Position numbers and translations under genes: made by a program. The notes under the pieces are model-generated. The model saw only the letters and a list, made by a program, of their open reading frames with translations. It searched no databases and was not told where the DNA came from. Of a DNA stretch of 64,000 bases, positions 1 to 64,000 are shown piece by piece. This stretch comes from Candidatus Ruthenibacterium merdavium (GTDB lineage: Bacteria > Bacillota > Clostridia > Oscillospirales > Ruminococcaceae). The stretch spans positions 114,999-178,998 of the forward strand of contig DWWA01000020.1 of NCBI GenBank assembly GCA_019119935.1. Direction: 5' to 3'. Positions within the stretch are counted from its first letter, which is position 1. The number at the start of each line of letters is the position of its first letter.

Positions 1-530
1 AGCCGCTGTGTCACGGCACTGTTGTCTTTTGCAGTGTCCAAAAGCAATACTTGATTCGGGATGCCATCCTCTATGATTTCCTGTGCCAAGGCACTTCCCA
101 AAGCGGCTTGGTCCGGCGCAATACAAGCCGCCGCACCCGGGGCACACGACTCCATGCTGATGATGGGTAAGTCTGATTGCTCTTTTGACAGTGTTTCAAC
201 ACATGCATCCGACACGGGAATGACAATCAAAGCCTGTGCACCGCGCACGGCTTCTCTTCGCATGATTTCTATTTGCTCTTCTGCGTCGTTGGGACGTGTT
301 AAGTACAAAAAGCGAAGTTCCGCCCCCGCTTCCTGCGCCGCTTGCTCCATTCCCATCTTTGTATTTTCCCAATGGACGGCATCCACTTCACGAAAAATGA
401 CGGAGATTTCCACTACTTCGCCGGAAGAAGTGAATAACCCGCTGGATGGGAGCATCAAGGAAATCAGAACAGCCGCACCCAAGACGCCGAGGATCAAAAG
501 CTGCACTAACGTTGCTCTGCGCTGTTTCAC
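1..530 (-). CDS. Periplasmic sugar-binding (PBP1/LacI-like) protein, 3' part cut by window edge
   Basis: Reverse-strand reading from a GTG at 530 gives (M)KQRRATLVQLLILGVLGAAVLISLMLPSSG... then EVVEISVIFREVDAVHWENTKMGMEQAAQEAGAEL...; N-terminal TM, PBP-type core; start overlaps the HK stop (GTGA). Confidence 0.75.
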   Translation of the reverse strand, partial: MKQRRATLVQLLILGVLGAAVLISLMLPSSGLFTSSGEVVEISVIFREVDAVHWENTKMGMEQAAQEAGAELRFLYLTRPNDAEEQIEIMRREAVRGAQALIVIPVSDACVETLSKEQSDLPIISMESCAPGAAACIAPDQAALGSALAQEIIEDGIPNQVLLLDTAKDNSAVTQR

Positions 531-2353
531 AAGACGTCCTCCCTTCCGTACTGCTGCGCCTGCTGGCGGTCAAGCGCCGGCATACGAAGCTCCACCATGG
601 TTCCCTCATCCGGTTCGCTGTGCACGGTAAGCCCGTAAGACTCGCCGAAATACAGCCTCAAACGGCGGTGCACATTGCGCAAACCGATGCCGGAGCCCTT
701 TGAGTGCGAGGCGGGGCGCTCTTCTTCTAATAAAGTTTGTGCCACAGCAGGCGGAATTCCCGCACCGTTGTCACTGATGCGGATTACCAAATCCTCTTTG
801 TCGCGCAGTGCCTCTACTCGAATTTCTCCGTCTTCATCGAGCCCGGAAATTCCATGATAAATCGCATTTTCTAAAATCGGCTGGATGCTCAGCTTCAGCG
901 CATACAGGCCCTCGGTGTCCGGATGAATCTGCATGGAAAACTCAAATTTGTTTTTGTAACGAATCTTTTGAATGTTCATGTAATGGCGCGCATGTTCGAG
1001 CTCATCGGCAAGCGGAATCATACTGCGTCCTTTGCTTAAAGAAATACGGAAAAACCGGGCAAGCGACGTCACCATTTCAATCGACTCCTGATAACGCCCC
1101 GCCTCTGTCATCCAGACAATCGAATCCAGCGTGTTGTATAGAAAGTGGGGGTTGATCTGCGATTGCAGCACATCCAGCTCTTTACGGCGTTTTTGACGCT
1201 CCTGCTGTAAAATGTCCTCGGTTAAGTGGCGCATGGTGGAAACCATCGAAAAAATAGAACGGCTGAGCTGCTGTACCTCGTAGCATCCGCCCTCGACAAG
1301 CTCCATGCGTTCCTTTCCTTTTTTAACTTCTTCAATCTCGTGCTCCAGTCGGCGAATGGGGTCGGAAATATAAGCGGAAATCCGGAAGTTTAAAAACGCC
1401 ATTAAAAACACGGAAAACAGCAGCATCGAAACGCCGAAGAGCACAAGCTGCCCTGAATCTTGCCACAGTCCGGCCACAGGAACAACGGCTACCAGTTTCC
1501 AGCCGGTATACCCAACTGTCTTTACCGTCACGTGGCGGCGCTGTCCTTCAAACAGCTCGGTGTGCGTTCCATCGCTGTACGATGCCGCCTGCAAATAATT
1601 TTCCGTTTGCAGGCCGGAGTAAATCATTTGCTGGCGGGGGTGATAAATAATTTCTCCGTTGTGATCCACCAAATAAAGATAACCGCCGTTCGGCAGCTGA
1701 ACTGAGCTGCACACTTGCTCAATGCCGGAAAAGCTCATGTCCACTAAAAGCACACCGCTTTTAATACGGCCATCACTTGTCAGCTGAACATGACGGCTCA
1801 GCGACACTACCCAGCGATAGGGGTCGTCCGGATCTTGAAACAGGCGCTGAATATGCGGCGCTGAAAACTCTAAATTTTCGACATGAGTCATCGCTTGGGT
1901 AAACCAAAGGCTTTCCTGCGGAGCCGCATTTTCTTTCAGCTGAGAAAAAGGCACAGAGGCCAGCAAACTTCCGTCCTGTGCAAAAAGAGCCATGGAAACA
2001 AGTACATCGCGGTTTTCTTCGTACAGCAGTGCCGCAGACGACAAAATCTCATCCCCGGGCTGCTGTGCAAAATCCACATTTTTAATGACGCGGTAATACA
2101 ATGCATCAGAAATCCGCATCACGCGCCGCAAATAGCTGTCTAAATTGAAATTCACTTGGGAAAGCACCCTTTGGGTGCTGTCGGCAGACATCGCCGCCAG
2201 CGTGTCGGAAAAGCGAAAAAAGAGCGTTGCCCCCATAAAAATCATGCCCAGCGCCGTCACGATGGTAAAAAACAAAGAAATGACACGCTGAATACTCATT
2301 TTGCGATATTTTTCCGCAATCCGCTTTGCAATATAACGCATCGGCCCGGTCAT
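527..2353 (-). CDS. YesM-type sensor histidine kinase (dCache/HAMP/His_kinase)
   Basis: 608 aa; two TM segments, RRKELDVLQSQINPHFLYNTLDSIVWM H-box, NGAGIPP and GSGIGLRNVHRRL ATPase motifs. Confidence 0.93.
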   Translation of the reverse strand: MTGPMRYIAKRIAEKYRKMSIQRVISLFFTIVTALGMIFMGATLFFRFSDTLAAMSADSTQRVLSQVNFNLDSYLRRVMRISDALYYRVIKNVDFAQQPGDEILSSAALLYEENRDVLVSMALFAQDGSLLASVPFSQLKENAAPQESLWFTQAMTHVENLEFSAPHIQRLFQDPDDPYRWVVSLSRHVQLTSDGRIKSGVLLVDMSFSGIEQVCSSVQLPNGGYLYLVDHNGEIIYHPRQQMIYSGLQTENYLQAASYSDGTHTELFEGQRRHVTVKTVGYTGWKLVAVVPVAGLWQDSGQLVLFGVSMLLFSVFLMAFLNFRISAYISDPIRRLEHEIEEVKKGKERMELVEGGCYEVQQLSRSIFSMVSTMRHLTEDILQQERQKRRKELDVLQSQINPHFLYNTLDSIVWMTEAGRYQESIEMVTSLARFFRISLSKGRSMIPLADELEHARHYMNIQKIRYKNKFEFSMQIHPDTEGLYALKLSIQPILENAIYHGISGLDEDGEIRVEALRDKEDLVIRISDNGAGIPPAVAQTLLEEERPASHSKGSGIGLRNVHRRLRLYFGESYGLTVHSEPDEGTMVELRMPALDRQQAQQYGREDVL

Positions 2354-2383
2354 GCGCTCTTTCCCCCTTCTCTGCGTTTTTTC

Positions 2384-3979
2384 TTACCCGCGCTCGCTTG
2401 CGCGGAATTTGGAGGGCGTTACTCCAAAGTGCCTTTTGAATACATAGCTGAAATAATTTGCATCAGGGTAGCCCGTTTGTTCCGCAACAGCGTACGTTTT
2501 TTCATCGGTTGTCCGCAGAAGCTCCGCTGCCTTTTCCATTCGAACTTGCGTTAAATAGTTAATAAAGCTCAATCCCGTTTCTTTCTTAAACAGCGTAGAA
2601 AAATAAGCAGGCGACAAATGCAGAACCTCACAAAGCCGCTCAACGCTCAGCTCTCCGTCATGATAATGCTCTGCAATGTATTCTTTCGCTAAGTGTACGC
2701 TTCTTCCGGCTGTATCATTGCGGCGGCGCCCCAAAATTTCTCGAATTCGCAAAAAACGCTCTGTCAGCCAGCCGCTCATGTCTTCTAAAGAACGGAAATG
2801 GTCGGCTGAAAGCATCGTCGCGGCCTCTTCTTCAAACAATTCTCCGGAGTCTTCTGCGCCGGAGCGGACAGCGCGCATCAAGCTGAGCAGACTCTCTAAA
2901 AAGAACAGCTGGCACTGCACAATCGAAATATGGCTGCTGCGCATCTGTTCCACAATCTGTTCAATGACTTCCCGCACATGCGCCTCACTGCCGAGCTTCA
3001 CTGCCGCAATAATATTTTGCTGCTGTACTTCCCCAAAGAGTGCCGCGGCATCTCCGCGCGGCTCTACGTCACGAATGTAAAGCACTCGGCTGTCGGCAAT
3101 AACTTTATATTCCAGCGCCGTCTGTGCCTGGGCAGCCGATACACAAAACATTGCGGCGTTGTGACAGAGCGTTCCAACGCCAATGTGAACACGCAGCCCG
3201 AGCAATGTTTCCGCCAGCAGGCAAAGACGTTCCAATTCCTCCAAAAACGCATAGAACCGTTCTTCACCGCCAATTTCCGCCATTAAGGCGACACCTCCGT
3301 CAAACAGTGCGCCTCTCACCGCCGCATCCGGCAATGAAAATTGCGCGGTGAGAAAATCCATTGCCGACAACAGCACCGCATCCTCTGCAATGCGCAGACC
3401 CTCACCCTTTACCGACGCAATGGCAACCGCCCACACGCCGGACGGAAAGGACAGCCCGTACTCAGCGGCTCGCTCTTCGATTTGCTCCGCCGGTATCTTC
3501 CCGCTAAGCAGACGGCTGTAAAAAAATTCACGCAAAAGCGGCAAGCTTTGCTCGTAGCGGTCTTGCCAAACCTGAATATTTTGGCGTTCCTCGCGCTGTT
3601 TGTCCAGCTGATCGCGGATTCGTTCCAGCACCGAGCAAAGTTCCTGCGCGCTGATCGGCTTTAAAATGTATTCAAACGCGTGGATTCCAACCGCTTGACG
3701 CGCATATTCAAAATCGTCAAAACCGGAAAAGAATACAAGCTTTGCGGCCGGCAGCGTAAGATGAAGCCTCCGGCCAAGCTCTAAGCCATCCATATACGGC
3801 ATTTTGATGTCGGTGAGCACAACATCCGGACAGGTTTGCTCGGCAATTTCGAGCGCTTCCATACCGTTTGCGGCCTCTCCGGCCAGCTCAAACCCCAACT
3901 CTTCCCACGCCATTTTCCGGCAGATTCCCTGCCGGATTTCCTCTTCGTCATCGACCAGCAAAACACGGTAGCGCCCCAT
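2384..3979 (-). CDS. YesN-type response regulator, AraC-family output domain
   Basis: 531 aa; VLLVDDEEEIRQGI receiver and C-terminal HLSPAYFSTLFKKETGLSFINYLTQVRMEKAAELL AraC HTH. Confidence 0.93.
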   Translation of the reverse strand: MGRYRVLLVDDEEEIRQGICRKMAWEELGFELAGEAANGMEALEIAEQTCPDVVLTDIKMPYMDGLELGRRLHLTLPAAKLVFFSGFDDFEYARQAVGIHAFEYILKPISAQELCSVLERIRDQLDKQREERQNIQVWQDRYEQSLPLLREFFYSRLLSGKIPAEQIEERAAEYGLSFPSGVWAVAIASVKGEGLRIAEDAVLLSAMDFLTAQFSLPDAAVRGALFDGGVALMAEIGGEERFYAFLEELERLCLLAETLLGLRVHIGVGTLCHNAAMFCVSAAQAQTALEYKVIADSRVLYIRDVEPRGDAAALFGEVQQQNIIAAVKLGSEAHVREVIEQIVEQMRSSHISIVQCQLFFLESLLSLMRAVRSGAEDSGELFEEEAATMLSADHFRSLEDMSGWLTERFLRIREILGRRRNDTAGRSVHLAKEYIAEHYHDGELSVERLCEVLHLSPAYFSTLFKKETGLSFINYLTQVRMEKAAELLRTTDEKTYAVAEQTGYPDANYFSYVFKRHFGVTPSKFRASERG

Positions 3980-4092
3980 GGTATTCCCTTCCTTCTCTGT
4001 TGACTTTCTTGTATCTCACACACGTTGATTGCTTCATCTGTTTCTTTTTCAGTATAACATTGAACCGCTTCATTCACAACCCGCCGAAACAG

Positions 4093-4125
4093 AAAAAAGA
4101 GCTGCCAAAGCAGCTCTTTTTCCAC
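4093..4125 (-). terminator. Intrinsic terminator downstream of mglC (possibly bidirectional)
   Basis: AAAGAGCTGC-caaa-GCAGCTCTTT perfect stem flanked by A/T runs. Confidence 0.8.
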
Positions 4126-4146
4126 CGCTGAAAACAAGCGATTTTT

Positions 4147-5211
4147 TTATTTTTTCACGAGATATTTACGCATATCCAGTGCACATGCAAACAGGATAAT
4201 GCCGCCCTTAATCGCGTACTGCAGGTTCTGATCCATGCCAACCAGCGGAAGGGCAACGAAAATCAAGCGGAGCATGATAACGCCGATGATAATGCCGCTG
4301 ATTTTACCGATACCGCCGACGAACGAAACGCCGCCGATAACGCACGCCGCAATGGCATCAAGCTCATAGTTCACGCCGGTGTTGGCGGTGTTGGAAGCGA
4401 TACGAGCCGACTCGATGAAACCTGCCCAGCCGTACATAGCGCCCGCCAGTGCAAACACCGCAATGGTAGTTGCAAACACGTTCACGCCGGAAACGCGGGC
4501 TGCCTCTTCATTGGAGCCAAGTGCAAACATGTTTTTGCCGAAGGTGGTTTTGTTCCAAATGAACCACATCAGCGCTGTCAAAATCACGGCATAAATGACG
4601 TAGTTCGGAATTTGAATGGTACCGCCTGCAAAGCTGAGGAGCGGCGGGTTGCCCACAACAAAGTTGCGGTACTCGTCGGTCAAGCTCGAAATTGCCATGC
4701 CGTTGTTATTGCCGGCCTGCACATAGAACAGCAGTGCGGTATACAAAATGAGCTGTGTGGCCAGCGTAACAATGAACGGATGCAGCTTAAACTTTGCAAC
4801 AAAGAAGCCGTTAAACGCACCGATCAGCGCGCCAAGGGCAACCACAATCAAAATGACAAGAGGAATGGGCAGTGCGCCGATTCCCGTCCACATTTTTGTG
4901 GGAGCATCGGGGCTTTGCAGCAGAGAAGCCGCAACGCAAGCCGTGATGCCAACGGCGCGTCCTGCGCTCAGGTCAGTACCGGTTAATACGATACAGCCCG
5001 CAATGCCGAGAGCCACGGGTAAGTAAGCCGCTGTTAATGACAGCAGGTTGACAAGGGACGACGGCGATAAAAAGCTGGGTTTCGTCACCGCCACATAGGC
5101 CGCCACCAAAAGCATGATGATAATCAGGGCGTTGTTCAGTACGGTGTTGCCAATCTGTTTTGCACTGATATTCTTAATGCTGCCGGCCGGTGCTTTTGTT
5201 TCGTTACTCAT
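4147..5211 (-). CDS. mglC: Galactose/methyl-galactoside ABC transporter permease
   Basis: 354 aa, BPD_transp_2-type permease (GTDLSAGRAVGITACVAASLLQ; LDAIAACVIGGVSFVGGIG). Confidence 0.9.
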   Translation of the reverse strand: MSNETKAPAGSIKNISAKQIGNTVLNNALIIIMLLVAAYVAVTKPSFLSPSSLVNLLSLTAAYLPVALGIAGCIVLTGTDLSAGRAVGITACVAASLLQSPDAPTKMWTGIGALPIPLVILIVVALGALIGAFNGFFVAKFKLHPFIVTLATQLILYTALLFYVQAGNNNGMAISSLTDEYRNFVVGNPPLLSFAGGTIQIPNYVIYAVILTALMWFIWNKTTFGKNMFALGSNEEAARVSGVNVFATTIAVFALAGAMYGWAGFIESARIASNTANTGVNYELDAIAACVIGGVSFVGGIGKISGIIIGVIMLRLIFVALPLVGMDQNLQYAIKGGIILFACALDMRKYLVKK

Positions 5212-5226
5212 AGTTTTTCCTCCCCA

Positions 5227-6726
5227 TTACACATATTTTGCAGCCAGGGTCAGAATTTCCTCCTGCGTGGTGGTTCTTGCATCCACCTCGCCGGCTACCT
5301 GACCGCCCGACATCACTAAAATTCGATCGCATACACCCAGCAATTCGGGCATTTCCGAGGATACCATGATGACACCCTTGCCCTCGTTTGCCAGGTTGAT
5401 AATCAGCTGATAAATCTCATATTTTGCACCGACGTCGATGCCTCGGGTCGGCTCATCCAACAGGAGAATCTCCGGTTTTGTCAAAAGCCAGCGGCCGATG
5501 ATAACCTTTTGCTGGTTTCCGCCTGACAGCGAGCGAATCTGCGTATGCTGGCTCGGCGTTTTAATATGCATGGCTTGAATCGACCAATCCGTATCTTTAC
5601 GCATCTTCTTGTCATCCAGCATGATGCCGCCGACGAGATAATCCTTCAAGCTCGAAATAACCGTGTTTTCCTTGATATCGCGAATGCCGAAAATACCGGT
5701 TGCACGGCGCTCTTCCGTAAGCAGTGCAAAGCCGTTTTTAATCGACTCGCGCGGGGTGCGGTTGTGAATTTCTTTTCCGTGCAGGCGGATGCTTCCGCCT
5801 TCGCGCGTCATCGAACCGAACAGATTTTCCAAAAGCTCCGTGCGGCCCGAACCATCCAAGCCCGCCACACCGAGAATCTCGCCTTTTTTCAGCTGGAAGG
5901 TACCGTCTTTTAAGCGCGTGTACTTGCCGCCGATGTGCTGAACATCCAAAATTACCTCGCCCGGTTCGTTCGTTTTGGGCGGGAAACGGTTTGTCAGTTC
6001 ACGGCCTACCATGTAACGGATGATTTCGTCCATGGTCAGTTCAGCGGCCGGCTTCGTTGCCACCCACTTTCCGTCGCGCATGATGGTAACGTCGTCGCTG
6101 ATGCGCAGAATTTCCTCCATCTTATGGCTGATGTAAATGATGCCGCATCCTTTTTTCTTGAGCATATCAATAATGCGGAAAAGATGCTCTACCTCGGTTT
6201 CTGTCAGCGAAGAAGTCGGCTCGTCAAATACAATAATTTTAGAATCGTAGCTCACCGCTTTGGCAATCTCCACCATCTGACGCTGCGATACCGGCAGCGT
6301 GGACATAATCGCCTTAGGATTCACCGTCACTTGCAGTGTATCAAAAATTTCTTTCGTCTTTTTCGCCATGCTGGACTCATCTACCATCAATCCGGCAATT
6401 TTGGGGTAGCGGCCAAGCCACAAGTTATCCTGTACGCTGCGCGTAAGTGCTTGGTTCAACTCTTGGTGCACCATGGCTACGCCGTTTTCCAGCGCTTCCT
6501 TAGAGCTTTTGAAGCGCACTTCTTTTCCGTCAAGACGAACGGTGCCGCTGTCGCGGTTATAAATGCCGAATAAGCACTTCATCAAAGTGGACTTTCCCGC
6601 GCCGTTTTCCCCCATCAACGCATGAACCGTCCCGGCCCGCACGGTTAAATCGACGCCGTCCAGCGCTTTTACGCCCGGAAACTCTTTTGTAATGCCGCGC
6701 ATTTCAAGCAAAGCCGATTGCTCCAT
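5227..6726 (-). CDS. mglA: Galactose/methyl-galactoside ABC transporter ATP-binding protein
   Basis: 499 aa with duplicated ABC domains: [39 protein letters not shown]. Confidence 0.93.
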
Positions 6727-6919
6727 ATTCTTCCTCCTCTCGCAATTTGTGGATCGTGTTGCAGAAAATGGGCAAGGCCCTGTGCCGCCTAAACGCGCAC
6801 GATCTCAAAACACTCGCACCCTGCACTCAGACAAGGCTTTCGACGGCTTGTTTGCATCTGCCGTGAGCCCGCTTTGCAAGTCACAGCTAAAACATCAATG
6901 TGTAAAAGTCTTTAAAGAA

Positions 6920-6944
6920 GGCGGGGTCGCCCGGCAACCCCGCC
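6920..6944 (-). other. Intercistronic stem-loop between mglB and mglA
   Basis: GGCGGGGT-loop-ACCCCGCC, 8 bp GC-rich stem, no U-run. Confidence 0.7.
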
Positions 6945-6968
6945 CGCCATCAAATTCGTTTGAAAAGT

Positions 6969-8132
6969 TTAGTCTTGGCTGGTAGCGTCATACATCGCAT
7001 AGGGAACACGAATCTTCGCTACGTCAGAGTCAACCACAAACTGATCGGTGTTGGCCATCAGTTCTGCGCCATCCTGCACGTTCTTCACGAGCGTGTTGAT
7101 CGTGCTTGCCATGCCGACAGCATCCTGCTTGATGGAACCGGCCATGTTGCCTTCCTTGATCAGCTTCTTCGCGGAATCGGTTGCGTCAACGCCGAATACC
7201 GGAATAATGGTGCTGCCTTCGCCTTTGTTGTAACCAACGTTCTGCAATGCGGAGATTGCACCTTCGGCCATACCGTCGTTGTTGCAGATAATCAGCTCAA
7301 CCATGTTGTTGTTGTCTTTGTTGTAAGAGCCAAGCAGAGTGACCATGTAGTCGTTGGCTGCCTGTGCCGACCATTTGCCCTGAGCGTCTACCAGGTACTT
7401 AGTAGATGCGTTGGCGTCATAGTAAGCGAGTTCCGGCTTGCCGCCTTCGGTCAAAATCTTGTTGGCATCTTCCACCGCATACTGGGTGCGAGCCTCGGCC
7501 TCAGCGTTGCCTTCCTGGCCTTTAAACATGACATAGGAGATGGTTCCGTCGCCGTTCAAGTCAACGGTGTCATAGTTTTCCATCAAGTAATTGCCGATCA
7601 TTTCGCCCTGCATGTGGCCGGCGTCGGGAGCGTTCGTTCCGACGAAAGCACATTTGTCATAGCTGTTGATTACTTCGTTATCGGCAACCTCACGGTTGAA
7701 GAAGATAACGGGGATGTCAGCTGCGCGGGCCGCTTCCACAATGTCCTTTGCGGGGTCGGAAGTGGAAGTTTCCACGATGTTGACAATCAGCAGGTCAGAG
7801 TTATCGGCGATCGCCGTTTTCACTTGGTCGGTCTGTGTCGGCTGAGAACCGGCAGCGTCCCAGTTTTTCGGCTCGATGCCCATTGCCTTCAGCTGCTCAT
7901 CCATTGCAGTGCGCACAGTGGAAATGTATACATCGGAAAAGTCATAATAGAAAACGTCAACCTTCAACGAATCGCCTGTGGTTGTGCCTGCGGTGCTGGC
8001 AGCAGCAGAGCTGCCTGTGCTGGCGGCCGTGGAGCCTGCTGCACTGGAAGCAGGTGCTCCACCACACCCTGCTAAAAGCGCCATCGACATGGACGCGGCC
8101 ATTGCAAGAGCAATAAACTTTTTCATCTTCAT
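6969..8132 (-). CDS. mglB: Galactose-binding lipoprotein (ABC substrate-binding)
   Basis: 387 aa; lipobox MSMALLAGCGG; MglB-like VDVFYYDFSDVYISTVRTAM and IICNNDGMAEGAISAL. Confidence 0.92.
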   Translation of the reverse strand: MKMKKFIALAMAASMSMALLAGCGGAPASSAAGSTAASTGSSAAASTAGTTTGDSLKVDVFYYDFSDVYISTVRTAMDEQLKAMGIEPKNWDAAGSQPTQTDQVKTAIADNSDLLIVNIVETSTSDPAKDIVEAARAADIPVIFFNREVADNEVINSYDKCAFVGTNAPDAGHMQGEMIGNYLMENYDTVDLNGDGTISYVMFKGQEGNAEAEARTQYAVEDANKILTEGGKPELAYYDANASTKYLVDAQGKWSAQAANDYMVTLLGSYNKDNNNMVELIICNNDGMAEGAISALQNVGYNKGEGSTIIPVFGVDATDSAKKLIKEGNMAGSIKQDAVGMASTINTLVKNVQDGAELMANTDQFVVDSDVAKIRVPYAMYDATSQD

Positions 8133-8186
8133 TCCTCCTAAAAATGTGATGTTCAGGGGTTCCTTCCGCCCCTTTGCTGTAACACC

Positions 8187-8254
8187 ATTATAACTAATTT
8201 TTTCTTTGATTACGATAGAAAATTATTCGATTTTCTATAAAAAATCTTCGATTT
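8187..8254 (-). promoter_or_regulatory. Putative activator-dependent mglB promoter and direct-repeat operator
   Basis: TATAAT -10 (8187-8192), poor -35 (TCGTAA), AAATCGAA direct repeats at 8226-8233 and 8247-8254 (21-bp period). Confidence 0.55.
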
Positions 8255-8350
8255 AGTGATAATTTTTATATAATACTTCTCAATTGATAAAAAAGTCCTG
8301 TTCTCCAATGAAAACTGCCGGCGCATTGTGATCTCTTTGGGAGTCCTGTG

Positions 8351-9973
8351 CTACCTTTCGATCAGATCTTGTGAAAAAGCGGATCCATCAAACTTTTCAA
8401 ACAGAATGCCTTCTGAACCTGACAAAAACGGCTTTACAGGGGTTTGCTGTTCCCATCGGTTCTCAATGCCGAGCCATCTCTGAATTTTTTCAGAGGAAAA
8501 CGGCAAAAAAGGCGCAAACACTACCGAAAGATTAGCCACCAGATAAAAACAGTTTGCGATGGTTTTTCTGCAATTTCCGATGTCATTCAAGCGCGTTTTC
8601 CAGGGTGCTTTTCCATCGTAATACCGGTTTGCAAACCGTGCGCCTTCCATTGCTTTAAATAAGGCCTCTTTGAACGCACCGTGCTCGATGCTTTCTCCAA
8701 CGCATTCAAATATTGATTTGATGCGTTCTTTTACTTCCGGTCCAATTTCTTCCTGCGGAATTTCACCGTCAAAATATCGGTTAGAAAAAGCAAGGGTTCG
8801 ATTGACAAAATTTCCCCAAATTCCAATAAGCTCCGAATGAACTTTTTCATGAAATTCTCGAAAAGAAAAATCGGAATCTCTTTTTTCCGGCCCATTTGCA
8901 ATAAAAAAATAACGAATTTCATCCGGCTGCACTTTCTGAACCAAGTCTTTTACCCACACGGCCCAGTTTTTGCTGGTAGAAATTTTTTTGCCTTCCAGCG
9001 TCACGTGCTCACTGGAAATAATCTGATCCGGCAAACAAAATTGCCCGCCGTGCGCGAGCAGAAGTGCCGGTAAAATAATGCTGTGAAAAGGAATGTTATC
9101 TTTTCCATGCACATAGTAAGTCATTGTATCTGAGCTGCGCCCCACAATATCCGTGAAATTTTCACCGTGCTGCTCACAAAGACTTGAAACTGCTGAAAAA
9201 TAGCCTAACACATTTTCTGCCCAAATATAAATACATTTGTTTTCATATCCTTCTTTCGGTACAGGAATGCCCCATCTCAAATCGCGGGTTAAGGCACGGT
9301 CGGGCAAGCCCTCGCTTAAATAGCGATTCGTAAAGCTAATCGCGTTTTTTCTCCAGTAAGGATGTGCCCGGACATGCTGTTCAATCTGCTCACTCCATGC
9401 CGACATTTTCAAAAACAAATGCTTTGAACGCCGAAAAGAAACCGGCGTATGACATTCTGCGCAGCAAGGCTCCTTCAAATGTTCCGCTTCCAGCAGTTCT
9501 CCACAAAATTCACACTGTTCTGCGCGTGTTGCTTTTCCGCATTGCGGACAAAACCCGATCACCATCCGATCCGTTAAAACACTTTTGCAGGTTTCACAAT
9601 AAGCCTGCTGCACCACCCTCTCCTCAATGGTATTGCTCTGATACAGAGTACGATGAAATGCTTGTACAAAATTCCTATGTGTTCCATCTGTCGTTTTCAA
9701 GTATCGGTCATAAGAAAATCCCAACGCTTGAAAAACTTCGCAAAATTCTCGGTGATATCGCTCGCTGATGGCTTCTGGGGTGGTGCTTTCTTGCTGTGCA
9801 CGAATGGTAATGGGCGTTCCGTAACAGTCGCTGCCTGATACATAAAATACTTTTGCCCCTTTTGCTCGATAATAACGAGCAAGCACATCTCCCGGCAGCA
9901 GTGCAGCAATATGTCCGATATGGAGGGAACCGTTTGCATAAGGCCAAGCACCGCCGATTACAACTGTTTTCAT
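8351..9973 (-). CDS. metG: Methionyl-tRNA synthetase
   Basis: 540 aa; GGAWPYANGSLHIGH, KISTSKNW, and double zinc-knuckle CETC...CPQC...CEFC...CCAEC. Confidence 0.93.
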   Translation of the reverse strand: MKTVVIGGAWPYANGSLHIGHIAALLPGDVLARYYRAKGAKVFYVSGSDCYGTPITIRAQQESTTPEAISERYHREFCEVFQALGFSYDRYLKTTDGTHRNFVQAFHRTLYQSNTIEERVVQQAYCETCKSVLTDRMVIGFCPQCGKATRAEQCEFCGELLEAEHLKEPCCAECHTPVSFRRSKHLFLKMSAWSEQIEQHVRAHPYWRKNAISFTNRYLSEGLPDRALTRDLRWGIPVPKEGYENKCIYIWAENVLGYFSAVSSLCEQHGENFTDIVGRSSDTMTYYVHGKDNIPFHSIILPALLLAHGGQFCLPDQIISSEHVTLEGKKISTSKNWAVWVKDLVQKVQPDEIRYFFIANGPEKRDSDFSFREFHEKVHSELIGIWGNFVNRTLAFSNRYFDGEIPQEEIGPEVKERIKSIFECVGESIEHGAFKEALFKAMEGARFANRYYDGKAPWKTRLNDIGNCRKTIANCFYLVANLSVVFAPFLPFSSEKIQRWLGIENRWEQQTPVKPFLSGSEGILFEKFDGSAFSQDLIER

Positions 9974-10085
9974 GTTTTATTCCTCATTTCTTTCTAGGGT
10001 GTTTTCAAAATAAACGATCTCGTTGCTGCGTGTCGATTCTAACATTTCTTTCGTTTTTCATGTTCCGAATCAAGCAAAAGAAAAG

Positions 10086-10395
10086 GCTCTCACCCCCTGT
10101 TTTTTAACAAGGGACGAGAGCATTTTACTCACGTGTTACCACCCTATTTCGCCTGCCTCTCACGATGGCAGACCTTATCGGGTTCAGCCGGGAAATGATC
10201 CGACGAAACCCTATCGCTGTTACGGGCGATCCCGGCATAGCCTAACCCTGCGGCTCGGTATGCAGCTCCAAGACCATGTTCAGCAAATTCCTCTTTACCC
10301 GCTTTCAGCACGTTTCAAAACGGCGGGATTCTCTGAAAAGATTCCAATGCTTACTCTTTCTTATCATCGCTGTTGTAGGTCATTCTATCATATCA
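10086..10395 (-). promoter_or_regulatory. T-box leader of metG, predicted AUG (Met) specifier
   Basis: Reverse strand: AGAGTAA stem I motif, TCTTTTCAGAGAA, GAAC-ATG-GTCTTGGAGCTG specifier region (ATG at 10275-10277), T-box AATAGGGTGGTAACACG, terminator GCTCTCGTCCCTTGTT...GGGGGTGAGAGCCTTTT. Confidence 0.93.
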
Positions 10396-10447
10396 AATAA
10401 GAAAAAGCAAGCAGACAAAAAGATTCTTTTGCTTTTATTGAATGTTC

Positions 10448-11023
10448 TCAGAATTCAAAATATTTTGACCACAAATCAATTTGGTTTTTATATTCAAACC
10501 CTGCCAGCTGATGATTCCAATAAGGACTATTGCTGTAGAAATTATATTTATCAACCAATCGTTCCAGGAAATTTTGTTTTTCACTCAACCCTGTCTGTTG
10601 GTTTTCTCCATGATTCCCCGCCATCAAAAGACTGGTAGGCCCGCCAACCGAAGCCATTTTCCCACCATTGAGATGTGCTTCCAACGCACGGAATTCAACG
10701 ATCGTTGCATTTTTGGGGTCAATCTCCTTGAGTACCAATTCTTGCTCAAAAGGTGTTCCATTTTCATCTACTCCGGTTGCAATCATAATCGGACTTTCCG
10801 GGGTAGAGTTTTCCGCGTAGTCAATTTTGTACGAAAGCCCATTTGCTTGACCGCCGGAATAAGCCGTGTTTTCGTTCGGCAAAAAGACTTCATAGGTATC
10901 GCTTGACTGAGGCGAAGTAAGGCCGGACATCACGTCAGAAAACAACGCAGCCCTGCTATAGGCTGAGCTGCCCATAGAAAAAGCTTGATTGCGTGAATAA
11001 ACTGCTTGATTGGAGATTTGCAT
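10448..11023 (-). CDS. Hypothetical protein
   Basis: ORF opening 10448..11044; start at MQISNQAVYSRNQAF likely; own sigma-A promoter upstream. Confidence 0.75.
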   Translation of the reverse strand: MQISNQAVYSRNQAFSMGSSAYSRAALFSDVMSGLTSPQSSDTYEVFLPNENTAYSGGQANGLSYKIDYAENSTPESPIMIATGVDENGTPFEQELVLKEIDPKNATIVEFRALEAHLNGGKMASVGGPTSLLMAGNHGENQQTGLSEKQNFLERLVDKYNFYSNSPYWNHQLAGFEYKNQIDLWSKYFEF

Positions 11024-11114
11024 TTTATCTTCCCTCATTTCCAATTGATCTTAACCAGCCCTTTTCAATCCGTTTTCTTAAGGGAATTTCCTCCATAAAT
11101 CTGGTTACGCGCAT

Positions 11115-11143
11115 AGTATAGCACATTAAAATTGAATTGACAA
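11115..11143 (-). promoter_or_regulatory. Sigma-A promoter of the 10448..11023 gene
   Basis: TTGTCA-N17-TATACT on minus strand. Confidence 0.75.
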
Positions 11144-11218
11144 TTAAATTTACGCAAATATTTCAAAGATTCTCCCTTTAAAGCACTTTGATAGGCTCGA
11201 CTTTTTCGGACAAAAACG

Positions 11219-11254
11219 CAAAAAATCCCCCTGCTCCTTTAGGGAACAGGGGGA
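11219..11254 (-). terminator. Intrinsic terminator of the ribosomal operon after rplQ
   Basis: CCCCCTGTTCC-ctaaa-GGAGCAGGGGG followed by ATTTTTTG. Confidence 0.88.
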
Positions 11255-11267
11255 AATAAACTACTGA

Positions 11268-11609
11268 TTAAACCAGCTCGATGATTGCCATCTCAGCGGC
11301 GTCACCACGGCGCACACCCGTCTTAATAATACGAGTATAACCGCCGTTGCGGTCTGCATACTTCGGACCGATTTCGTCGATCACTTTCTTTGCAACAGTC
11401 TCTTTTGTTACGAAAGAGAACACCTGACGCTTTGCGTGCAGATCGTCGCGCTTGCCAAGCGTAATCATCTTCTCAGCCATAGCGCGCACTTCTTTTGCTC
11501 GGGTCGCAGTGGTTTCGATCTTACCGTTTTCAAACAGATAAGTCACCATAGCGCGGAGCATCGCTCTGCGGTGGTCGCTGGTTCTGCCAAGCTTTCTTGT
11601 ACCGGGCAT
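11268..11609 (-). CDS. rplQ: 50S ribosomal protein L17
   Basis: [31 protein letters not shown]. Confidence 0.97.
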
Positions 11610-11629
11610 CCCATTTCACTCCTTTGCCG

Positions 11630-12583
11630 TTATTCGTCGTCTTTTGTAAGTTTGAATCCAAGAGAGTCCAGCTTTGCCACAACCTCTTCCAAGCTCTTGC
11701 GGCCCAGGTTGCGCACTTTCATCATCTCATCTTCAGATTTGTTAATCAGGTCTTCCACGGTGTTGATGCCGGCACGTTTCAGACAGTTGAAGCTGCGCAC
11801 AGAGAGATCGAGCTCTTCGATGGTCATCTCGAGTGCCTTCTCCTTGCCCTTGTCGTCCTTCTCCACCATGATCTCGGCGGACATTGCCTCCTGCGACAGC
11901 GTCACAAACAGGTTCAAATGCTCGGTCAAGATGCGTGCGGCAAAGCTGACTGCTTCCTGCGCGCTGATTGTGCCGTCTGTCCAAACCTCTAAGGTCAGCT
12001 TATCGTAGTCGGTAATCTGTCCCACACGAGTATTTTCCACCGTGTAGTTTACCTTCAACACCGGCGTGTAGATACTGTCCACAGGCAGAGCGCCCAGAGA
12101 TGCCTGCTCGGCGTTCTGCTTGTTACGCTCCGAGGGAACATAGCCCCGGCCCTTATCAAAGGTCAGCTCCATAATGAGCTTTGCGTTTTCTGCCAAAGTG
12201 GCAATGTGCCAATCGGGATTCAGAATCTCAATATCTGCATCCTGCTGGATGCTTCCGGCGGTTACTTCACCCTCACCGCTCGCCTCAATGCGAACCGTTT
12301 TGGGGGTATCGGAATAGAGCTTTGCGGTAATGCCCTTGACGTTCAGAACGATTTCGGTGACATCTTCCTTCACCCCGTCAATCGTAGAGAACTCGTGCAC
12401 TACGCCGTCAATTTTAATGCTGGTTACAGCAACGCCGGGCAGGCTGGAAAGCAGCACACGCCGCAGGCTGTTGCCCAAAGTTGTACCGAAGCCTCGCTCC
12501 AGCGGCTCTACCACAAACTTACCGTAGCGGCCATCTGCGGAGAGGCTGGCGGTGTCGATCTTGGGTCTTTCGATCTCCATCAT
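11630..12583 (-). CDS. rpoA: DNA-directed RNA polymerase subunit alpha
   Basis: 317 aa; [20 protein letters not shown]; alpha-[18 protein letters not shown]. Confidence 0.97.
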
Positions 12584-12654
12584 GGTAAAAACCCTCCTTA
12601 AATCAGCAGGCGATCAAACGCCTGCATGGTACATCGATCTTCGCGAACACGAGG

Positions 12655-13257
12655 TTATTTGGAGTACAACTCAACGATCAAGTGCTCTTCCACGGGCAGA
12701 TCAATGTCCTCACGGACAGGCATCTTAGTGACAGTGCCCTTCAAGCTCTTGTTTTCACGCTCCAACCACTGCGGCAGGTTCACCATGGGTGCATCCTCAC
12801 CGGTCAGTTTGCTGAACTTCACAGAAGAGCGGCTTGCAGAAGCAACTTCCACAACATCACCCGGTTTTACCAGGAAGGAAGGAATGTTCACCTTGCGGCC
12901 ATTGACAGTGAAGTGTGCGTGGCTTACGAGCTGGCGAGCCTCGCGGCGGGTAGCGGCAAAGCCCAAGCGATAAACAACGTTATCCAAGCGGCGCTCTACC
13001 AAAACCAGCAGGTTCTCACCGGTTTTGCCGGCCATGCGGGAAGCCTTCTCGTAGTAGGAACGGAACTGACGCTCCATGATGCCATAGACGAACTTGACCT
13101 TCTGCTTCTCGGCCAGCTGCAAAGCGTACTCGCTCTTTTTCTTTCTCATCTGACCGCCGGGGTTACGGTTCGTGGTTTTCTTCGCATAACCCATAACAGC
13201 AGGAGAAATGCCCAGAGCGTGGCAGCGTTTAGCGATCGGCTGCATATTCTTAGCCAT
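12655..13257 (-). CDS. rpsD: 30S ribosomal protein S4
   Basis: 200 aa; [39 protein letters not shown]. Confidence 0.97.
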
Positions 13258-13278
13258 AAGTTTCTGTTCTCCTTTCGA

Positions 13279-13689
13279 TTATACTCGACGGCGCTTCGGG
13301 GGACGGCAGCCATTGTGAGGAATGGGAGTGACGTCCTTAATCATGTTAACTTCCAAACCGGTAGCCTGCAAAGCGCGGATTGCCGCCTCACGGCCGGATC
13401 CCGGACCCTTTACATATACTTCTACCGACTTCATGCCATGTTCCATCGCGGCCTTTGCAGCAGTTTCTGCAGCAGTCTGAGCGGCAAACGGGGTGCTCTT
13501 ACGAGAACCGCGGAAGCCCAGTCCGCCTGCACTTGCCCAGGACACAGCGTTGCCCTGCACATCAGTGATGGTAACAATGGTGTTGTTGAACGTGCTCTGG
13601 ATATGAGCGCAGCCACGTTCAATATTTTTGCGCTCACGGCGTTTGGTACGCACAGCGGCGCCTTTTTTAGTGGCTTTCGTTGCTGCCAT
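13279..13689 (-). CDS. rpsK: 30S ribosomal protein S11
   Basis: [37 protein letters not shown]. Confidence 0.97.
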
Positions 13690-13710
13690 TGAATGTTCCT
13701 CCTTTTGTGA

Positions 13711-14079
13711 TTACTTCTTCTTGTTGGCGACAGTGCGCTTCGGACCTTTACGGGTACGAGCATTTGTCTTAGAACGCTGGCCGCGCACAGGCAAGCCTTT
13801 GCGATGACGCACACCGCGATAGCACTGAATTTCCACCAAACGCTTGATGTCCAGTGCAACGTTGCGGCGAAGGTCGCCTTCAACGGTGAAGTTTTTATCG
13901 ATGTAATCACGGATAAGAGCTTCTTCGTCTTTGGTGAGGTCCTTCACCCGAGTATCCGGATTGATCTTCGTCGCGGCGAGAATCTCTTTCGCGGCGCTGT
14001 GACCGATGCCGTAGATATAGGTGAGGCCAATTTCGACTCGCTTTTCTTTCGGCAAGTCAACTCCGGCGATACGTGCCAT
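13711..14079 (-). CDS. rpsM: 30S ribosomal protein S13
   Basis: [26 protein letters not shown]. Confidence 0.97.
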
Positions 14080-14162
14080 TTATAAGCACCTCCTGATTGA
14101 TTTATCCGTTAGCGTAAACTGAACCGCCCGGATCAATGCTGGTTCAGCCAAAAGCGCAAAGC

Positions 14163-14276
14163 TTAGCCCTGACGCTGTTTGTGTTTCGGGTTTTGGCAGA
14201 TGACCATCACGCGGCCTTTGCGCTTGATGACCTTGCACTTTTCGCAAATAGGTTTGACGGAAGGTTTCACCTTCAT
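14163..14276 (-). CDS. rpmJ: 50S ribosomal protein L36
   Basis: 37-aa reading [37 protein letters not shown], below the supplied ORF cutoff. Confidence 0.96.
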
Positions 14277-14306
14277 GATTGGTACCTCCTTCAAGGTTTG
14301 CTCGTG

Positions 14307-14531
14307 TTATTTCGAGCGCCAGGTGATACGGCCCTTGGTCAGATCGTAGGGGCTGAGCTCCAACGTGACTTTGTCGCCGGGCAAAATGCGAATGAAGTTC
14401 ATGCGCAGCTTTCCGGAGATATGAGCTGTTACCTTGTGCCCGTTTTCGAGTTCCACCAAAAACATGGTGTTCGGCATAGCTTCGAGAACGGTGCCCTCTA
14501 ATTCGATGACATCTTGTTTAGACAAATTCAA
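14307..14531 (-). CDS. infA: Translation initiation factor IF-1
   Basis: 74 aa; [22 protein letters not shown]-like. Confidence 0.96.
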
Positions 14532-14547
14532 TACCCTCCAGTTGAAA

Positions 14548-15300
14548 TCATGGCTCTTGGGTTAGAATGACCGGCCCGTTCGGCGTGATGGCGATGGTGT
14601 GCTCGAAGTGAGCGCTCAAGCCTCCGTCCGCCGTGACGACCGTCCATCCGTCGGATAACGTCTTCACAACATGGCTTTTCTCGTTGACCATGGGCTCGAT
14701 GGCAATTACCATTCCGCTCACAAGCCGAGGCCCTCGTCCGGCCTGCCCGTAGTTGGGCACCTCCGGGTCCTCATGAAGCTCTCGGCCAACGCCGTGGCCC
14801 ACATAATTGCGAACCACAGAAAAACCGTTTTCTTCCACGTACTGTTGCACGGCTGCGCTGATGTCACCGACGCGGTTCCCGGGAACAGCAGCCGCGATGC
14901 CCCGGTATAAGGCTTCTTTTGTGACATCCAATAGCTTTTGTGCACGCTGGTCAACACTGCCGCACGCAAACGTGTAGGCATTGTCGCCGTTCCATCCGTG
15001 GACAGCGGCACCGGTGTCGATACTTACAATATCGCCCTCGCGCAGCACCACCTTTTTCGATGGAATTCCGTGAATCAATTCCTGATTCACAGAAATGCAT
15101 GCGGAGCCCGGAAAGCCGTACAAGCCCTTGAAGTTCGGGCGTGCTCCCCGGCTGACGATATAGTCATAAATTGCTTTGTCGACATCCGCGGTGGTGGCGC
15201 CGGGCCGAATGGCCTCGCCACCTGCGCGCAGTGCACCGGCAGAAATCCGGCACACTTCGCGCATCGCTTCAATCTCTTTGGGTGTTTTGATCTGAATCAC
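14548..15300 (-). CDS. map: Type I methionine aminopeptidase
   Basis: 250 aa; [14 protein letters not shown]...[20 protein letters not shown]. Confidence 0.96.
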
Positions 15301-15303
15301 AAA

Positions 15304-15939
15304 TCAGACCCCCAGTTTTTCAAACAGGAGCTTCGTGGTGTTTTCCACACCTTCCACTCCTTCTACCACAACCAGCTTTCCGCGCTCTTTGTAAAACTCT
15401 ACCAGCGGCTCGGTAAGCTCGTGATACACTTTCAAACGCTCCACAATCGTGGAGGGCTCGTCGTCCTTGCGGACAATCAACTGGCCGTTGCAGCGATCAC
15501 ATACATCGGGCTTCACGCTGGGCTTGAAAATCGTGTGGTAGCTTGCGCCGCAGGAAGCGCAAACGCGCCGGCCGGACAAACGCTTTACAATGGTGTCATC
15601 GGCAACTTCGATGTCGATAACCTTATCAATCTCGACACCCATCTCTTCCAAGGCCTGTGCCTGCGCAACTGTGCGGGGCACGCCGTCGAGAATGAAGCCG
15701 TTTTTGCAGTCGTCCTGCACCAGACGCTCTTTAATGATGCTGATGATAACATCGTCGGGGACAAGGGCGCCGGAATCGATAAAGGATTTCGCTTTCAGCC
15801 CCATCTCCGTTCCGTTTTTCATTGCTTCACGAAGAATGTTTCCTGTGCTGATTGCGGGAATGTTCAGCTTATCGCAAATCACTTCCGCCTGTGTTCCCTT
15901 GCCCGCACCGGGCGCACCCAAAAGGATCAATTTCATCAT
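15304..15939 (-). CDS. adk: Adenylate kinase (zinc lid)
   Basis: GAPGAGKGTQAEVI; lid CASCGASYH...CDRC. Confidence 0.97.
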   Translation of the reverse strand: MMKLILLGAPGAGKGTQAEVICDKLNIPAISTGNILREAMKNGTEMGLKAKSFIDSGALVPDDVIISIIKERLVQDDCKNGFILDGVPRTVAQAQALEEMGVEIDKVIDIEVADDTIVKRLSGRRVCASCGASYHTIFKPSVKPDVCDRCNGQLIVRKDDEPSTIVERLKVYHELTEPLVEFYKERGKLVVVEGVEGVENTTKLLFEKLGV

Positions 15940-15969
15940 TGCCTTCCCCCTTAGACGTTTGTTTAAAAA

Positions 15970-17280
15970 TTACTCCAAAAAGCCTTTGTGATGACGCATC
16001 AGCAAATAGCTTTCCAGACTGCGGGAGGTATCCAGCGCAACGCCGACAACAATCAGCATGCTGGTGCCGCCCAAAGAAATGTTCATCGCCAGCACATTGC
16101 TCAGAATAATCGGGGCAATCGCTACAACGGCTAAGAACAAAGCACCGACAAAGGTAATCTTGCTCAGCACCTTCGTGATGAAGTCGCTGGTCGGTTTACC
16201 GGGACGGTAACCGGGAATGGTACCGTTATTGGTGCGAAGATTGTTGGCGATTTCAATCGGATCGTATTGAATTGCCACATAGAAGTAGTTGAATGCGATA
16301 ATCAATACGAGATAGATCACAGCATACGCCCAGCTGTCGTAGTTGAACGCACCCAAGAAAGCTGACCAAATGGGATGCTCCTGTGCGTTGTACAGCGCCG
16401 GGAAGAATGCGCCCAGCGTGCCGGGAATGCTGACTAAGCTGGAAGCAAAGATGATGGGCAGAACACCGCTCATATTCACCTTAATGGGAATGTGAGAGTT
16501 TTGACCGCCGTACATTTTGCGTCCCACCACACGCTTTGCGTACTGCACCGGGATACGGCGCTCCGCAGCGTTCAGGATAACGATCATCACCGCAACGGCT
16601 GCGACCAAAACAGCAATCAACGGCAGGAAGAAATAATACTTAATTTCTCCGTTCATCGCGAGTTGAATGTAGCCCTTGATTGCGCTGAACACGCTGCTCC
16701 AGCGGGAAATGATACCGGCGAAAATCAGCATCGAAATGCCGTTTCCGATTCCCTTTACATCAATTTGCTCACCCATCCATTGCAACAGCATGGAACCGGC
16801 GGCAAACGAAAGGATAATCACCAATGCGCAAAATACGCCGGAAAAACCGGTGGTGTATTTCAGCGCGCCCTGCCCGTTGAGCAGGAAGTAGTACATTACG
16901 GACAGCAAAAGCGCAATGCCGGCACCCACATAGCGGGTCAGCTTCTGCATTTTGCGTCGTCCGTCCTCGCCCTCTTTGCTCAAGCGCTCCAAGGCGGGAA
17001 TCGCAACTGCAAGCAGCTGCATGATAATGGATGCATTGATGTACGGGCCGACACCCAAAGCAAAGAGTGTCGAGTTGGCGAAAGCGCCGCCCGTCAGCAT
17101 ATCAATGTAACCGAGCAGGTTTCCTGTGTTGCCGCCAATCATGCTTTGCAGTGCATCCCCCGTTACAAAGGGAACGGGGATGGCACAGCCAAGACGAAAG
17201 AGTACAAGCACAGTTAAGGTAAAGAGAATTTTCTTTCTCAGGTCAGGGATCTTCCACGCGTTCTTAAAAGTATCGAACAC
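15970..17280 (-). CDS. secY: Preprotein translocase subunit SecY
   Basis: 436 aa, 10 TM; GIGNGISMLIFAGI. Confidence 0.97.
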   Translation of the reverse strand: MFDTFKNAWKIPDLRKKILFTLTVLVLFRLGCAIPVPFVTGDALQSMIGGNTGNLLGYIDMLTGGAFANSTLFALGVGPYINASIIMQLLAVAIPALERLSKEGEDGRRKMQKLTRYVGAGIALLLSVMYYFLLNGQGALKYTTGFSGVFCALVIILSFAAGSMLLQWMGEQIDVKGIGNGISMLIFAGIISRWSSVFSAIKGYIQLAMNGEIKYYFFLPLIAVLVAAVAVMIVILNAAERRIPVQYAKRVVGRKMYGGQNSHIPIKVNMSGVLPIIFASSLVSIPGTLGAFFPALYNAQEHPIWSAFLGAFNYDSWAYAVIYLVLIIAFNYFYVAIQYDPIEIANNLRTNNGTIPGYRPGKPTSDFITKVLSKITFVGALFLAVVAIAPIILSNVLAMNISLGGTSMLIVVGVALDTSRSLESYLLMRHHKGFLE

Positions 17281-17281
17281 T

Positions 17282-17719
17282 TCAGATCACCTCTGCCTTC
17301 CCGCCTGCTTTCTCAATCTTCTCTTTCGCGGAAGCGGTATAGGCATCCAGCTTAACAGTCAAAGCTTTTGTCAACTCACCGTTGCCCAAAACCTTGACGC
17401 CGTCATTTACCTTTTTGATCACGCCTTTTTCCAAAAGCGCGTTTACGTCGACAACACTGCCGGCCTCAAACTTTTCAAGGTCGCTGATCTTCACAGTGGT
17501 ATAAACCGTAGCGAAGATGTTGTTGAAGCCGCGTTTCGGCAGGCGGCGCTGCAAAGGCATCTGACCGCCTTCAAAGCCGGCCTTCTTTACGCCGGAGCGA
17601 GCTTTCTGACCCTTGTGGCCGTAACCGGCCGTTTTGCCGTTGCCGGAAGCCGCGCCGCGGCCTTTGCGCTTAGCAGCCTTGTTGGAGCCGGCGGCGGGTT
17701 TCAATTCATGAAGCATCAT
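17282..17719 (-). CDS. rplO: 50S ribosomal protein L15
   Basis: [40 protein letters not shown]. Confidence 0.96.
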
Positions 17720-17740
17720 TGTGCATGCACCTCCTTGCTT

Positions 17741-17956
17741 TTACGCTTTGGTAACCTCTACCATGTGAGAGATTTTGTTGATTTTGCCCTGAGTTGCAAC
17801 GTTATCGGGCTGAACCGTTACGTCGCCTACTCGTTTCAAGCCAAGAGACAAAGCCGTTGCAATTTGATTCTGCTTACGGCCAATCAGGCTGCGGGTCAAC
17901 TTGATGGTCAAACCACCTTCTGCCTGTTTTGCAGCAGGTTTTTTCTTTTCAGCCAT
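17741..17956 (-). CDS. rpmD: 50S ribosomal protein L30
   Basis: LTIKLTRSLIGRKQNQIATALSLGLKRVG, with short Lys/Ala-rich N-terminal extension. Confidence 0.93.
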   Translation of the reverse strand: MAEKKKPAAKQAEGGLTIKLTRSLIGRKQNQIATALSLGLKRVGDVTVQPDNVATQGKINKISHMVEVTKA

Positions 17957-17970
17957 GACTCACTGCCTCC

Positions 17971-18471
17971 TTAACCCAAAATTTCTTTCACGGTTTTACC
18001 GCGTTTTGCGGCAACCTGCTCTGCGCTCTGCAAGCTGCGCAGACCAGCCATCGTTGCTGTTACCACGTTGCAGGGATTGTTGGTGCGCTGGCACTTGGTA
18101 CGGATATCCTTAATGCCTGCAACCTCCAACACAGCACGCACAGCACCGCCGGCGATAACACCGGTACCTTCGGGAGCCGGACGCAGCAGCACGCGGCCTG
18201 CGCCGAACACACCGACGGTCTCGTGGGGAATGGTGGTTCCCTTCAGAGCGATCTTGTGCATATTCTTCTTTGCGTCCTCGATTCCCTTGCGGATTGCCTC
18301 GGGAACCTCGCCGGCCTTACCCAGGCCGAAACCAACCGTGCCGTTGCCGTCGCCGACAACTACCAGAGCGGAAAACTTAAAGATGCGGCCGCCCTTGACT
18401 GTCTTGGATACACGGTTGATGGCAACAACCTTTTCTTGTAAATCCAAAGTGGATGCGTCGATCATTTCCAT
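17971..18471 (-). CDS. rpsE: 30S ribosomal protein S5
   Basis: [32 protein letters not shown]. Confidence 0.97.
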
Positions 18472-18482
18472 TTGTATCCTCC

Positions 18483-18842
18483 TTACAGCTTCAAGCCGCC
18501 CTCACGAGCGCCTTCGGCCAAAGCTTTCACGCGGCCGTGATAAACAAAGCCGCCACGGTCATAGACCGCCTGGGTGATACCCTTATCGGCAGCCTTTTTA
18601 GCAATCGCCTTGCCAACTTTTGTAGCAGCCTCGATGTTTCCGCCAAAGCCCTCAAAATCTTTATCCATGCTGGAAGCGCTGACCAGTGTTACACCGGCCA
18701 CATCGTCGATCAGCTGTGCATAAATGTGCTTGGAGGAGCGGAACACATCCAGACGGGGGCACTGTGCAGTGCCGGAAATCTTGCCGCGAACGCGGCGATG
18801 ACGACGCAGACGCGCGACGTTCTTATCCGGTTTATTAACCAT
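18483..18842 (-). CDS. rplR: 50S ribosomal protein L18
   Basis: [35 protein letters not shown]. Confidence 0.97.
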
Positions 18843-18860
18843 TCTCGTTCACTCCTTACT

Positions 18861-19406
18861 TTATTTCGAGCCTTTGCCGGCCTTGCCTTCTTTGCGGATG
18901 ACATACTCACCCACATAGCGGATACCTTTGCCCTTGTAGGGTTCGGGCGGACGCTTCTCGCGTACTTCCGCGGCAAACTGACCAACGCGCTGTTTGTCGA
19001 TGCCGTTGATAACAATCTTCAAGGGATCGGGTACTTCAATGGTGATGCCCTCGATTTCAGGCATGATCACCTGATGAGAGTAACCCAGGTTCAAAACAAG
19101 GTCTTTGCCCTGCTTTGCGGCACGATAGCCGACGCCCTGAATCTCCAGCTCCTTCTTGAAGCCGTTTGTAACGCCCTCTACCATGTTGGCGATGAGGGTG
19201 CGGGTGAGGCCGTGTAAGCTGCGAGCCTCTTTCTCGTCATTGGGGCGGGTCACCACGATCTCATTATTCTCAACCTTTACGTCGATCAGAGAATGAATGG
19301 TGGAATTCAGGGTGCCCTTGGGGCCCTTTACGCTGATGTTGTTGCCGTCAAGTTTGACCTCAACACCGGCAGGGATGACGATGGGTTTTCTTCCAATTCT
19401 CGACAT
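18861..19406 (-). CDS. rplF: 50S ribosomal protein L6
   Basis: [35 protein letters not shown]. Confidence 0.97.
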
Positions 19407-19422
19407 TGTCTATACCCCTTTC

Positions 19423-19821
19423 TTACCACACAAAGGCGAGCACTTCGCCGCCAACGTGCGCAGCACGCGCAGCCTTGTCGGTCATAACGCCCTTAGAAGT
19501 GGAGATGATTGCGGTGCCAAGGCCCTTCATAACCTTCGGCAGCTGCTCGCTGTTGGAGTAGATGCGCAGGCCGGGCTTAGACACACGGCGGATGCCGGAA
19601 ATAACGGCAGAGCCGTTGTCGGTATACTTCAAAGTGATGCGAATGACGCCCTGCTTGTCGTCCTCGATGAACTGAACGCCCTTCACATATCCTTCCTCCA
19701 GCAGAATGTCGGCGATTGCCTTCTTCAGCTTAGAGCCGGGAATGTCCACCGAAGGGTGTTTGGCAGCACTGGCGTTGCGGATGCGTGTCAGCAAGTCCGC
19801 AATAGGATCTGTAATCTGCAT
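19423..19821 (-). CDS. rpsH: 30S ribosomal protein S8
   Basis: [25 protein letters not shown] opens to 19848. Confidence 0.96.
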
Positions 19822-19882
19822 TGCCACTAACCTCCTAGTTTCAATCAAAAAAATATTTATCTGTGAAGAAGTGAGCTGGTGA

Positions 19883-20068
19883 TTACCAGCTCGCTTTTCT
19901 CACGCCGGGGATCTCGCCTTTGTAAGCGAGCTCACGGAAGCAGATACGGCACACGCCGTATTTGCGCAGGTAAGCGTGAGGACGGCCACAGATTTTGCAG
20001 CGGTTGTATGCACGGGTGCTGAACTTCGGTGCGCGCTGCTGCTTGATTTTCATGCTTGTCTTAGCCAA
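19883..20068 (-). CDS. rpsN: 30S ribosomal protein S14, zinc-binding type
   Basis: 61 aa; [25 protein letters not shown]. Confidence 0.97.
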
Positions 20069-20083
20069 CTCTCATGCCCTCCC

Positions 20084-20623
20084 TTAGTTTGCAAACGGAG
20101 CGCCCATGAGCGTCAGCAGCTCTTTGGCCTCTTCGTCTGTTTTTGCAGTCGTTACGAAGCAGATGTCCATACCGCGAACGGCGTCGATCTTATCGTAATC
20201 AATTTCCGGGAAAATGAGCTGCTCTTTCACGCCGCAGCTGTAGTTGCCGCGTCCGTCGAAGGAATTGCCGTTGATGCCGCGGAAGTCGCGCACGCGGGGC
20301 AGAGCCACGCTGAAGAAGCGATCCACGAACTCATACATACGCTCGCCGCGCAGGGTAACCTTTGCGCCGATGGGCATGCCTTCACGCAGTTTGAAGTTAG
20401 CAACGCTCTTTTTCGCACGGCAGATCACAGCCTTCTGGCCGGTGATCTTTGCCAGGTCCGCCAAGATAGCGTCCATGATCTTCGGGTTGTCACGTGCTTC
20501 GCCGCAGCCGACGTTGATGACAACTTTGTCGAGCTTCGGAATTTGCATCACGCTTTTGTAGTTGAATTTCTTCATCAGAGCGGGAGCAACTTCCTTGGCG
20601 TAGGTTTCTTTCAATCTTGCCAT
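20084..20623 (-). CDS. rplE: 50S ribosomal protein L5
   Basis: 179 aa; [41 protein letters not shown]. Confidence 0.97.
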
Positions 20624-20642
20624 TTTCTTCTACTCCCTTTCC

Positions 20643-20957
20643 TTAAAACTCAGCGCCGCATTTTTTGCAGACGCGCACTTTTTTACCATCGTGAACCGCA
20701 TGGCCAACGCGGGTTGCCTTGCCGCACTTGGGGCAAACGGGCATCACCTTGCAGGCGTACATAGCGCCCTCAGCCTTCACGATACCGCCCTGCTCGCCCT
20801 GACGACGAGGTTTGACGTGCTTCGTAACCATGTTGCGGCCTTCCACGATGACTTTGCCCTCTTTCGGGCTGACCTGCAAAACCTTGCCGGAATTGCCGCG
20901 GTCTTTACCGCTGATAATCATCACGGTGTCGCCGGTTTTAACATGAACGTTATTCAT
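20643..20957 (-). CDS. rplX: 50S ribosomal protein L24
   Basis: [23 protein letters not shown]. Confidence 0.96.
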
Positions 20958-20971
20958 TCTTTAAAACCTCC

Positions 20972-21340
20972 TTACAGCGATTCCGGAGCCAGGCTGACGA
21001 TCTTCAGGTAGCCGGCATCGCGCAGCTCACGCGCAACCGGTCCAAAGATACGGGTGCCTCTCGGGGTTTTGTCGTCGCGGATGATAACCGCGGCGTTCTC
21101 ATCAAAACGGATGTAGGAACCATCCTCACGGCGCAGGCCCTGTTTGCTGCGAACCACGACAGCCTTGACCACATCGCCTTTTTTCACTGTACCGTTAGGC
21201 GCCGCTTTCTTGACAGAAGCCACAATCACGTCGCCGATACCGGCATATCTCTTACGGGAGCCGCCCAGCACGCGGATGCACATGATTTCCTTTGCACCGG
21301 TGTTGTCAGCCACTTTGAGATAGCTCTGCATCTGTACCAT
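20972..21340 (-). CDS. rplN: 50S ribosomal protein L14
   Basis: [28 protein letters not shown]. Confidence 0.97.
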
Positions 21341-21367
21341 AAGACAGAATCTCCTTTCAAAGCTGCT

Positions 21368-21622
21368 TTATTTCGCTTTTTCAACGATTTTAACCAGTCT
21401 CCAGCGCTTGTCTTTGCTCAGAGGACGGGTTTCCATGATCATCACGCGGTCGCCCACGCCGCACTCGTTGTTCTCGTCATGCGCTTTAAACTTCACGGTG
21501 CGCTTCATGATCTTTTTGTAGAGGGGGTGCTGCACGCTGTCTTTCACGGCGACAACGATGGTTTTATCCATCTTGTCGGACACAACGACACCCACACGGG
21601 TCTTTCTCAGATTGCGTTCCAT
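21368..21622 (-). CDS. rpsQ: 30S ribosomal protein S17
   Basis: [23 protein letters not shown]. Confidence 0.97.
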
Positions 21623-21639
21623 TGCCTTACCTCCCTCGT

Positions 21640-21840
21640 TTATTCTGCGTCTTTCAGCTCATTGGCACGCATGATGGTTTTCACGCGGGCAATGTCTTTC
21701 TTGACGGCCTCGATACGCATGGGGTTATCGAGCTGATTGATGGCGTGCTGGAAACGAAGGTTGAAAAGCTCTTCTTTCAGATCTGCCAGCTTTTTGCTCA
21801 GCTCAGCGGCGCTCATCTTGCGCAGTTCTGCTGCTTTCAT
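21640..21840 (-). CDS. rpmC: 50S ribosomal protein L29
   Basis: 66 aa; [26 protein letters not shown]. Confidence 0.96.
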
Positions 21841-21842
21841 GC

Positions 21843-22262
21843 TTATTCAACCTCCTCATCGCGTTTCACAAACTTGCACTTAACAGGCAGTTTGTGCATT
21901 GCAAGGCGCAGCGCCTCGCGTGCAATTTCTTCGTTGACGTCGGCCAGCTCAAAGAGCACACGGCCCGGCTTTACAACGGCAACCCAGTACTCGGGGCTTC
22001 CCTTACCGGAACCCATTCGAGTCTCAGCGGGTTTTTCAGTAACAGGCTTGTCGGGGAAGATCTTAATCCAGACCTTACCGCCACGCTTGATATAATGTGT
22101 CATCGCGATACGAGCCGCCTCAATCTGATTGGAAGTAATCCAGGACGGCTCCAGGGCAACAAGGCCAAACTCGCCCTGATTGACCACATTGCCGCGTGTG
22201 GCTTTACCCTTCATACGGCCACGCTGCACGCGACGATATTTAACGCGTTTGGGCAGTAACAT
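21843..22262 (-). CDS. rplP: 50S ribosomal protein L16
   Basis: [25 protein letters not shown]. Confidence 0.97.
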
Positions 22263-22993
22263 TATTTGTTGCCTCCTTCTCTGCGGGCACGGGGAGCGCG
22301 CGGAGCGCGGGGTGCCTGCTCATCGGTGTGGTTTTTGGACTTAACGCCCTTGAGTACCTCGCCTTTGTAGATCCAAACCTTAACGCCGATCTTACCGTAG
22401 GTGGTGTCCGCCTCGGCAAAGCCGTAGTCGATGTCAGCGCGCAGAGTCTGCAGGGGGATGGTACCCTCGTGATAGTGCTCGCTGCGAGCGATGTCAGCAC
22501 CGCCCAAACGGCCGCCGACCTGAGCCTTGATGCCCTTTGCGCCCATGCGCATTGCGCGGCCCATGCACTGCTTCATAGCGCGGCGGAAAGAGATGCGGCG
22601 CTCGAGCTGACCTGCGATGTTCTCAGCAACCAGCTGTGCGTTCACGTCTGCATTGCGAACCTCAACGATGTTCACATACACATCTTTACCCAAAACTTTG
22701 GACAGCTGTGCCTGCAGCTTCTCTTTCTCAGCGCCGCCTTTGCCGATGACCATGCCGGGCTTAGCGCAGTGTACGGTTACACGCACACGGGGCTTGCCGC
22801 TCTGGCTGTCAAAGGTACGCTCGATTTCAATTTTGGGAACACCTGCTGCAAACAGCTGTTTTTTCAGCATTTTGCGGATTTTGTAATCCTCTACCAGGTT
22901 GTCGCCAAACTCACGCTTGGAGGTGAACCAGCGGCTGTCCCAATCCTTAATAACGCCCACGCGAATGCCGTGGGGATTAACTTTCTGACCCAT
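22262..22993 (-). CDS. rpsC: 30S ribosomal protein S3
   Basis: [26 protein letters not shown] extends upstream to 23125 but this is the conserved start. Confidence 0.96.
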
Positions 22994-23007
22994 ACTGTGT
23001 ACCCTCC

Positions 23008-23343
23008 TTACTCTTTCTCTTTCAGAACCACCGTGATGTGGCTGGTTCTTTTCAGGATTCTGTACGCACGGCCCTGTGCACGGGGACGAACACGCTTCAG
23101 TGTGGGGCCCGGTGTCACGAAGCACTCAGCGACGTACAGGTTGTTGATATCCATGTTGTGGTTGTTTTCCGCATTAGCGGCCGCAGATTTCACCAGTTTG
23201 TAAAGGAGCTCAGAGGCGGCCTTCGGGGTGTACTGCAGAATCGCCAGCGCCTTGTCCAGCTCCTGATTGCGGATCAGATCCAGCACGATCGAAACCTTGC
23301 GGGGCGCGATGCGGGCGTATCTAAGATGTGCCCTTGCTTCCAT
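23008..23343 (-). CDS. rplV: 50S ribosomal protein L22
   Basis: [25 protein letters not shown]. Confidence 0.97.
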
Positions 23344-23362
23344 TTAAATCCTCTCCTATCCT

Positions 23363-23638
23363 TTATCTTCCGGTGGTCTTGCCGCCCGCATGGCCCTTGA
23401 AGGTACGGGTCGGGGCGAACTCACCCAGCTTGTGACCAACCATATCCTCTGTCACATAGACGGGCACATGTTTGCGGCCGTCATGCACGGCAAAGGTGTG
23501 ACCAACGAAGTCGGGGAAAATTGTAGAGGAGCGGCTCCAGGTTTTCAGGACACGCTTCTCGCCAGCTTCGTTCATCGCTTGCACGCGTTTGAGCAGGACC
23601 GGCTGTACATAAGGTCCTTTTTTAACACTTCTACCCAT
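23363..23638 (-). CDS. rpsS: 30S ribosomal protein S19
   Basis: [19 protein letters not shown]. Confidence 0.97.
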
Positions 23639-23652
23639 TACAGCTCTCCTCC

Positions 23653-24486
23653 TTATTTGCTGTTCGCACGTTTCACGATGAACTTATCGCTACGCGCATG
23701 ATGTTTGCGGGTCTTGTAACCCATAGCGGGCTTGCCCCACGGAGTAACAGGGCCGGGACGGCCAACGGGGCTCTTGCCCTCACCACCGCCGTGCGGGTGA
23801 TCGCAGGGGTTCATAACAGAACCGCGAACGGTGGGACGCCAACCCATGTGGCGTTTGCGGCCGGCTTTACCGATGTTCACGTTCTCGTGGTCGATGTTGC
23901 CAACCTGGCCGATGGTTGCAATGCAGTTCACCGGCACGTTGCGCATCTCACCGGACGGCAGACGAACGAGTGCATATTTGCCCTCTTTTGCCATCAGCTG
24001 TGCCATATTGCCGGCAGAGCGCACCAACTGAGCACCCTTGCCGGGATACAGCTCGATGTTGTGGATAATAGTACCAACGGGGATGTTGGCGAAGGGCAGG
24101 CAGTTGCCCGGCTTGATGTCAGCGCCGGCGCCGCTCACAACGGTGTCGCCTACCTTCAAACCTTCCGGAGCGAGGATGTAGCGCTTCTCGCCGTCCTCAT
24201 ACTGCACCAGAGCGATATGAGCGGAACGGTTGGGATCGTACTCGAGGGTTTTCACCACTGCGGGCATATCCACTTTATCACGCTTGAAGTCAATCACACG
24301 ATATTTCGTGCGGTTTCCGCCGCCGTGATGACGAACGGTGATGCGGCCGGTATTGTTGCGGCCGGCAGCCTTTTTCATCGGCTCAAGCAGGCTGCGTTCA
24401 GGAGCAACCTTAGACAAACCGGAGTAGTCGGTCACGGTCATGCCGCGGCGACCCGGCGTAGTCGGTTTAAACTTTTTGATAGCCAT
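23653..24486 (-). CDS. rplB: 50S ribosomal protein L2
   Basis: 277 aa; [23 protein letters not shown]. Confidence 0.97.
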
Positions 24487-24595
24487 TGTCGTACTCTCTT
24501 TCTCTTATGATGTTATCGGGGTCATATCCCCATAGCCGAACCCTGCTCGGGTTCTTTGTGCGCGCGTTCGGCGCGCCGATCTCAAAAAGGAGATC

Positions 24596-24892
24596 TTATA
24601 CCATGGACTCGAAGAATTCGATGCCCTTGGAGCCTTCTTTCAGGGTAACGATGGCTTTCTTGCCGCTGGCAGTGTAACCGCCGTGCATACCCTGGCGGCG
24701 ATAACGGCCGCGAACGTGGATGGTGTTCACCTTTGCCACCTTAACGCCGAACAGCTCTTCCACTGCGCGGGCGATATCCACTTTTGTTGCCTCTTTGGCA
24801 ACCTTGAAGGTGTATTTTTTCATCTGGATGCCGGCCATGGAAGCCTCGGTGATCACCGGAGCCAGCACGATGTTCTGAGCAGGAGTTTTCAT
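24596..24892 (-). CDS. rplW: 50S ribosomal protein L23
   Basis: IVLAPVITEASMAGIQMKKYTFKVAKEATKVDI. Confidence 0.96.
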   Translation of the reverse strand: MKTPAQNIVLAPVITEASMAGIQMKKYTFKVAKEATKVDIARAVEELFGVKVAKVNTIHVRGRYRRQGMHGGYTASGKKAIVTLKEGSKGIEFFESMV

Positions 24893-25512
24893 TATGCAAA
24901 TACCTCCTCAAGTTTCTTCGCAGCATCCACGCTGATCACGAATTTGCCGCCGTTGAGCACTTCATAAGTGTTCACGCAGTCAGCAGTCGTGGTCTTCACG
25001 CCGGGAATGTTGGCAGCGCTCTTTACAAGCTTTGCGTCCACAGCGGGGGTTACGATCAAAGCTTTCTTCGTAACGCCGACAGCCTTCAGCATGTTTGCGA
25101 TGGTCTTTGTTTTGTACTCGGTTGCCTCAATCTTGTCCAGCACGATCATCTCGCCGCTCTGTGCCTTGCTGCTCAAAGCAGACAGAACTGCCAGGCGTTT
25201 CACCTTTTTGTTCAGGCGATAGCTGTAATCGCGGGGCTTGGGGCCAAGTGCGACACCGCCGTGTGTCCACTGCGGGCTGCGGGTAGAACCCTGACGAGCA
25301 CGACCGGTGCCCTTTTGACGCCAGGGTTTGCGGCCGCCGCCGGAAACCTCACTGCGGGTTTTGGTGCTCTGCGTACCCTGACGCTGATTGGCCAGGAAAT
25401 TCACAACAGCAGCGTGCATTACTTTTTCGTTCGGGGTCAGGCCGAACACGGCGTCGGAAAGCTCAATATCGGAAACCTTCTTGCCGTTCATATCCAAAAC
25501 GTCAAATTTCAT
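24892..25512 (-). CDS. rplD: 50S ribosomal protein L4
   Basis: MKFDVLDMNGKKVSDIEL; KPWRQKGTGRARQGSTRSPQW. Confidence 0.96.
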   Translation of the reverse strand: MKFDVLDMNGKKVSDIELSDAVFGLTPNEKVMHAAVVNFLANQRQGTQSTKTRSEVSGGGRKPWRQKGTGRARQGSTRSPQWTHGGVALGPKPRDYSYRLNKKVKRLAVLSALSSKAQSGEMIVLDKIEATEYKTKTIANMLKAVGVTKKALIVTPAVDAKLVKSAANIPGVKTTTADCVNTYEVLNGGKFVISVDAAKKLEEVFA

Positions 25513-25526
25513 GTTGCTTTCCCTCC

Positions 25527-26159
25527 TTACGCCTTCACACTGTCGCGGATGCAAACCACGGAACCTTTGGGGCCGGGGATTGCGCCCTTAATAGCGATCA
25601 GATTGTTCTCAGCGTCCACTTTGACAACTTTCAGGTTCTGTACTGTGACGCGCTCTGCACCGAGGTGACCGGGCAGCTTTTTGCCCTTGAACACGCGGGA
25701 CGGCGTCGAGCAGGAACCCATAGAACCGGCATGACGTGCCACAGGGCCGGTACCGTGGCTCTCGCGAAGGCGATGGCCGTTCCAGCGCTTGATTGTGCCG
25801 GCATAGCCCTTACCTTTGCTGGTGCCCACAACGTCGATGTGGTCACCGGCTGCGAAGACGTCGGCTTTCAGGATGTCGCCGATGTTCATGCCGCTGATGT
25901 CGTCCAAACGGAACTCGCGCAGCGTTTTCTTCGGAGCAACGTCAGCCTTGTCGAAGTGACCCTTCGCAGGCTTTGTCACCTTCTTGGCGGAAATATCGCC
26001 GAAGCCGAGCTGAACAGCAACGTAGCCGTCGCTTTCCACGGTCTTTTTCTGCACCACAGTGCACGGACCGGCCTCAACTACAGTAACGGGAACCACTTTG
26101 CCGTTCTCGTCAAAAATCTGCGTCATACCGATCTTTTTGCCGATAATACCTTTTTGCAT
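25527..26159 (-). CDS. rplC: 50S ribosomal protein L3
   Basis: [37 protein letters not shown]. Confidence 0.97.
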
Positions 26160-26273
26160 TTTGTTTTGCCTCCTAACAGGTTATTGGTTGATGGGTAACG
26201 GCCACCAACATGACCTCTCCTCCGGAGAGTCGGCAATCGAAGCCTTTTGCAAACTTACAATATAATGTAACGA

Positions 26274-26585
26274 TTACAGCTTGATTTCGATTTCCACACC
26301 GGCGGGGAGCTGAAGACTCGTCAGAGCCTCTACCGTCTTATTGGACGGTTTCAGGATGTCGATCAGACGTTTGTGTGTGCGCATTTCAAACTGCTCACGG
26401 CTGTCTTTGTCCTTGTGTACAGCGCGCAGGATGGTTACCACCTCTTTGTCGGTGGGCAGAGGAATCGGGCCGGACACACGAGCGCCTGTGCGCTTTGCCG
26501 TTTCCACGATTTTCTCCGCAGCGCTGTCGATCAGCGTAGCATCGTAGCTTTTCAAACGAATTCTGATTTTCTCCTTGACTGCCAT
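26274..26585 (-). CDS. rpsJ: 30S ribosomal protein S10
   Basis: [45 protein letters not shown]. Confidence 0.97.
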
Positions 26586-26907
26586 TTGTTTCGCCTCCTT
26601 AAATTTTGCCCTGGGGCGTCGCAATAAACACTGAACACTGGGCCGGGTGTTTCACGCCTTTGCAACAGAAAAACCGGTGAACCGACACGCAGTTCTCCCC
26701 GGACACACTCCATCACAAAGTACACGAACATTGGTTCAGCAAGACAAGTCATTGCAGAACATATCCCTTTGCATTCAGTATTTCTTCGCCCGGTTCTTGA
26801 TCGGACATACTCGGCGGAAAAACCGGCACAATTGCCGCAACCTCCCGCGTCATCGCATATCATGGCCCGCGCGGACTTGCCGTGCAAGCCATTCGCAGCC
26901 AAGAAGT

Positions 26908-26936
26908 ATTTTATCATACCTTTTTGCATTTTGCAA
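26908..26936 (-). promoter_or_regulatory. Sigma-A promoter of the S10-spc-alpha operon
   Basis: TTGCAA-N17-TAAAAT on minus strand, about 320 nt upstream of rpsJ. Confidence 0.65.
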
Positions 26937-27024
26937 GTGTTTTTCGGAAAAATTCCGATTTTTTTACAGAAAGTTTGTGCAGGGCGTAGATTTTGCGCCC
27001 TGCACGGTTTTTCATCGCGTTCCT

Positions 27025-28797
27025 TTACTTTCTCAGTGCCTTTTCCAGCGCGGCATCCGGCGTCACATAGGCCGTTTCGTAGGGGTCATACAGCACCATG
27101 CCGGGCTTTGCGCCGTTTGCCTTCCACACATGCTTTACAAAGGTGTAGTCTACTGCTACCTTTACCGCACCCATATCGGCGGAATACACGCTGGAGTGCA
27201 GCGCCGCCAAGCTCGCCGCTTCCTCTTTCGTTTTGTTCGGAATATCTTCCCCGTACGATAAAACGACAACGTGGCTTCCGGGTGCTTTTTGCACATGAAA
27301 CCACAAGTCTTTTCCGCGCGCCGTTTTCAGTGTCAAACGGTCGTTCTGGGCGTTGTTCCTTCCCACTAAAATCTCAAAGCCATCGCTGGAGCGATAGCGC
27401 AAAAAGTCAGCCGGCTTTTGCTTTTTGTCTTTGAGCTTAAAGTATTTCAAGTAGCCCTGTGATTTCAGCTCCATGCGAATTTCGTTCAAAGCCGCCTCTC
27501 CGGTTGCCGTTTCCACCTCATAGCACACTGTTTCCAAATATGCCGCTTCTGCGTCGCTTTCTTCAATCAGCTTCGTTAGCAGCCGCGCCGCCGTCTGCTT
27601 CTTTTTATACTCTTTAAAATACTTCTGTGCATTTGCGCTGGGCGAAAGGCGCACGTCCAGCGGAATGGTCACAGGCTCACCCGTGTAGTAATTGGTGAGC
27701 GTCACCTCTTTTGCGCCGCGTTCCACCCCCCAAAGGTTGGCGCTTAAAATCTCACCGTAAATGCGCAGTTGCTCCGAGGACGCACTTTCCGCCTGTTCCT
27801 CGCGGCGCGCCGCCGCCTTGCGCACAGCGCGCTCATGCAGGTTCTTCACCGTTTTTGCCAGCTCTTTTGATTTTTGCTTGAGGCGCTCCACCTGGTCTTT
27901 TTTCGCATAGTACCCCTCTAGCAATTCCGAATAAGTGGGATAGCTGACAAGCTCCGCGCCTTCGTACTGCGTCAGCGGCAAAAAACTGAACTCTACGGGC
28001 TGCCCCTGCACCAAAACCATGGTGGGAACACCGCCGCTTCGATAGGCTTCCTGCACCTGCTCGAGTGCTTCCAAAAGACTTTTCTTTTGTGCCTCGGTCA
28101 TGCTGTCGGCCACAACCTCCTCAGCCCCAAACGCGCGGTAAGCCGCTTCCCGGCACACGACAGGACCGACGCCGCCCGTCAGCTTCCCGAGCGCCGAACC
28201 CACGGGCAAATCTTTTTGCACGAGTGCCGCCAACAGCCCCATCGGGTTTGTATTTAAAAAAGAGGTGCGCTCCGGTTTGGGTGGCAGCGTGTAGCGCAGG
28301 CCGGGCAAGAGCTGGCGAATTTCGGAGTCCTCAAAATCCACTCGCTTGAGCGCGTCAATGATTTTCCCTTCCTGCTCCGGGAACGCCTGATTTTCCTTTT
28401 GCACCAAAACAAGATTGGAATACCGCCCCATCAGCTCTGCGGCAATCGTGTTCACCACAGTATCGCCCATTTCGCTGGTGCATTGAAAATCGAAGAACAT
28501 AATGCGCTCTTCCTCAATCGTGCGCACCGCCAGCAAGCGCCCGCCCGTATAGTGCTTGCGCAAAAGCATGCAGAACGACGGCGGCACCGCCGGGTTTTCA
28601 AACACCTCCTGCGTCAAGCAAGCGCGCGCCGAACCGGAACGCGCAGAGAGCAGCAGCTTATAAGCCGCCGTGCGGCTGCGCAGGTTCAGCACAATTTCAT
28701 CGCGTGTCGGTTCAAAAATTTTATCAATACGGGCATCTACTAATTGACTTTCCAGCTCTTTTGCCGTCAAAGCCAAGGTTGCCGCGTCCAAAGCCAT
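27025..28797 (-). CDS. rqcH: NFACT/Rqc2-family RqcH (fibronectin-binding FbpA homologue)
   Basis: 590 aa; MALDAATLALTAKELESQLVDARIDKIFEPTRDEIVL; C-terminal GRNNAQNDRLTLKTARGKDLWFHVQKAPGSHVVV. Confidence 0.93.
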   Translation of the reverse strand: MALDAATLALTAKELESQLVDARIDKIFEPTRDEIVLNLRSRTAAYKLLLSARSGSARACLTQEVFENPAVPPSFCMLLRKHYTGGRLLAVRTIEEERIMFFDFQCTSEMGDTVVNTIAAELMGRYSNLVLVQKENQAFPEQEGKIIDALKRVDFEDSEIRQLLPGLRYTLPPKPERTSFLNTNPMGLLAALVQKDLPVGSALGKLTGGVGPVVCREAAYRAFGAEEVVADSMTEAQKKSLLEALEQVQEAYRSGGVPTMVLVQGQPVEFSFLPLTQYEGAELVSYPTYSELLEGYYAKKDQVERLKQKSKELAKTVKNLHERAVRKAAARREEQAESASSEQLRIYGEILSANLWGVERGAKEVTLTNYYTGEPVTIPLDVRLSPSANAQKYFKEYKKKQTAARLLTKLIEESDAEAAYLETVCYEVETATGEAALNEIRMELKSQGYLKYFKLKDKKQKPADFLRYRSSDGFEILVGRNNAQNDRLTLKTARGKDLWFHVQKAPGSHVVVLSYGEDIPNKTKEEAASLAALHSSVYSADMGAVKVAVDYTFVKHVWKANGAKPGMVLYDPYETAYVTPDAALEKALRK

Positions 28798-28824
28798 ATT
28801 GTTCCCTCATTTCATCCGAGTCTT

Positions 28825-29592
28825 TCAAGGGCGGGGAATGCTTTCTGCAAACAGGCAAAAGGGGCTGTTTCTCTCAGCCTTCTCCACCTTGAGCTGCGAA
28901 AACCAGCCACGCAGCTTTTCTGCCATCACCGCAACAACGGGATATTCTGTTTCGCAATGGCCCGCCGCAGCCAAAGCAAGGCCCATTTGCTGTGCGTCGA
29001 GTGCTTCGTGATGGCTGGCTTCTCCTGTCAGCAAGCAGTCACAGCCCGCAGCGGCAGCCTCGCGGAAAAAGTCGCCCCCCGCGCCGGACACCACCGCAAT
29101 ACGTTTTACGATTTTCTCTGCACATGTGTACTGCACAGACGCGCCCAGGCATTGCCCTGCCTTAGCGGCAAATTCCGCCATTTTCATTTCCTGCGGCAAA
29201 ACCCCGGTGTATAAAAAGCCATCCGCACAGCTGATATCCGATAACCCTACACACTCTGCCAAGGTATGAGATACACCGTTTTCCGCCTTATCCAAATTCG
29301 TGTGCGCACAAACGGCGCTGATGCCTTCGCGCGCCAAACGCACAAACACATCCTGCTCGGACAAACATTTGACAGGTTTGAAAATCACGGGATGATGCGC
29401 AAAAATCACGTTGCAGCCGTGCGCTTTGGCCTCATCAATCACCTCGTGAGTAATATCCAGCGCACACAAAACACCCGTCACCGTCTGCCCCATATTGACG
29501 ATAACGCCGCAGTTATCCCAAGGCTCGGCAGTATCCCACGGTGCCCATTCATTGATTTTTTCCGCAATTTCCTGTACCGTCACTGTCTGCAT
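28825..29592 (-). CDS. Nif3-like dinuclear metal-centre hexameric protein
   Basis: TVQEIAEKINEWAPWDTAEPWDNCGVIVN...HHPVIFKPVKCL. Confidence 0.9.
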   Translation of the reverse strand: MQTVTVQEIAEKINEWAPWDTAEPWDNCGVIVNMGQTVTGVLCALDITHEVIDEAKAHGCNVIFAHHPVIFKPVKCLSEQDVFVRLAREGISAVCAHTNLDKAENGVSHTLAECVGLSDISCADGFLYTGVLPQEMKMAEFAAKAGQCLGASVQYTCAEKIVKRIAVVSGAGGDFFREAAAAGCDCLLTGEASHHEALDAQQMGLALAAAGHCETEYPVVAVMAEKLRGWFSQLKVEKAERNSPFCLFAESIPRP

Positions 29593-30284
29593 TGCTGAGC
29601 CTCCTGTCTGATTTGCTGTGCGAGCGCTAAAAACGTCGGCCGCTGCTCCATCGAAACGCCGCGCGCGTATTTTTCGCACAAATGCGCCACATGTTCCAAA
29701 TAAATTGCCGCCTCCGGCGTTTGTTTCTGCGCCGCCTTTCCTCTGGCGCGCTCCAAAAGACCGGGGTTCCGGCACACGCCTGTGTACTCCGCCGCCATCA
29801 CGGTATAGCACTTTCCCGCCGCTACACAGGGCATTTCCTCTAAAAGCTCAAAGCCGCTTTCCGCCAAAAAGCCGCGCAGAACACTGTGCTTTGTGGCAGG
29901 AACAAAGACAAAGCGCGTCCCGCTTTGCCAAAACTGCGGCGCCGCTTGCAAAATCATGCAAATGGTCACACCGGACATTCCGGCAATCACGATGCTGTCC
30001 GCCTCACCGGGCGTGAGCACCGATAAACCGTCCCCCAGCCGCAGCTGCGCCAAATGCAGCACCCCGGCACGCTCCAGCGTTTGGCGCGCACGCTCTAAGG
30101 GCGCCGCCTTCACGTCACACGCAATCACACCTTTGCAAGTGCCGCTCGCAGCTAAGTAAGCGCAGAGCTTTCCGTGGTCACAGCCGATATCAGCACAAAC
30201 GCCGCCGCGTCGAACATACGACGCGGCGGCGGACAGGCGTGCATCCAGCACAGGAGCGGTCATTTCTGCCCCTTGTGCACTCAT
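29580..30284 (-). CDS. trmK: tRNA (adenine(22)-N(1))-methyltransferase TrmK
   Basis: LDARLSAAASYVRRGGVCADIGCDHGKLCAYLAASG; VIAGMSGVTICMIL. Confidence 0.88.
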   Translation of the reverse strand: MSAQGAEMTAPVLDARLSAAASYVRRGGVCADIGCDHGKLCAYLAASGTCKGVIACDVKAAPLERARQTLERAGVLHLAQLRLGDGLSVLTPGEADSIVIAGMSGVTICMILQAAPQFWQSGTRFVFVPATKHSVLRGFLAESGFELLEEMPCVAAGKCYTVMAAEYTGVCRNPGLLERARGKAAQKQTPEAAIYLEHVAHLCEKYARGVSMEQRPTFLALAQQIRQEAQQCRQ

Positions 30285-30481
30285 TTTGCCGCCAATTCGT
30301 TCAGCTTATTCAGCAAAACCTCAGGGTCGTTGCCGTGTACCAGGCAAGCCTGCTCAATCGTTTCGCTGCGTGCCGAGGGGCATCCCAAGCAGTGCATGCC
30401 GATTTCCAAAAAAAGCGGTGCCGCCTCCGGGCAATGATCCAAAACCTCACCGATAATCGTATCTTTTGTAAATGTCATCAT
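30281..30481 (-). CDS. DUF1858 domain protein
   Basis: 66 aa; MTFTKDTIIGEVLDHCPEAAPLFLEIGMHCLGCPSARSETIEQAC. Confidence 0.88.
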   Translation of the reverse strand: MMTFTKDTIIGEVLDHCPEAAPLFLEIGMHCLGCPSARSETIEQACLVHGNDPEVLLNKLNELAAK

Positions 30482-30576
30482 AAAACCTCCATTGAGAAGT
30501 GATATTTACACTAAAAATGTATTGTTTTCTTATTTTACCCTATCTTTGCTAAAATAGCAAGAATTTTTGTTAAAAC

Positions 30577-31047
30577 TCATTGTGCGCGCATTAAAGCGTT
30601 TTGCATATAAGCATCTGCCTCCTCAATCAGAGGTGTCATCCCACTCCAGAACTCTGCTTCGCGCGTAAAGCGCGCACTGTCGATTGCCTGCCAAAAATGC
30701 TCGTACTCCTCTGCCGTTGCTCCGCTGTAAGAAAGCCGGCTTTGCACACTGTTGTAGTTTTCCTCTGTTGTATCAGTTTCCAAAATCAGTCCCTGCTGAC
30801 TTAATTCTTCCAGCTTCTGCATGTTGTAATCATCCAAAGATCCTTCTTTGGGCGGCGAAAGCAGAACCGCAACCCACACCAGCACGGAGATAACCAAAAA
30901 GACAACCCCGATGATGGTTTTCACACGGGCGCTTCTCTCCCTGCGCTCTTGAAAGGCAGCAAAATCGCCGGCTTCCATCGGCCTTTTCTTTTTTCTTGAC
31001 GACGCAATCGCAGCAATGATGACAATGACAACAATTACTTCCAACAT
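30577..31047 (-). CDS. Hypothetical membrane-anchored protein
   Basis: 156 aa with two hydrophobic segments near the N-terminus. Confidence 0.75.
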   Translation of the reverse strand: MLEVIVVIVIIAAIASSRKKKRPMEAGDFAAFQERRERSARVKTIIGVVFLVISVLVWVAVLLSPPKEGSLDDYNMQKLEELSQQGLILETDTTEENYNSVQSRLSYSGATAEEYEHFWQAIDSARFTREAEFWSGMTPLIEEADAYMQNALMRAQ

Positions 31048-31050
31048 GTG

Positions 31051-31956
31051 TTACACCTCCTCATTCAAAGGCGCAGCGAGCCCACTGCTCTGACTATCGA
31101 AGAAAACATCCTCCTGGGTGGTGTTTCCGGTCTGCCTTATCATATCGTCCAAAGTGGCTTTAATCACATCTGCCGCCGTGCTACGGATACCGTAGTCCTC
31201 ATTGCACAACGCCTCAAAGACCGTTCCGTCATCCCCGAGCATCAAAAGCATACCGCGCACCGCCTCGCGTCCGCGCTCCACATCCTCCGCTGGCACCGAG
31301 GCCGTCACGTCATCATCCGGCGTGCAAATCCTTTCCATCCTAAAGGCAAGATCCGACCCCATGTACGAAAGATCCGCCTCTCGCTGTCCGGCGATAACGG
31401 AAACAAAAAGCTGCCATTGATCAATCGTTTCGAGTACCGTGTTATCCCACTCGGCCTGCGTCACCAAATGTGCATAGGAGGCATCCCGCTTATCGTAATC
31501 ATCGAGCTGATTTTCACGGATAAATTCCATAGCACGAGCAGGCTGATTTTTATCCAGCATGTCAACAAGCTTTTCCTCATAGCGATTGGGGCGCAGCATA
31601 CTTTGCATTCCGCTGGAAGCAATTGCAGGCGCAAGGACAACGGTGAAAATCAGCGCAAGCAATCCGATCACAAACCAGCCGTTCCCGCTTTTCACACGCT
31701 TTTGCGCCGTGCCGGCGCTCGCCGGATTCCAATCATTCGGGCGAGCCGCCGCCTTGCGCACAGGAGGCTGTGCGGAACGCTTTGCCCATGTTTTTGCCGC
31801 GCTTGAAGTGCGGGGGGCAGACTGCTGCACCGCCCTTGTATTTTTCGGAACCGGGGAAAAAGAAGACGCCTCGCTTTGCTCTACCATAGAGATATCTTCG
31901 CCATACATATCTTTTAAAATATCATTTTTTCCCTCTTCAAACATGCTTCCTTTCAC
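31051..31956 (-). CDS. Hypothetical membrane protein
   Basis: 301 aa, Ala/Arg/Ser-rich cytosolic N-region then TM GWFVIGLLALIFTVVLAPAIASSGM. Confidence 0.75.
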   Translation of the reverse strand: MKGSMFEEGKNDILKDMYGEDISMVEQSEASSFSPVPKNTRAVQQSAPRTSSAAKTWAKRSAQPPVRKAAARPNDWNPASAGTAQKRVKSGNGWFVIGLLALIFTVVLAPAIASSGMQSMLRPNRYEEKLVDMLDKNQPARAMEFIRENQLDDYDKRDASYAHLVTQAEWDNTVLETIDQWQLFVSVIAGQREADLSYMGSDLAFRMERICTPDDDVTASVPAEDVERGREAVRGMLLMLGDDGTVFEALCNEDYGIRSTAADVIKATLDDMIRQTGNTTQEDVFFDSQSSGLAAPLNEEV

Positions 31957-32022
31957 TTATGTTCCCTCCTATCGTTTTTCTCCGCTGATTTTCAGACTTT
32001 ATCCGAAAATCATGATACAATC

Positions 32023-32757
32023 TCAAATAACGAACCCGCCGTTAACCCCGAGCACTTGGCCGGTGATAAAACCGGCGTCGTCCGAACACAAAAAGGCAAC
32101 CGCCTTTGCAATGTCCTCCGGCGCCCCTAAGCGCTCTAAAGGCGTTTCGTCTGCAATCACCTGTTTTTCCTCTTGTGAAAAGCAAGCCAGCATATCGGTA
32201 TCCACCGCGCCCGGTGCCACTGCATTCACCGTAATGCCGCTGGGAGCCACCTCTTTTGCCAGCGCCTTCGTCATTCCGATAACGGCCGCTTTTGCCGCAG
32301 AATAGTCCACCTCACACGACGCGCCCACTTGCCCCCACATCGAGGAAATGTTGACAACGCGGCCCCATTTCCGGCGAATCATCGCAGGAAGCGCTTCCCG
32401 CGTGCAAAGAAAGGCACCGCGCACGGTGCTTGCCATCATGTCGTCCCAATCGTCTGCGGTCAAATCCGTAAACAGCTTTTGACGGGCAATGCCTGCGTTG
32501 TTCACTAAGAGGCTCGGCTCACCGAGCACTTCGCGCACCTTTTGAAACATTACACGCACGCTTTCTTCCCTGCGCACATCAACACAGAACGGCGCCGCCG
32601 TTTTCCCCTCTTTCGTTAGGGCTTCGCACAGCGCCTGCGCCGCCTGCGCACCGGTTCGATAGCACACAGCCACCCGATATCCACGGGCGCAAAGCTCTTT
32701 TGCAATTGCCGCGCCGATGCCGCGCGAAGCACCCGTCACAACTGCGACTTTTTCCAT
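32023..32757 (-). CDS. SDR oxidoreductase, 3-oxoacyl-ACP reductase-like
   Basis: VVTGASRGIGAAIAKEL; YSAAKAAVIGMTKALAKEVA; FITGQVLGVNGGF. Confidence 0.9.
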   Translation of the reverse strand: MEKVAVVTGASRGIGAAIAKELCARGYRVAVCYRTGAQAAQALCEALTKEGKTAAPFCVDVRREESVRVMFQKVREVLGEPSLLVNNAGIARQKLFTDLTADDWDDMMASTVRGAFLCTREALPAMIRRKWGRVVNISSMWGQVGASCEVDYSAAKAAVIGMTKALAKEVAPSGITVNAVAPGAVDTDMLACFSQEEKQVIADETPLERLGAPEDIAKAVAFLCSDDAGFITGQVLGVNGGFVI

Positions 32758-33227
32758 TTCGGTTTCTCCCCCGATTTTCGTTTTCTTCTCAATTCCTCAA
32801 AGAAGGATTGCAGCAGCGCGGTACATTCTTCTTCCAAAACGCCGCTTTCCAGCGCAGGGCGATGATTAAACCCAAGCGAAAACAAATCAACTACGCTTCC
32901 GCAGCAGCCCGCCTTTGCATCACGCGCACCGTACACCACACGCTTAAGACGGCTGTTGATGATTGCGCCTGCGCACATCGGGCACGGTTCCAGCGTCACA
33001 TACAAGTCACACTGCCACAAGCGCCAGCCTCCCAAACGCGCACAAGCCCGGTCAATCGCCAAGAGTTCAGCATGGTGCACGGCATTTTTCTCGGTTTCGC
33101 GCGTGTTATAGGCTGTCGCCACCACTTCGCCGTCTTTGACAATCACCGCCCCTACGGGCACTTCGCCCAGCTTTGCGGCACATTCGGCTTGCTCCAAAGC
33201 AAGGCGCATCCACTTTTCGTCTTCCAT
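32736..33227 (-). CDS. tadA: tRNA-specific adenosine deaminase
   Basis: HAELLAIDRAC; TLEPCPMCAGAIINSRLKRVVYGARDAKAGCCGS. Confidence 0.94.
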   Translation of the reverse strand: MEDEKWMRLALEQAECAAKLGEVPVGAVIVKDGEVVATAYNTRETEKNAVHHAELLAIDRACARLGGWRLWQCDLYVTLEPCPMCAGAIINSRLKRVVYGARDAKAGCCGSVVDLFSLGFNHRPALESGVLEEECTALLQSFFEELRRKRKSGEKPKWKKSQL

Positions 33228-33239
33228 AACGCTCCTTCC

Positions 33240-34346
33240 TTACGTCAGCCAAAAAGGCATCGTCCAGCCCGTCATCGGCCAAAGCGCGCGAAGCGCCATC
33301 GCAATCATCACAAACAAATACAGCGGCGTTGTTGCCAAGCGCTCGAATCGGCTTTGCCTGTTTTTGGGGTCATACACCCATGGAATGGGCCGAAACGAGC
33401 GGAGCACCTGTTTTTGATAGATTCTTCCGATGCATACAGCCGCGGCCAAAAAGATGATAACAACGAGATACACGAGCATAGCAAAAGATTCTACCCCCTG
33501 CATCTTTTGCCGAATGAACAAGAAGGCGAAAGAAATCACATTGCTGCTGAAATGCAGCAGCATCCCCACGGTAAGCGTTCCGGTACAATGCGCCGCAAGG
33601 CCCATGAGCACCGATTCCAAAAAAATAGCAGGCATCTTAGCAAGATCTGCGTGAAGCAGTGTAAACATCACACTGGACACCACAATCGAAAACCAAGCAC
33701 CCCAAGGCTCAAAAATCTTTTGCAGCGCACCGCGCACCAGCCACTCGTTCACCACCGTAGAAACGATGCAAATCACAAAAAAGTAATATAAAACACCCAG
33801 CGGATTTTCCGGAAGCTGCACCACTTGCTCCGGCGGATACACGGTCAGCGCTTCCAAGCCATAGCGCACCACACTTGTCACCATGTCGCCAATCACGCTG
33901 AGCCCCATAAAGGCAGGCACAAACAGCCAAATTTGTTTTTCCTCCGGCCACGGCCGGTTCGGCTTCAAACGCATCGGTGTTTCCTTCACACCTTGCTCCA
34001 GCAACAACCGCGCCGCCGCCAGCCCGAGCAAAGGAACTGCCAGCGCAATTCCCCGATAAATTCCCTCGCCTTGCAGCTTCCATTCTTCAGAAAGCCCTTT
34101 CTCCAGCGCAGTCCACAAAGCACGAAAAATAAACAGAATGGTACCGTTTACCAGAAAGTAAAGTAAAACGGCAACCGCCGCAAGATTGGCAGCATAGCGC
34201 AGCCAGTCTTTTTTGGTGCGGCGGGGCCGCTCACTTTTTCTGCGTTTTGAAAGCTCTTGATGTTTTTCCTCCGCGTTTTGGGCGGTAATGCGCTCTAACT
34301 GAACGGTCATCTCCCATTCTTCTTTTGTCCAATCCTCCGTACGCAT
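33240..34346 (-). CDS. CPBP (CAAX/Abi-like) family membrane protein
   Basis: 368 aa, multiple TM; motif region VNEWLVRGALQ, TLLHAD, HFSSN. Confidence 0.75.
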   Translation of the reverse strand: MRTEDWTKEEWEMTVQLERITAQNAEEKHQELSKRRKSERPRRTKKDWLRYAANLAAVAVLLYFLVNGTILFIFRALWTALEKGLSEEWKLQGEGIYRGIALAVPLLGLAAARLLLEQGVKETPMRLKPNRPWPEEKQIWLFVPAFMGLSVIGDMVTSVVRYGLEALTVYPPEQVVQLPENPLGVLYYFFVICIVSTVVNEWLVRGALQKIFEPWGAWFSIVVSSVMFTLLHADLAKMPAIFLESVLMGLAAHCTGTLTVGMLLHFSSNVISFAFLFIRQKMQGVESFAMLVYLVVIIFLAAAVCIGRIYQKQVLRSFRPIPWVYDPKNRQSRFERLATTPLYLFVMIAMALRALWPMTGWTMPFWLT

Positions 34347-34432
34347 GGTGTGACCTCTCCCCTCTCGTTAAGCTGCGCTATGGACGCTCAGGCGCATTCC
34401 CCTCCCTTGCCGCTGTACCGCACAGGCAAATC

Positions 34433-35329
34433 TCAGGCTTCAAAAAAGCTCAGCTGCCCAAAGTCGTATGTTCTTTGGTACGCTTTGACAATCTCGTCCA
34501 TTTCCGTCATCAAGCCTCTTTGCTCTGCTTCTTCGCGAAATGCCTGTGTCAATTTATGTACACCGGGCACAAAGCATTTATAACGCGGCCCGTATTTTTT
34601 CTGATATGCGGCGGGAAGCTGTTCTTTGGGAAACAGTTCTGAAAGCTTTTGATAAAAATATTCCCGCTGTCCGTCGCGCAGCGTCATACCCAGCATCGGG
34701 TACACAAAACGCGCCCCTGCCAGTGCCGCACTGTACACCACTTCCCTGATATTTTCCTCGCTGTCCTCTATATAAGGCACAACCGGCATTAAAAGAACAC
34801 CGGCAAAAATTCCTTCCTGAGAAAGACGGCGAAGCGCTTCCAGCCTCTGCGCAGGCGGCGGAGCATTGGGCTCCAGCTTTTTTGCCAGCGAAGGGCTGCA
34901 TGTCGTAATCGTCAGCGCACACAAAACGGGCGAATGCACTTGAATCTTTTTCAGCACATCAATATCGCGCGTAATCATCGGGCTTTTCGTTGTAATCATG
35001 GCACCGAATCCGTAGGCAGAAATGAGCTCCAGGGCTTTGCGCGTATATTCCATTTCTTTTTCAAAAGGATTGTAAGGGTCGCTCATTGAGCCCATTGCAA
35101 CCACCCCGGTGGCTCTCTTGCTGCTCAGCCCGTTTCTCACCAAAGTCAGGGCGTTTTCCTTGACGCGCACACGATCAAAATCTTCAATGCCATAACAGCT
35201 GCTTCGACTGTCACAATAGATACACCCATGACTGCATCCGCGGTACAGATTCATCGTATAATCCGTCCCAAACCATTCTCTGCTTTTATTGACCGTGACA
35301 ATCGTTTTTGCCGGTATGGTTTCGATCAC
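34433..35329 (-). CDS. SPL-family radical SAM protein
   Basis: MNLYRGCSHGCIYCDSRSSCYG (CxxxCxxC) and LMPVVPYIEDSEENI. Confidence 0.9.
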   Translation of the reverse strand: MIETIPAKTIVTVNKSREWFGTDYTMNLYRGCSHGCIYCDSRSSCYGIEDFDRVRVKENALTLVRNGLSSKRATGVVAMGSMSDPYNPFEKEMEYTRKALELISAYGFGAMITTKSPMITRDIDVLKKIQVHSPVLCALTITTCSPSLAKKLEPNAPPPAQRLEALRRLSQEGIFAGVLLMPVVPYIEDSEENIREVVYSAALAGARFVYPMLGMTLRDGQREYFYQKLSELFPKEQLPAAYQKKYGPRYKCFVPGVHKLTQAFREEAEQRGLMTEMDEIVKAYQRTYDFGQLSFFEA

Positions 35330-35487
35330 GTGAGGTGCCTCCTTTCGGCTTTTTATCAGTATACCATAAAACTACAAAAGAAAAGAACCCCCTTTCACGG
35401 ACTTTTCCGCAAAAAAAGGCTCTTTTCGCTGTTTCAATGCCGCAAATATCCCCGCATCCGACAGCACTGACCGCCGTTTGTACAAAA

Positions 35488-36747
35488 TTATTGAAGAAGC
35501 TGAGCCACATGGGTGACAACTGCATTTTCTTCCTGATCCTCTCCGGTCAGCCATCCGGTAAAATATACACGCACCGCAGTGCCCACGACAACGCTTTCCG
35601 GCACACTGTCTTCACCGGCTTTTTCTGTAAAACACAGCGTTCTTCCGTCCATCGTGCGCAGGGTAAAGAAATCTTCCCCAAGCTCCCAAATCGTCCCGGC
35701 TACACTATTTTCGCTATTGCTGCCTTTGGTTTCTACTTCAATCTCTTCAATTTCCAATTTGCGCACATCTTCGCCGTTCAGCCAGCCATCGTATGCCACA
35801 CAAATGGTATCGTTTTTATCCAATCCATCGGACGGAATCAACGCTTCATCTACAAACAGCTCCAAAGTTTCACCGGTGAGCAGGTGTACGGTGAGCAAAC
35901 CTTCATCTTCGTCAAAGCTTTCTACCACACCGTAAAAACGCTGCTGTGCATCGTCCGGGAAAAGCACTTTGAGCACTTTTCCGTAAAGCCAGCCCGCATC
36001 TTCTACATCAGTATCCGAGAAAACAACCGCTTCTTCCCATTCGAAATCTTCCCAATCTTCTGCACCGCATTCTACATTTTCCGTGGAAAACTTGCGCTTC
36101 GTTCCGTCCCAAGTTTGAACGGTCAAAGTTTGATCCTCTTCGTCGTACTGCTGCACAGTAACAGGCGTGGTGCGCACAACGCCTGTTAGTTCTAAGTCCG
36201 TAATTTGCTTGACAAGCGCTTTTTCCGTTTCAAAAGGACGCCCGTCAAAGGTCAGGCGAGCTAAAGAACCCTTCTCCAGCTTTCCGATCATGTTCTGCTT
36301 GGCCTGCGCGATGGAAAACGTATACATCGAACCTGTTTGTGTTTCGAGCTTTAAAGTATCCTCCGTCACGGAAATTACGCGTCCGTCGACAGTGCTGTTT
36401 TTATAGCCCAATTCCATTTCTTCCGACTGATCCGCCTCAATATAAAGGATATCTACGTTGTTGGGTTCAATTTGCAAGTCGCCATCATAATAAATTTTAA
36501 CAAATGAGCCGTTCAGCACTTGTGTGCCCTCCGGAATTTCATCACCATCTAAATCCAGTACATATTCCATTCCTGCGCTGGTTCGCAAAATTAAAGACTC
36601 TTCCGTAATATCCAACACAACGCCGCTGGCTGCCTGCGCATTTTCAGGGGGTTTTAAAGTTTCCTCCTCCATCGGCTGTGGTTCTTGCCCCATACAACCG
36701 CAAAGCAAAAGCGCCGCAATGATTGCCGCCGCTTGTTTTCCCTTCAT
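35488..36747 (-). CDS. Lipoprotein with repeated beta-rich modules
   Basis: 419 aa; lipobox AALLLCGCMG; repeated pattern 'V..I.ed.l.L.t..G..y.l......l..G..v.i.ydG'. Confidence 0.8.
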   Translation of the reverse strand: MKGKQAAAIIAALLLCGCMGQEPQPMEEETLKPPENAQAASGVVLDITEESLILRTSAGMEYVLDLDGDEIPEGTQVLNGSFVKIYYDGDLQIEPNNVDILYIEADQSEEMELGYKNSTVDGRVISVTEDTLKLETQTGSMYTFSIAQAKQNMIGKLEKGSLARLTFDGRPFETEKALVKQITDLELTGVVRTTPVTVQQYDEEDQTLTVQTWDGTKRKFSTENVECGAEDWEDFEWEEAVVFSDTDVEDAGWLYGKVLKVLFPDDAQQRFYGVVESFDEDEGLLTVHLLTGETLELFVDEALIPSDGLDKNDTICVAYDGWLNGEDVRKLEIEEIEVETKGSNSENSVAGTIWELGEDFFTLRTMDGRTLCFTEKAGEDSVPESVVVGTAVRVYFTGWLTGEDQEENAVVTHVAQLLQ

Positions 36748-37238
36748 GGCTTTCTCTCCTCTTCTCTTGCTTCGTTTGTTCCGACCCTCTCCTCTTTTCA
36801 GTCGGCCAAACGCCTACTTTATTGAATTCCAATTTCTTGTATTCATGTGCTTTCAGGTCTACTTTCTTAAACCTTATTCCACTCCACGTAATATATGCGG
36901 ACATCCCTCTGTATTTGCACAAAAATACTGTTTCAAAACAGCCTGCTGCCGTTATTTTTTCAGCACAACGGCAGACCAGCAGCTGCCGCTCTTTAAAAAT
37001 CGCATTTTCAATTTTGCAGCATACCCCTTTGCTGCGAAAAGAGAGTCCGCCGGGATTGTTCAAGCCTCGCCTCTAGTTTCAAGTGCATCCTTTCGCTCTG
37101 CGTAAGATTCCTTTTTGATTTTCATAAACGCTGTGGCTCTGCACGCAGCAAGCGCGCTTCCTTTTTAACGGTACGGCGCTGATGCAAAATGAAAATCGCC
37201 GTTCCTCTCTTATGTGATTATTCTTGGCTATTCGACTA

Positions 37239-37270
37239 TTATTATATAATAAGCACATCCTAGGTGTAAA
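37239..37270 (-). promoter_or_regulatory. Putative sigma-A promoter with overlapping dyad
   Basis: TTTACA-N18-TATAAT; overlapping dyad GTAAAgtataTTTAC; would give about 480-nt 5' UTR to the lipoprotein gene. Confidence 0.45.
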
Positions 37271-37393
37271 TATACTTTACCGCCCACTGGCTACTTTTAC
37301 ATCTTTTTGTCATAAATTGTCATTTTTTGTTCTTGTGAAAAACGGCGGTTCAAATTTCATGCGATGCTAAATCGCCGATTTTTTTCATCACAG

Positions 37394-37426
37394 CAAAAAC
37401 GGGCAGCAGGTAAAACCTGCTGCCCG
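37394..37426 (-). terminator. Intrinsic terminator after ispH-S1
   Basis: CGGGCAGCAGGTtttACCTGCTGCCCG followed by TTTTTGC. Confidence 0.9.
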
Positions 37427-37482
37427 AATACATCTTCTGTCAGATGCGGCTGATTCGCTTTTGAAAGCTTCACAGAGAAAAA

Positions 37483-39414
37483 TTACTCTGCGTCCTCGCC
37501 GTCCTCATCAGCCGGCTCCTCAACCAGAGCCTTCATGGAAAGGCTGATGCGCTTTTTGTCGTAATCTACGTCAATCAGCTGCACTTCAACCTCCTGGCCA
37601 ACGCTCAGAACATCGCCGACCTTCTCAACGCGGTCATGAGAAATCTCGCTGATGTGAACCAGACCGTCGATGCCCGGCAGAATGCGCACAAACGCACCGA
37701 ACTTCGTCAAGGACACAACCGGAGCCTTGAAGGAAGTGCCGATGGGATACTCAGCCTTGAACTTCTCCCAGGGATTGTCCTCAGCTTTTTTGTAGCCCAA
37801 AGAAACCTTCTTGTTCTCGGTGTCGAGATCTTTCACATACACTTCGATGGTATCGCCCACGTTTACCACCTCAGACGGGTGTTTCACGCGGTCCCAAGAC
37901 AACTCGCTGATGTGAACCAAACCGTCCACACCGCCGATGTCAACGAACGCACCGTAGTTGGTCAGGCTCTTAACTACGCCGGTGTAGCGCTTGCCAACTT
38001 CAACATCAGCCCAGAAAGCCTCGCGTTTTGCGTCTGCTTCCTGTGCCAGAACCTCACGGATAGAGCCCACAATGTGACGGCCCTCGCACTGCTTGATGCG
38101 CAGTTTAACATTCTGCTTCACGAGCTTTGTGTAATCCTCGCCGTGACGCAGGGTAGACTGGGAACGCGGCACAAACACGCGCACGTTGTTCACCAAAACA
38201 ACCAGACCGCCGGAGTTGGCCTCAGAAACGTAGCCGTCCATGATCTCACCGCTCTCAACGGCAGCGGCCACTTCCTCTTTGCCTTTGTTCTCATCAAAGC
38301 GTTTTTTGGACAGGTATACGATGCCTTCCTGATCGTTCACTTTCGTCACGATGAGGTCGAGCTCGTCACCTTTCTTGACCAAATCCTCCGCTTTTGCGGT
38401 GGGGTCATTAGTGAGTTCTTCCAGCTTGACGAAACCGGTGTGCTTCGTTCCGATATCAACGGTGATCTCGTTGGGGTTCACTGCGGTGACAATGCCCTTA
38501 ACAACCTTACCGTTATAAACCGGCTTCAACGAAGCCTCGATCATTTCCTCAAAGCTCAATTCTTCTTCACGAATTTCCTCGCTCATACTGCTCAGTACCT
38601 CCTCGATAATAGACGATGGCGTTGATGCCCCGGCTGTGACGCCTGCCGTGCGCACGCCGCGAAACCATTCCGGCTGTAACTCCTGTGCGGTTTCCACCAA
38701 AACGGCGCGTGTGTGCTTCCCGGCAACGGCGGCCAGCTTTTGGGTATTCGAGGAATGGCGGCCTCCGATGACAACCATTAAGTCGCACTCTTTGGCCAAA
38801 CACTCCGCTTCATGCTGCCTCGCCCATGTTGCATTACATATTGTATCAAAAATTTTCGCGTTTGTATATAGCTTTTTTGTAAACTCTACGCATTCTTGCC
38901 ACTTTTTCACCTCAAAAGTGGTTTGAGCAACCATAAAAATACCATTTTTGGAAATTTCTGGTGTTAAAATCTTCTCAAGGTCTTCAAGCCCTTCAAAAAC
39001 CTGCACACGCTCTCCGGCATGTCCCACAATTCCCTGTACCTCAGGATGTTTTTTATCTCCCGCCACAAGCAGCAGTGCATCTTCCTCTTTAGCCTGCTCG
39101 GCAATGCGGTGAATTTTCGATACAAAAGGGCATGTTGCATCATGCGCAGCAATCCCATGACCGGCAATTGCATCATACACGCTGCGGGGCACGCCGTGGC
39201 TGCGGATCACAAGCTCGTATCCTTCGGGAACCTGCTCCGGCGCATCCACCGTCAAAGCGCCGCGTGCTTGCAAATCTGCTACACACTGCGGGTTGTGAAT
39301 CAGCGGCCCCAGTGTAGCCACATGCTTGCCCTGTTCCAACAATTCATACGTCATTTTCACCGCGCGGTTCACACCGAAGCAAAAACCTGCGGTTTTGGCC
39401 ACCTTAATTTTCAT
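37483..39414 (-). CDS. ispH-rpsA: Bifunctional 4-hydroxy-3-methylbut-2-enyl diphosphate reductase / ribosomal protein S1-like
   Basis: N-terminus [28 protein letters not shown] (IspH); C-terminus four S1 motifs (e.g. [34 protein letters not shown]). Confidence 0.94.
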
Positions 39415-40055
39415 AAACAGTTTCGGTTCTCCTCCAGCAGTTTTTCCATTTCCTCGTGCACCAGCGTTTTGCACTCTCGCAGACGTGCCGCACTTTTTTC
39501 TCCTTGCAGAGCAAGCCGCTTTGCCTCAATCGGCTTTCCGATGACAATCGTCACGCGGCCCAGCAGCTTGAGCTTTCCGCCCTGATAGATGATACGGCAC
39601 GGCAGCATATCCACCCCAGCCGCATCGGCCACAACGAATGCCCCGCTTTTCAAGCGGCCCAATGTTCCGTCTTTTGAGCGCGTTCCCTCCGGGAAAATCA
39701 GCAGGCCGTGGCCGCGCTTCACATCTTCAATCGCACGTTCCACAACGCTTGTATCCCCCTTGCCGCGATGCACGGGAATCACGTTTACTTTCTTTAAAAA
39801 CCATGTTAAAAGAGGATGAATTTCAAACAATTCCTCTTTTCCCATGATAACCATTCGTTTTCCGTAATAGCGAGCCAGCACCAAAAAGACGGGGTCCAGC
39901 GCAAACACATGGTTGCACACCATGACAAACCCTCTGTCGTGAATCATATTCTCCTTGCCGACCACTTTAATGCGAAACGCGAGATGCCATATCACCCACG
40001 CCCCGGAAAGAACAATCCAGTAAAACATATCAGCCGTCCTTTCGCTTTCGGTCAA
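39411..40055 (-). CDS. plsC: 1-acyl-sn-glycerol-3-phosphate acyltransferase
   Basis: [36 protein letters not shown]. Confidence 0.92.
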
Positions 40056-40704
40056 TCACACTGCAAAGGCGCCGGAACGCCTCGTCAAAATCACAGTCGC
40101 TCGTATCGACAAGCACGGCATCCTGCGCCTGGCAAAGCGGCGACTGCTCCCGGTGCGTATCCTCGTAGTCACGTTTTTCCACCAGAGCAAGCACTTTTTC
40201 ATAAGTGGTGTCAACGCCTTTTTCACAAAGCTCTAAATAGCGGCGCTGTGCCCGAACGGCCGCGCTGGCGGTCAGAAAAATTTTCACCTGCGCATCGGGC
40301 AGCACAACCGTTCCGATATCCCGGCCATCCATAATGATGTTCTCCTGCTTTGCCAAAGAGCGCTGCCACTCCACCAAGAAAGTGCGCACCTGCGGGCAGG
40401 AAGACACGGCAGCCGCGCCCATACCCACTTCTTCTCTGCGCACTTCCTTTGTAACGTCTTCCCCGTTCATCTCAATTCTCTGCTCTGCGTGCGCATGGCG
40501 CAGCTCCAAATGAACTTCCTCAAGCAGAGGAATCACACGGGCGTGATCATGGGGATCTACGCCTCGGCGCATGGCATACAGCGCAATGGCGCGGTACATA
40601 GCTCCTGTATCGATGTATAAAAGGCCGTAATGCAAAGCCAGCTTTTTCGCAAGGCTGGACTTTCCTGCACCGGAAGGCCCGTCAATCGCAACTGCAAAAC
40701 TCAT
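40030..40704 (-). CDS. cmk: Cytidylate kinase
   Basis: VAIDGPSGAGKSSLAKKLALHYGLLYIDTGAMYRAIAL; IIMDGRDIGTVVLPDA. Confidence 0.95.
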   Translation of the reverse strand: MSFAVAIDGPSGAGKSSLAKKLALHYGLLYIDTGAMYRAIALYAMRRGVDPHDHARVIPLLEEVHLELRHAHAEQRIEMNGEDVTKEVRREEVGMGAAAVSSCPQVRTFLVEWQRSLAKQENIIMDGRDIGTVVLPDAQVKIFLTASAAVRAQRRYLELCEKGVDTTYEKVLALVEKRDYEDTHREQSPLCQAQDAVLVDTSDCDFDEAFRRLCSVIDRKRKDG

Positions 40705-40746
40705 ATTTGCTATTTCCTTTCTTTCTATATGCAGTTTTTGGGTCTG

Positions 40747-41976
40747 TCATTCCTCACACCAATGGGCAGCCGCCGCCCACGCCGTCGCAAAGGCAATGCC
40801 AAGGTTGTACCCGCCTGTGTAAGCGTCCACATCGAGTACCTCGCCCGCAAAATACAGGCCCGGACACACCTTGCTCTGCATTGTTTTCGGGTCAACTTCT
40901 TTCACGGATACGCCGCCGCTTGTCACCACAGCATGCGCCAAGTCACCCTTGTCTTTCAGCTCAATGGGAAACGCTTTCATCAGCTCCAGCAGCCGCCTGC
41001 GCTCTTCGCGCGTAATTTGATTCACCTTTTTATGCACGTCCATTCCGCACAGATCAAGCATGACCGGCTGCATCGAAGCAGGCAGAAGTTTGGAAAGGCA
41101 GTGCGCCGTTTCCCGGTTCGACAAAAGCGCAAAGTCCTCTTTCACACGCTTTTCCAGCTGCTGCGGCGTCAAGCCGGGCTTTAAGTCAATCGTCAGGCGG
41201 TAATCGTACTTTTTCAAGTCGCGGATGTGCGCACTGGCCGAAAGCACCAGCGGGCCGGAAACGCCGAAATGCGTAAACAGCATTTCTCCCATTTCCGTAA
41301 ACCGGACTTTTTTGCCCTCCCACAGCGTCAAAGAAACATTGCGCAAAGAAAGGCCCATCATGCGCTTTGCCACGTTGCCGCGCTCCACAAGAGAAACAAG
41401 GCTCGGCTCCGGCTCAACAATCGTGTGTCCCGCTTGCTTTGCCAGCCGGTATCCGTCACCCGTCGAGCCCGTTACAGGGTAAGACACGCCTCCCGTTGCT
41501 ACCAGCACGGCATCCGCTTTGCACACTTTTCCGCCGCGCAGCTTCACCCCGCCGCATCGGCCATCTTGTAAATATAATTCCTCAACGGACATATCCGTTA
41601 TGAGTTCACAGGGCCCGGCCCAATCGAGCAGTGCGCTTAAAATATCCTGTGCGCGGTCACTCACAGGAAATACGCGCCGGCCCCGTTCTGTTTTCAGCGG
41701 CACGCCGAGCTCCTGCTCAAACAGGCGCATGACACGTTCCGGCGGACAGCCGTTCAGCGCGGAATAAAGAAAGCGAGGATTGCGACGCACATGTTTTAAA
41801 AACTCGTCGGGTGCGCAGTTGTTCGTTAAGTTGCAGCGCCCTTTTCCGGTAATCAAAAGCTTGCGGCCGGGGGAAGGCATGTGTTCGATCACCGTCACCT
41901 GATGGCCGCGACGAACGGCCGCGCCCGCGGCAAACAGCCCTGCCGCGCCCGCACCTACAATGATGATTTTCGCCAA
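40747..41976 (-). CDS. BaiN/HI0933-family FAD-dependent oxidoreductase
   Basis: IIVGAGAAGLFAAGAAVRRG; GRKLLITGKGRCNLTN; GGVSVKEVDPKTMQSKVCPGLYFAGEVLDVDAYTGGYN. Confidence 0.92.
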   Translation of the reverse strand: MAKIIIVGAGAAGLFAAGAAVRRGHQVTVIEHMPSPGRKLLITGKGRCNLTNNCAPDEFLKHVRRNPRFLYSALNGCPPERVMRLFEQELGVPLKTERGRRVFPVSDRAQDILSALLDWAGPCELITDMSVEELYLQDGRCGGVKLRGGKVCKADAVLVATGGVSYPVTGSTGDGYRLAKQAGHTIVEPEPSLVSLVERGNVAKRMMGLSLRNVSLTLWEGKKVRFTEMGEMLFTHFGVSGPLVLSASAHIRDLKKYDYRLTIDLKPGLTPQQLEKRVKEDFALLSNRETAHCLSKLLPASMQPVMLDLCGMDVHKKVNQITREERRRLLELMKAFPIELKDKGDLAHAVVTSGGVSVKEVDPKTMQSKVCPGLYFAGEVLDVDAYTGGYNLGIAFATAWAAAAHWCEE

Positions 41977-42106
41977 TCGTATTTCTCCTTTTTAAGCCGC
42001 GAAAAAGCGGCCGGTGTGTGCTTTGTCTGAGCAAAAGCGGCTCTCATTGCAAAAGAACGCGGCATACATGGGAATGTCCAGTGCATGCCGCCTTTTCCTT
42101 TACCGA

Positions 42107-42928
42107 TTATTGATACTGCTGCGCCAAGGTAAGCGCCATCATTTCCAGCGGAGGATATTGGTTGAGCTCCGGCGTTTTAATCACCGTATCCAGCAGCTGT
42201 CTTACCACCCACGCCGCCTTTTTGTCGCGAATGCCCAAAACGGCCAGCTGACCGGTGGTAATCGCAAGGTCGCCCACACGGTAAGGGTCACCGGAGCGAT
42301 ACAGCTTGTCAAACAGCTCGGCCTGTCCCTGCCAGCGGTCATCCGACAGCGACAGTGTGCGAACCGCCGCACCGTAGTCAAATTCCGGCATAGAGCTGAG
42401 CATCATTTTCAAGTCATATTCATTGTCGGGCAGTGTCTGCAAAGCTGCCAGCTTGTCCATTGCCGCAAGGGTTGAAGCGAACACAGAAGAAAAGCCCAGC
42501 CGCTCGCACACGGTGCTGTAATGGGAATTGCAAAGGCGCAAAAAGCTCCACCAGCGCGTTTCCATGGTGCACGGCACATCGGCTAAAACAGAAAGTTCCG
42601 GCGTCCCTTTTAAAATTCCAAACGGGGTCAATGCGCCCTGTGCCACCAGCGGGGCCACCGACTGAGGCCGCGCTGACAGCAAAATATTTTGCAGCGCACC
42701 GCGCACGACCGGCGCCTGAACTTTTTTTACTCCGTCAATGGCAGCAGCTGCCGCCTTATAAGTATCGCTTTCAATCGCGCAGTTTCTTGCTGCCGCTGCC
42801 ACAAATAACGCCAGCACGCGCGCGGGAGACGCCTTGTAATAATTGGCTGCGTCGGGCATGACACCACGCAGTACGCCTTCCTCCAGCATATATTCTCTTG
42901 ATCGTTCCTGTGTATGTTCCATTTCCAA
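42107..42928 (-). CDS. CCA-adding-enzyme-like protein lacking the nucleotidyltransferase head
   Basis: Body/tail-like segments YYKASPARVLALFVAAAARNCAIESDTYKAAAAAIDGVKKVQAPVVRGALQNILLS and YRVGDLAITTGQLAVLGIRDKKAAWVVRQLLDTVIKTPELNQ; no GG-DxD motif. Confidence 0.65.
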   Translation of the reverse strand: MEMEHTQERSREYMLEEGVLRGVMPDAANYYKASPARVLALFVAAAARNCAIESDTYKAAAAAIDGVKKVQAPVVRGALQNILLSARPQSVAPLVAQGALTPFGILKGTPELSVLADVPCTMETRWWSFLRLCNSHYSTVCERLGFSSVFASTLAAMDKLAALQTLPDNEYDLKMMLSSMPEFDYGAAVRTLSLSDDRWQGQAELFDKLYRSGDPYRVGDLAITTGQLAVLGIRDKKAAWVVRQLLDTVIKTPELNQYPPLEMMALTLAQQYQ

Positions 42929-43036
42929 GTACGCCCCTTTTCCAGGTTTCCTTTCTATTATACCAAAAAAAATGAGAATAGTGTTTATTTTTTTGAAATT
43001 TTTTTATATAATATTTTCTAAAGAGGTGAACGTGAT

Positions 43037-44407
43037 ATGAATGGATTCAACAGCAACCTGTTAAACGGCAAAACAAAACTTCATTTCATCGGCATCGGCG
43101 GGAGCGGTATGTTTCCGCTGGTTGAAATTCTGCATGCGGTAGGCTACGAAATCACCGGCTCTGACATGGGCGAAGGCGATATCCTCGACCGCGAGCGTGC
43201 AATGGGCATTCCGGCATCCCACGGCCATCGCGCCGAAAATGTACACGGCACGGAGCTTGTGGTTTACAGCGCGGCCATCCCTTCGGATAATCCCGAATTG
43301 GCAGAGGCCGAGCGCCTTGGCATTCCCGCCGTGGAGCGCAGTGTGCTTTTGGGCTATGTTGCCAACACTTATCCCCACCCCATCTGCATTGCAGGCACAC
43401 ACGGAAAAACAACGACAACCGCAATGACTGCTCAAATTATGATCAGCGCAGGTACAGATGCATCTGCAATCATCGGCGGCAAGCTGCCCTTGATCGATGC
43501 GTACGGCCGTTATGGCGCCGGGCGCGAAATTGTGGTGGAAGCGTGTGAGTACCACAACACCTTCCTGCATTTGGTTCCGTATGTTTCCGTCATTCTGAAC
43601 GTAGATGCTGACCATCTTGAATTTTTCGGCTCTATGGACAATTTAAAGCAGTCCTTCCGCCGCTTTGCGCTTTTAACCGAGCACGCCATTGTCGCCAATC
43701 TTGACGATGCGAACACCCGCGAAGTTTTAAAGAGCGTTGACCGAAATGTGATTACGTTCGGCATTGACACGCCCGCCGATTACCACGCCGTTCATATTGA
43801 GGAATACCGCCCGTCCTTTTTCGCATTTGACATTGTGGAAAAAGGCGTTCCTGCCGCACATATCCGGCTCGCCGTTCCGGGCCGTCATAATGTCTATAAT
43901 GCACTCGCCGCTTACGCATGTGCCGCCATGTTCGGCTGCACTTCGGAGCAGTGCAAAAGCGGCTTAGAGGCATTCCGCGGCGCCGGGCGCCGGTTTGAGT
44001 TCTTGGGCGAAGTCAACGGCGTTACGATTGCCGACGATTACGCTCACCATCCCGCAGAATTGGAAGCCACACTTACCAGCGCGGCAAAAATGGATTACCG
44101 CAAAGTGTGGGCAGTGTTCCAGCCCTTCACCTATTCCCGCACACAGATGCTTTTAGACGATTTTGCGCGCGTGCTTTCGATTGCGGACCATGTGGTTCTC
44201 ACCGAAATTATGGGCAGCCGCGAAAAAGCCGAAGATTACAATATTCGCACGGAAGATTTGGCCGCAAAAATCCCCGGCAGCGTCTGCTTCTCAACCTTTG
44301 AAGAAGTCACCGATTACGTCATGAAGAACGCACAGCCCGGCGATCTTGTTATCACACTGGGGTGCGGCGATATTTACAAAGCCGCCAAAATGATGTGCCG
44401 CAGCTGA
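43037..44407 (+). CDS. murC: UDP-N-acetylmuramate--L-alanine ligase
   Basis: 456 aa; FIGIGGSGMFPLVEIL; GTHGKTTTTAM; DDYAHHPAELEATL. Confidence 0.96.
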   Translation: MNGFNSNLLNGKTKLHFIGIGGSGMFPLVEILHAVGYEITGSDMGEGDILDRERAMGIPASHGHRAENVHGTELVVYSAAIPSDNPELAEAERLGIPAVERSVLLGYVANTYPHPICIAGTHGKTTTTAMTAQIMISAGTDASAIIGGKLPLIDAYGRYGAGREIVVEACEYHNTFLHLVPYVSVILNVDADHLEFFGSMDNLKQSFRRFALLTEHAIVANLDDANTREVLKSVDRNVITFGIDTPADYHAVHIEEYRPSFFAFDIVEKGVPAAHIRLAVPGRHNVYNALAAYACAAMFGCTSEQCKSGLEAFRGAGRRFEFLGEVNGVTIADDYAHHPAELEATLTSAAKMDYRKVWAVFQPFTYSRTQMLLDDFARVLSIADHVVLTEIMGSREKAEDYNIRTEDLAAKIPGSVCFSTFEEVTDYVMKNAQPGDLVITLGCGDIYKAAKMMCRS

Positions 44408-44493
44408 TGCATTTTCAAACAGTTTTTAAACCAAACAATCTTGAAAGAGAGAACGCGTAAAATGCTTTTTCTTTCTCAACCCCGCCGAATGAA

Positions 44494-44531
44494 AGGCTTG
44501 TTCCGACACCTGTGCCGGAACAAGCCTTTTT
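44494..44531 (+). terminator. Intrinsic terminator after murC
   Basis: AGGCTTGTTCCG-acacctgtgc-CGGAACAAGCCT then TTTT. Confidence 0.88.
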
Positions 44532-44602
44532 ATTTTCTTCTTTCAAAAAATATTCGGGAGCGGTGGTTACCTAAAAATTTTTCCTTTTTTCAAAAACATT
44601 GA

Positions 44603-44631
44603 TTGACTCACGCCGGCACCTGTGCTATACT
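44603..44631 (+). promoter_or_regulatory. Strong sigma-A-type promoter with no downstream plus-strand CDS
   Basis: TTGACT-N17-TATACT. Confidence 0.7.
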
Positions 44632-44639
44632 TTCTTCAT

Positions 44640-44746
44640 AGGTTAGCAACAGCTAATCATTTAAATGGTTTTTGTCTGATTTCCTGTACGCGCTCATGCA
44701 GGGAAACTCTTTTTGGCGAAAACCGCTCTTACTTTTGGTTTTTTTG
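44640..44746 (+). ncRNA. Candidate small RNA
   Basis: Starts with hairpin GGTTAGC-aaca-GCTAATC just downstream of the promoter; second stem TTTCCTG...CAGGGAAA; ends with AAAACC...GGTTTTTTT. Confidence 0.35.
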
Positions 44747-44747
44747 T

Positions 44748-44785
44748 GCACAAACGCCCGCGGAAAAATCCGCGGGCGTTTGTGC
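44748..44785. repeat. Perfect 16-bp inverted repeat at 3' end of mazF
   Basis: GCACAAACGCCCGCGG-aaaaat-CCGCGGGCGTTTGTGC. Confidence 0.85.
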
Positions 44786-44789
44786 TGTA

Positions 44790-45155
44790 TTATGACTGCT
44801 GTTCGTCTAAGCCAAAGCTCACATTCAGTGCATGATTCACACGCTTTAATTCATTTTGCGTCAATTTTCCGGCTCGTTCCCGCAGACGGCGTTTATCCAG
44901 CGTGCGGATTTGCTCCAAAAGCACCACACTGTCACGGGTCAAGCCGCCTGTACCGGCCTTTAGCCCGATGTGTGTCGGCAAGTGGCTTTTATCTTGTTTT
45001 GAGGTAATCGCCGCCGCAATCACCGTCGGGGAAAAGCGGTTTCCTACGTCGTTTTGTACAATAAGTACCGGACGCACTCCGCCTTGTTCGGATCCGACGA
45101 CGGGGCTTAAATCGGCATAAAATACTTCACCGCGATGCACTTCACGCTGTTCCAT
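44790..45155 (-). CDS. MazF/PemK-type endoribonuclease toxin
   Basis: RGEVFYADLSPVVGSEQGGVRPVLIVQNDVGNRFSPTVIAAAIT; start at second ATG given SD spacing. Confidence 0.93.
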   Translation of the reverse strand: MEQREVHRGEVFYADLSPVVGSEQGGVRPVLIVQNDVGNRFSPTVIAAAITSKQDKSHLPTHIGLKAGTGGLTRDSVVLLEQIRTLDKRRLRERAGKLTQNELKRVNHALNVSFGLDEQQS

Positions 45156-45225
45156 TTTCTGCATCCTCCTGTCTGATTGCTTCTGACAGGATTATGTGCC
45201 GCGCACCCCGTTTTTAAACATGGTT

Positions 45226-45885
45226 TTATAAAATCTTTTGTCCGTTAATTTCCAGCCGGAAATTAAGTCCCAGCCGCTTGGCGGCTTTGCGGCAAAGCAG
45301 CATGCGATCCATAAAAATTTCAAAGTAGTCCGGCACGGGCGAAATTTCCGTATCAATGGTCAGCTCCAGCAAAATTTCCTTTTGCTCGGGCAAAAAGCGT
45401 GTAGATGCTTTTTCTACCGAATAATTGACACGGTCGTGAATATCAAATAAATCGCGGTCTTTTGTCCGCACACGCGTGCGCCGGACATCCGTTTTATCTG
45501 CTAAAATAAGGGCCGCCGCCACTTCATTCACAGGATAAGCGGTGCTTTCGTCGTGATTTCCGATGGCGGAGCAAATCACTGCAATTTCATCGGCGGGCAT
45601 GCCGAGTTTGTCCAAGATTCGAAACGCCATCACCGCGCCCGACTGCGCATGATCAATGCGGTTGATGACATTGCCGATGTCATGCATATAGCCCGCAATC
45701 CAAGCCAGCTCACAAAGGCGCGCCGGATAGCCGAGGTCTGCCAAAATCTTTTCCGCTACATGTGCAACGCGCGTCACATGTGCAAAGCTGTGCTCGGTAT
45801 ACCCCATCTCCTTCAGCGTGGCATCTGCCGCTTCGACATAGGTGCGAATCTGCGGGTTTTCTTTAATTTTTGCGGCTGTAATCAT
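45226..45885 (-). CDS. HD-domain phosphohydrolase
   Basis: HSFAHVTRVAHVAEKIL; WIAGYMHDIGNVI; start overlaps acpS stop. Confidence 0.88.
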   Translation of the reverse strand: MITAAKIKENPQIRTYVEAADATLKEMGYTEHSFAHVTRVAHVAEKILADLGYPARLCELAWIAGYMHDIGNVINRIDHAQSGAVMAFRILDKLGMPADEIAVICSAIGNHDESTAYPVNEVAAALILADKTDVRRTRVRTKDRDLFDIHDRVNYSVEKASTRFLPEQKEILLELTIDTEISPVPDYFEIFMDRMLLCRKAAKRLGLNFRLEINGQKIL

Positions 45886-46262
45886 GTGAATTCCCCCTCC
45901 AAAACAACAAATGCGGCGGCATATTCCCCTTCGTGCGTCAAGGAAACGTGCGCTGTCCATCTGCGCTCGTGCATCAAATGCTGTGCGCGCCCGCTGAACG
46001 CAAAATAGGGCGCTCCGTGCTCATTTCGCAAAACTTGCACTTCGCCCAGCGCAAATTCTTTCATAATCCCGGTGCCAATCGCTTTCCCAAAAGCTTCCTT
46101 TGCCGCAAAATTTGCGGCAAGCATCTGGGGCGCTTTTTTTCTCTTTGCAAAAAGCGTGCGCTCTTGTTCTCCAAATACACGCGCTACAAAATGTTCGCTC
46201 TGTGCCGCACGTTCCATGCGTTCAATTTTCACCAAATCTGTTCCAATTCCGACAATTGACAT
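45882..46262 (-). CDS. acpS: Holo-[acyl-carrier-protein] synthase
   Basis: MSIVGIGTDLVKIERM; FAAKEAFGKAIGTGI. Confidence 0.93.
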   Translation of the reverse strand: MSIVGIGTDLVKIERMERAAQSEHFVARVFGEQERTLFAKRKKAPQMLAANFAAKEAFGKAIGTGIMKEFALGEVQVLRNEHGAPYFAFSGRAQHLMHERRWTAHVSLTHEGEYAAAFVVLEGEFT

Positions 46263-46390
46263 GGCGGTATCCTTTCCCCGTGAGTTTTGATATGATGATA
46301 CTTTTCTATCATAATACCATTTTTTCCTTTCGAAAAGCAAAAAACACCGAAAAACGAGTAAACTTTGTGTCAAACAGCGTATTTTGAGAG

Positions 46391-46424
46391 AAAAACCGCC
46401 TGCCGTGATATCACGGCAGGCGGT
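46391..46424 (-). terminator. Intrinsic terminator after hpf
   Basis: ACCGCCTGCCGTGATATCACGGCAGGCGGT perfect palindrome followed by TTTTTC on minus strand. Confidence 0.88.
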
Positions 46425-46458
46425 AAATCACTTTTTGAGCGGCAAACCCAGCGCGAAC

Positions 46459-46995
46459 TCAGCTGTTTTCCGGCACCAAAACGCCGTAACTTCCGTTCTT
46501 TCTGCGGTAAACCACTTGAACGCTGTCCGTATCAGCATCGCGATACAGGAAAAAGGCATGTCCCAGCATATTCATCTGCAAAATGGCTTCTTCCACCGTG
46601 CAGGGCTTCACAATGAAATGTTTCTCACGAATCACGTCATATTCTTCATCTGCGGGGTCACCGCTTGCATATTCCTGTGCGATATAATCTTGAACTGCGG
46701 GCTGGCAAACACGATTTTCCAGCTTTTTGCGGTTTTTAATAATTCTTCTTGTCAGCAATTCCAGAGCGGAATCAAACGCCTCCTCCATGCGGTCGCCGGA
46801 CTTCTCGGCACGGCTGGCAAACCCTTTGTCGCGCACTGTAATTTCCACAGTCTGCCAGTCTTTTTCTACCGTCACCGTCACTTGTGCCTGTGCATCGTCG
46901 CTGAAAAACTTGTCCAGCTTGGCAAGCTTCTTTTCAACTCTCTCTAAAAAGGCCTCTTTCAGGGTGACCTTACGTCCTGTGCAAGTAATCTTCAT
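46459..46995 (-). CDS. hpf: Ribosome hibernation promoting factor, long form
   Basis: 178 aa; MKITCTGRKVTLKEAFLERVEKKLAKLDKFF; C-terminal VREKHFIVKPCTVEEAILQMNMLGHAFFLYRDADT. Confidence 0.94.
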   Translation of the reverse strand: MKITCTGRKVTLKEAFLERVEKKLAKLDKFFSDDAQAQVTVTVEKDWQTVEITVRDKGFASRAEKSGDRMEEAFDSALELLTRRIIKNRKKLENRVCQPAVQDYIAQEYASGDPADEEYDVIREKHFIVKPCTVEEAILQMNMLGHAFFLYRDADTDSVQVVYRRKNGSYGVLVPENS

Positions 46996-47045
46996 AAACC
47001 GTGCCTCCTTTTCGGGTTGAGAAAGCCGTAACTTTCTCTGATTTC

Positions 47046-47074
47046 AGTATAGCACGTCACTCTTCACTTTTCAA
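47046..47074 (-). promoter_or_regulatory. hpf promoter
   Basis: TTGAAA-N17-TATACT on minus strand; hairpin GAGAAAG-ttacgg-CTTTCTC (47019-47038) follows. Confidence 0.7.
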
Positions 47075-47224
47075 GAACTTTATTGCTCTTTTAGACAATT
47101 TCACTCAAATAACACACTCATTTTTTATTCTTTTATCACAAATTCTGCTCTAAAATTTCGCTTTTCTACCCATCGAAACGTGAAAAAATACCCGCTTTCA
47201 CCCGTCTGTTGCCCCAAAAGCGCA

Positions 47225-47271
47225 AAAAACAAAAAGCGTCCGCTCCCAAAGCCGGGAAAACGGACGCTTTT
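47225..47271 (-). terminator. Intrinsic terminator after the S1-domain gene
   Basis: AAAGCGTCCG...CGGACGCTTT followed by TTGTTTTTTG. Confidence 0.85.
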
Positions 47272-47317
47272 GAAAAACAATCTTAACAGAAGAACACAGC
47301 GAAGCAAAGCCTCAGCC

Positions 47318-47737
47318 TTACCCGCGGCGGCGAGAATAGCCTCCGCCCCGGCGCGCTTCCGTCACGCGGCGCAAGTCGGACATTTTTTCCTCACTGCGGG
47401 ATTTAAACTGGCTCATCATATCCTCAAAGGACAAGTTCCCCTGCGGCGCAGAGGGCCGCGGCTGCCACACGCGGCCGGTATCGGCACGGGTCGGCTTGGG
47501 ACGCGGCTCTGTACGCTTCATGCTCAGGGCAATTTTTCCGTCGTCGGAAATGTTCATTACTTTTACTTTAACCTCTTGCCCTTCGCTGAGAACGTCGCTC
47601 AACTCTTGAATATACTCATTCGACACTTCAGAAATATGTACCATTCCCGTTTGTCCGCCCGGAAGCGAAACAAACGCGCCGAATTTTTTCACTCCTGTTA
47701 CTTTACCTTCCAGGATGCTTCCTACCTCGACTCCCAT
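47318..47737 (-). CDS. S1 RNA-binding domain protein, YabR-like
   Basis: MGVEVGSILEGKVTGVKKFGAFVSLPGGQTGMVHISEVSNEYI. Confidence 0.9.
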   Translation of the reverse strand: MGVEVGSILEGKVTGVKKFGAFVSLPGGQTGMVHISEVSNEYIQELSDVLSEGQEVKVKVMNISDDGKIALSMKRTEPRPKPTRADTGRVWQPRPSAPQGNLSFEDMMSQFKSRSEEKMSDLRRVTEARRGGGYSRRRG

Positions 47738-47797
47738 AAACCCGTAAATACTCTCCTTTAAATAAATGATAAAAAACGGACGGCTCGCCCGCAAGGC

Positions 47798-48100
47798 TCA
47801 CTTACCCGACATATCAATATAGACACGTTCGTCGGGGCGCACATAACCAAGCTTCTCCCGCGCCATACGCTCCATGTAGGCGGCCTCATCCCCCGCCTCC
47901 ACAATGCGCTGAAGCTCTTGATTTTCCGCCTGTTGTGCCTGTACCTGTTGGGTCAGATTCTCTAATTGCTGGCGTTTAGACACGATATCCATCTGCACAC
48001 AGATAAAGGTGACTGCCAGATAAATACAAATGCCGGCAATTAAAAAGCGCAGCGCTGTCGCAGGCGTAAAAAAATACTTCCGCCTTTGCTTCGTTCGCAA
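47798..48100 (-). CDS. divIC: Septum formation initiator (DivIC/FtsB family)
   Basis: 100 aa; one TM, coiled coil, MERMAREKLGYVRPDERVYIDM. Confidence 0.88.
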   Translation of the reverse strand: MRTKQRRKYFFTPATALRFLIAGICIYLAVTFICVQMDIVSKRQQLENLTQQVQAQQAENQELQRIVEAGDEAAYMERMAREKLGYVRPDERVYIDMSGK

Positions 48101-48127
48101 GCGCGGCGCCTCCCTTCCTCATGAAAT

Positions 48128-48634
48128 TCACGACGATGCTTCTATATCGCCATGATATGAATTATACAACACCTTGGCGGTATTTTGCAAGCGCGACTTT
48201 TGTTTTTTTTCGCGATATTTCCGATGTTTTTCTTTCAAACTCTCTTTTTTTTGCAAAATTGCTCCGTGCACGGGCATCCACGCTTTGCGCGCGCCTTTTC
48301 GAACCGGGCGCAAAAGCAAGCGCCGCCAGCGCCGTGCCACAGGCTCTAACAGCGCATGGCACATTAAAAATGCTCCCACACACGCCGCTGCGTCATACCA
48401 GCGCACAAACCCGCTGTAAAAACGCATCGACGCCGCACTGCGCAGAAAAAAGGCCCCAAGCATAAGCACCAGCAAATCCGCCGCAAAACGCACCGGGCGG
48501 CGCCAGCCCAGCAAAAAGCCGAACAGGCAATAGCCTACGCACAGCAGCATGCCCAGCCCTGCGGAAAATACGACGTCCCGCAGCGCCATGCCGGGCGTAA
48601 TTCCAGCAACCATCAGCGCATCATCCTCTTCCAA
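48128..48634 (-). CDS. yabQ: YabQ-like spore cortex biosynthesis membrane protein
   Basis: Multi-TM N-terminus, position between yabP and divIC. Confidence 0.8.
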   Translation of the reverse strand: MEEDDALMVAGITPGMALRDVVFSAGLGMLLCVGYCLFGFLLGWRRPVRFAADLLVLMLGAFFLRSAASMRFYSGFVRWYDAAACVGAFLMCHALLEPVARRWRRLLLRPVRKGARKAWMPVHGAILQKKESLKEKHRKYREKKQKSRLQNTAKVLYNSYHGDIEASS

Positions 48635-48924
48635 ATGGAAGTACCCGATTCCTTCACCTTCGTATACTGCACAAATTCAATTTCGCCGCTGACGCGGATC
48701 TCGCCTTCTTTGACGCTCAGCTCATTCACACGCAGCCCTTTTCCGCCCACGTTGAGCCTGCCGCATACTGTATCAACGCAAACACCCGTCTCATCGCACG
48801 AAACCACTTCTTTCACGCCTGTGACTGTCATTGCGGTGCGGTCCTGCAAAATTACGTGATGCTTTTGCGCCGTCCACTCTTTTGACTTTTCCGTGTTTGT
48901 TCCTGTCATTCCTACCGTATTCAT
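48613..48924 (-). CDS. yabP: Sporulation protein YabP
   Basis: HHVILQDRTAMTVTGVKEVVSCDETGVCVDTVCGRLNVGGKGLRVNELSVKEGEIRVSGEI. Confidence 0.9.
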   Translation of the reverse strand: MNTVGMTGTNTEKSKEWTAQKHHVILQDRTAMTVTGVKEVVSCDETGVCVDTVCGRLNVGGKGLRVNELSVKEGEIRVSGEIEFVQYTKVKESGTSIWKRMMR

Positions 48925-48958
48925 TGAAATTGCCCTCCGCTTTTGATTTCTTTTCTTC

Positions 48959-48988
48959 ATCTATATGCGAAGGTGCGCGGCAATATCC
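48959..48988 (-). promoter_or_regulatory. Possible sigma-E promoter for yabP-yabQ
   Basis: GGATATT-N14-CATATAGAT, compatible with sigma-E spacing. Confidence 0.45.
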
Positions 48989-49112
48989 CCGTTGATGTCT
49001 TTCGGAAAAGTCAAAAATTTCAGCTGTCAAACATCGTTCTTGAAAAGATATCTTTCACCCATGATTTCAAAAGCATTTTCCGCCTTTGTTTATACTTTTT
49101 TCTTCCGATGAT

Positions 49113-49400
49113 TTATTTGCGCTTAAAACCAATATCGTAATGGATCTCCGGGTCATAATTCTTGATTCTGCTTGCAAACTCATCCCGCACCAGGCGGTTA
49201 AACTATGCACAGATTTCCTCGTCCGCTTGACCCTCATGGGCTTTAAGCCATGCCAATACTTCTTTGGCTGTTTGCATCTTTAGCACCTTTTCTTTTTCCG
49301 TCACTTCTTTCCCTGCCTCCAAAGCTTCGGTATTTTCTTAAGGAGCATCTGCTCTGACTCCGGATTTTCATAATGGCGTTGATATCATCTTTGAGTGCAG
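49113..49400 (-). pseudogene. Decayed short gene with frameshifts and an in-frame amber
   Basis: Minus reading pieces ...KDDINAIMK / PESEQMLLKK / TEALEAGKEVTEKEKVLKMQTAKEVLAWLKAHEGQADEEICA*FNRLVRDEFASRIKNYDPEIHYDIGFKRK*. Confidence 0.6.
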
Positions 49401-49401
49401 C

Positions 49402-49680
49402 TTATCCTTCTCCGTTCGTTTGGGTGGGTTCTCCGCCCTCCGAAAGCACAACGTACATTTCTCTTGCCAAATCTTTTCCCATCGGTGCGTCCGTGGAAAC
49501 TACTTTCACCTGAATCGGACGCTGTCCGAACGTTACTTCAATCACATCGCCGGGCTTGACGGAATAGCTGGCTTTTACTTGACGGCCGTTCACCATAATG
49601 CGCCCGGCGTCTGCGACTTCATTTGCCACGGTGCGGCGTTTAATCAAGCGGCTCACTTTTAAAAACTTATCAATTCTCAT
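49402..49680 (-). CDS. rqcP: S4-domain RNA-binding protein RqcP (YabO/Hsp15 family)
   Basis: MRIDKFLKVSRLIKRRTVANEVADAGRIMVNGRQVKASYSVKPGDVIEV. Confidence 0.92.
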   Translation of the reverse strand: MRIDKFLKVSRLIKRRTVANEVADAGRIMVNGRQVKASYSVKPGDVIEVTFGQRPIQVKVVSTDAPMGKDLAREMYVVLSEGGEPTQTNGEG

Positions 49681-49694
49681 AAATTTCTCCCTAC

Positions 49695-49730
49695 AAAAAG
49701 ACGCGGCCTGAACCTGCTCAAGCCGCGCTG
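49695..49730 (-). terminator. Terminator after hup
   Basis: CGCGGC...GCCGCG followed by TCTTTTTG. Confidence 0.7.
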
Positions 49731-49739
49731 TTTATTTTC

Positions 49740-50018
49740 TTATTTGCCGGAAACTGCGTCTTTCAGCGCCTTGCCTGCTTTGAAAGCGGGCACAACGCTT
49801 GCGGCAATCTGAATCGTCTCTTTGGTGCGGGGATTCAGACCGGTGCGGGCAGGACGCTCACGGGTTTCAAATGTGCCGAAACCAACGAGAGAAACCTTGT
49901 CTCCTGCTTTCAGTGCGTCGGTGATGCCTTCGAGCACAGCGCTTACTGCTTTCTCTGCATCCTTCTTGGACAGGTTTGCCTCTGCGGCCACTTTTGCAAT
50001 CAATTCAACTTTAGTCAT
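49740..50018 (-). CDS. hup: HU-family DNA-binding protein
   Basis: [49 protein letters not shown]. Confidence 0.96.
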
Positions 50019-50247
50019 AGTCTAATCCTCCGAATTTTTTAATAATAAACACTTCATCAAAGTGCTTTCGAAAATAAAGAAACACCCTGCTTCCTTCAAA
50101 AACAACAGGCTGAAAAAGAAAAGCAACAATTCCTTGCGGATTTCAAGGATTCTTTTTCCGTCACAAACTGCTTTGAAAGAAAAGCGGAAGATTCCCACTT
50201 TTCAAAAAGCCCCTAGGCACTGCCGCAAAACAGCAGCAGGCTTTATG

Positions 50248-51045
50248 TTAACAAGATTCCTCTTGCAACAGCGTATTGTCAGCGGCCTTGTCCAGTTTTT
50301 TTGCCGCCTGCATAAAAGCTGTGTTCACGCGCTCAAGCGCCTGTTCGGCGTCCACGTCCAAAAGACGCGCATAACCGGCCGTGCAAAACAGCACCTCGCC
50401 GATCATCATCTCCGCCGTTTCCTGCTCGCTCATCGCCTGCAAACGTTCCACCGAACGCAAAAGCGCTTGCTTTGCTCCCTCTGTGTCGGTAATGCCCACG
50501 CCGTGAGCCGCAGCACGCTTTTGCAGCTTTTGCGCTCGCACCGCCGCAGGAAGCGCCTCGGGAACATCGTCCAAATCCACCGACAGGCTTTCGCGGTGTT
50601 TTTCCGCACGCTTAATCTGTTCCCAGTTGTGCAATGCCTGCTCGGGATTGTCCACTTTCACCGTGCCGAAAATATGCGGGTGTCGCGCAATGAGCTTTTT
50701 GCAGATGCCTGTGCAGACATCATCCCACGAAAAAGCTCCTCGCTCGCGTTCCATTTGCGTATGCAGAGCAATCTGAAGCAGTACATCGCCAAGCTCTTCG
50801 CACAGCAGATGAGCATCCTGCTTGTCAATCGCATCCGCTACTTCATACGTTTCTTCAATAAAATTTTTACGGATGGACTCATGCGTTTGCACCTTATCCC
50901 ATGCGCAGCCCTTTTCCGGGTCACGCAGCAGTGTAACAATTTCCAGCAGGTCTTCTACGGTGTACTTTTCGCGGCCGATCCAATTTTCCACTTCATCCCC
51001 GCCTTTCCAAAACACCTTTCGTAATTTTACATGAAGCAGAGCCAC
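50248..51045 (-). CDS. mazG: Nucleoside triphosphate pyrophosphohydrolase MazG
   Basis: LLRDPEKGCAWDKVQTHESIRKNFIEETYEVADAID; EELGDVLLQIALH. Confidence 0.93.
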   Translation of the reverse strand: MALLHVKLRKVFWKGGDEVENWIGREKYTVEDLLEIVTLLRDPEKGCAWDKVQTHESIRKNFIEETYEVADAIDKQDAHLLCEELGDVLLQIALHTQMERERGAFSWDDVCTGICKKLIARHPHIFGTVKVDNPEQALHNWEQIKRAEKHRESLSVDLDDVPEALPAAVRAQKLQKRAAAHGVGITDTEGAKQALLRSVERLQAMSEQETAEMMIGEVLFCTAGYARLLDVDAEQALERVNTAFMQAAKKLDKAADNTLLQEESC

Positions 51046-51135
51046 TTTTCAAGAGTTTTTCCTGCTTTTCCTTAAAATAAGCACTGTTTTTTAAAAAAAG
51101 AGAAAGGATTTCAGCTTTCAGGCGAGTCGCTTGCA

Positions 51136-51555
51136 TCATTTTTCTGTGTTCCAAACACGACCGCGCGTATCATCGGCCGATTCAAACTTCTGCCCGCAGC
51201 AAGAACAAAAGGTGGCATCCTTGCTAACCTCCGCGCCGCAGCGCATGCAGATTTTCTCCATGCGCACATCGCGGCTTTCCTCAGCCTGTTCTGTGGTAAT
51301 TTTCTCCAGCTGACCTTCCGCCTGCTCCACCGCTTGAAGATACTTTTTGACAAGCTGGTCATTCGTCTGTCCGTTTTTATAAAGCGAATATACAAGCGCA
51401 CCAAGCTGCCGCTGTGTTTTTGCCAAATGGCGCTCGGCGGCGAGCACATCCATTTTATGCTTGCCTTTATCCGTTAAATCTTTTGTGGTTTTTACGGCAG
51501 CATCGGCCAAAACCGAAGCACTTTGTTTTAAAAATTCAAAATCCAGCATCATCAA
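51136..51555 (-). CDS. Zinc-ribbon protein
   Basis: 139 aa; C-terminal CMRCGAEVSKDATFCSCCGQKF. Confidence 0.85.
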   Translation of the reverse strand: MMMLDFEFLKQSASVLADAAVKTTKDLTDKGKHKMDVLAAERHLAKTQRQLGALVYSLYKNGQTNDQLVKKYLQAVEQAEGQLEKITTEQAEESRDVRMEKICMRCGAEVSKDATFCSCCGQKFESADDTRGRVWNTEK

Positions 51556-51627
51556 TCCACTCCTTTTGCCTGTACCCTGTTATATCATAAAAATCAAGGT
51601 TTTTTCAAAAGCCGAACCATTCGGCAT

Positions 51628-52560
51628 TTATCCTAAGAATTCACGCAGCATGGAATCAGCGGGCATCCATTCCTTGGAAATCGGCGTGCACAGCGAAAAG
51701 CGCCGCCAAAGATGTTCCATGCTTTCTTTCCAAATACTTTCCGCAGGCATCGACTCATTTATCTCGCGCACCGCCTGCGCCAGGCAGCCCGGTTCGTACG
51801 AAAAGCTGGTGTCCAAAAGCAAATCTGCTTCATTTTTAAACACTTTGATGTTTCGGTCTTCGCCGTCACACACACCCTGCCACATGGCGAATGTCTTTTC
51901 CGGGCTGTGGCCGCGAAACTTCCAATCGCGCACCAAACGGCGCGCCAAGCGCACGTCGCGCGTCGGCAAAATGCGCTGGCCGCCCAAAGAATATTCTTCG
52001 CGCAGACCCGCGTAAATACGGTATACGCTGCTGTGGGGCAAAAGCTGCGTTAAACGAGGATTCAGCGCATGAATGCCCTCAATCACAGCTACGCCGTCAT
52101 CCACTTCAACGGGCAAAGTGCCCATGCGCCGCGTTTCCCGCTGAAAGTCAAAATCAGGAATCAGAGTTTTTCCCGTTTCGGCCAGTTCTTTCAAAGCATG
52201 GTTAATCGCTCCGATATCAAGCGCATCCACACTCTCATAATCCGGCTCTCCGCTGGGAAGCTTCGGATAATCGCACACATCCTTAAAAAAGTTATCGAGA
52301 GAGATCACAGCCGATTTCATGCCTCGATCACACAGTGCCTGCGCAATTTTATGGGCGGTTGTTGTTTTGCCGGAAGACGAAGGCCCGGTCAGCATCACAA
52401 CGCGCACGCCGCTCTCTTGAATTTTATTTGCAGCATCCTGAATGCGCGCGCGGTAATCGTTTTCGCAGTAATCAACAAACGCCTGCGGCAATTGCGCCGC
52501 GACATTCAAAAGCCCCAGCTCAACCAACCGTTTCGGAATCCAAATTAAAGTATTTCCCAT
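51628..52560 (-). CDS. Uridine kinase-like nucleoside kinase
   Basis: MLTGPSSSGKTTTAHKIAQAL; SLDNFFKDVCDYPKLPSGEPDYESVDALD. Confidence 0.88.
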   Translation of the reverse strand: MGNTLIWIPKRLVELGLLNVAAQLPQAFVDYCENDYRARIQDAANKIQESGVRVVMLTGPSSSGKTTTAHKIAQALCDRGMKSAVISLDNFFKDVCDYPKLPSGEPDYESVDALDIGAINHALKELAETGKTLIPDFDFQRETRRMGTLPVEVDDGVAVIEGIHALNPRLTQLLPHSSVYRIYAGLREEYSLGGQRILPTRDVRLARRLVRDWKFRGHSPEKTFAMWQGVCDGEDRNIKVFKNEADLLLDTSFSYEPGCLAQAVREINESMPAESIWKESMEHLWRRFSLCTPISKEWMPADSMLREFLG

Positions 52561-53971
52561 AAAATGCATTGACCCCCTCTTTCTTTTCCGTAATCCGCGC
52601 AAAGTCATTGACATATTCCGTCGGATATTTAAAATTAAAAATTCGCTCAATGTGCCCGCCCGGCGCAACCAGCTTGGTAGAACCGCCCGCACCTACGGAC
52701 AAAATGGTGTGAAGCTCTTCCATGATGAACACGTTGTAAAGCCCCGTAAAGCCGGGTTTGCAGTATCCGGTATTCTCCAAGTTCTGCAAGGTTCCTTTTT
52801 GGCGGTAAAGATAGTAAGGCGCATAGTCTTGTTCGGCCAGCGCTGCGCAGGCCTCCAGCATGCGGGCCACATCCGCTTCGGGGCTTTCGGCCCCGTCGAT
52901 CACCAAATTGGATGCACGCTTCATGGTGAGCGTGTGAACCGTAATATTCTCCGGCTGCAAAGCGGCCACACCGCGCAGACTTTCTTCAAAGCCTTTCACC
53001 GTGTCCTGCGGCAAACCGGCAATCAAGTCCATATTGATGTTCCGGTGTCCCACCCGGCGCGCCGCGGCAAAACAGTCTAAAATATCCTGCGCGGTGTGCC
53101 TGCGCCCGATGGCGGCGAGCACGCGGTCGGACAGCGTCTGCGGATTGATGGAAATGCGCGTGGCGCCGAGTTCGTAAATAATCCCCAGCTTTTCCTCGTC
53201 CGTGCAGTCCGGCCGCCCGGCCTCCACGGTGTATTCCCGCACCTTAGAAAGATCAAATTGATCTTTCACCGCCTGCATGACACGCCGCAGCTGTGCGGCC
53301 GTAATGGCGGTCGGCGTACCTCCGCCGATATAGATGGTTTCCAGCTTCAGATGCAGTGTTTCAATCAGTTTTGCCGTCTGCGCAATTTCAAGCAGCAAAC
53401 AGTCCACATAAGGCTCCATCAAAGCCCTTGACTGTTCTGTCGTGCGGGAAACAAAGCTGCAATAACTGCACCTTGACGGACAAAACGGAATAGAGATATA
53501 AACGCTTACACTCCGGGGAGTTGTCATGGCACGCACCGGCGCTTGGTTTTGCTCAATTTCTTTTGCCAAAGCCAGCTTTTCCGGCAAAACAAAGTGCCGC
53601 CGCAGGAAAAAGTCATCCAGCTGTTCATCGCTCATGCCTTTTTTTCGCAAGTCATGAAGCAAACGAACGGGGCGCACGCCGGTCAGCATGCCCCAAAGCG
53701 GCGTATTTCCCGTCACGTCACGCAACAGGCTGAACAGCATTCTGCACACCTCATACTCTACATCTGTTTCGGAGGTATAGCGCTGTTTTTGAAACGCCTT
53801 CCCCTGCGGGCACCGCACTGCACACCACAGCCACTGCTTTGTCTGTGTTACCCATACAGCCTCACTGCTTTTTCCCGGACGGCGTTTTGCCATCGTCAGC
53901 CTTGGGAAGAACAAGCGCGCGACATGTTCGGCTTCATATGTTGAGGAAAGCCCGCGTGCAAAAAATTCCAT
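52520..53971 (-). CDS. hemZ: Coproporphyrinogen dehydrogenase HemZ (radical SAM)
   Basis: SVYISIPFCPSRCSYCSFVS; YIGGGTPTAITAAQL. Confidence 0.92.
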   Translation of the reverse strand: MEFFARGLSSTYEAEHVARLFFPRLTMAKRRPGKSSEAVWVTQTKQWLWCAVRCPQGKAFQKQRYTSETDVEYEVCRMLFSLLRDVTGNTPLWGMLTGVRPVRLLHDLRKKGMSDEQLDDFFLRRHFVLPEKLALAKEIEQNQAPVRAMTTPRSVSVYISIPFCPSRCSYCSFVSRTTEQSRALMEPYVDCLLLEIAQTAKLIETLHLKLETIYIGGGTPTAITAAQLRRVMQAVKDQFDLSKVREYTVEAGRPDCTDEEKLGIIYELGATRISINPQTLSDRVLAAIGRRHTAQDILDCFAAARRVGHRNINMDLIAGLPQDTVKGFEESLRGVAALQPENITVHTLTMKRASNLVIDGAESPEADVARMLEACAALAEQDYAPYYLYRQKGTLQNLENTGYCKPGFTGLYNVFIMEELHTILSVGAGGSTKLVAPGGHIERIFNFKYPTEYVNDFARITEKKEGVNAFYGKYFNLDSETVG

Positions 53972-53993
53972 AGTGTTCTCCTTTTGAAAAGGC

Positions 53994-54599
53994 TTATGCG
54001 TTTACGAATTCCTGCAAGTAGGGATTCTGCGCACGCTCGCGGCCCATAGTGGAAAAATCGTTATGTCCCGGCAGTACCTGAACATCATCCTCTATGGTAC
54101 GGCACAAACGCGCAAGGCTTTTGCGCATGGAATCGGGATTGCTGGTTTCCAAGTCCGTTCGGCCAATGTCCCCCGCAAAGAGGGTATCGCCGGTAAACAT
54201 CACATCGCCGCAGAGCAAACACACGCACCCTTGCGAATGGCCGGGCGTGTAAAACACCTTCACCTCAGCCTGCCCGACGGGAATCGTCTGTTCATCGCGG
54301 TAAAATTCGTCTACCTGCTCCGGTGTCAAGGGGTGCAGCTGCGTGCCTCGTGCCTCTCCTTCGCCCGCAAACACCTTTGCGCCCGTTGCCTGTTTGAGCT
54401 CCTGCACCGCACCCACATGGTCAAAATGGCCGTGTGTTAAAAGAATATGCGTCAGCTTCGCGCCTTCTTTTTGTAAAATATCGAGATACTGCCCGGCTTT
54501 CGCGGCGGGGTCAATCACAGCGGCGCTGCCGTGTTCATCCAGCAGGATAAAGGTGTTGGTAAAAAGGGGAATGGGACCCCGCAAATGTAATACTTTCAT
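53994..54599 (-). CDS. MBL-fold metallohydrolase (glyoxalase II-like)
   Basis: LLTHGHFDHVGAVQEL; TPGHSQGCVCLLCGDVMFTGDTLF. Confidence 0.92.
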   Translation of the reverse strand: MKVLHLRGPIPLFTNTFILLDEHGSAAVIDPAAKAGQYLDILQKEGAKLTHILLTHGHFDHVGAVQELKQATGAKVFAGEGEARGTQLHPLTPEQVDEFYRDEQTIPVGQAEVKVFYTPGHSQGCVCLLCGDVMFTGDTLFAGDIGRTDLETSNPDSMRKSLARLCRTIEDDVQVLPGHNDFSTMGRERAQNPYLQEFVNA

Positions 54600-54613
54600 A
54601 TGTTTTCTCCTGT

Positions 54614-55066
54614 CTATTTCCAGTCGTCTGTTTCAATCACAATCGTCACCGGGCCGTCGTTCACAAGGTCAATTTGCATGTCTGCCCCAAATTCACCCGT
54701 CTGAACGTCGTGAAGGCCGGTTTTGCGCAGTTCTTCCACAAAGCGCTCATATGCGCCGTCGGCCAGCGGGGGCTTCGCCGCGCGCACAAAGCTGGGACGG
54801 CGGCCTTTTTTTGTGTCGGCGTAAAGCGTGAAATTCGAAACGACAAGTGCCGACAGTCCCAATTCCTGCGCGGAAAGGTTCAGCTTTCCCTGCTCGTCTT
54901 CAAAAATGCGCAGTTCGGCACATTTTTTGGCAAGCTTTTCACAAATATTCAAATCGTCCGTGTCCTGCACACCCAGCAGAATCATCAGTCCTTTGCCGAT
55001 GCTCCGCGTCGATTCTCCGTTCACGGTTACGCTTGCGCGTTTTACGCGCTGAATCACTGCTTTCAT
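54614..55066 (-). CDS. dtd: D-aminoacyl-tRNA deacylase
   Basis: MKAVIQRVKRASVTVNGE; ALVVSNFTLYADTKKGRRPSF. Confidence 0.95.
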   Translation of the reverse strand: MKAVIQRVKRASVTVNGESTRSIGKGLMILLGVQDTDDLNICEKLAKKCAELRIFEDEQGKLNLSAQELGLSALVVSNFTLYADTKKGRRPSFVRAAKPPLADGAYERFVEELRKTGLHDVQTGEFGADMQIDLVNDGPVTIVIETDDWK

Positions 55067-55085
55067 TGGTTTCTCCTTTCCGGTC

Positions 55086-56807
55086 TTATGCAGAGAACAT
55101 CAGATACAGCGTTCCCGCAGTTTCAAACACCGCGCCGGAATCAGCGTACATTGCCTTCCATCTGTCATACTGTGCCGTATCGGTTGTAACATAGGCGAAG
55201 CCAGACTCTGCTTTTCCCTGTTCCAGCTGTTCGGAAGCCTCTGCACGCATGGCATCGGCGCGAAGGTAAGTGCCGGAATTGGCGTCCCAGAAATTGGTCG
55301 GCACGCCTGCACGCCCCGCAAACATCGCAAGATACCGCAGCAAAATCGACTGCTCTGCGTCACCGTTTGATGATGTCACGCAGACAAAGCGGCAGTCATC
55401 CAGCATATCAACCGCATCGCTTTCAATCAATTCGGAAATCACCGTGCCGTGAACAGGACCGGAACCAAGCTGTTCCACCTCGTCAAGAAGGCCGGTGTCC
55501 CAAGCACGTTTTTGCAAAAGAGCCGGAGAGAGATCCACAATCTGCACGAAGGCAACCGCCGCCAATACGAGCGCGGCCGTACGCGGCGCAGAAAACACAT
55601 GTGCCGCGCGATGTACCACAAAGAGCATGATCAGATAATATACCGGCCAGAAAAGACGGCCGGACGCACGGAAAACCCCGCACAAATCCAGCAGTTTCTG
55701 CGGCACAACAATGATCAGGTCAATCAAATCAAAGGTGATAATGTTGCTGAGGGCAAATGCGGTCAGGAAGACACATACAGCCCCCACTGCCCACCAGCGC
55801 GACACAAAGGCACGCAGAGCGCCCTTGGTGCGCACAATCAGCACAAGGAACTGCACCCCAAACAGCGCAGCCGCAATTAACATTCCAACGCCGAGGTAAT
55901 TAAAGGCATCGTACTGGCCTGCCGTCTGCGGGCGCACAGGCAGAAACAGCGACCAGCGGTAACCGCCGGTGCTTGTGGGATTAAAAAGCGCGTTTAAGTT
56001 TAAGCTGAAGTAATTGTAGCCGCCGCGCGATGCGGAAACGCCGTGTCCGACACTGCCAAACAGATACGCAAATAAGAGTGCCGATACACAACAGCCCGCA
56101 AACCATAACACAGGATACAGAATACGCCGCCGATAGCGCACGTCTTCCACAACCACAGCCAGCGCAAAAATCATGCACATCGGCAAAAAATACGGTGATG
56201 ATCCTACACTGAGTACCCCAAGCACCCAAAAGATCCACGGCAGGCGCGGACGCTCACCGCGGCTGAGCGCGTCACGGTATTCGAGATATGCGTAAATAGA
56301 AAGCAAAATAATAAAGTGTGCCGACAGTGTTGTGTGCCGGAACGCGCGCTCCAGCAAAATCGGTGAAAGCGTAAAGGGAATGGTCGCCAATGCGCAGAAT
56401 ACCCAGTCGGCCCGCACGCGCTGTGCCAGCAAAGCCGCGGCCGCACCTTGAAGCGCAAAATGCGCCAGTACACACCAGCCCTCAATCTGAAATACGGCCG
56501 GCAAAAAGGGCGAAAGCAGCTTGACAAAAACCATTACTAGCGGGTAACTGTCCGTGAACACGGTAACGGTGCCGTCAGGTGCAGCAAGTTTATCCGCCAT
56601 CATCAGCGGAAAACTCCAGTCCGACGCTCGCAGATACACTTGACCCATATAACGCTGAATGATGTCAAACTCATCATAAGCCGCAAAAATCCAGCTATCG
56701 TCCATGACATTGAGCGTTTTCAGCCCATAAACCAGCAAAAAGCACACCGCGCCAATCACCGCACCGAGCAACGCAGCGCGGCGTTTTGATAAAGTAATTT
56801 GGTTCAT
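55086..56807 (-). CDS. Large polytopic membrane protein (DUF6311/GT-C-like)
   Basis: 573 aa, about 10-12 TM; PDGTVTVFTDSYPLVMVFVKLLSPF motif region. Confidence 0.75.
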   Translation of the reverse strand: MNQITLSKRRAALLGAVIGAVCFLLVYGLKTLNVMDDSWIFAAYDEFDIIQRYMGQVYLRASDWSFPLMMADKLAAPDGTVTVFTDSYPLVMVFVKLLSPFLPAVFQIEGWCVLAHFALQGAAAALLAQRVRADWVFCALATIPFTLSPILLERAFRHTTLSAHFIILLSIYAYLEYRDALSRGERPRLPWIFWVLGVLSVGSSPYFLPMCMIFALAVVVEDVRYRRRILYPVLWFAGCCVSALLFAYLFGSVGHGVSASRGGYNYFSLNLNALFNPTSTGGYRWSLFLPVRPQTAGQYDAFNYLGVGMLIAAALFGVQFLVLIVRTKGALRAFVSRWWAVGAVCVFLTAFALSNIITFDLIDLIIVVPQKLLDLCGVFRASGRLFWPVYYLIMLFVVHRAAHVFSAPRTAALVLAAVAFVQIVDLSPALLQKRAWDTGLLDEVEQLGSGPVHGTVISELIESDAVDMLDDCRFVCVTSSNGDAEQSILLRYLAMFAGRAGVPTNFWDANSGTYLRADAMRAEASEQLEQGKAESGFAYVTTDTAQYDRWKAMYADSGAVFETAGTLYLMFSA

Positions 56808-56825
56808 CTTCTTCCTCCGGCCTCA

Positions 56826-59006
56826 TCAGACGCGCTGTACGCTGGTGACGCCTTCCACCTTTCTGATTTTTGCAATCACGGAGTTCAAATGCTCCGTATT
56901 GTTGATACCGATGGTAAGCGAAACGGCCGCTCTGCCGTCGTTCAGCCTTCTTGCCTGCATCGCATAGCACGGCAGACGCATCTCGGCAATCAAAACGGTG
57001 ATATCCATCATCAAGCCGCCTCTGTCGATGGCGGAAATCTCCAAAGAAGAAGTAAAGCTTTCTTTCACGTTCTCCGCCCAATGTGCACGCACCCAGCGGG
57101 GGGCATCCTCGCCCTCTAAGCCCATTTTGGCATTGATGCAGTCCGCTTTGTGGATGGATACGCCAAAGCCGCGCGTCACAAAACCGACAATTGCGTCGCC
57201 CGGAAGCGGATTACAGCATTTTGCAAACTTGGTCAGGCAGTTGTCAATGCCCTCCACAATCACGCCGCCGTTTGTCTTTTCTGTCTTTTCCGGAATTTTC
57301 ACCTCGACGGGCGGCGCGGGCTCTTTATCCAGCTTTGCATATTCCTCTTTGATTTTCATTATCAGGCGCGACATCTGCAAGCCGCCGTAACCCAGCGCCG
57401 CATACATTTCATCGACGCTGTTCATCCTCTGGCGGCGCGCCATATCGCGCATAAATTCGTCATACCGGTCTGCGGGAATATTGATCATATTGCGGCGCAG
57501 CTCTTTTTCCAAAGCCGCTTTGCCCTCCGCCATATTCTCTTCTTTCCGCTCTTTTTTAAACCAGTTGCGAATTTTATTTTTCGCCTCGCCTGTGCGAACA
57601 ATGTTCAGCCAGTCGCGGCTGGGGCCTTTGTCCTTCGGGCCCATAATAATTTCAATAATTTCACCCGTGGCAACTTTGTGATCAATCGGCGTCATACGGC
57701 TGTTGACCTTCGCACCAATCATGCGGTTGCCCACCGCAGAGTGAATGGCATAGGCAAAGTCGATGACCGTCGCACCCGCAGGCAGGTTGATGACATCGCC
57801 CTTCGGCGTAAAGGCAAACACCTCTTCCGGCAGCAGTTCGGATTTAATATCATGCAGAAGGTCGCCCGCGTCATCCGTTTCGCGCTGGCTTTCCAGCAGC
57901 TGGCGCACCCATGCGACACGGTCGTCAATTTTATCCTTGGCGGTCACGCCCGCTTTATACTTCCAGTGGGCAGCTACACCGTACTCGGCAGTGTGATCCA
58001 TTTCCCATGTGCGAATCTGCACCTCAAACGCAATGCCCTCGTGGCCGATTACCGTGGTATGAAGCGACTGGTAGCCGTTGGGCTTGGGCGTGGAAATATA
58101 ATCTTTAAAACGGCTGGGAATGGGATGGTACATATCGTGGATAATACCCAGCGCATTGTAGCACTCGCCGACAGTATCCAAAATAATACGCACCGCATAC
58201 ACATCGTAAATTTCTTCAAAATCGCGGTTTTGAAGATACATTTTGCGGTAAATACCATATACGCTTTTAACGCGCTTTTTAATATAAAATTTCTCTAGTC
58301 CGTTTTCTTTCAGCCGCTCACCGATTTTTTCAGCAATGCCGGAAATAAAGCTTTCCGCATCCTCATTTTTTTCGAGATGGCTGCAAATGGTCTTATAAGC
58401 AAACGGGTCAAGGTAGTAAATGCTTCGGTCTTCCAGCTCCTCTTTGATATTCGAAATACCCAAGCGGTGCGCAATCGGCGCATAAACCTCCATTGTTTCC
58501 TGCGCTTTGAACAGCCGCTTTTTTTCCGGCCAAGCATCACCGGTTCGCATGTTATGCAGGCGGTCGCACAGCTTAATCAGCATCACCCGCACGTCGTTGC
58601 TCATCGCCATGAGCATTTTGCGCAGATTTTCCGCTTGCTGTTCCTCCACGGAAGAAAACTTAATCCGCGTCAGCTTGGTGACGCCGTCCACCAAAAGCGC
58701 GACATCGCCGCCAAACTCGCTTTTCAGCGTGTCTAAGGGCACCGTTGTATCCTCTACGACATCATGCAAAAGCGCGGCAATGATGCTGTCCGTGTCCAGT
58801 CCCAAGTCTGCTACAAGGCACGCCACAGCCAACGGATGGCTGATGTACAGCTCGCCGGAAAGACGGCGCTGATCTCCATGCGCTTTTTCTGCAATATGAT
58901 AAGCTTTTTCAATTTTTTCAAGGTCGTATTGACGCCCGGATTCCTGCATGCTGTGCAGCAGGTCTTCATATGTTTTTACGGTTTCTTTACGGTCAGCGTA
59001 AATCAT
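56826..59006 (-). CDS. relA: RelA/SpoT bifunctional (p)ppGpp synthetase/hydrolase
   Basis: HPLAVACLVADLGLDTDSIIAALLHDVVEDT; TGS, TGS/ACT domains. Confidence 0.96.
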   Translation of the reverse strand: MIYADRKETVKTYEDLLHSMQESGRQYDLEKIEKAYHIAEKAHGDQRRLSGELYISHPLAVACLVADLGLDTDSIIAALLHDVVEDTTVPLDTLKSEFGGDVALLVDGVTKLTRIKFSSVEEQQAENLRKMLMAMSNDVRVMLIKLCDRLHNMRTGDAWPEKKRLFKAQETMEVYAPIAHRLGISNIKEELEDRSIYYLDPFAYKTICSHLEKNEDAESFISGIAEKIGERLKENGLEKFYIKKRVKSVYGIYRKMYLQNRDFEEIYDVYAVRIILDTVGECYNALGIIHDMYHPIPSRFKDYISTPKPNGYQSLHTTVIGHEGIAFEVQIRTWEMDHTAEYGVAAHWKYKAGVTAKDKIDDRVAWVRQLLESQRETDDAGDLLHDIKSELLPEEVFAFTPKGDVINLPAGATVIDFAYAIHSAVGNRMIGAKVNSRMTPIDHKVATGEIIEIIMGPKDKGPSRDWLNIVRTGEAKNKIRNWFKKERKEENMAEGKAALEKELRRNMINIPADRYDEFMRDMARRQRMNSVDEMYAALGYGGLQMSRLIMKIKEEYAKLDKEPAPPVEVKIPEKTEKTNGGVIVEGIDNCLTKFAKCCNPLPGDAIVGFVTRGFGVSIHKADCINAKMGLEGEDAPRWVRAHWAENVKESFTSSLEISAIDRGGLMMDITVLIAEMRLPCYAMQARRLNDGRAAVSLTIGINNTEHLNSVIAKIRKVEGVTSVQRV

Positions 59007-61066
59007 AGCTTCTTTTCTTCCCCCTTTGTCAGCGCGCACAAAATCGGCGCAGCAGACAAGTCCTTCTTTTCTGTCACAGGCAGGGCTCGCCATACCGAAA
59101 CGCCCTGCTCATTCACGGCGCGTTCAATCAGCGAAAGCTGTTCCAGCGCCAGCAGTGAAATTAAAATTTTACCGGTCTGCTCTTCTCCGAGCTTTGAGAA
59201 AACCGGCCGCAAATCATCCGCCGGCAAGCCCGAAGGCGCGGCAGTAATCAAGCGATAAACGCAAGCCGTATCGGCGCGCTGGGGCAAAATCTCGGCGCAC
59301 TGCTCAGCCGACGGCTGCATGCCGTACTGAACAGCTTCGCACAGCTCTGCCATTTGTGCGTGGCGCTCGCTCATTCCGGCAGGGCGCACATCCAAAAGAC
59401 GCGCCGACACCATGGCGCCGGTTTTGCCCTCATAAACCGACAGCGAAACTACCGCATCGACGCACGAACCTGCCCCGTAAGCAAATTGTGCGCAAGATGT
59501 GCCGAACACCACGGCATAAAGCGTACACTCTTCCCGGCGCATCCGTACACGGCAGTGGCGCCCGTCACCAACGGGATAAACCCCCTCAATCAAGGCGTTT
59601 TTCAAAAGAAAAACCGGGGTGGGGTTCCCGTTTCCGAAAGGCGCTAAGCGCTCCAGCGAGCGCACCTGATCTTCGCGCACAAGCGCGGGTGAAAGCTCCG
59701 CGTCAACCGTCAGCGGCGGATGGTGCAAAACCGTATGATGCCGGGCTGCCCAGCTGTTTACCGCCGCGCGAAACGCCTCCAAATTCTCCTCGCGCACCGA
59801 AAGCCCCGCAGCGGCGGCATGCCCGCCGAAGCGCAGCAAATGCTCAGACGCAGAGGCAATCGCATCATAAAGCGAAAATCCGGGAATACTGCGTCCTGAG
59901 CCTTTTCCCTCTCCGTTTTCATCAATCGAAATGACAATCGCAGGTTTTCCGAACCGCTCTACCAAGCGGGAGGCAACAATGCCGATGACGCCTTGGTGCC
60001 ATCCCTTGCCCCAAACTACGATCATACGCTCTTTGTCGTGTCCGTCTGCACCGGCAATCTGCTCCATAATTTGAGCGGCAATATCTTGCTCGGTCTTGCG
60101 GCGCTCATTATTTTGCTCAATCAGCTCATGTGCAGTCTCCTCGGCTTCCACCTCATCTTCGCACAGCAAAAGCTGCAAAGCGGCAGTAGCGTCTTTCATG
60201 CGTCCTGCGGCGTTCAGCTTCGGTGCAATGGCATAGGAAATGCTTTCGGCGGTCAAGGGCTTATCTTCCAGCCCGCAGGCCGAAATCAACGCGCGCAGTC
60301 CCGGGCGCTCGCTGTCTTGCATCAATTCCAAGCCGGCTTTCACAAGCGTGCGGTTTTCCCCTTCGAGCACCATGATATCCGCCACCGTTCCAATGGCGGC
60401 CAAATCGGCGTAATAGGCCAGCATTTCCTCACATGAGGCGCCTTCCAAGGCGCAAATCAGCTTATAGGCTACCCCTGCACCGCACAGCGTTTTGCACGGG
60501 CTTGTATCATAAGGCAGCTGCGGATCAATCAGCGCTGCGGCCTGCGGCAGTGTTTCGGGAGGCAAGTGATGGTCGGTTACCACGACATCCATGTCCAGCT
60601 CTGACGCGCGCGCCACTGCTTCAGCGGCTGAAATACCGTTATCTACGGTAATAATCAGCTGCACGCCTTTTTCGGCCATCTGCTCTACGGCCGGTACAGA
60701 CAACCCGTAGCCGTCCTCTTCGCGGTTAGGCAGTTTGTAGTACACTTCCGCGCCGATGGAGTCCAGATAAGTGTAGAGCATAGCGGTTGCCGTCACGCCG
60801 TCTACGTCATAATCCCCAAACACTACCACGCGTTCTCCGCCGTCAACCGCACGGTGAATACGCTCTACCGCCTGTTCCATACCGGCCAGCATCATTGGAT
60901 CGCTGAGCGCACTCACCCCTTCACACACGGTTCGGGCCGTTTCCGGGTTCGTGTAACCGCGGGCTGCCAGTACACGGCAAAGCAGCTGGGGCATTTCCAG
61001 CTCGCGCGCTAAACGCTGCACCTGCTCAGATTCCAAAGCTTGTATTTTCCACGGGCGATAGTACAT
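59003..61066 (-). CDS. recJ: Single-stranded-DNA-specific exonuclease RecJ
   Basis: VVFGDYDVDGVTATAML; VVTDHHLPPETLPQAAALIDP; FGGHAAAAGLSV. Confidence 0.95.
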   Translation of the reverse strand: MYYRPWKIQALESEQVQRLARELEMPQLLCRVLAARGYTNPETARTVCEGVSALSDPMMLAGMEQAVERIHRAVDGGERVVVFGDYDVDGVTATAMLYTYLDSIGAEVYYKLPNREEDGYGLSVPAVEQMAEKGVQLIITVDNGISAAEAVARASELDMDVVVTDHHLPPETLPQAAALIDPQLPYDTSPCKTLCGAGVAYKLICALEGASCEEMLAYYADLAAIGTVADIMVLEGENRTLVKAGLELMQDSERPGLRALISACGLEDKPLTAESISYAIAPKLNAAGRMKDATAALQLLLCEDEVEAEETAHELIEQNNERRKTEQDIAAQIMEQIAGADGHDKERMIVVWGKGWHQGVIGIVASRLVERFGKPAIVISIDENGEGKGSGRSIPGFSLYDAIASASEHLLRFGGHAAAAGLSVREENLEAFRAAVNSWAARHHTVLHHPPLTVDAELSPALVREDQVRSLERLAPFGNGNPTPVFLLKNALIEGVYPVGDGRHCRVRMRREECTLYAVVFGTSCAQFAYGAGSCVDAVVSLSVYEGKTGAMVSARLLDVRPAGMSERHAQMAELCEAVQYGMQPSAEQCAEILPQRADTACVYRLITAAPSGLPADDLRPVFSKLGEEQTGKILISLLALEQLSLIERAVNEQGVSVWRALPVTEKKDLSAAPILCALTKGEEKKL

Positions 61067-61105
61067 AAATCAGTTTCTCCTCATTCGGGCCTATAATATG
61101 CCGAT

Positions 61106-62027
61106 TTATTTCAGCAGCGGGCTTTCATATTCCAGCCCGTCTTGGTTCAAAATTACGTTCATAGCAGAAATTTCAGCAGAAATATCCATTGCTGCATGTT
61201 TCAACAGTTTTTCGCGCACCGTTTGAAAGGCACCATTGATCTTGTGTAAAAAGCCGACAATGTTGCTTTCAACTTCATCGCTGACCGAACTGTTTTGATC
61301 CTCCACATCATTGTATGCTTTCAAAAGCTTTAAGGTAGTAGGCAAATAATAGCTGGCAAACCGCCTGACATCGCCCTGGCTTTCCGGGCGGCTCTGCAGC
61401 CAATCAAGCAGCTGTTCTGCCTGCTGATAAAGCTGAATGGTTTGCTGTTTCACTTCTTCAACATCTATTTTTTTGTTCCTCTTTGAGGGAAAGCAAAAAT
61501 TTCTGAACCTGCGAAATTGTATCGGTTTGTGCAGCAAATGCTGCTTGCGAGTGCAAAACATCGTCAGAAGAACCAAGTCGGCCGGCTTCTTTTAAATAGA
61601 GTGCATACGCTTCTTTGCTTGCAAACAATTTATTCTCCTCGATACAGGGGTATAAATCTCCTAAATTGCCGTTTTCAGATAAGCTGCGGATTTCCCTAAC
61701 GATGTTCGGGATACTTTTTCGCAGGGACATGGAAAGTTCATCTAACGTGCAGAAAACACGGTTCTGCATAATACACTGATATGGCTCCGGGCGTGCTGGG
61801 GGCTCTTTTACATTCCGCAGAACCAGCGCAACAGTGGCAATTGCAGCAGCACCGAAGAAAACTGTTTGTATTTCTGACAGCGGCGGTTGCACTACAATAG
61901 GCGCAAGTAAGCACATAACATACAGAACACCCGCAGTGACGAATAACCAATTAGAAGCCTCTTTCCAAAAACTATGCTGCTGATTCATGACTACCCCTTC
62001 CTTCTTCCCTTTGGTTTTCCGCCCCAC
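61106..62027 (-). pseudogene. XpaC-like (Halogen_Hydrol family) gene split by 1-nt difference in an A7 tract
   Basis: ORFs 61458..62027 and 61106..61576 together match the downstream paralogue; junction at 61468-61474. Confidence 0.75.
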
Positions 62028-62102
62028 ACATCTGACGGTTTATTCTGACCGTATCGCTGACTCTTGTGTCTCAGCCGATATCAACGTGTTCTGCCGGAGC
62101 GG

Positions 62103-63272
62103 TTATTGCTTCAATCCATCATCCTGTAAACCGTCCTGACGCAAAATTGTCTGCATAGCAGAAATTTCAGCGGATACATCCATGGCCGTATGTTTTAAAA
62201 GGTCATCGCGCAGCGTTTGAAACGCTTGATTGATGGTGTTTAAAATACCTGTAATGTTTGTTTGAATTTCATCGCTCACACGGCTGTCTTGTGCGCTTAC
62301 ATCATTGTAGGTTTTCAGCAGCTTCAGCGTTGTGGGCAGATAATATCCCGTAAAACGCTTGACAGCGCTCTCGCTTTCCGGGTGCGCTTGCAGCCAGTCA
62401 ATCAGCTGCCCCGTTTGTTCGCTCAATCGGTCGGTCTGTTCTTTGACGCTCGGCTCTGTAATGGGCACGCTTTCTTGCTGCAACCCTTTTAAGAAGTCCC
62501 GCAGTTCCGCCGTAACGCTTTCCTGAGAAGCAGCCTCCCGCGTTTGCTGGGGCAGAGCGTCCGTTTGCGTCGTCTGTATGGCGAGATACGCCTGGTAGGC
62601 GGTGTGGTTTGCAAACAGCCGGCTCGCATCGGGCGCGAGGTACATTCCCTCAAAACCGCCGCCCGTGACCATTTTGCGCACTTCCCGTACGGTCTGCGGA
62701 AGAGGCTTTCCCACCGCCGCGGCAAGTTCTTCCATTTTGCAGCTGCTGCGGTCGGCTAAAACGCGGTGATACTGCATTAGCCGCAAAGCCGGGTAGCTTT
62801 TCACTTTGCAAATCACCGCGGGAATGGCAAAAGCGCCCGCCAGCACCCACATTGGTGCAGCATCAGAAAGCGGACCATCAAGCACAATCATACCGCTGAC
62901 AGCCAATAAGATAAACGATACAAGCCCCAAACCGAACGCAGTGCCTTTCAATGCTTCATAATTTCCTTTGAGCTCTTTCAGGCGTTTTTCCCATTTTGCT
63001 TTCTTGGGAGGCAGCCAGCCGGCTTTCACCATTTTTTCCTGCGCGGCACCAAGGCCGGCAATCAGCTCACTGCCGACACTTTTCCCGACATCTTTCAGGC
63101 CGCTGCCAACGCTTTTAGACACTTGACCTACTGTCTTTCCGACATCTTTTGCCAGCGGTGCCAATTCCTGCGAAAGCTGCTGCACCGTATTTTGCAGGTC
63201 TCTTCCCAGTTCCGCCAAGTCGCGTTCCCAGTCTTCGCCGCTCGAATATCCTTTTTTATTCCTATCTTCCAT
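62103..63272 (-). CDS. XpaC-like 5-bromo-4-chloroindolyl phosphate hydrolysis family protein
   Basis: 389 aa; SVKRFTGYYLPTTLKLLKTYNDVSAQ-type C-terminus, TM region, repetitive N-terminal helix. Confidence 0.82.
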   Translation of the reverse strand: MEDRNKKGYSSGEDWERDLAELGRDLQNTVQQLSQELAPLAKDVGKTVGQVSKSVGSGLKDVGKSVGSELIAGLGAAQEKMVKAGWLPPKKAKWEKRLKELKGNYEALKGTAFGLGLVSFILLAVSGMIVLDGPLSDAAPMWVLAGAFAIPAVICKVKSYPALRLMQYHRVLADRSSCKMEELAAAVGKPLPQTVREVRKMVTGGGFEGMYLAPDASRLFANHTAYQAYLAIQTTQTDALPQQTREAASQESVTAELRDFLKGLQQESVPITEPSVKEQTDRLSEQTGQLIDWLQAHPESESAVKRFTGYYLPTTLKLLKTYNDVSAQDSRVSDEIQTNITGILNTINQAFQTLRDDLLKHTAMDVSAEISAMQTILRQDGLQDDGLKQ

Positions 63273-63403
63273 GGCCCTTCACCCAAACCATCTTTTAAAA
63301 TTTTATATAAGTTTTCTGAAAACTCAAAATTTTTCGTTTTTCTGAAAAAGTACTGTCCTCACAGCCCCTCACCACCCAGAAAAACCGATGCATATTTTAA
63401 CTT

Positions 63404-64000
63404 TTAGAAATGCTCCAGTGAACGCAGAACGGCAGATGCAACACGAACGCCGTCCACAGCGGCCGACATGATGCCGCCCGCGTAGCCTGCCCCTTCTCCG
63501 CAAGGGTACAGCCCATCAATGTCGCGGCTGATAAAATCCTCGCCGCGCTGCAGGCGTATCGGCCCTGATGTTCTCGTTTCCAAACCGGTGAGCACCGCCT
63601 CCGGCGCAGTATATCCGCGCAGTTTTCGGTCAAAGACGCCCAGCCCGATGCGCAGTGTTTCGGCCAGCTCATCCGGCAGCAGTGCACCCAAATTTGCAGC
63701 GGTGACACCGCGCGGATAAGTGGGCTGTACATCGGTGAGCTTCAGCTTTCCCTCACCTTTCAAAAAGCTTTGCACATTTTCCGCCGGGGCGGCATAACCG
63801 CCGCCTCCCGCGGCAAAAGCACGCCGCTCCAAGGTTCGCTGAAACTCCATCGCACGCAGTGCATCGTTTCCGAAATCTTCCGGCGACACACTGACAGCTA
63901 CCGCGGCATTGGCGTTTTTGCCGTCGCGGGCATGCAGGCTCATTCCGTTTGTTGCAACACCGCCCGCTTCACTGGCGGCCGCCACCACTTGCCCGCCGGG
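63404..64000 (-). CDS. FAD-dependent dehydrogenase (COG2509-like), 5' part beyond window
   Basis: PGGQVVAAASEAGGVATNGMSLHARDGKNANAAVAVSV; GLYPCGEGAGYAGGIMSAAVDGVRVA. Confidence 0.85.
   Translation of the reverse strand, partial: PGGQVVAAASEAGGVATNGMSLHARDGKNANAAVAVSVSPEDFGNDALRAMEFQRTLERRAFAAGGGGYAAPAENVQSFLKGEGKLKLTDVQPTYPRGVTAANLGALLPDELAETLRIGLGVFDRKLRGYTAPEAVLTGLETRTSGPIRLQRGEDFISRDIDGLYPCGEGAGYAGGIMSAAVDGVRVASAVLRSLEHF

Follow-up and report, generated by a model that had tools for sequence, protein, structure and literature searches.

The gene that lies divergent from murC in the window (the whole 64,000-nucleotide stretch of Candidatus Ruthenibacterium merdavium DNA that was analysed) raises the question of why a bacterium should keep the rear part of an enzyme after its catalytic part has gone. 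CCA-adding enzymes have, to our knowledge, been described as ubiquitous, and as essential wherever any tRNA gene is without an encoded CCA. Functional class II members carry a PolyA_pol head with the catalytic carboxylates of the GG..RD and DxD motifs, and the EDxxR sequence of the neck (motif D) serves in base selection. An earlier note, made from the sequence alone, had described the product of this gene as a class II enzyme without its head, and had suggested that it may be an RNA- or tRNA-binding regulator that has lost catalysis. Here the descent of the gene, the residues that it has lost and kept, the selection acting on it and the functions that it might retain are considered in turn.

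The gene and its locus

The open frame on the minus strand (Table 1) was confirmed, and encodes 273 amino acids from a TTG at 42928 or 271 from an in-frame ATG at 42922; the latter aligns with the ATG of the orthologue in genome G214 and is as good a start as the TTG. The stretch around the predicted -10 element (TATAATAG) is common to the window, G143 and G214 by direct comparison; a sigma-70 consensus scan, which also demands a -35 hexamer, reported no site in this promoter region. Only 108 bp separate the TTG from the start of murC and these contain the gene's promoter, such that there is too little room for a head in the spacer or in another frame, as the earlier note had also concluded. 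The headless or full-length gene is divergent from murC in every genome whose neighbourhood was examined, with two exceptions: the stretch retrieved from G033 yielded no murC, and the contig of G046 is short. On its other side the neighbourhood is variable whilst the pairing with murC is fixed: in the window just 130 bp (41977-42106) lie between the gene and one for an HI0933-like oxidoreductase, and in G143 (L136:4327-7458) about 3 kb separate the headless gene from the best match to that oxidoreductase.

Table 1. Features of the headless gene and its surroundings (positions in the window)
Feature	Position	Strand	Basis
Headless CCA-adding-enzyme body gene	42107..42928	-	ORF; homology to full-length CCA enzymes; start comparison
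Tail, ~residues 214-273	42110..42289	-	residue conservation, direct comparison
Body, ~residues 86-213; P88, P119, R125-W126-W127 and L173-K174 retained	42290..42673	-	alignments
Neck, ~residues 27-85, borders approximate	42674..42850	-	alignments, residue conservation
Remnant of the final head strand, residues 13-24 (YMLEEGVLRGVM region)	42857..42892	-	alignments; model
Ribosome-binding-site-like AAAAGGGG	42934..42941	-	sequence; matched to AAGGAG in G214 by alignment
TATAAT, -10-like element of the gene's own promoter (predicted)	42957..42962	-	direct comparison
murC, divergent neighbour marking the locus whether the gene is headless or full-length	43037..44407	+	neighbourhood comparison

Homology and fold

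Scans of Pfam, NCBIfam and PDB with the single 273-residue sequence returned nothing significant, only noise, and absence from such scans therefore proves nothing. Relatives were sought instead in 149 genomes of the host family, where phmmer aligned the protein with the C-terminal two thirds of CCA enzymes of ~400 amino acids (E 1e-33 to 1e-9). These full-length proteins are class II CCA enzymes, because their profile matches 1MIV at E 2e-85, and comparison of the headless with the full-length profile using hhalign gave a probability of 100 and an E-value of 9e-53 over 254 columns, with residues 15-271 of the query placed on 164-421 of the template. An AlphaFold2 model of the headless protein, built from six sequences, reached a mean pLDDT of 91.2 and a pTM of 0.83; when it was searched with Foldseek the top 43 PDB matches were all CCA-adding or poly(A) polymerases. 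The best of these, 6q52 and 1miv, had a probability of 1.00 and TM-scores by query of 0.54-0.58, and scores in this moderate range (0.5-0.6 by query) are expected of a flexible multi-domain protein. The Pfam PolyA_pol head was not matched in the window protein, and neither the open frame nor the 108-bp spacer contains one. The scanned full-length proteins match PolyA_pol_RNAbd (PF12627) at 26-42 bits, the headless ones not at all. The lack of a conserved HD, which the earlier note had remarked on, is beside the point, as the close full-length relatives tested have the head and PolyA_pol_RNAbd as their only Pfam domains and are themselves without an HD domain. The protein is thus almost certainly a headless class II CCA-adding enzyme descended from the murC-divergent form and, going by its sequence, it cannot catalyse by the known class II mechanism.

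Residues lost and retained

All that is left of the head is the sequence LEEGVLRG, which matches LEAGILRCVG at the head/neck border of the full enzymes and is modelled as two short strands (E13-16 and E19-22). The body region is all helical in the model. Motif D reads ASPAR in the window protein (residues 33-37); its glutamate is present in two and its aspartate in four of ten headless proteins, compared with ten of ten full enzymes for both. Replaced neck residues of the headless protein are R30, E33, D34, R40, R43, R74 and E78. In the tail PY....LA, G232, L245, V249, PxxN and L261 persist, whilst G235 and G239 of GxxGxxxG, a motif local to the full-length family, are gone: G232 is found in 10/10 headless proteins, G235 in 1/10 and G239 in 2/10, the latter two being missing in G328 and G057 as well. 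Invariably kept (10/10) in the headless set are L39, P88, P119, R125, W126, W127, L173, K174, P215 and G232, together with L245, V249, P253, N256 and L261. The yardstick for loss was the set of columns invariant in six full enzymes, with four further full enzymes held out. Of these columns, the fraction retained in the neck was 0.85 in the held-out enzymes and 0.41 in the headless proteins, and in the body and tail it was 0.99 and 0.82, respectively; within the headless proteins the difference between neck and body/tail is significant (p 0.0005). Most headless proteins have a net charge of about zero or below.

Solved structures of class II enzymes place the nucleobase-reading residues in the neck, whilst the acceptor and T-arm of tRNA are recognised by body and tail (PMC3925840). 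Read against these roles, the losses indicate that the nucleotide-reading surface of the headless proteins is gone, and that the surface which reads tRNA has probably been weakened whilst the scaffold persists; a contact of the lost tail glycines with tRNA is presumed from what the tail domain is known to do.

Origin and spread of head loss

A full-length CCA enzyme of ~400 amino acids occurs in the host family and order, and within the family it is divergent from murC. Related genera carry it at that locus, making the headless gene its positional orthologue, and the head was therefore lost from this very gene. In an order-wide sample every match outside the host family has an open frame of 373-455 amino acids and no headless form was seen among those matches; with the full-length form widespread in the other families of the order, the headless form is the derived one. 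Headless orthologues occur in about six genera of the one family, namely that of the window, g9, g19, g46, g57 and, in g75, the single species G328. The cut point lies near the same place in most, whilst the proteins of G057 and G328 begin later, within or after the neck. The earlier note had considered that the gene might be a simple truncation: a truncation it is, since other genera have the head intact beside murC, but it is old, selected, shared by several genera and not broken. In G046 (L009:1159-2274, plus strand) N-terminal tandem repeats (APAPMDDAPVLTAQTAQKA) have been added to the headless body in place of the head.

The gene of G328 (L114:1342-2070, plus strand) encodes a headless body of 242 amino acids divergent from murC, where its congeners G167 and G075 have a head. 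No PF01743 match was found in this genome, which is 94% complete. Its murC has the closest match in G167 (79%), and the head loss of G328 was probably independent of that in the main headless group. Body trees joined G328 with the main group in none of 200 bootstrap replicates, yet an AU test does not reject a single headless clade that includes it (p 0.10-0.12), and repeated loss of the head, on two or three occasions, is for these reasons likely but unproven.

Dispensability of CCA addition

A full-length cca elsewhere in the genome, for which the earlier note had proposed a check, was not found. Searches with PF01743 detected no head in the window's own genome (G000, 97% complete), G143 (97%) or G214 (93%), and a head profile built from the family found nothing in G000 and G143 and only a chance-level match in G214; the same profile reached 208-210 bits in G354 and G082, which served as controls. 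These searches reach heads of the PF01743 or family type, highly divergent or MNT-type nucleotidyltransferases being beyond them. PF12627 gave only chance-level matches in the own genome. Other headless genomes (G031, G354, G313, g9, G207 and G057) encode a separate, complete CCA enzyme on a different contig. The second enzymes that were examined group apart in the tree and have a neck, body and tail of their own, and a Pfam scan of one of them showed an HD domain. Where the full-length enzyme sits at the murC locus it is the only CCA enzyme in the genomes examined. Six other genomes of 96-99% completeness (G044, G061, G068, G088, G090 and G126) are without any PF01743 head, and the four of them that were checked (G044, G061, G090 and G126) are also missing the body gene. 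In the host family CCA-adding enzymes seem to have been lost repeatedly, also from genomes of about 2 Mb.

Every tRNA gene that scored well in the own assembly (37 distinct) encodes CCA, and so does a truncated copy of tRNA-Ala; the assembly contains neither tRNA-Glu nor tRNA-Ile, which are hence outside this count. Two degenerate tRNA-like stretches of this genome encode no CCA, one at G000:C52:32645-32713 (31 bits, with mispairs) and one at L063:1684-1757 (26 bits, below the Rfam threshold), and both are probably relics. Encoded CCA was considered as a correlate of headlessness and set aside, as it is found across the sampled genomes without difference. RNase Z was looked for as a possible indication that 3' processing had been abandoned altogether, as in the Mollicutes; its model gave weak metallo-hydrolase matches whether a genome was headless or full, and strong ones in G082 alone. 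As the tRNA genes encode CCA, its addition is needed at most for repair, and together with the lack of a detectable head this makes catalysis dispensable for tRNA synthesis. In E. coli CCA addition is likewise not essential and serves repair (PMC10673834), and complete loss of the enzyme has a precedent in the Mollicutes (PMC4014445).

Selection on the headless body

Between G000 and G143 the body has a dN of 0.048 and a dS of 1.08 (dN/dS about 0.04), and murC a dN of 0.061 and a dS of 1.87; among four g9 genomes the dN/dS of the body is about 0.09-0.26. The frame is open in all complete headless copies. These intact frames and the low dN/dS of the close pairs speak against a cca pseudogene. 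Over long distances within the genus the headless body retains 34-35% identity compared with 75% for murC, and the bodies of full-length enzymes likewise diverge fast. The headless body is very probably a selected pseudoenzyme. The loss of catalysis proposed in the earlier note stands (the head is absent, EDxxR has degenerated), and the protein persists nonetheless. Purifying selection in about six genera suggests that the body has a function independent of the head and, with the rear half kept under strong selection and no catalytic half found in the genome, the leftover probably does some other, non-CCA job.

What the body may do

The account that we favour on balance, if by a modest degree of belief, is that the head was deleted, CCA addition being dispensable, and that the body was kept as a non-catalytic binding or scaffold protein. 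A 5' deletion took away the catalytic head except for its last strand, leaving neck, body and tail as a free helical protein of ~270 amino acids. CCA addition is not required for tRNA biogenesis, as the well-scored tRNA genes of the assembly all encode CCA; other headless genomes possess a second complete CCA enzyme and, within the completeness of the assemblies, the window's lineage has none. Selection would then have retained the body for a role without the head, most likely one with a protein partner. A scaffold for protein is itself a tentative proposal, to which the loss of nucleotide-reading and probable RNA-contact residues from a conserved fold core points in preference to tRNA binding. 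The second function might, perhaps, already have resided in the body of the full enzyme and been independent of CCA, which would have allowed the head to be lost repeatedly at murC; conceivably it is then the only function remaining in bacteria without a CCA-adding enzyme, and the proteins a new family of pseudoenzymes. Against the favoured account, divergence faster than that of murC also fits relaxed constraint, and the absence of the body gene from G044, G061, G090 and G126 means that it is not generally needed.

Residual tRNA binding would rank next after a scaffold with a protein partner, ahead of a decaying relic or one half of a split enzyme. A body and tail that still clamped the acceptor arm and elbow of tRNA, as a chaperone, 3'-end protector or translation regulator, would explain why the body alone was worth retaining; these parts recognise the acceptor and T-arm helices in solved enzymes (PMC3925840), and the fold and some basic residues (R125 and K174, with R37 in most) are kept. 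We nevertheless consider this, and with it the regulator of the earlier note, rather unlikely, given the missing EDxxR, neck arginines (R30, R40, R43 and R74) and tail glycines (G235 and G239, absent from G328 and G057 too), the unmatched PolyA_pol_RNAbd and a net charge that is near zero or negative in most. That the body is simply decaying after the deletion of a dispensable head is less probable again: it would accord with the outpacing of murC over long distances, with a motif D that degenerates differently lineage by lineage and with the several cca-less genomes that have no body, but frames intact in about six genera, a dN/dS of 0.04 between G000 and G143 at high synonymous change, core residues conserved in 10/10 headless proteins and a conserved TATAAT and ribosome-binding site all speak for constraint. 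Least credible, and very improbable, is a division of labour in which a separate head or nucleotidyltransferase works with the body in trans on CCA repair, or in which the body modulates the second CCA enzyme. Most headless genomes do have such an enzyme on another contig, but that enzyme is complete and brings a neck, body and tail of its own, the neck residues that face the head are generally lost in the headless set, and no head was found in the nearest genomes (G000, G143 and G214).

Comparison with known systems

Gut bacteria of ordinary genome size thus appear to live without a detectable CCA enzyme whilst its non-catalytic part is under selection, and the headless gene makes testable an own function of body and tail in all CCA-adding enzymes. 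Calls of cca presence or absence in gut genomes can mislead, because the headless gene escapes Pfam altogether and the conserved locus does not stand for a conserved activity. No paper on headless CCA enzymes was found in the literature searched, which was poor in subscription journals. The closest relatives are the full-length family members at the same murC-divergent locus (L010, L011 and L012) and, in homologous neck, body and tail and in modelled fold, the class II enzymes of Geobacillus stearothermophilus (1MIV) and Planococcus halocryophilus (6Q52); unlike class II enzymes, the headless protein is without the catalytic head, EDxxR and the tail GxxGxxxG. In the Mollicutes all tRNA genes encode CCA and the CCAase gene has been described as lost (PMC4014445), which resembles the present case in that the enzyme became dispensable and the catalytic gene was lost; here, however, the non-catalytic two thirds have been kept under selection, and in genomes of ordinary size (2.2-2.3 Mb). 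The split CC-adding and A-adding enzymes of Aquifex (PMC3925840) and S. pombe (PMC7014341) are likewise class II descendants whose activity has been shared out or changed, but both of those partners keep their heads, whereas here there is one headless protein, whose nearest genomes have no detected head.
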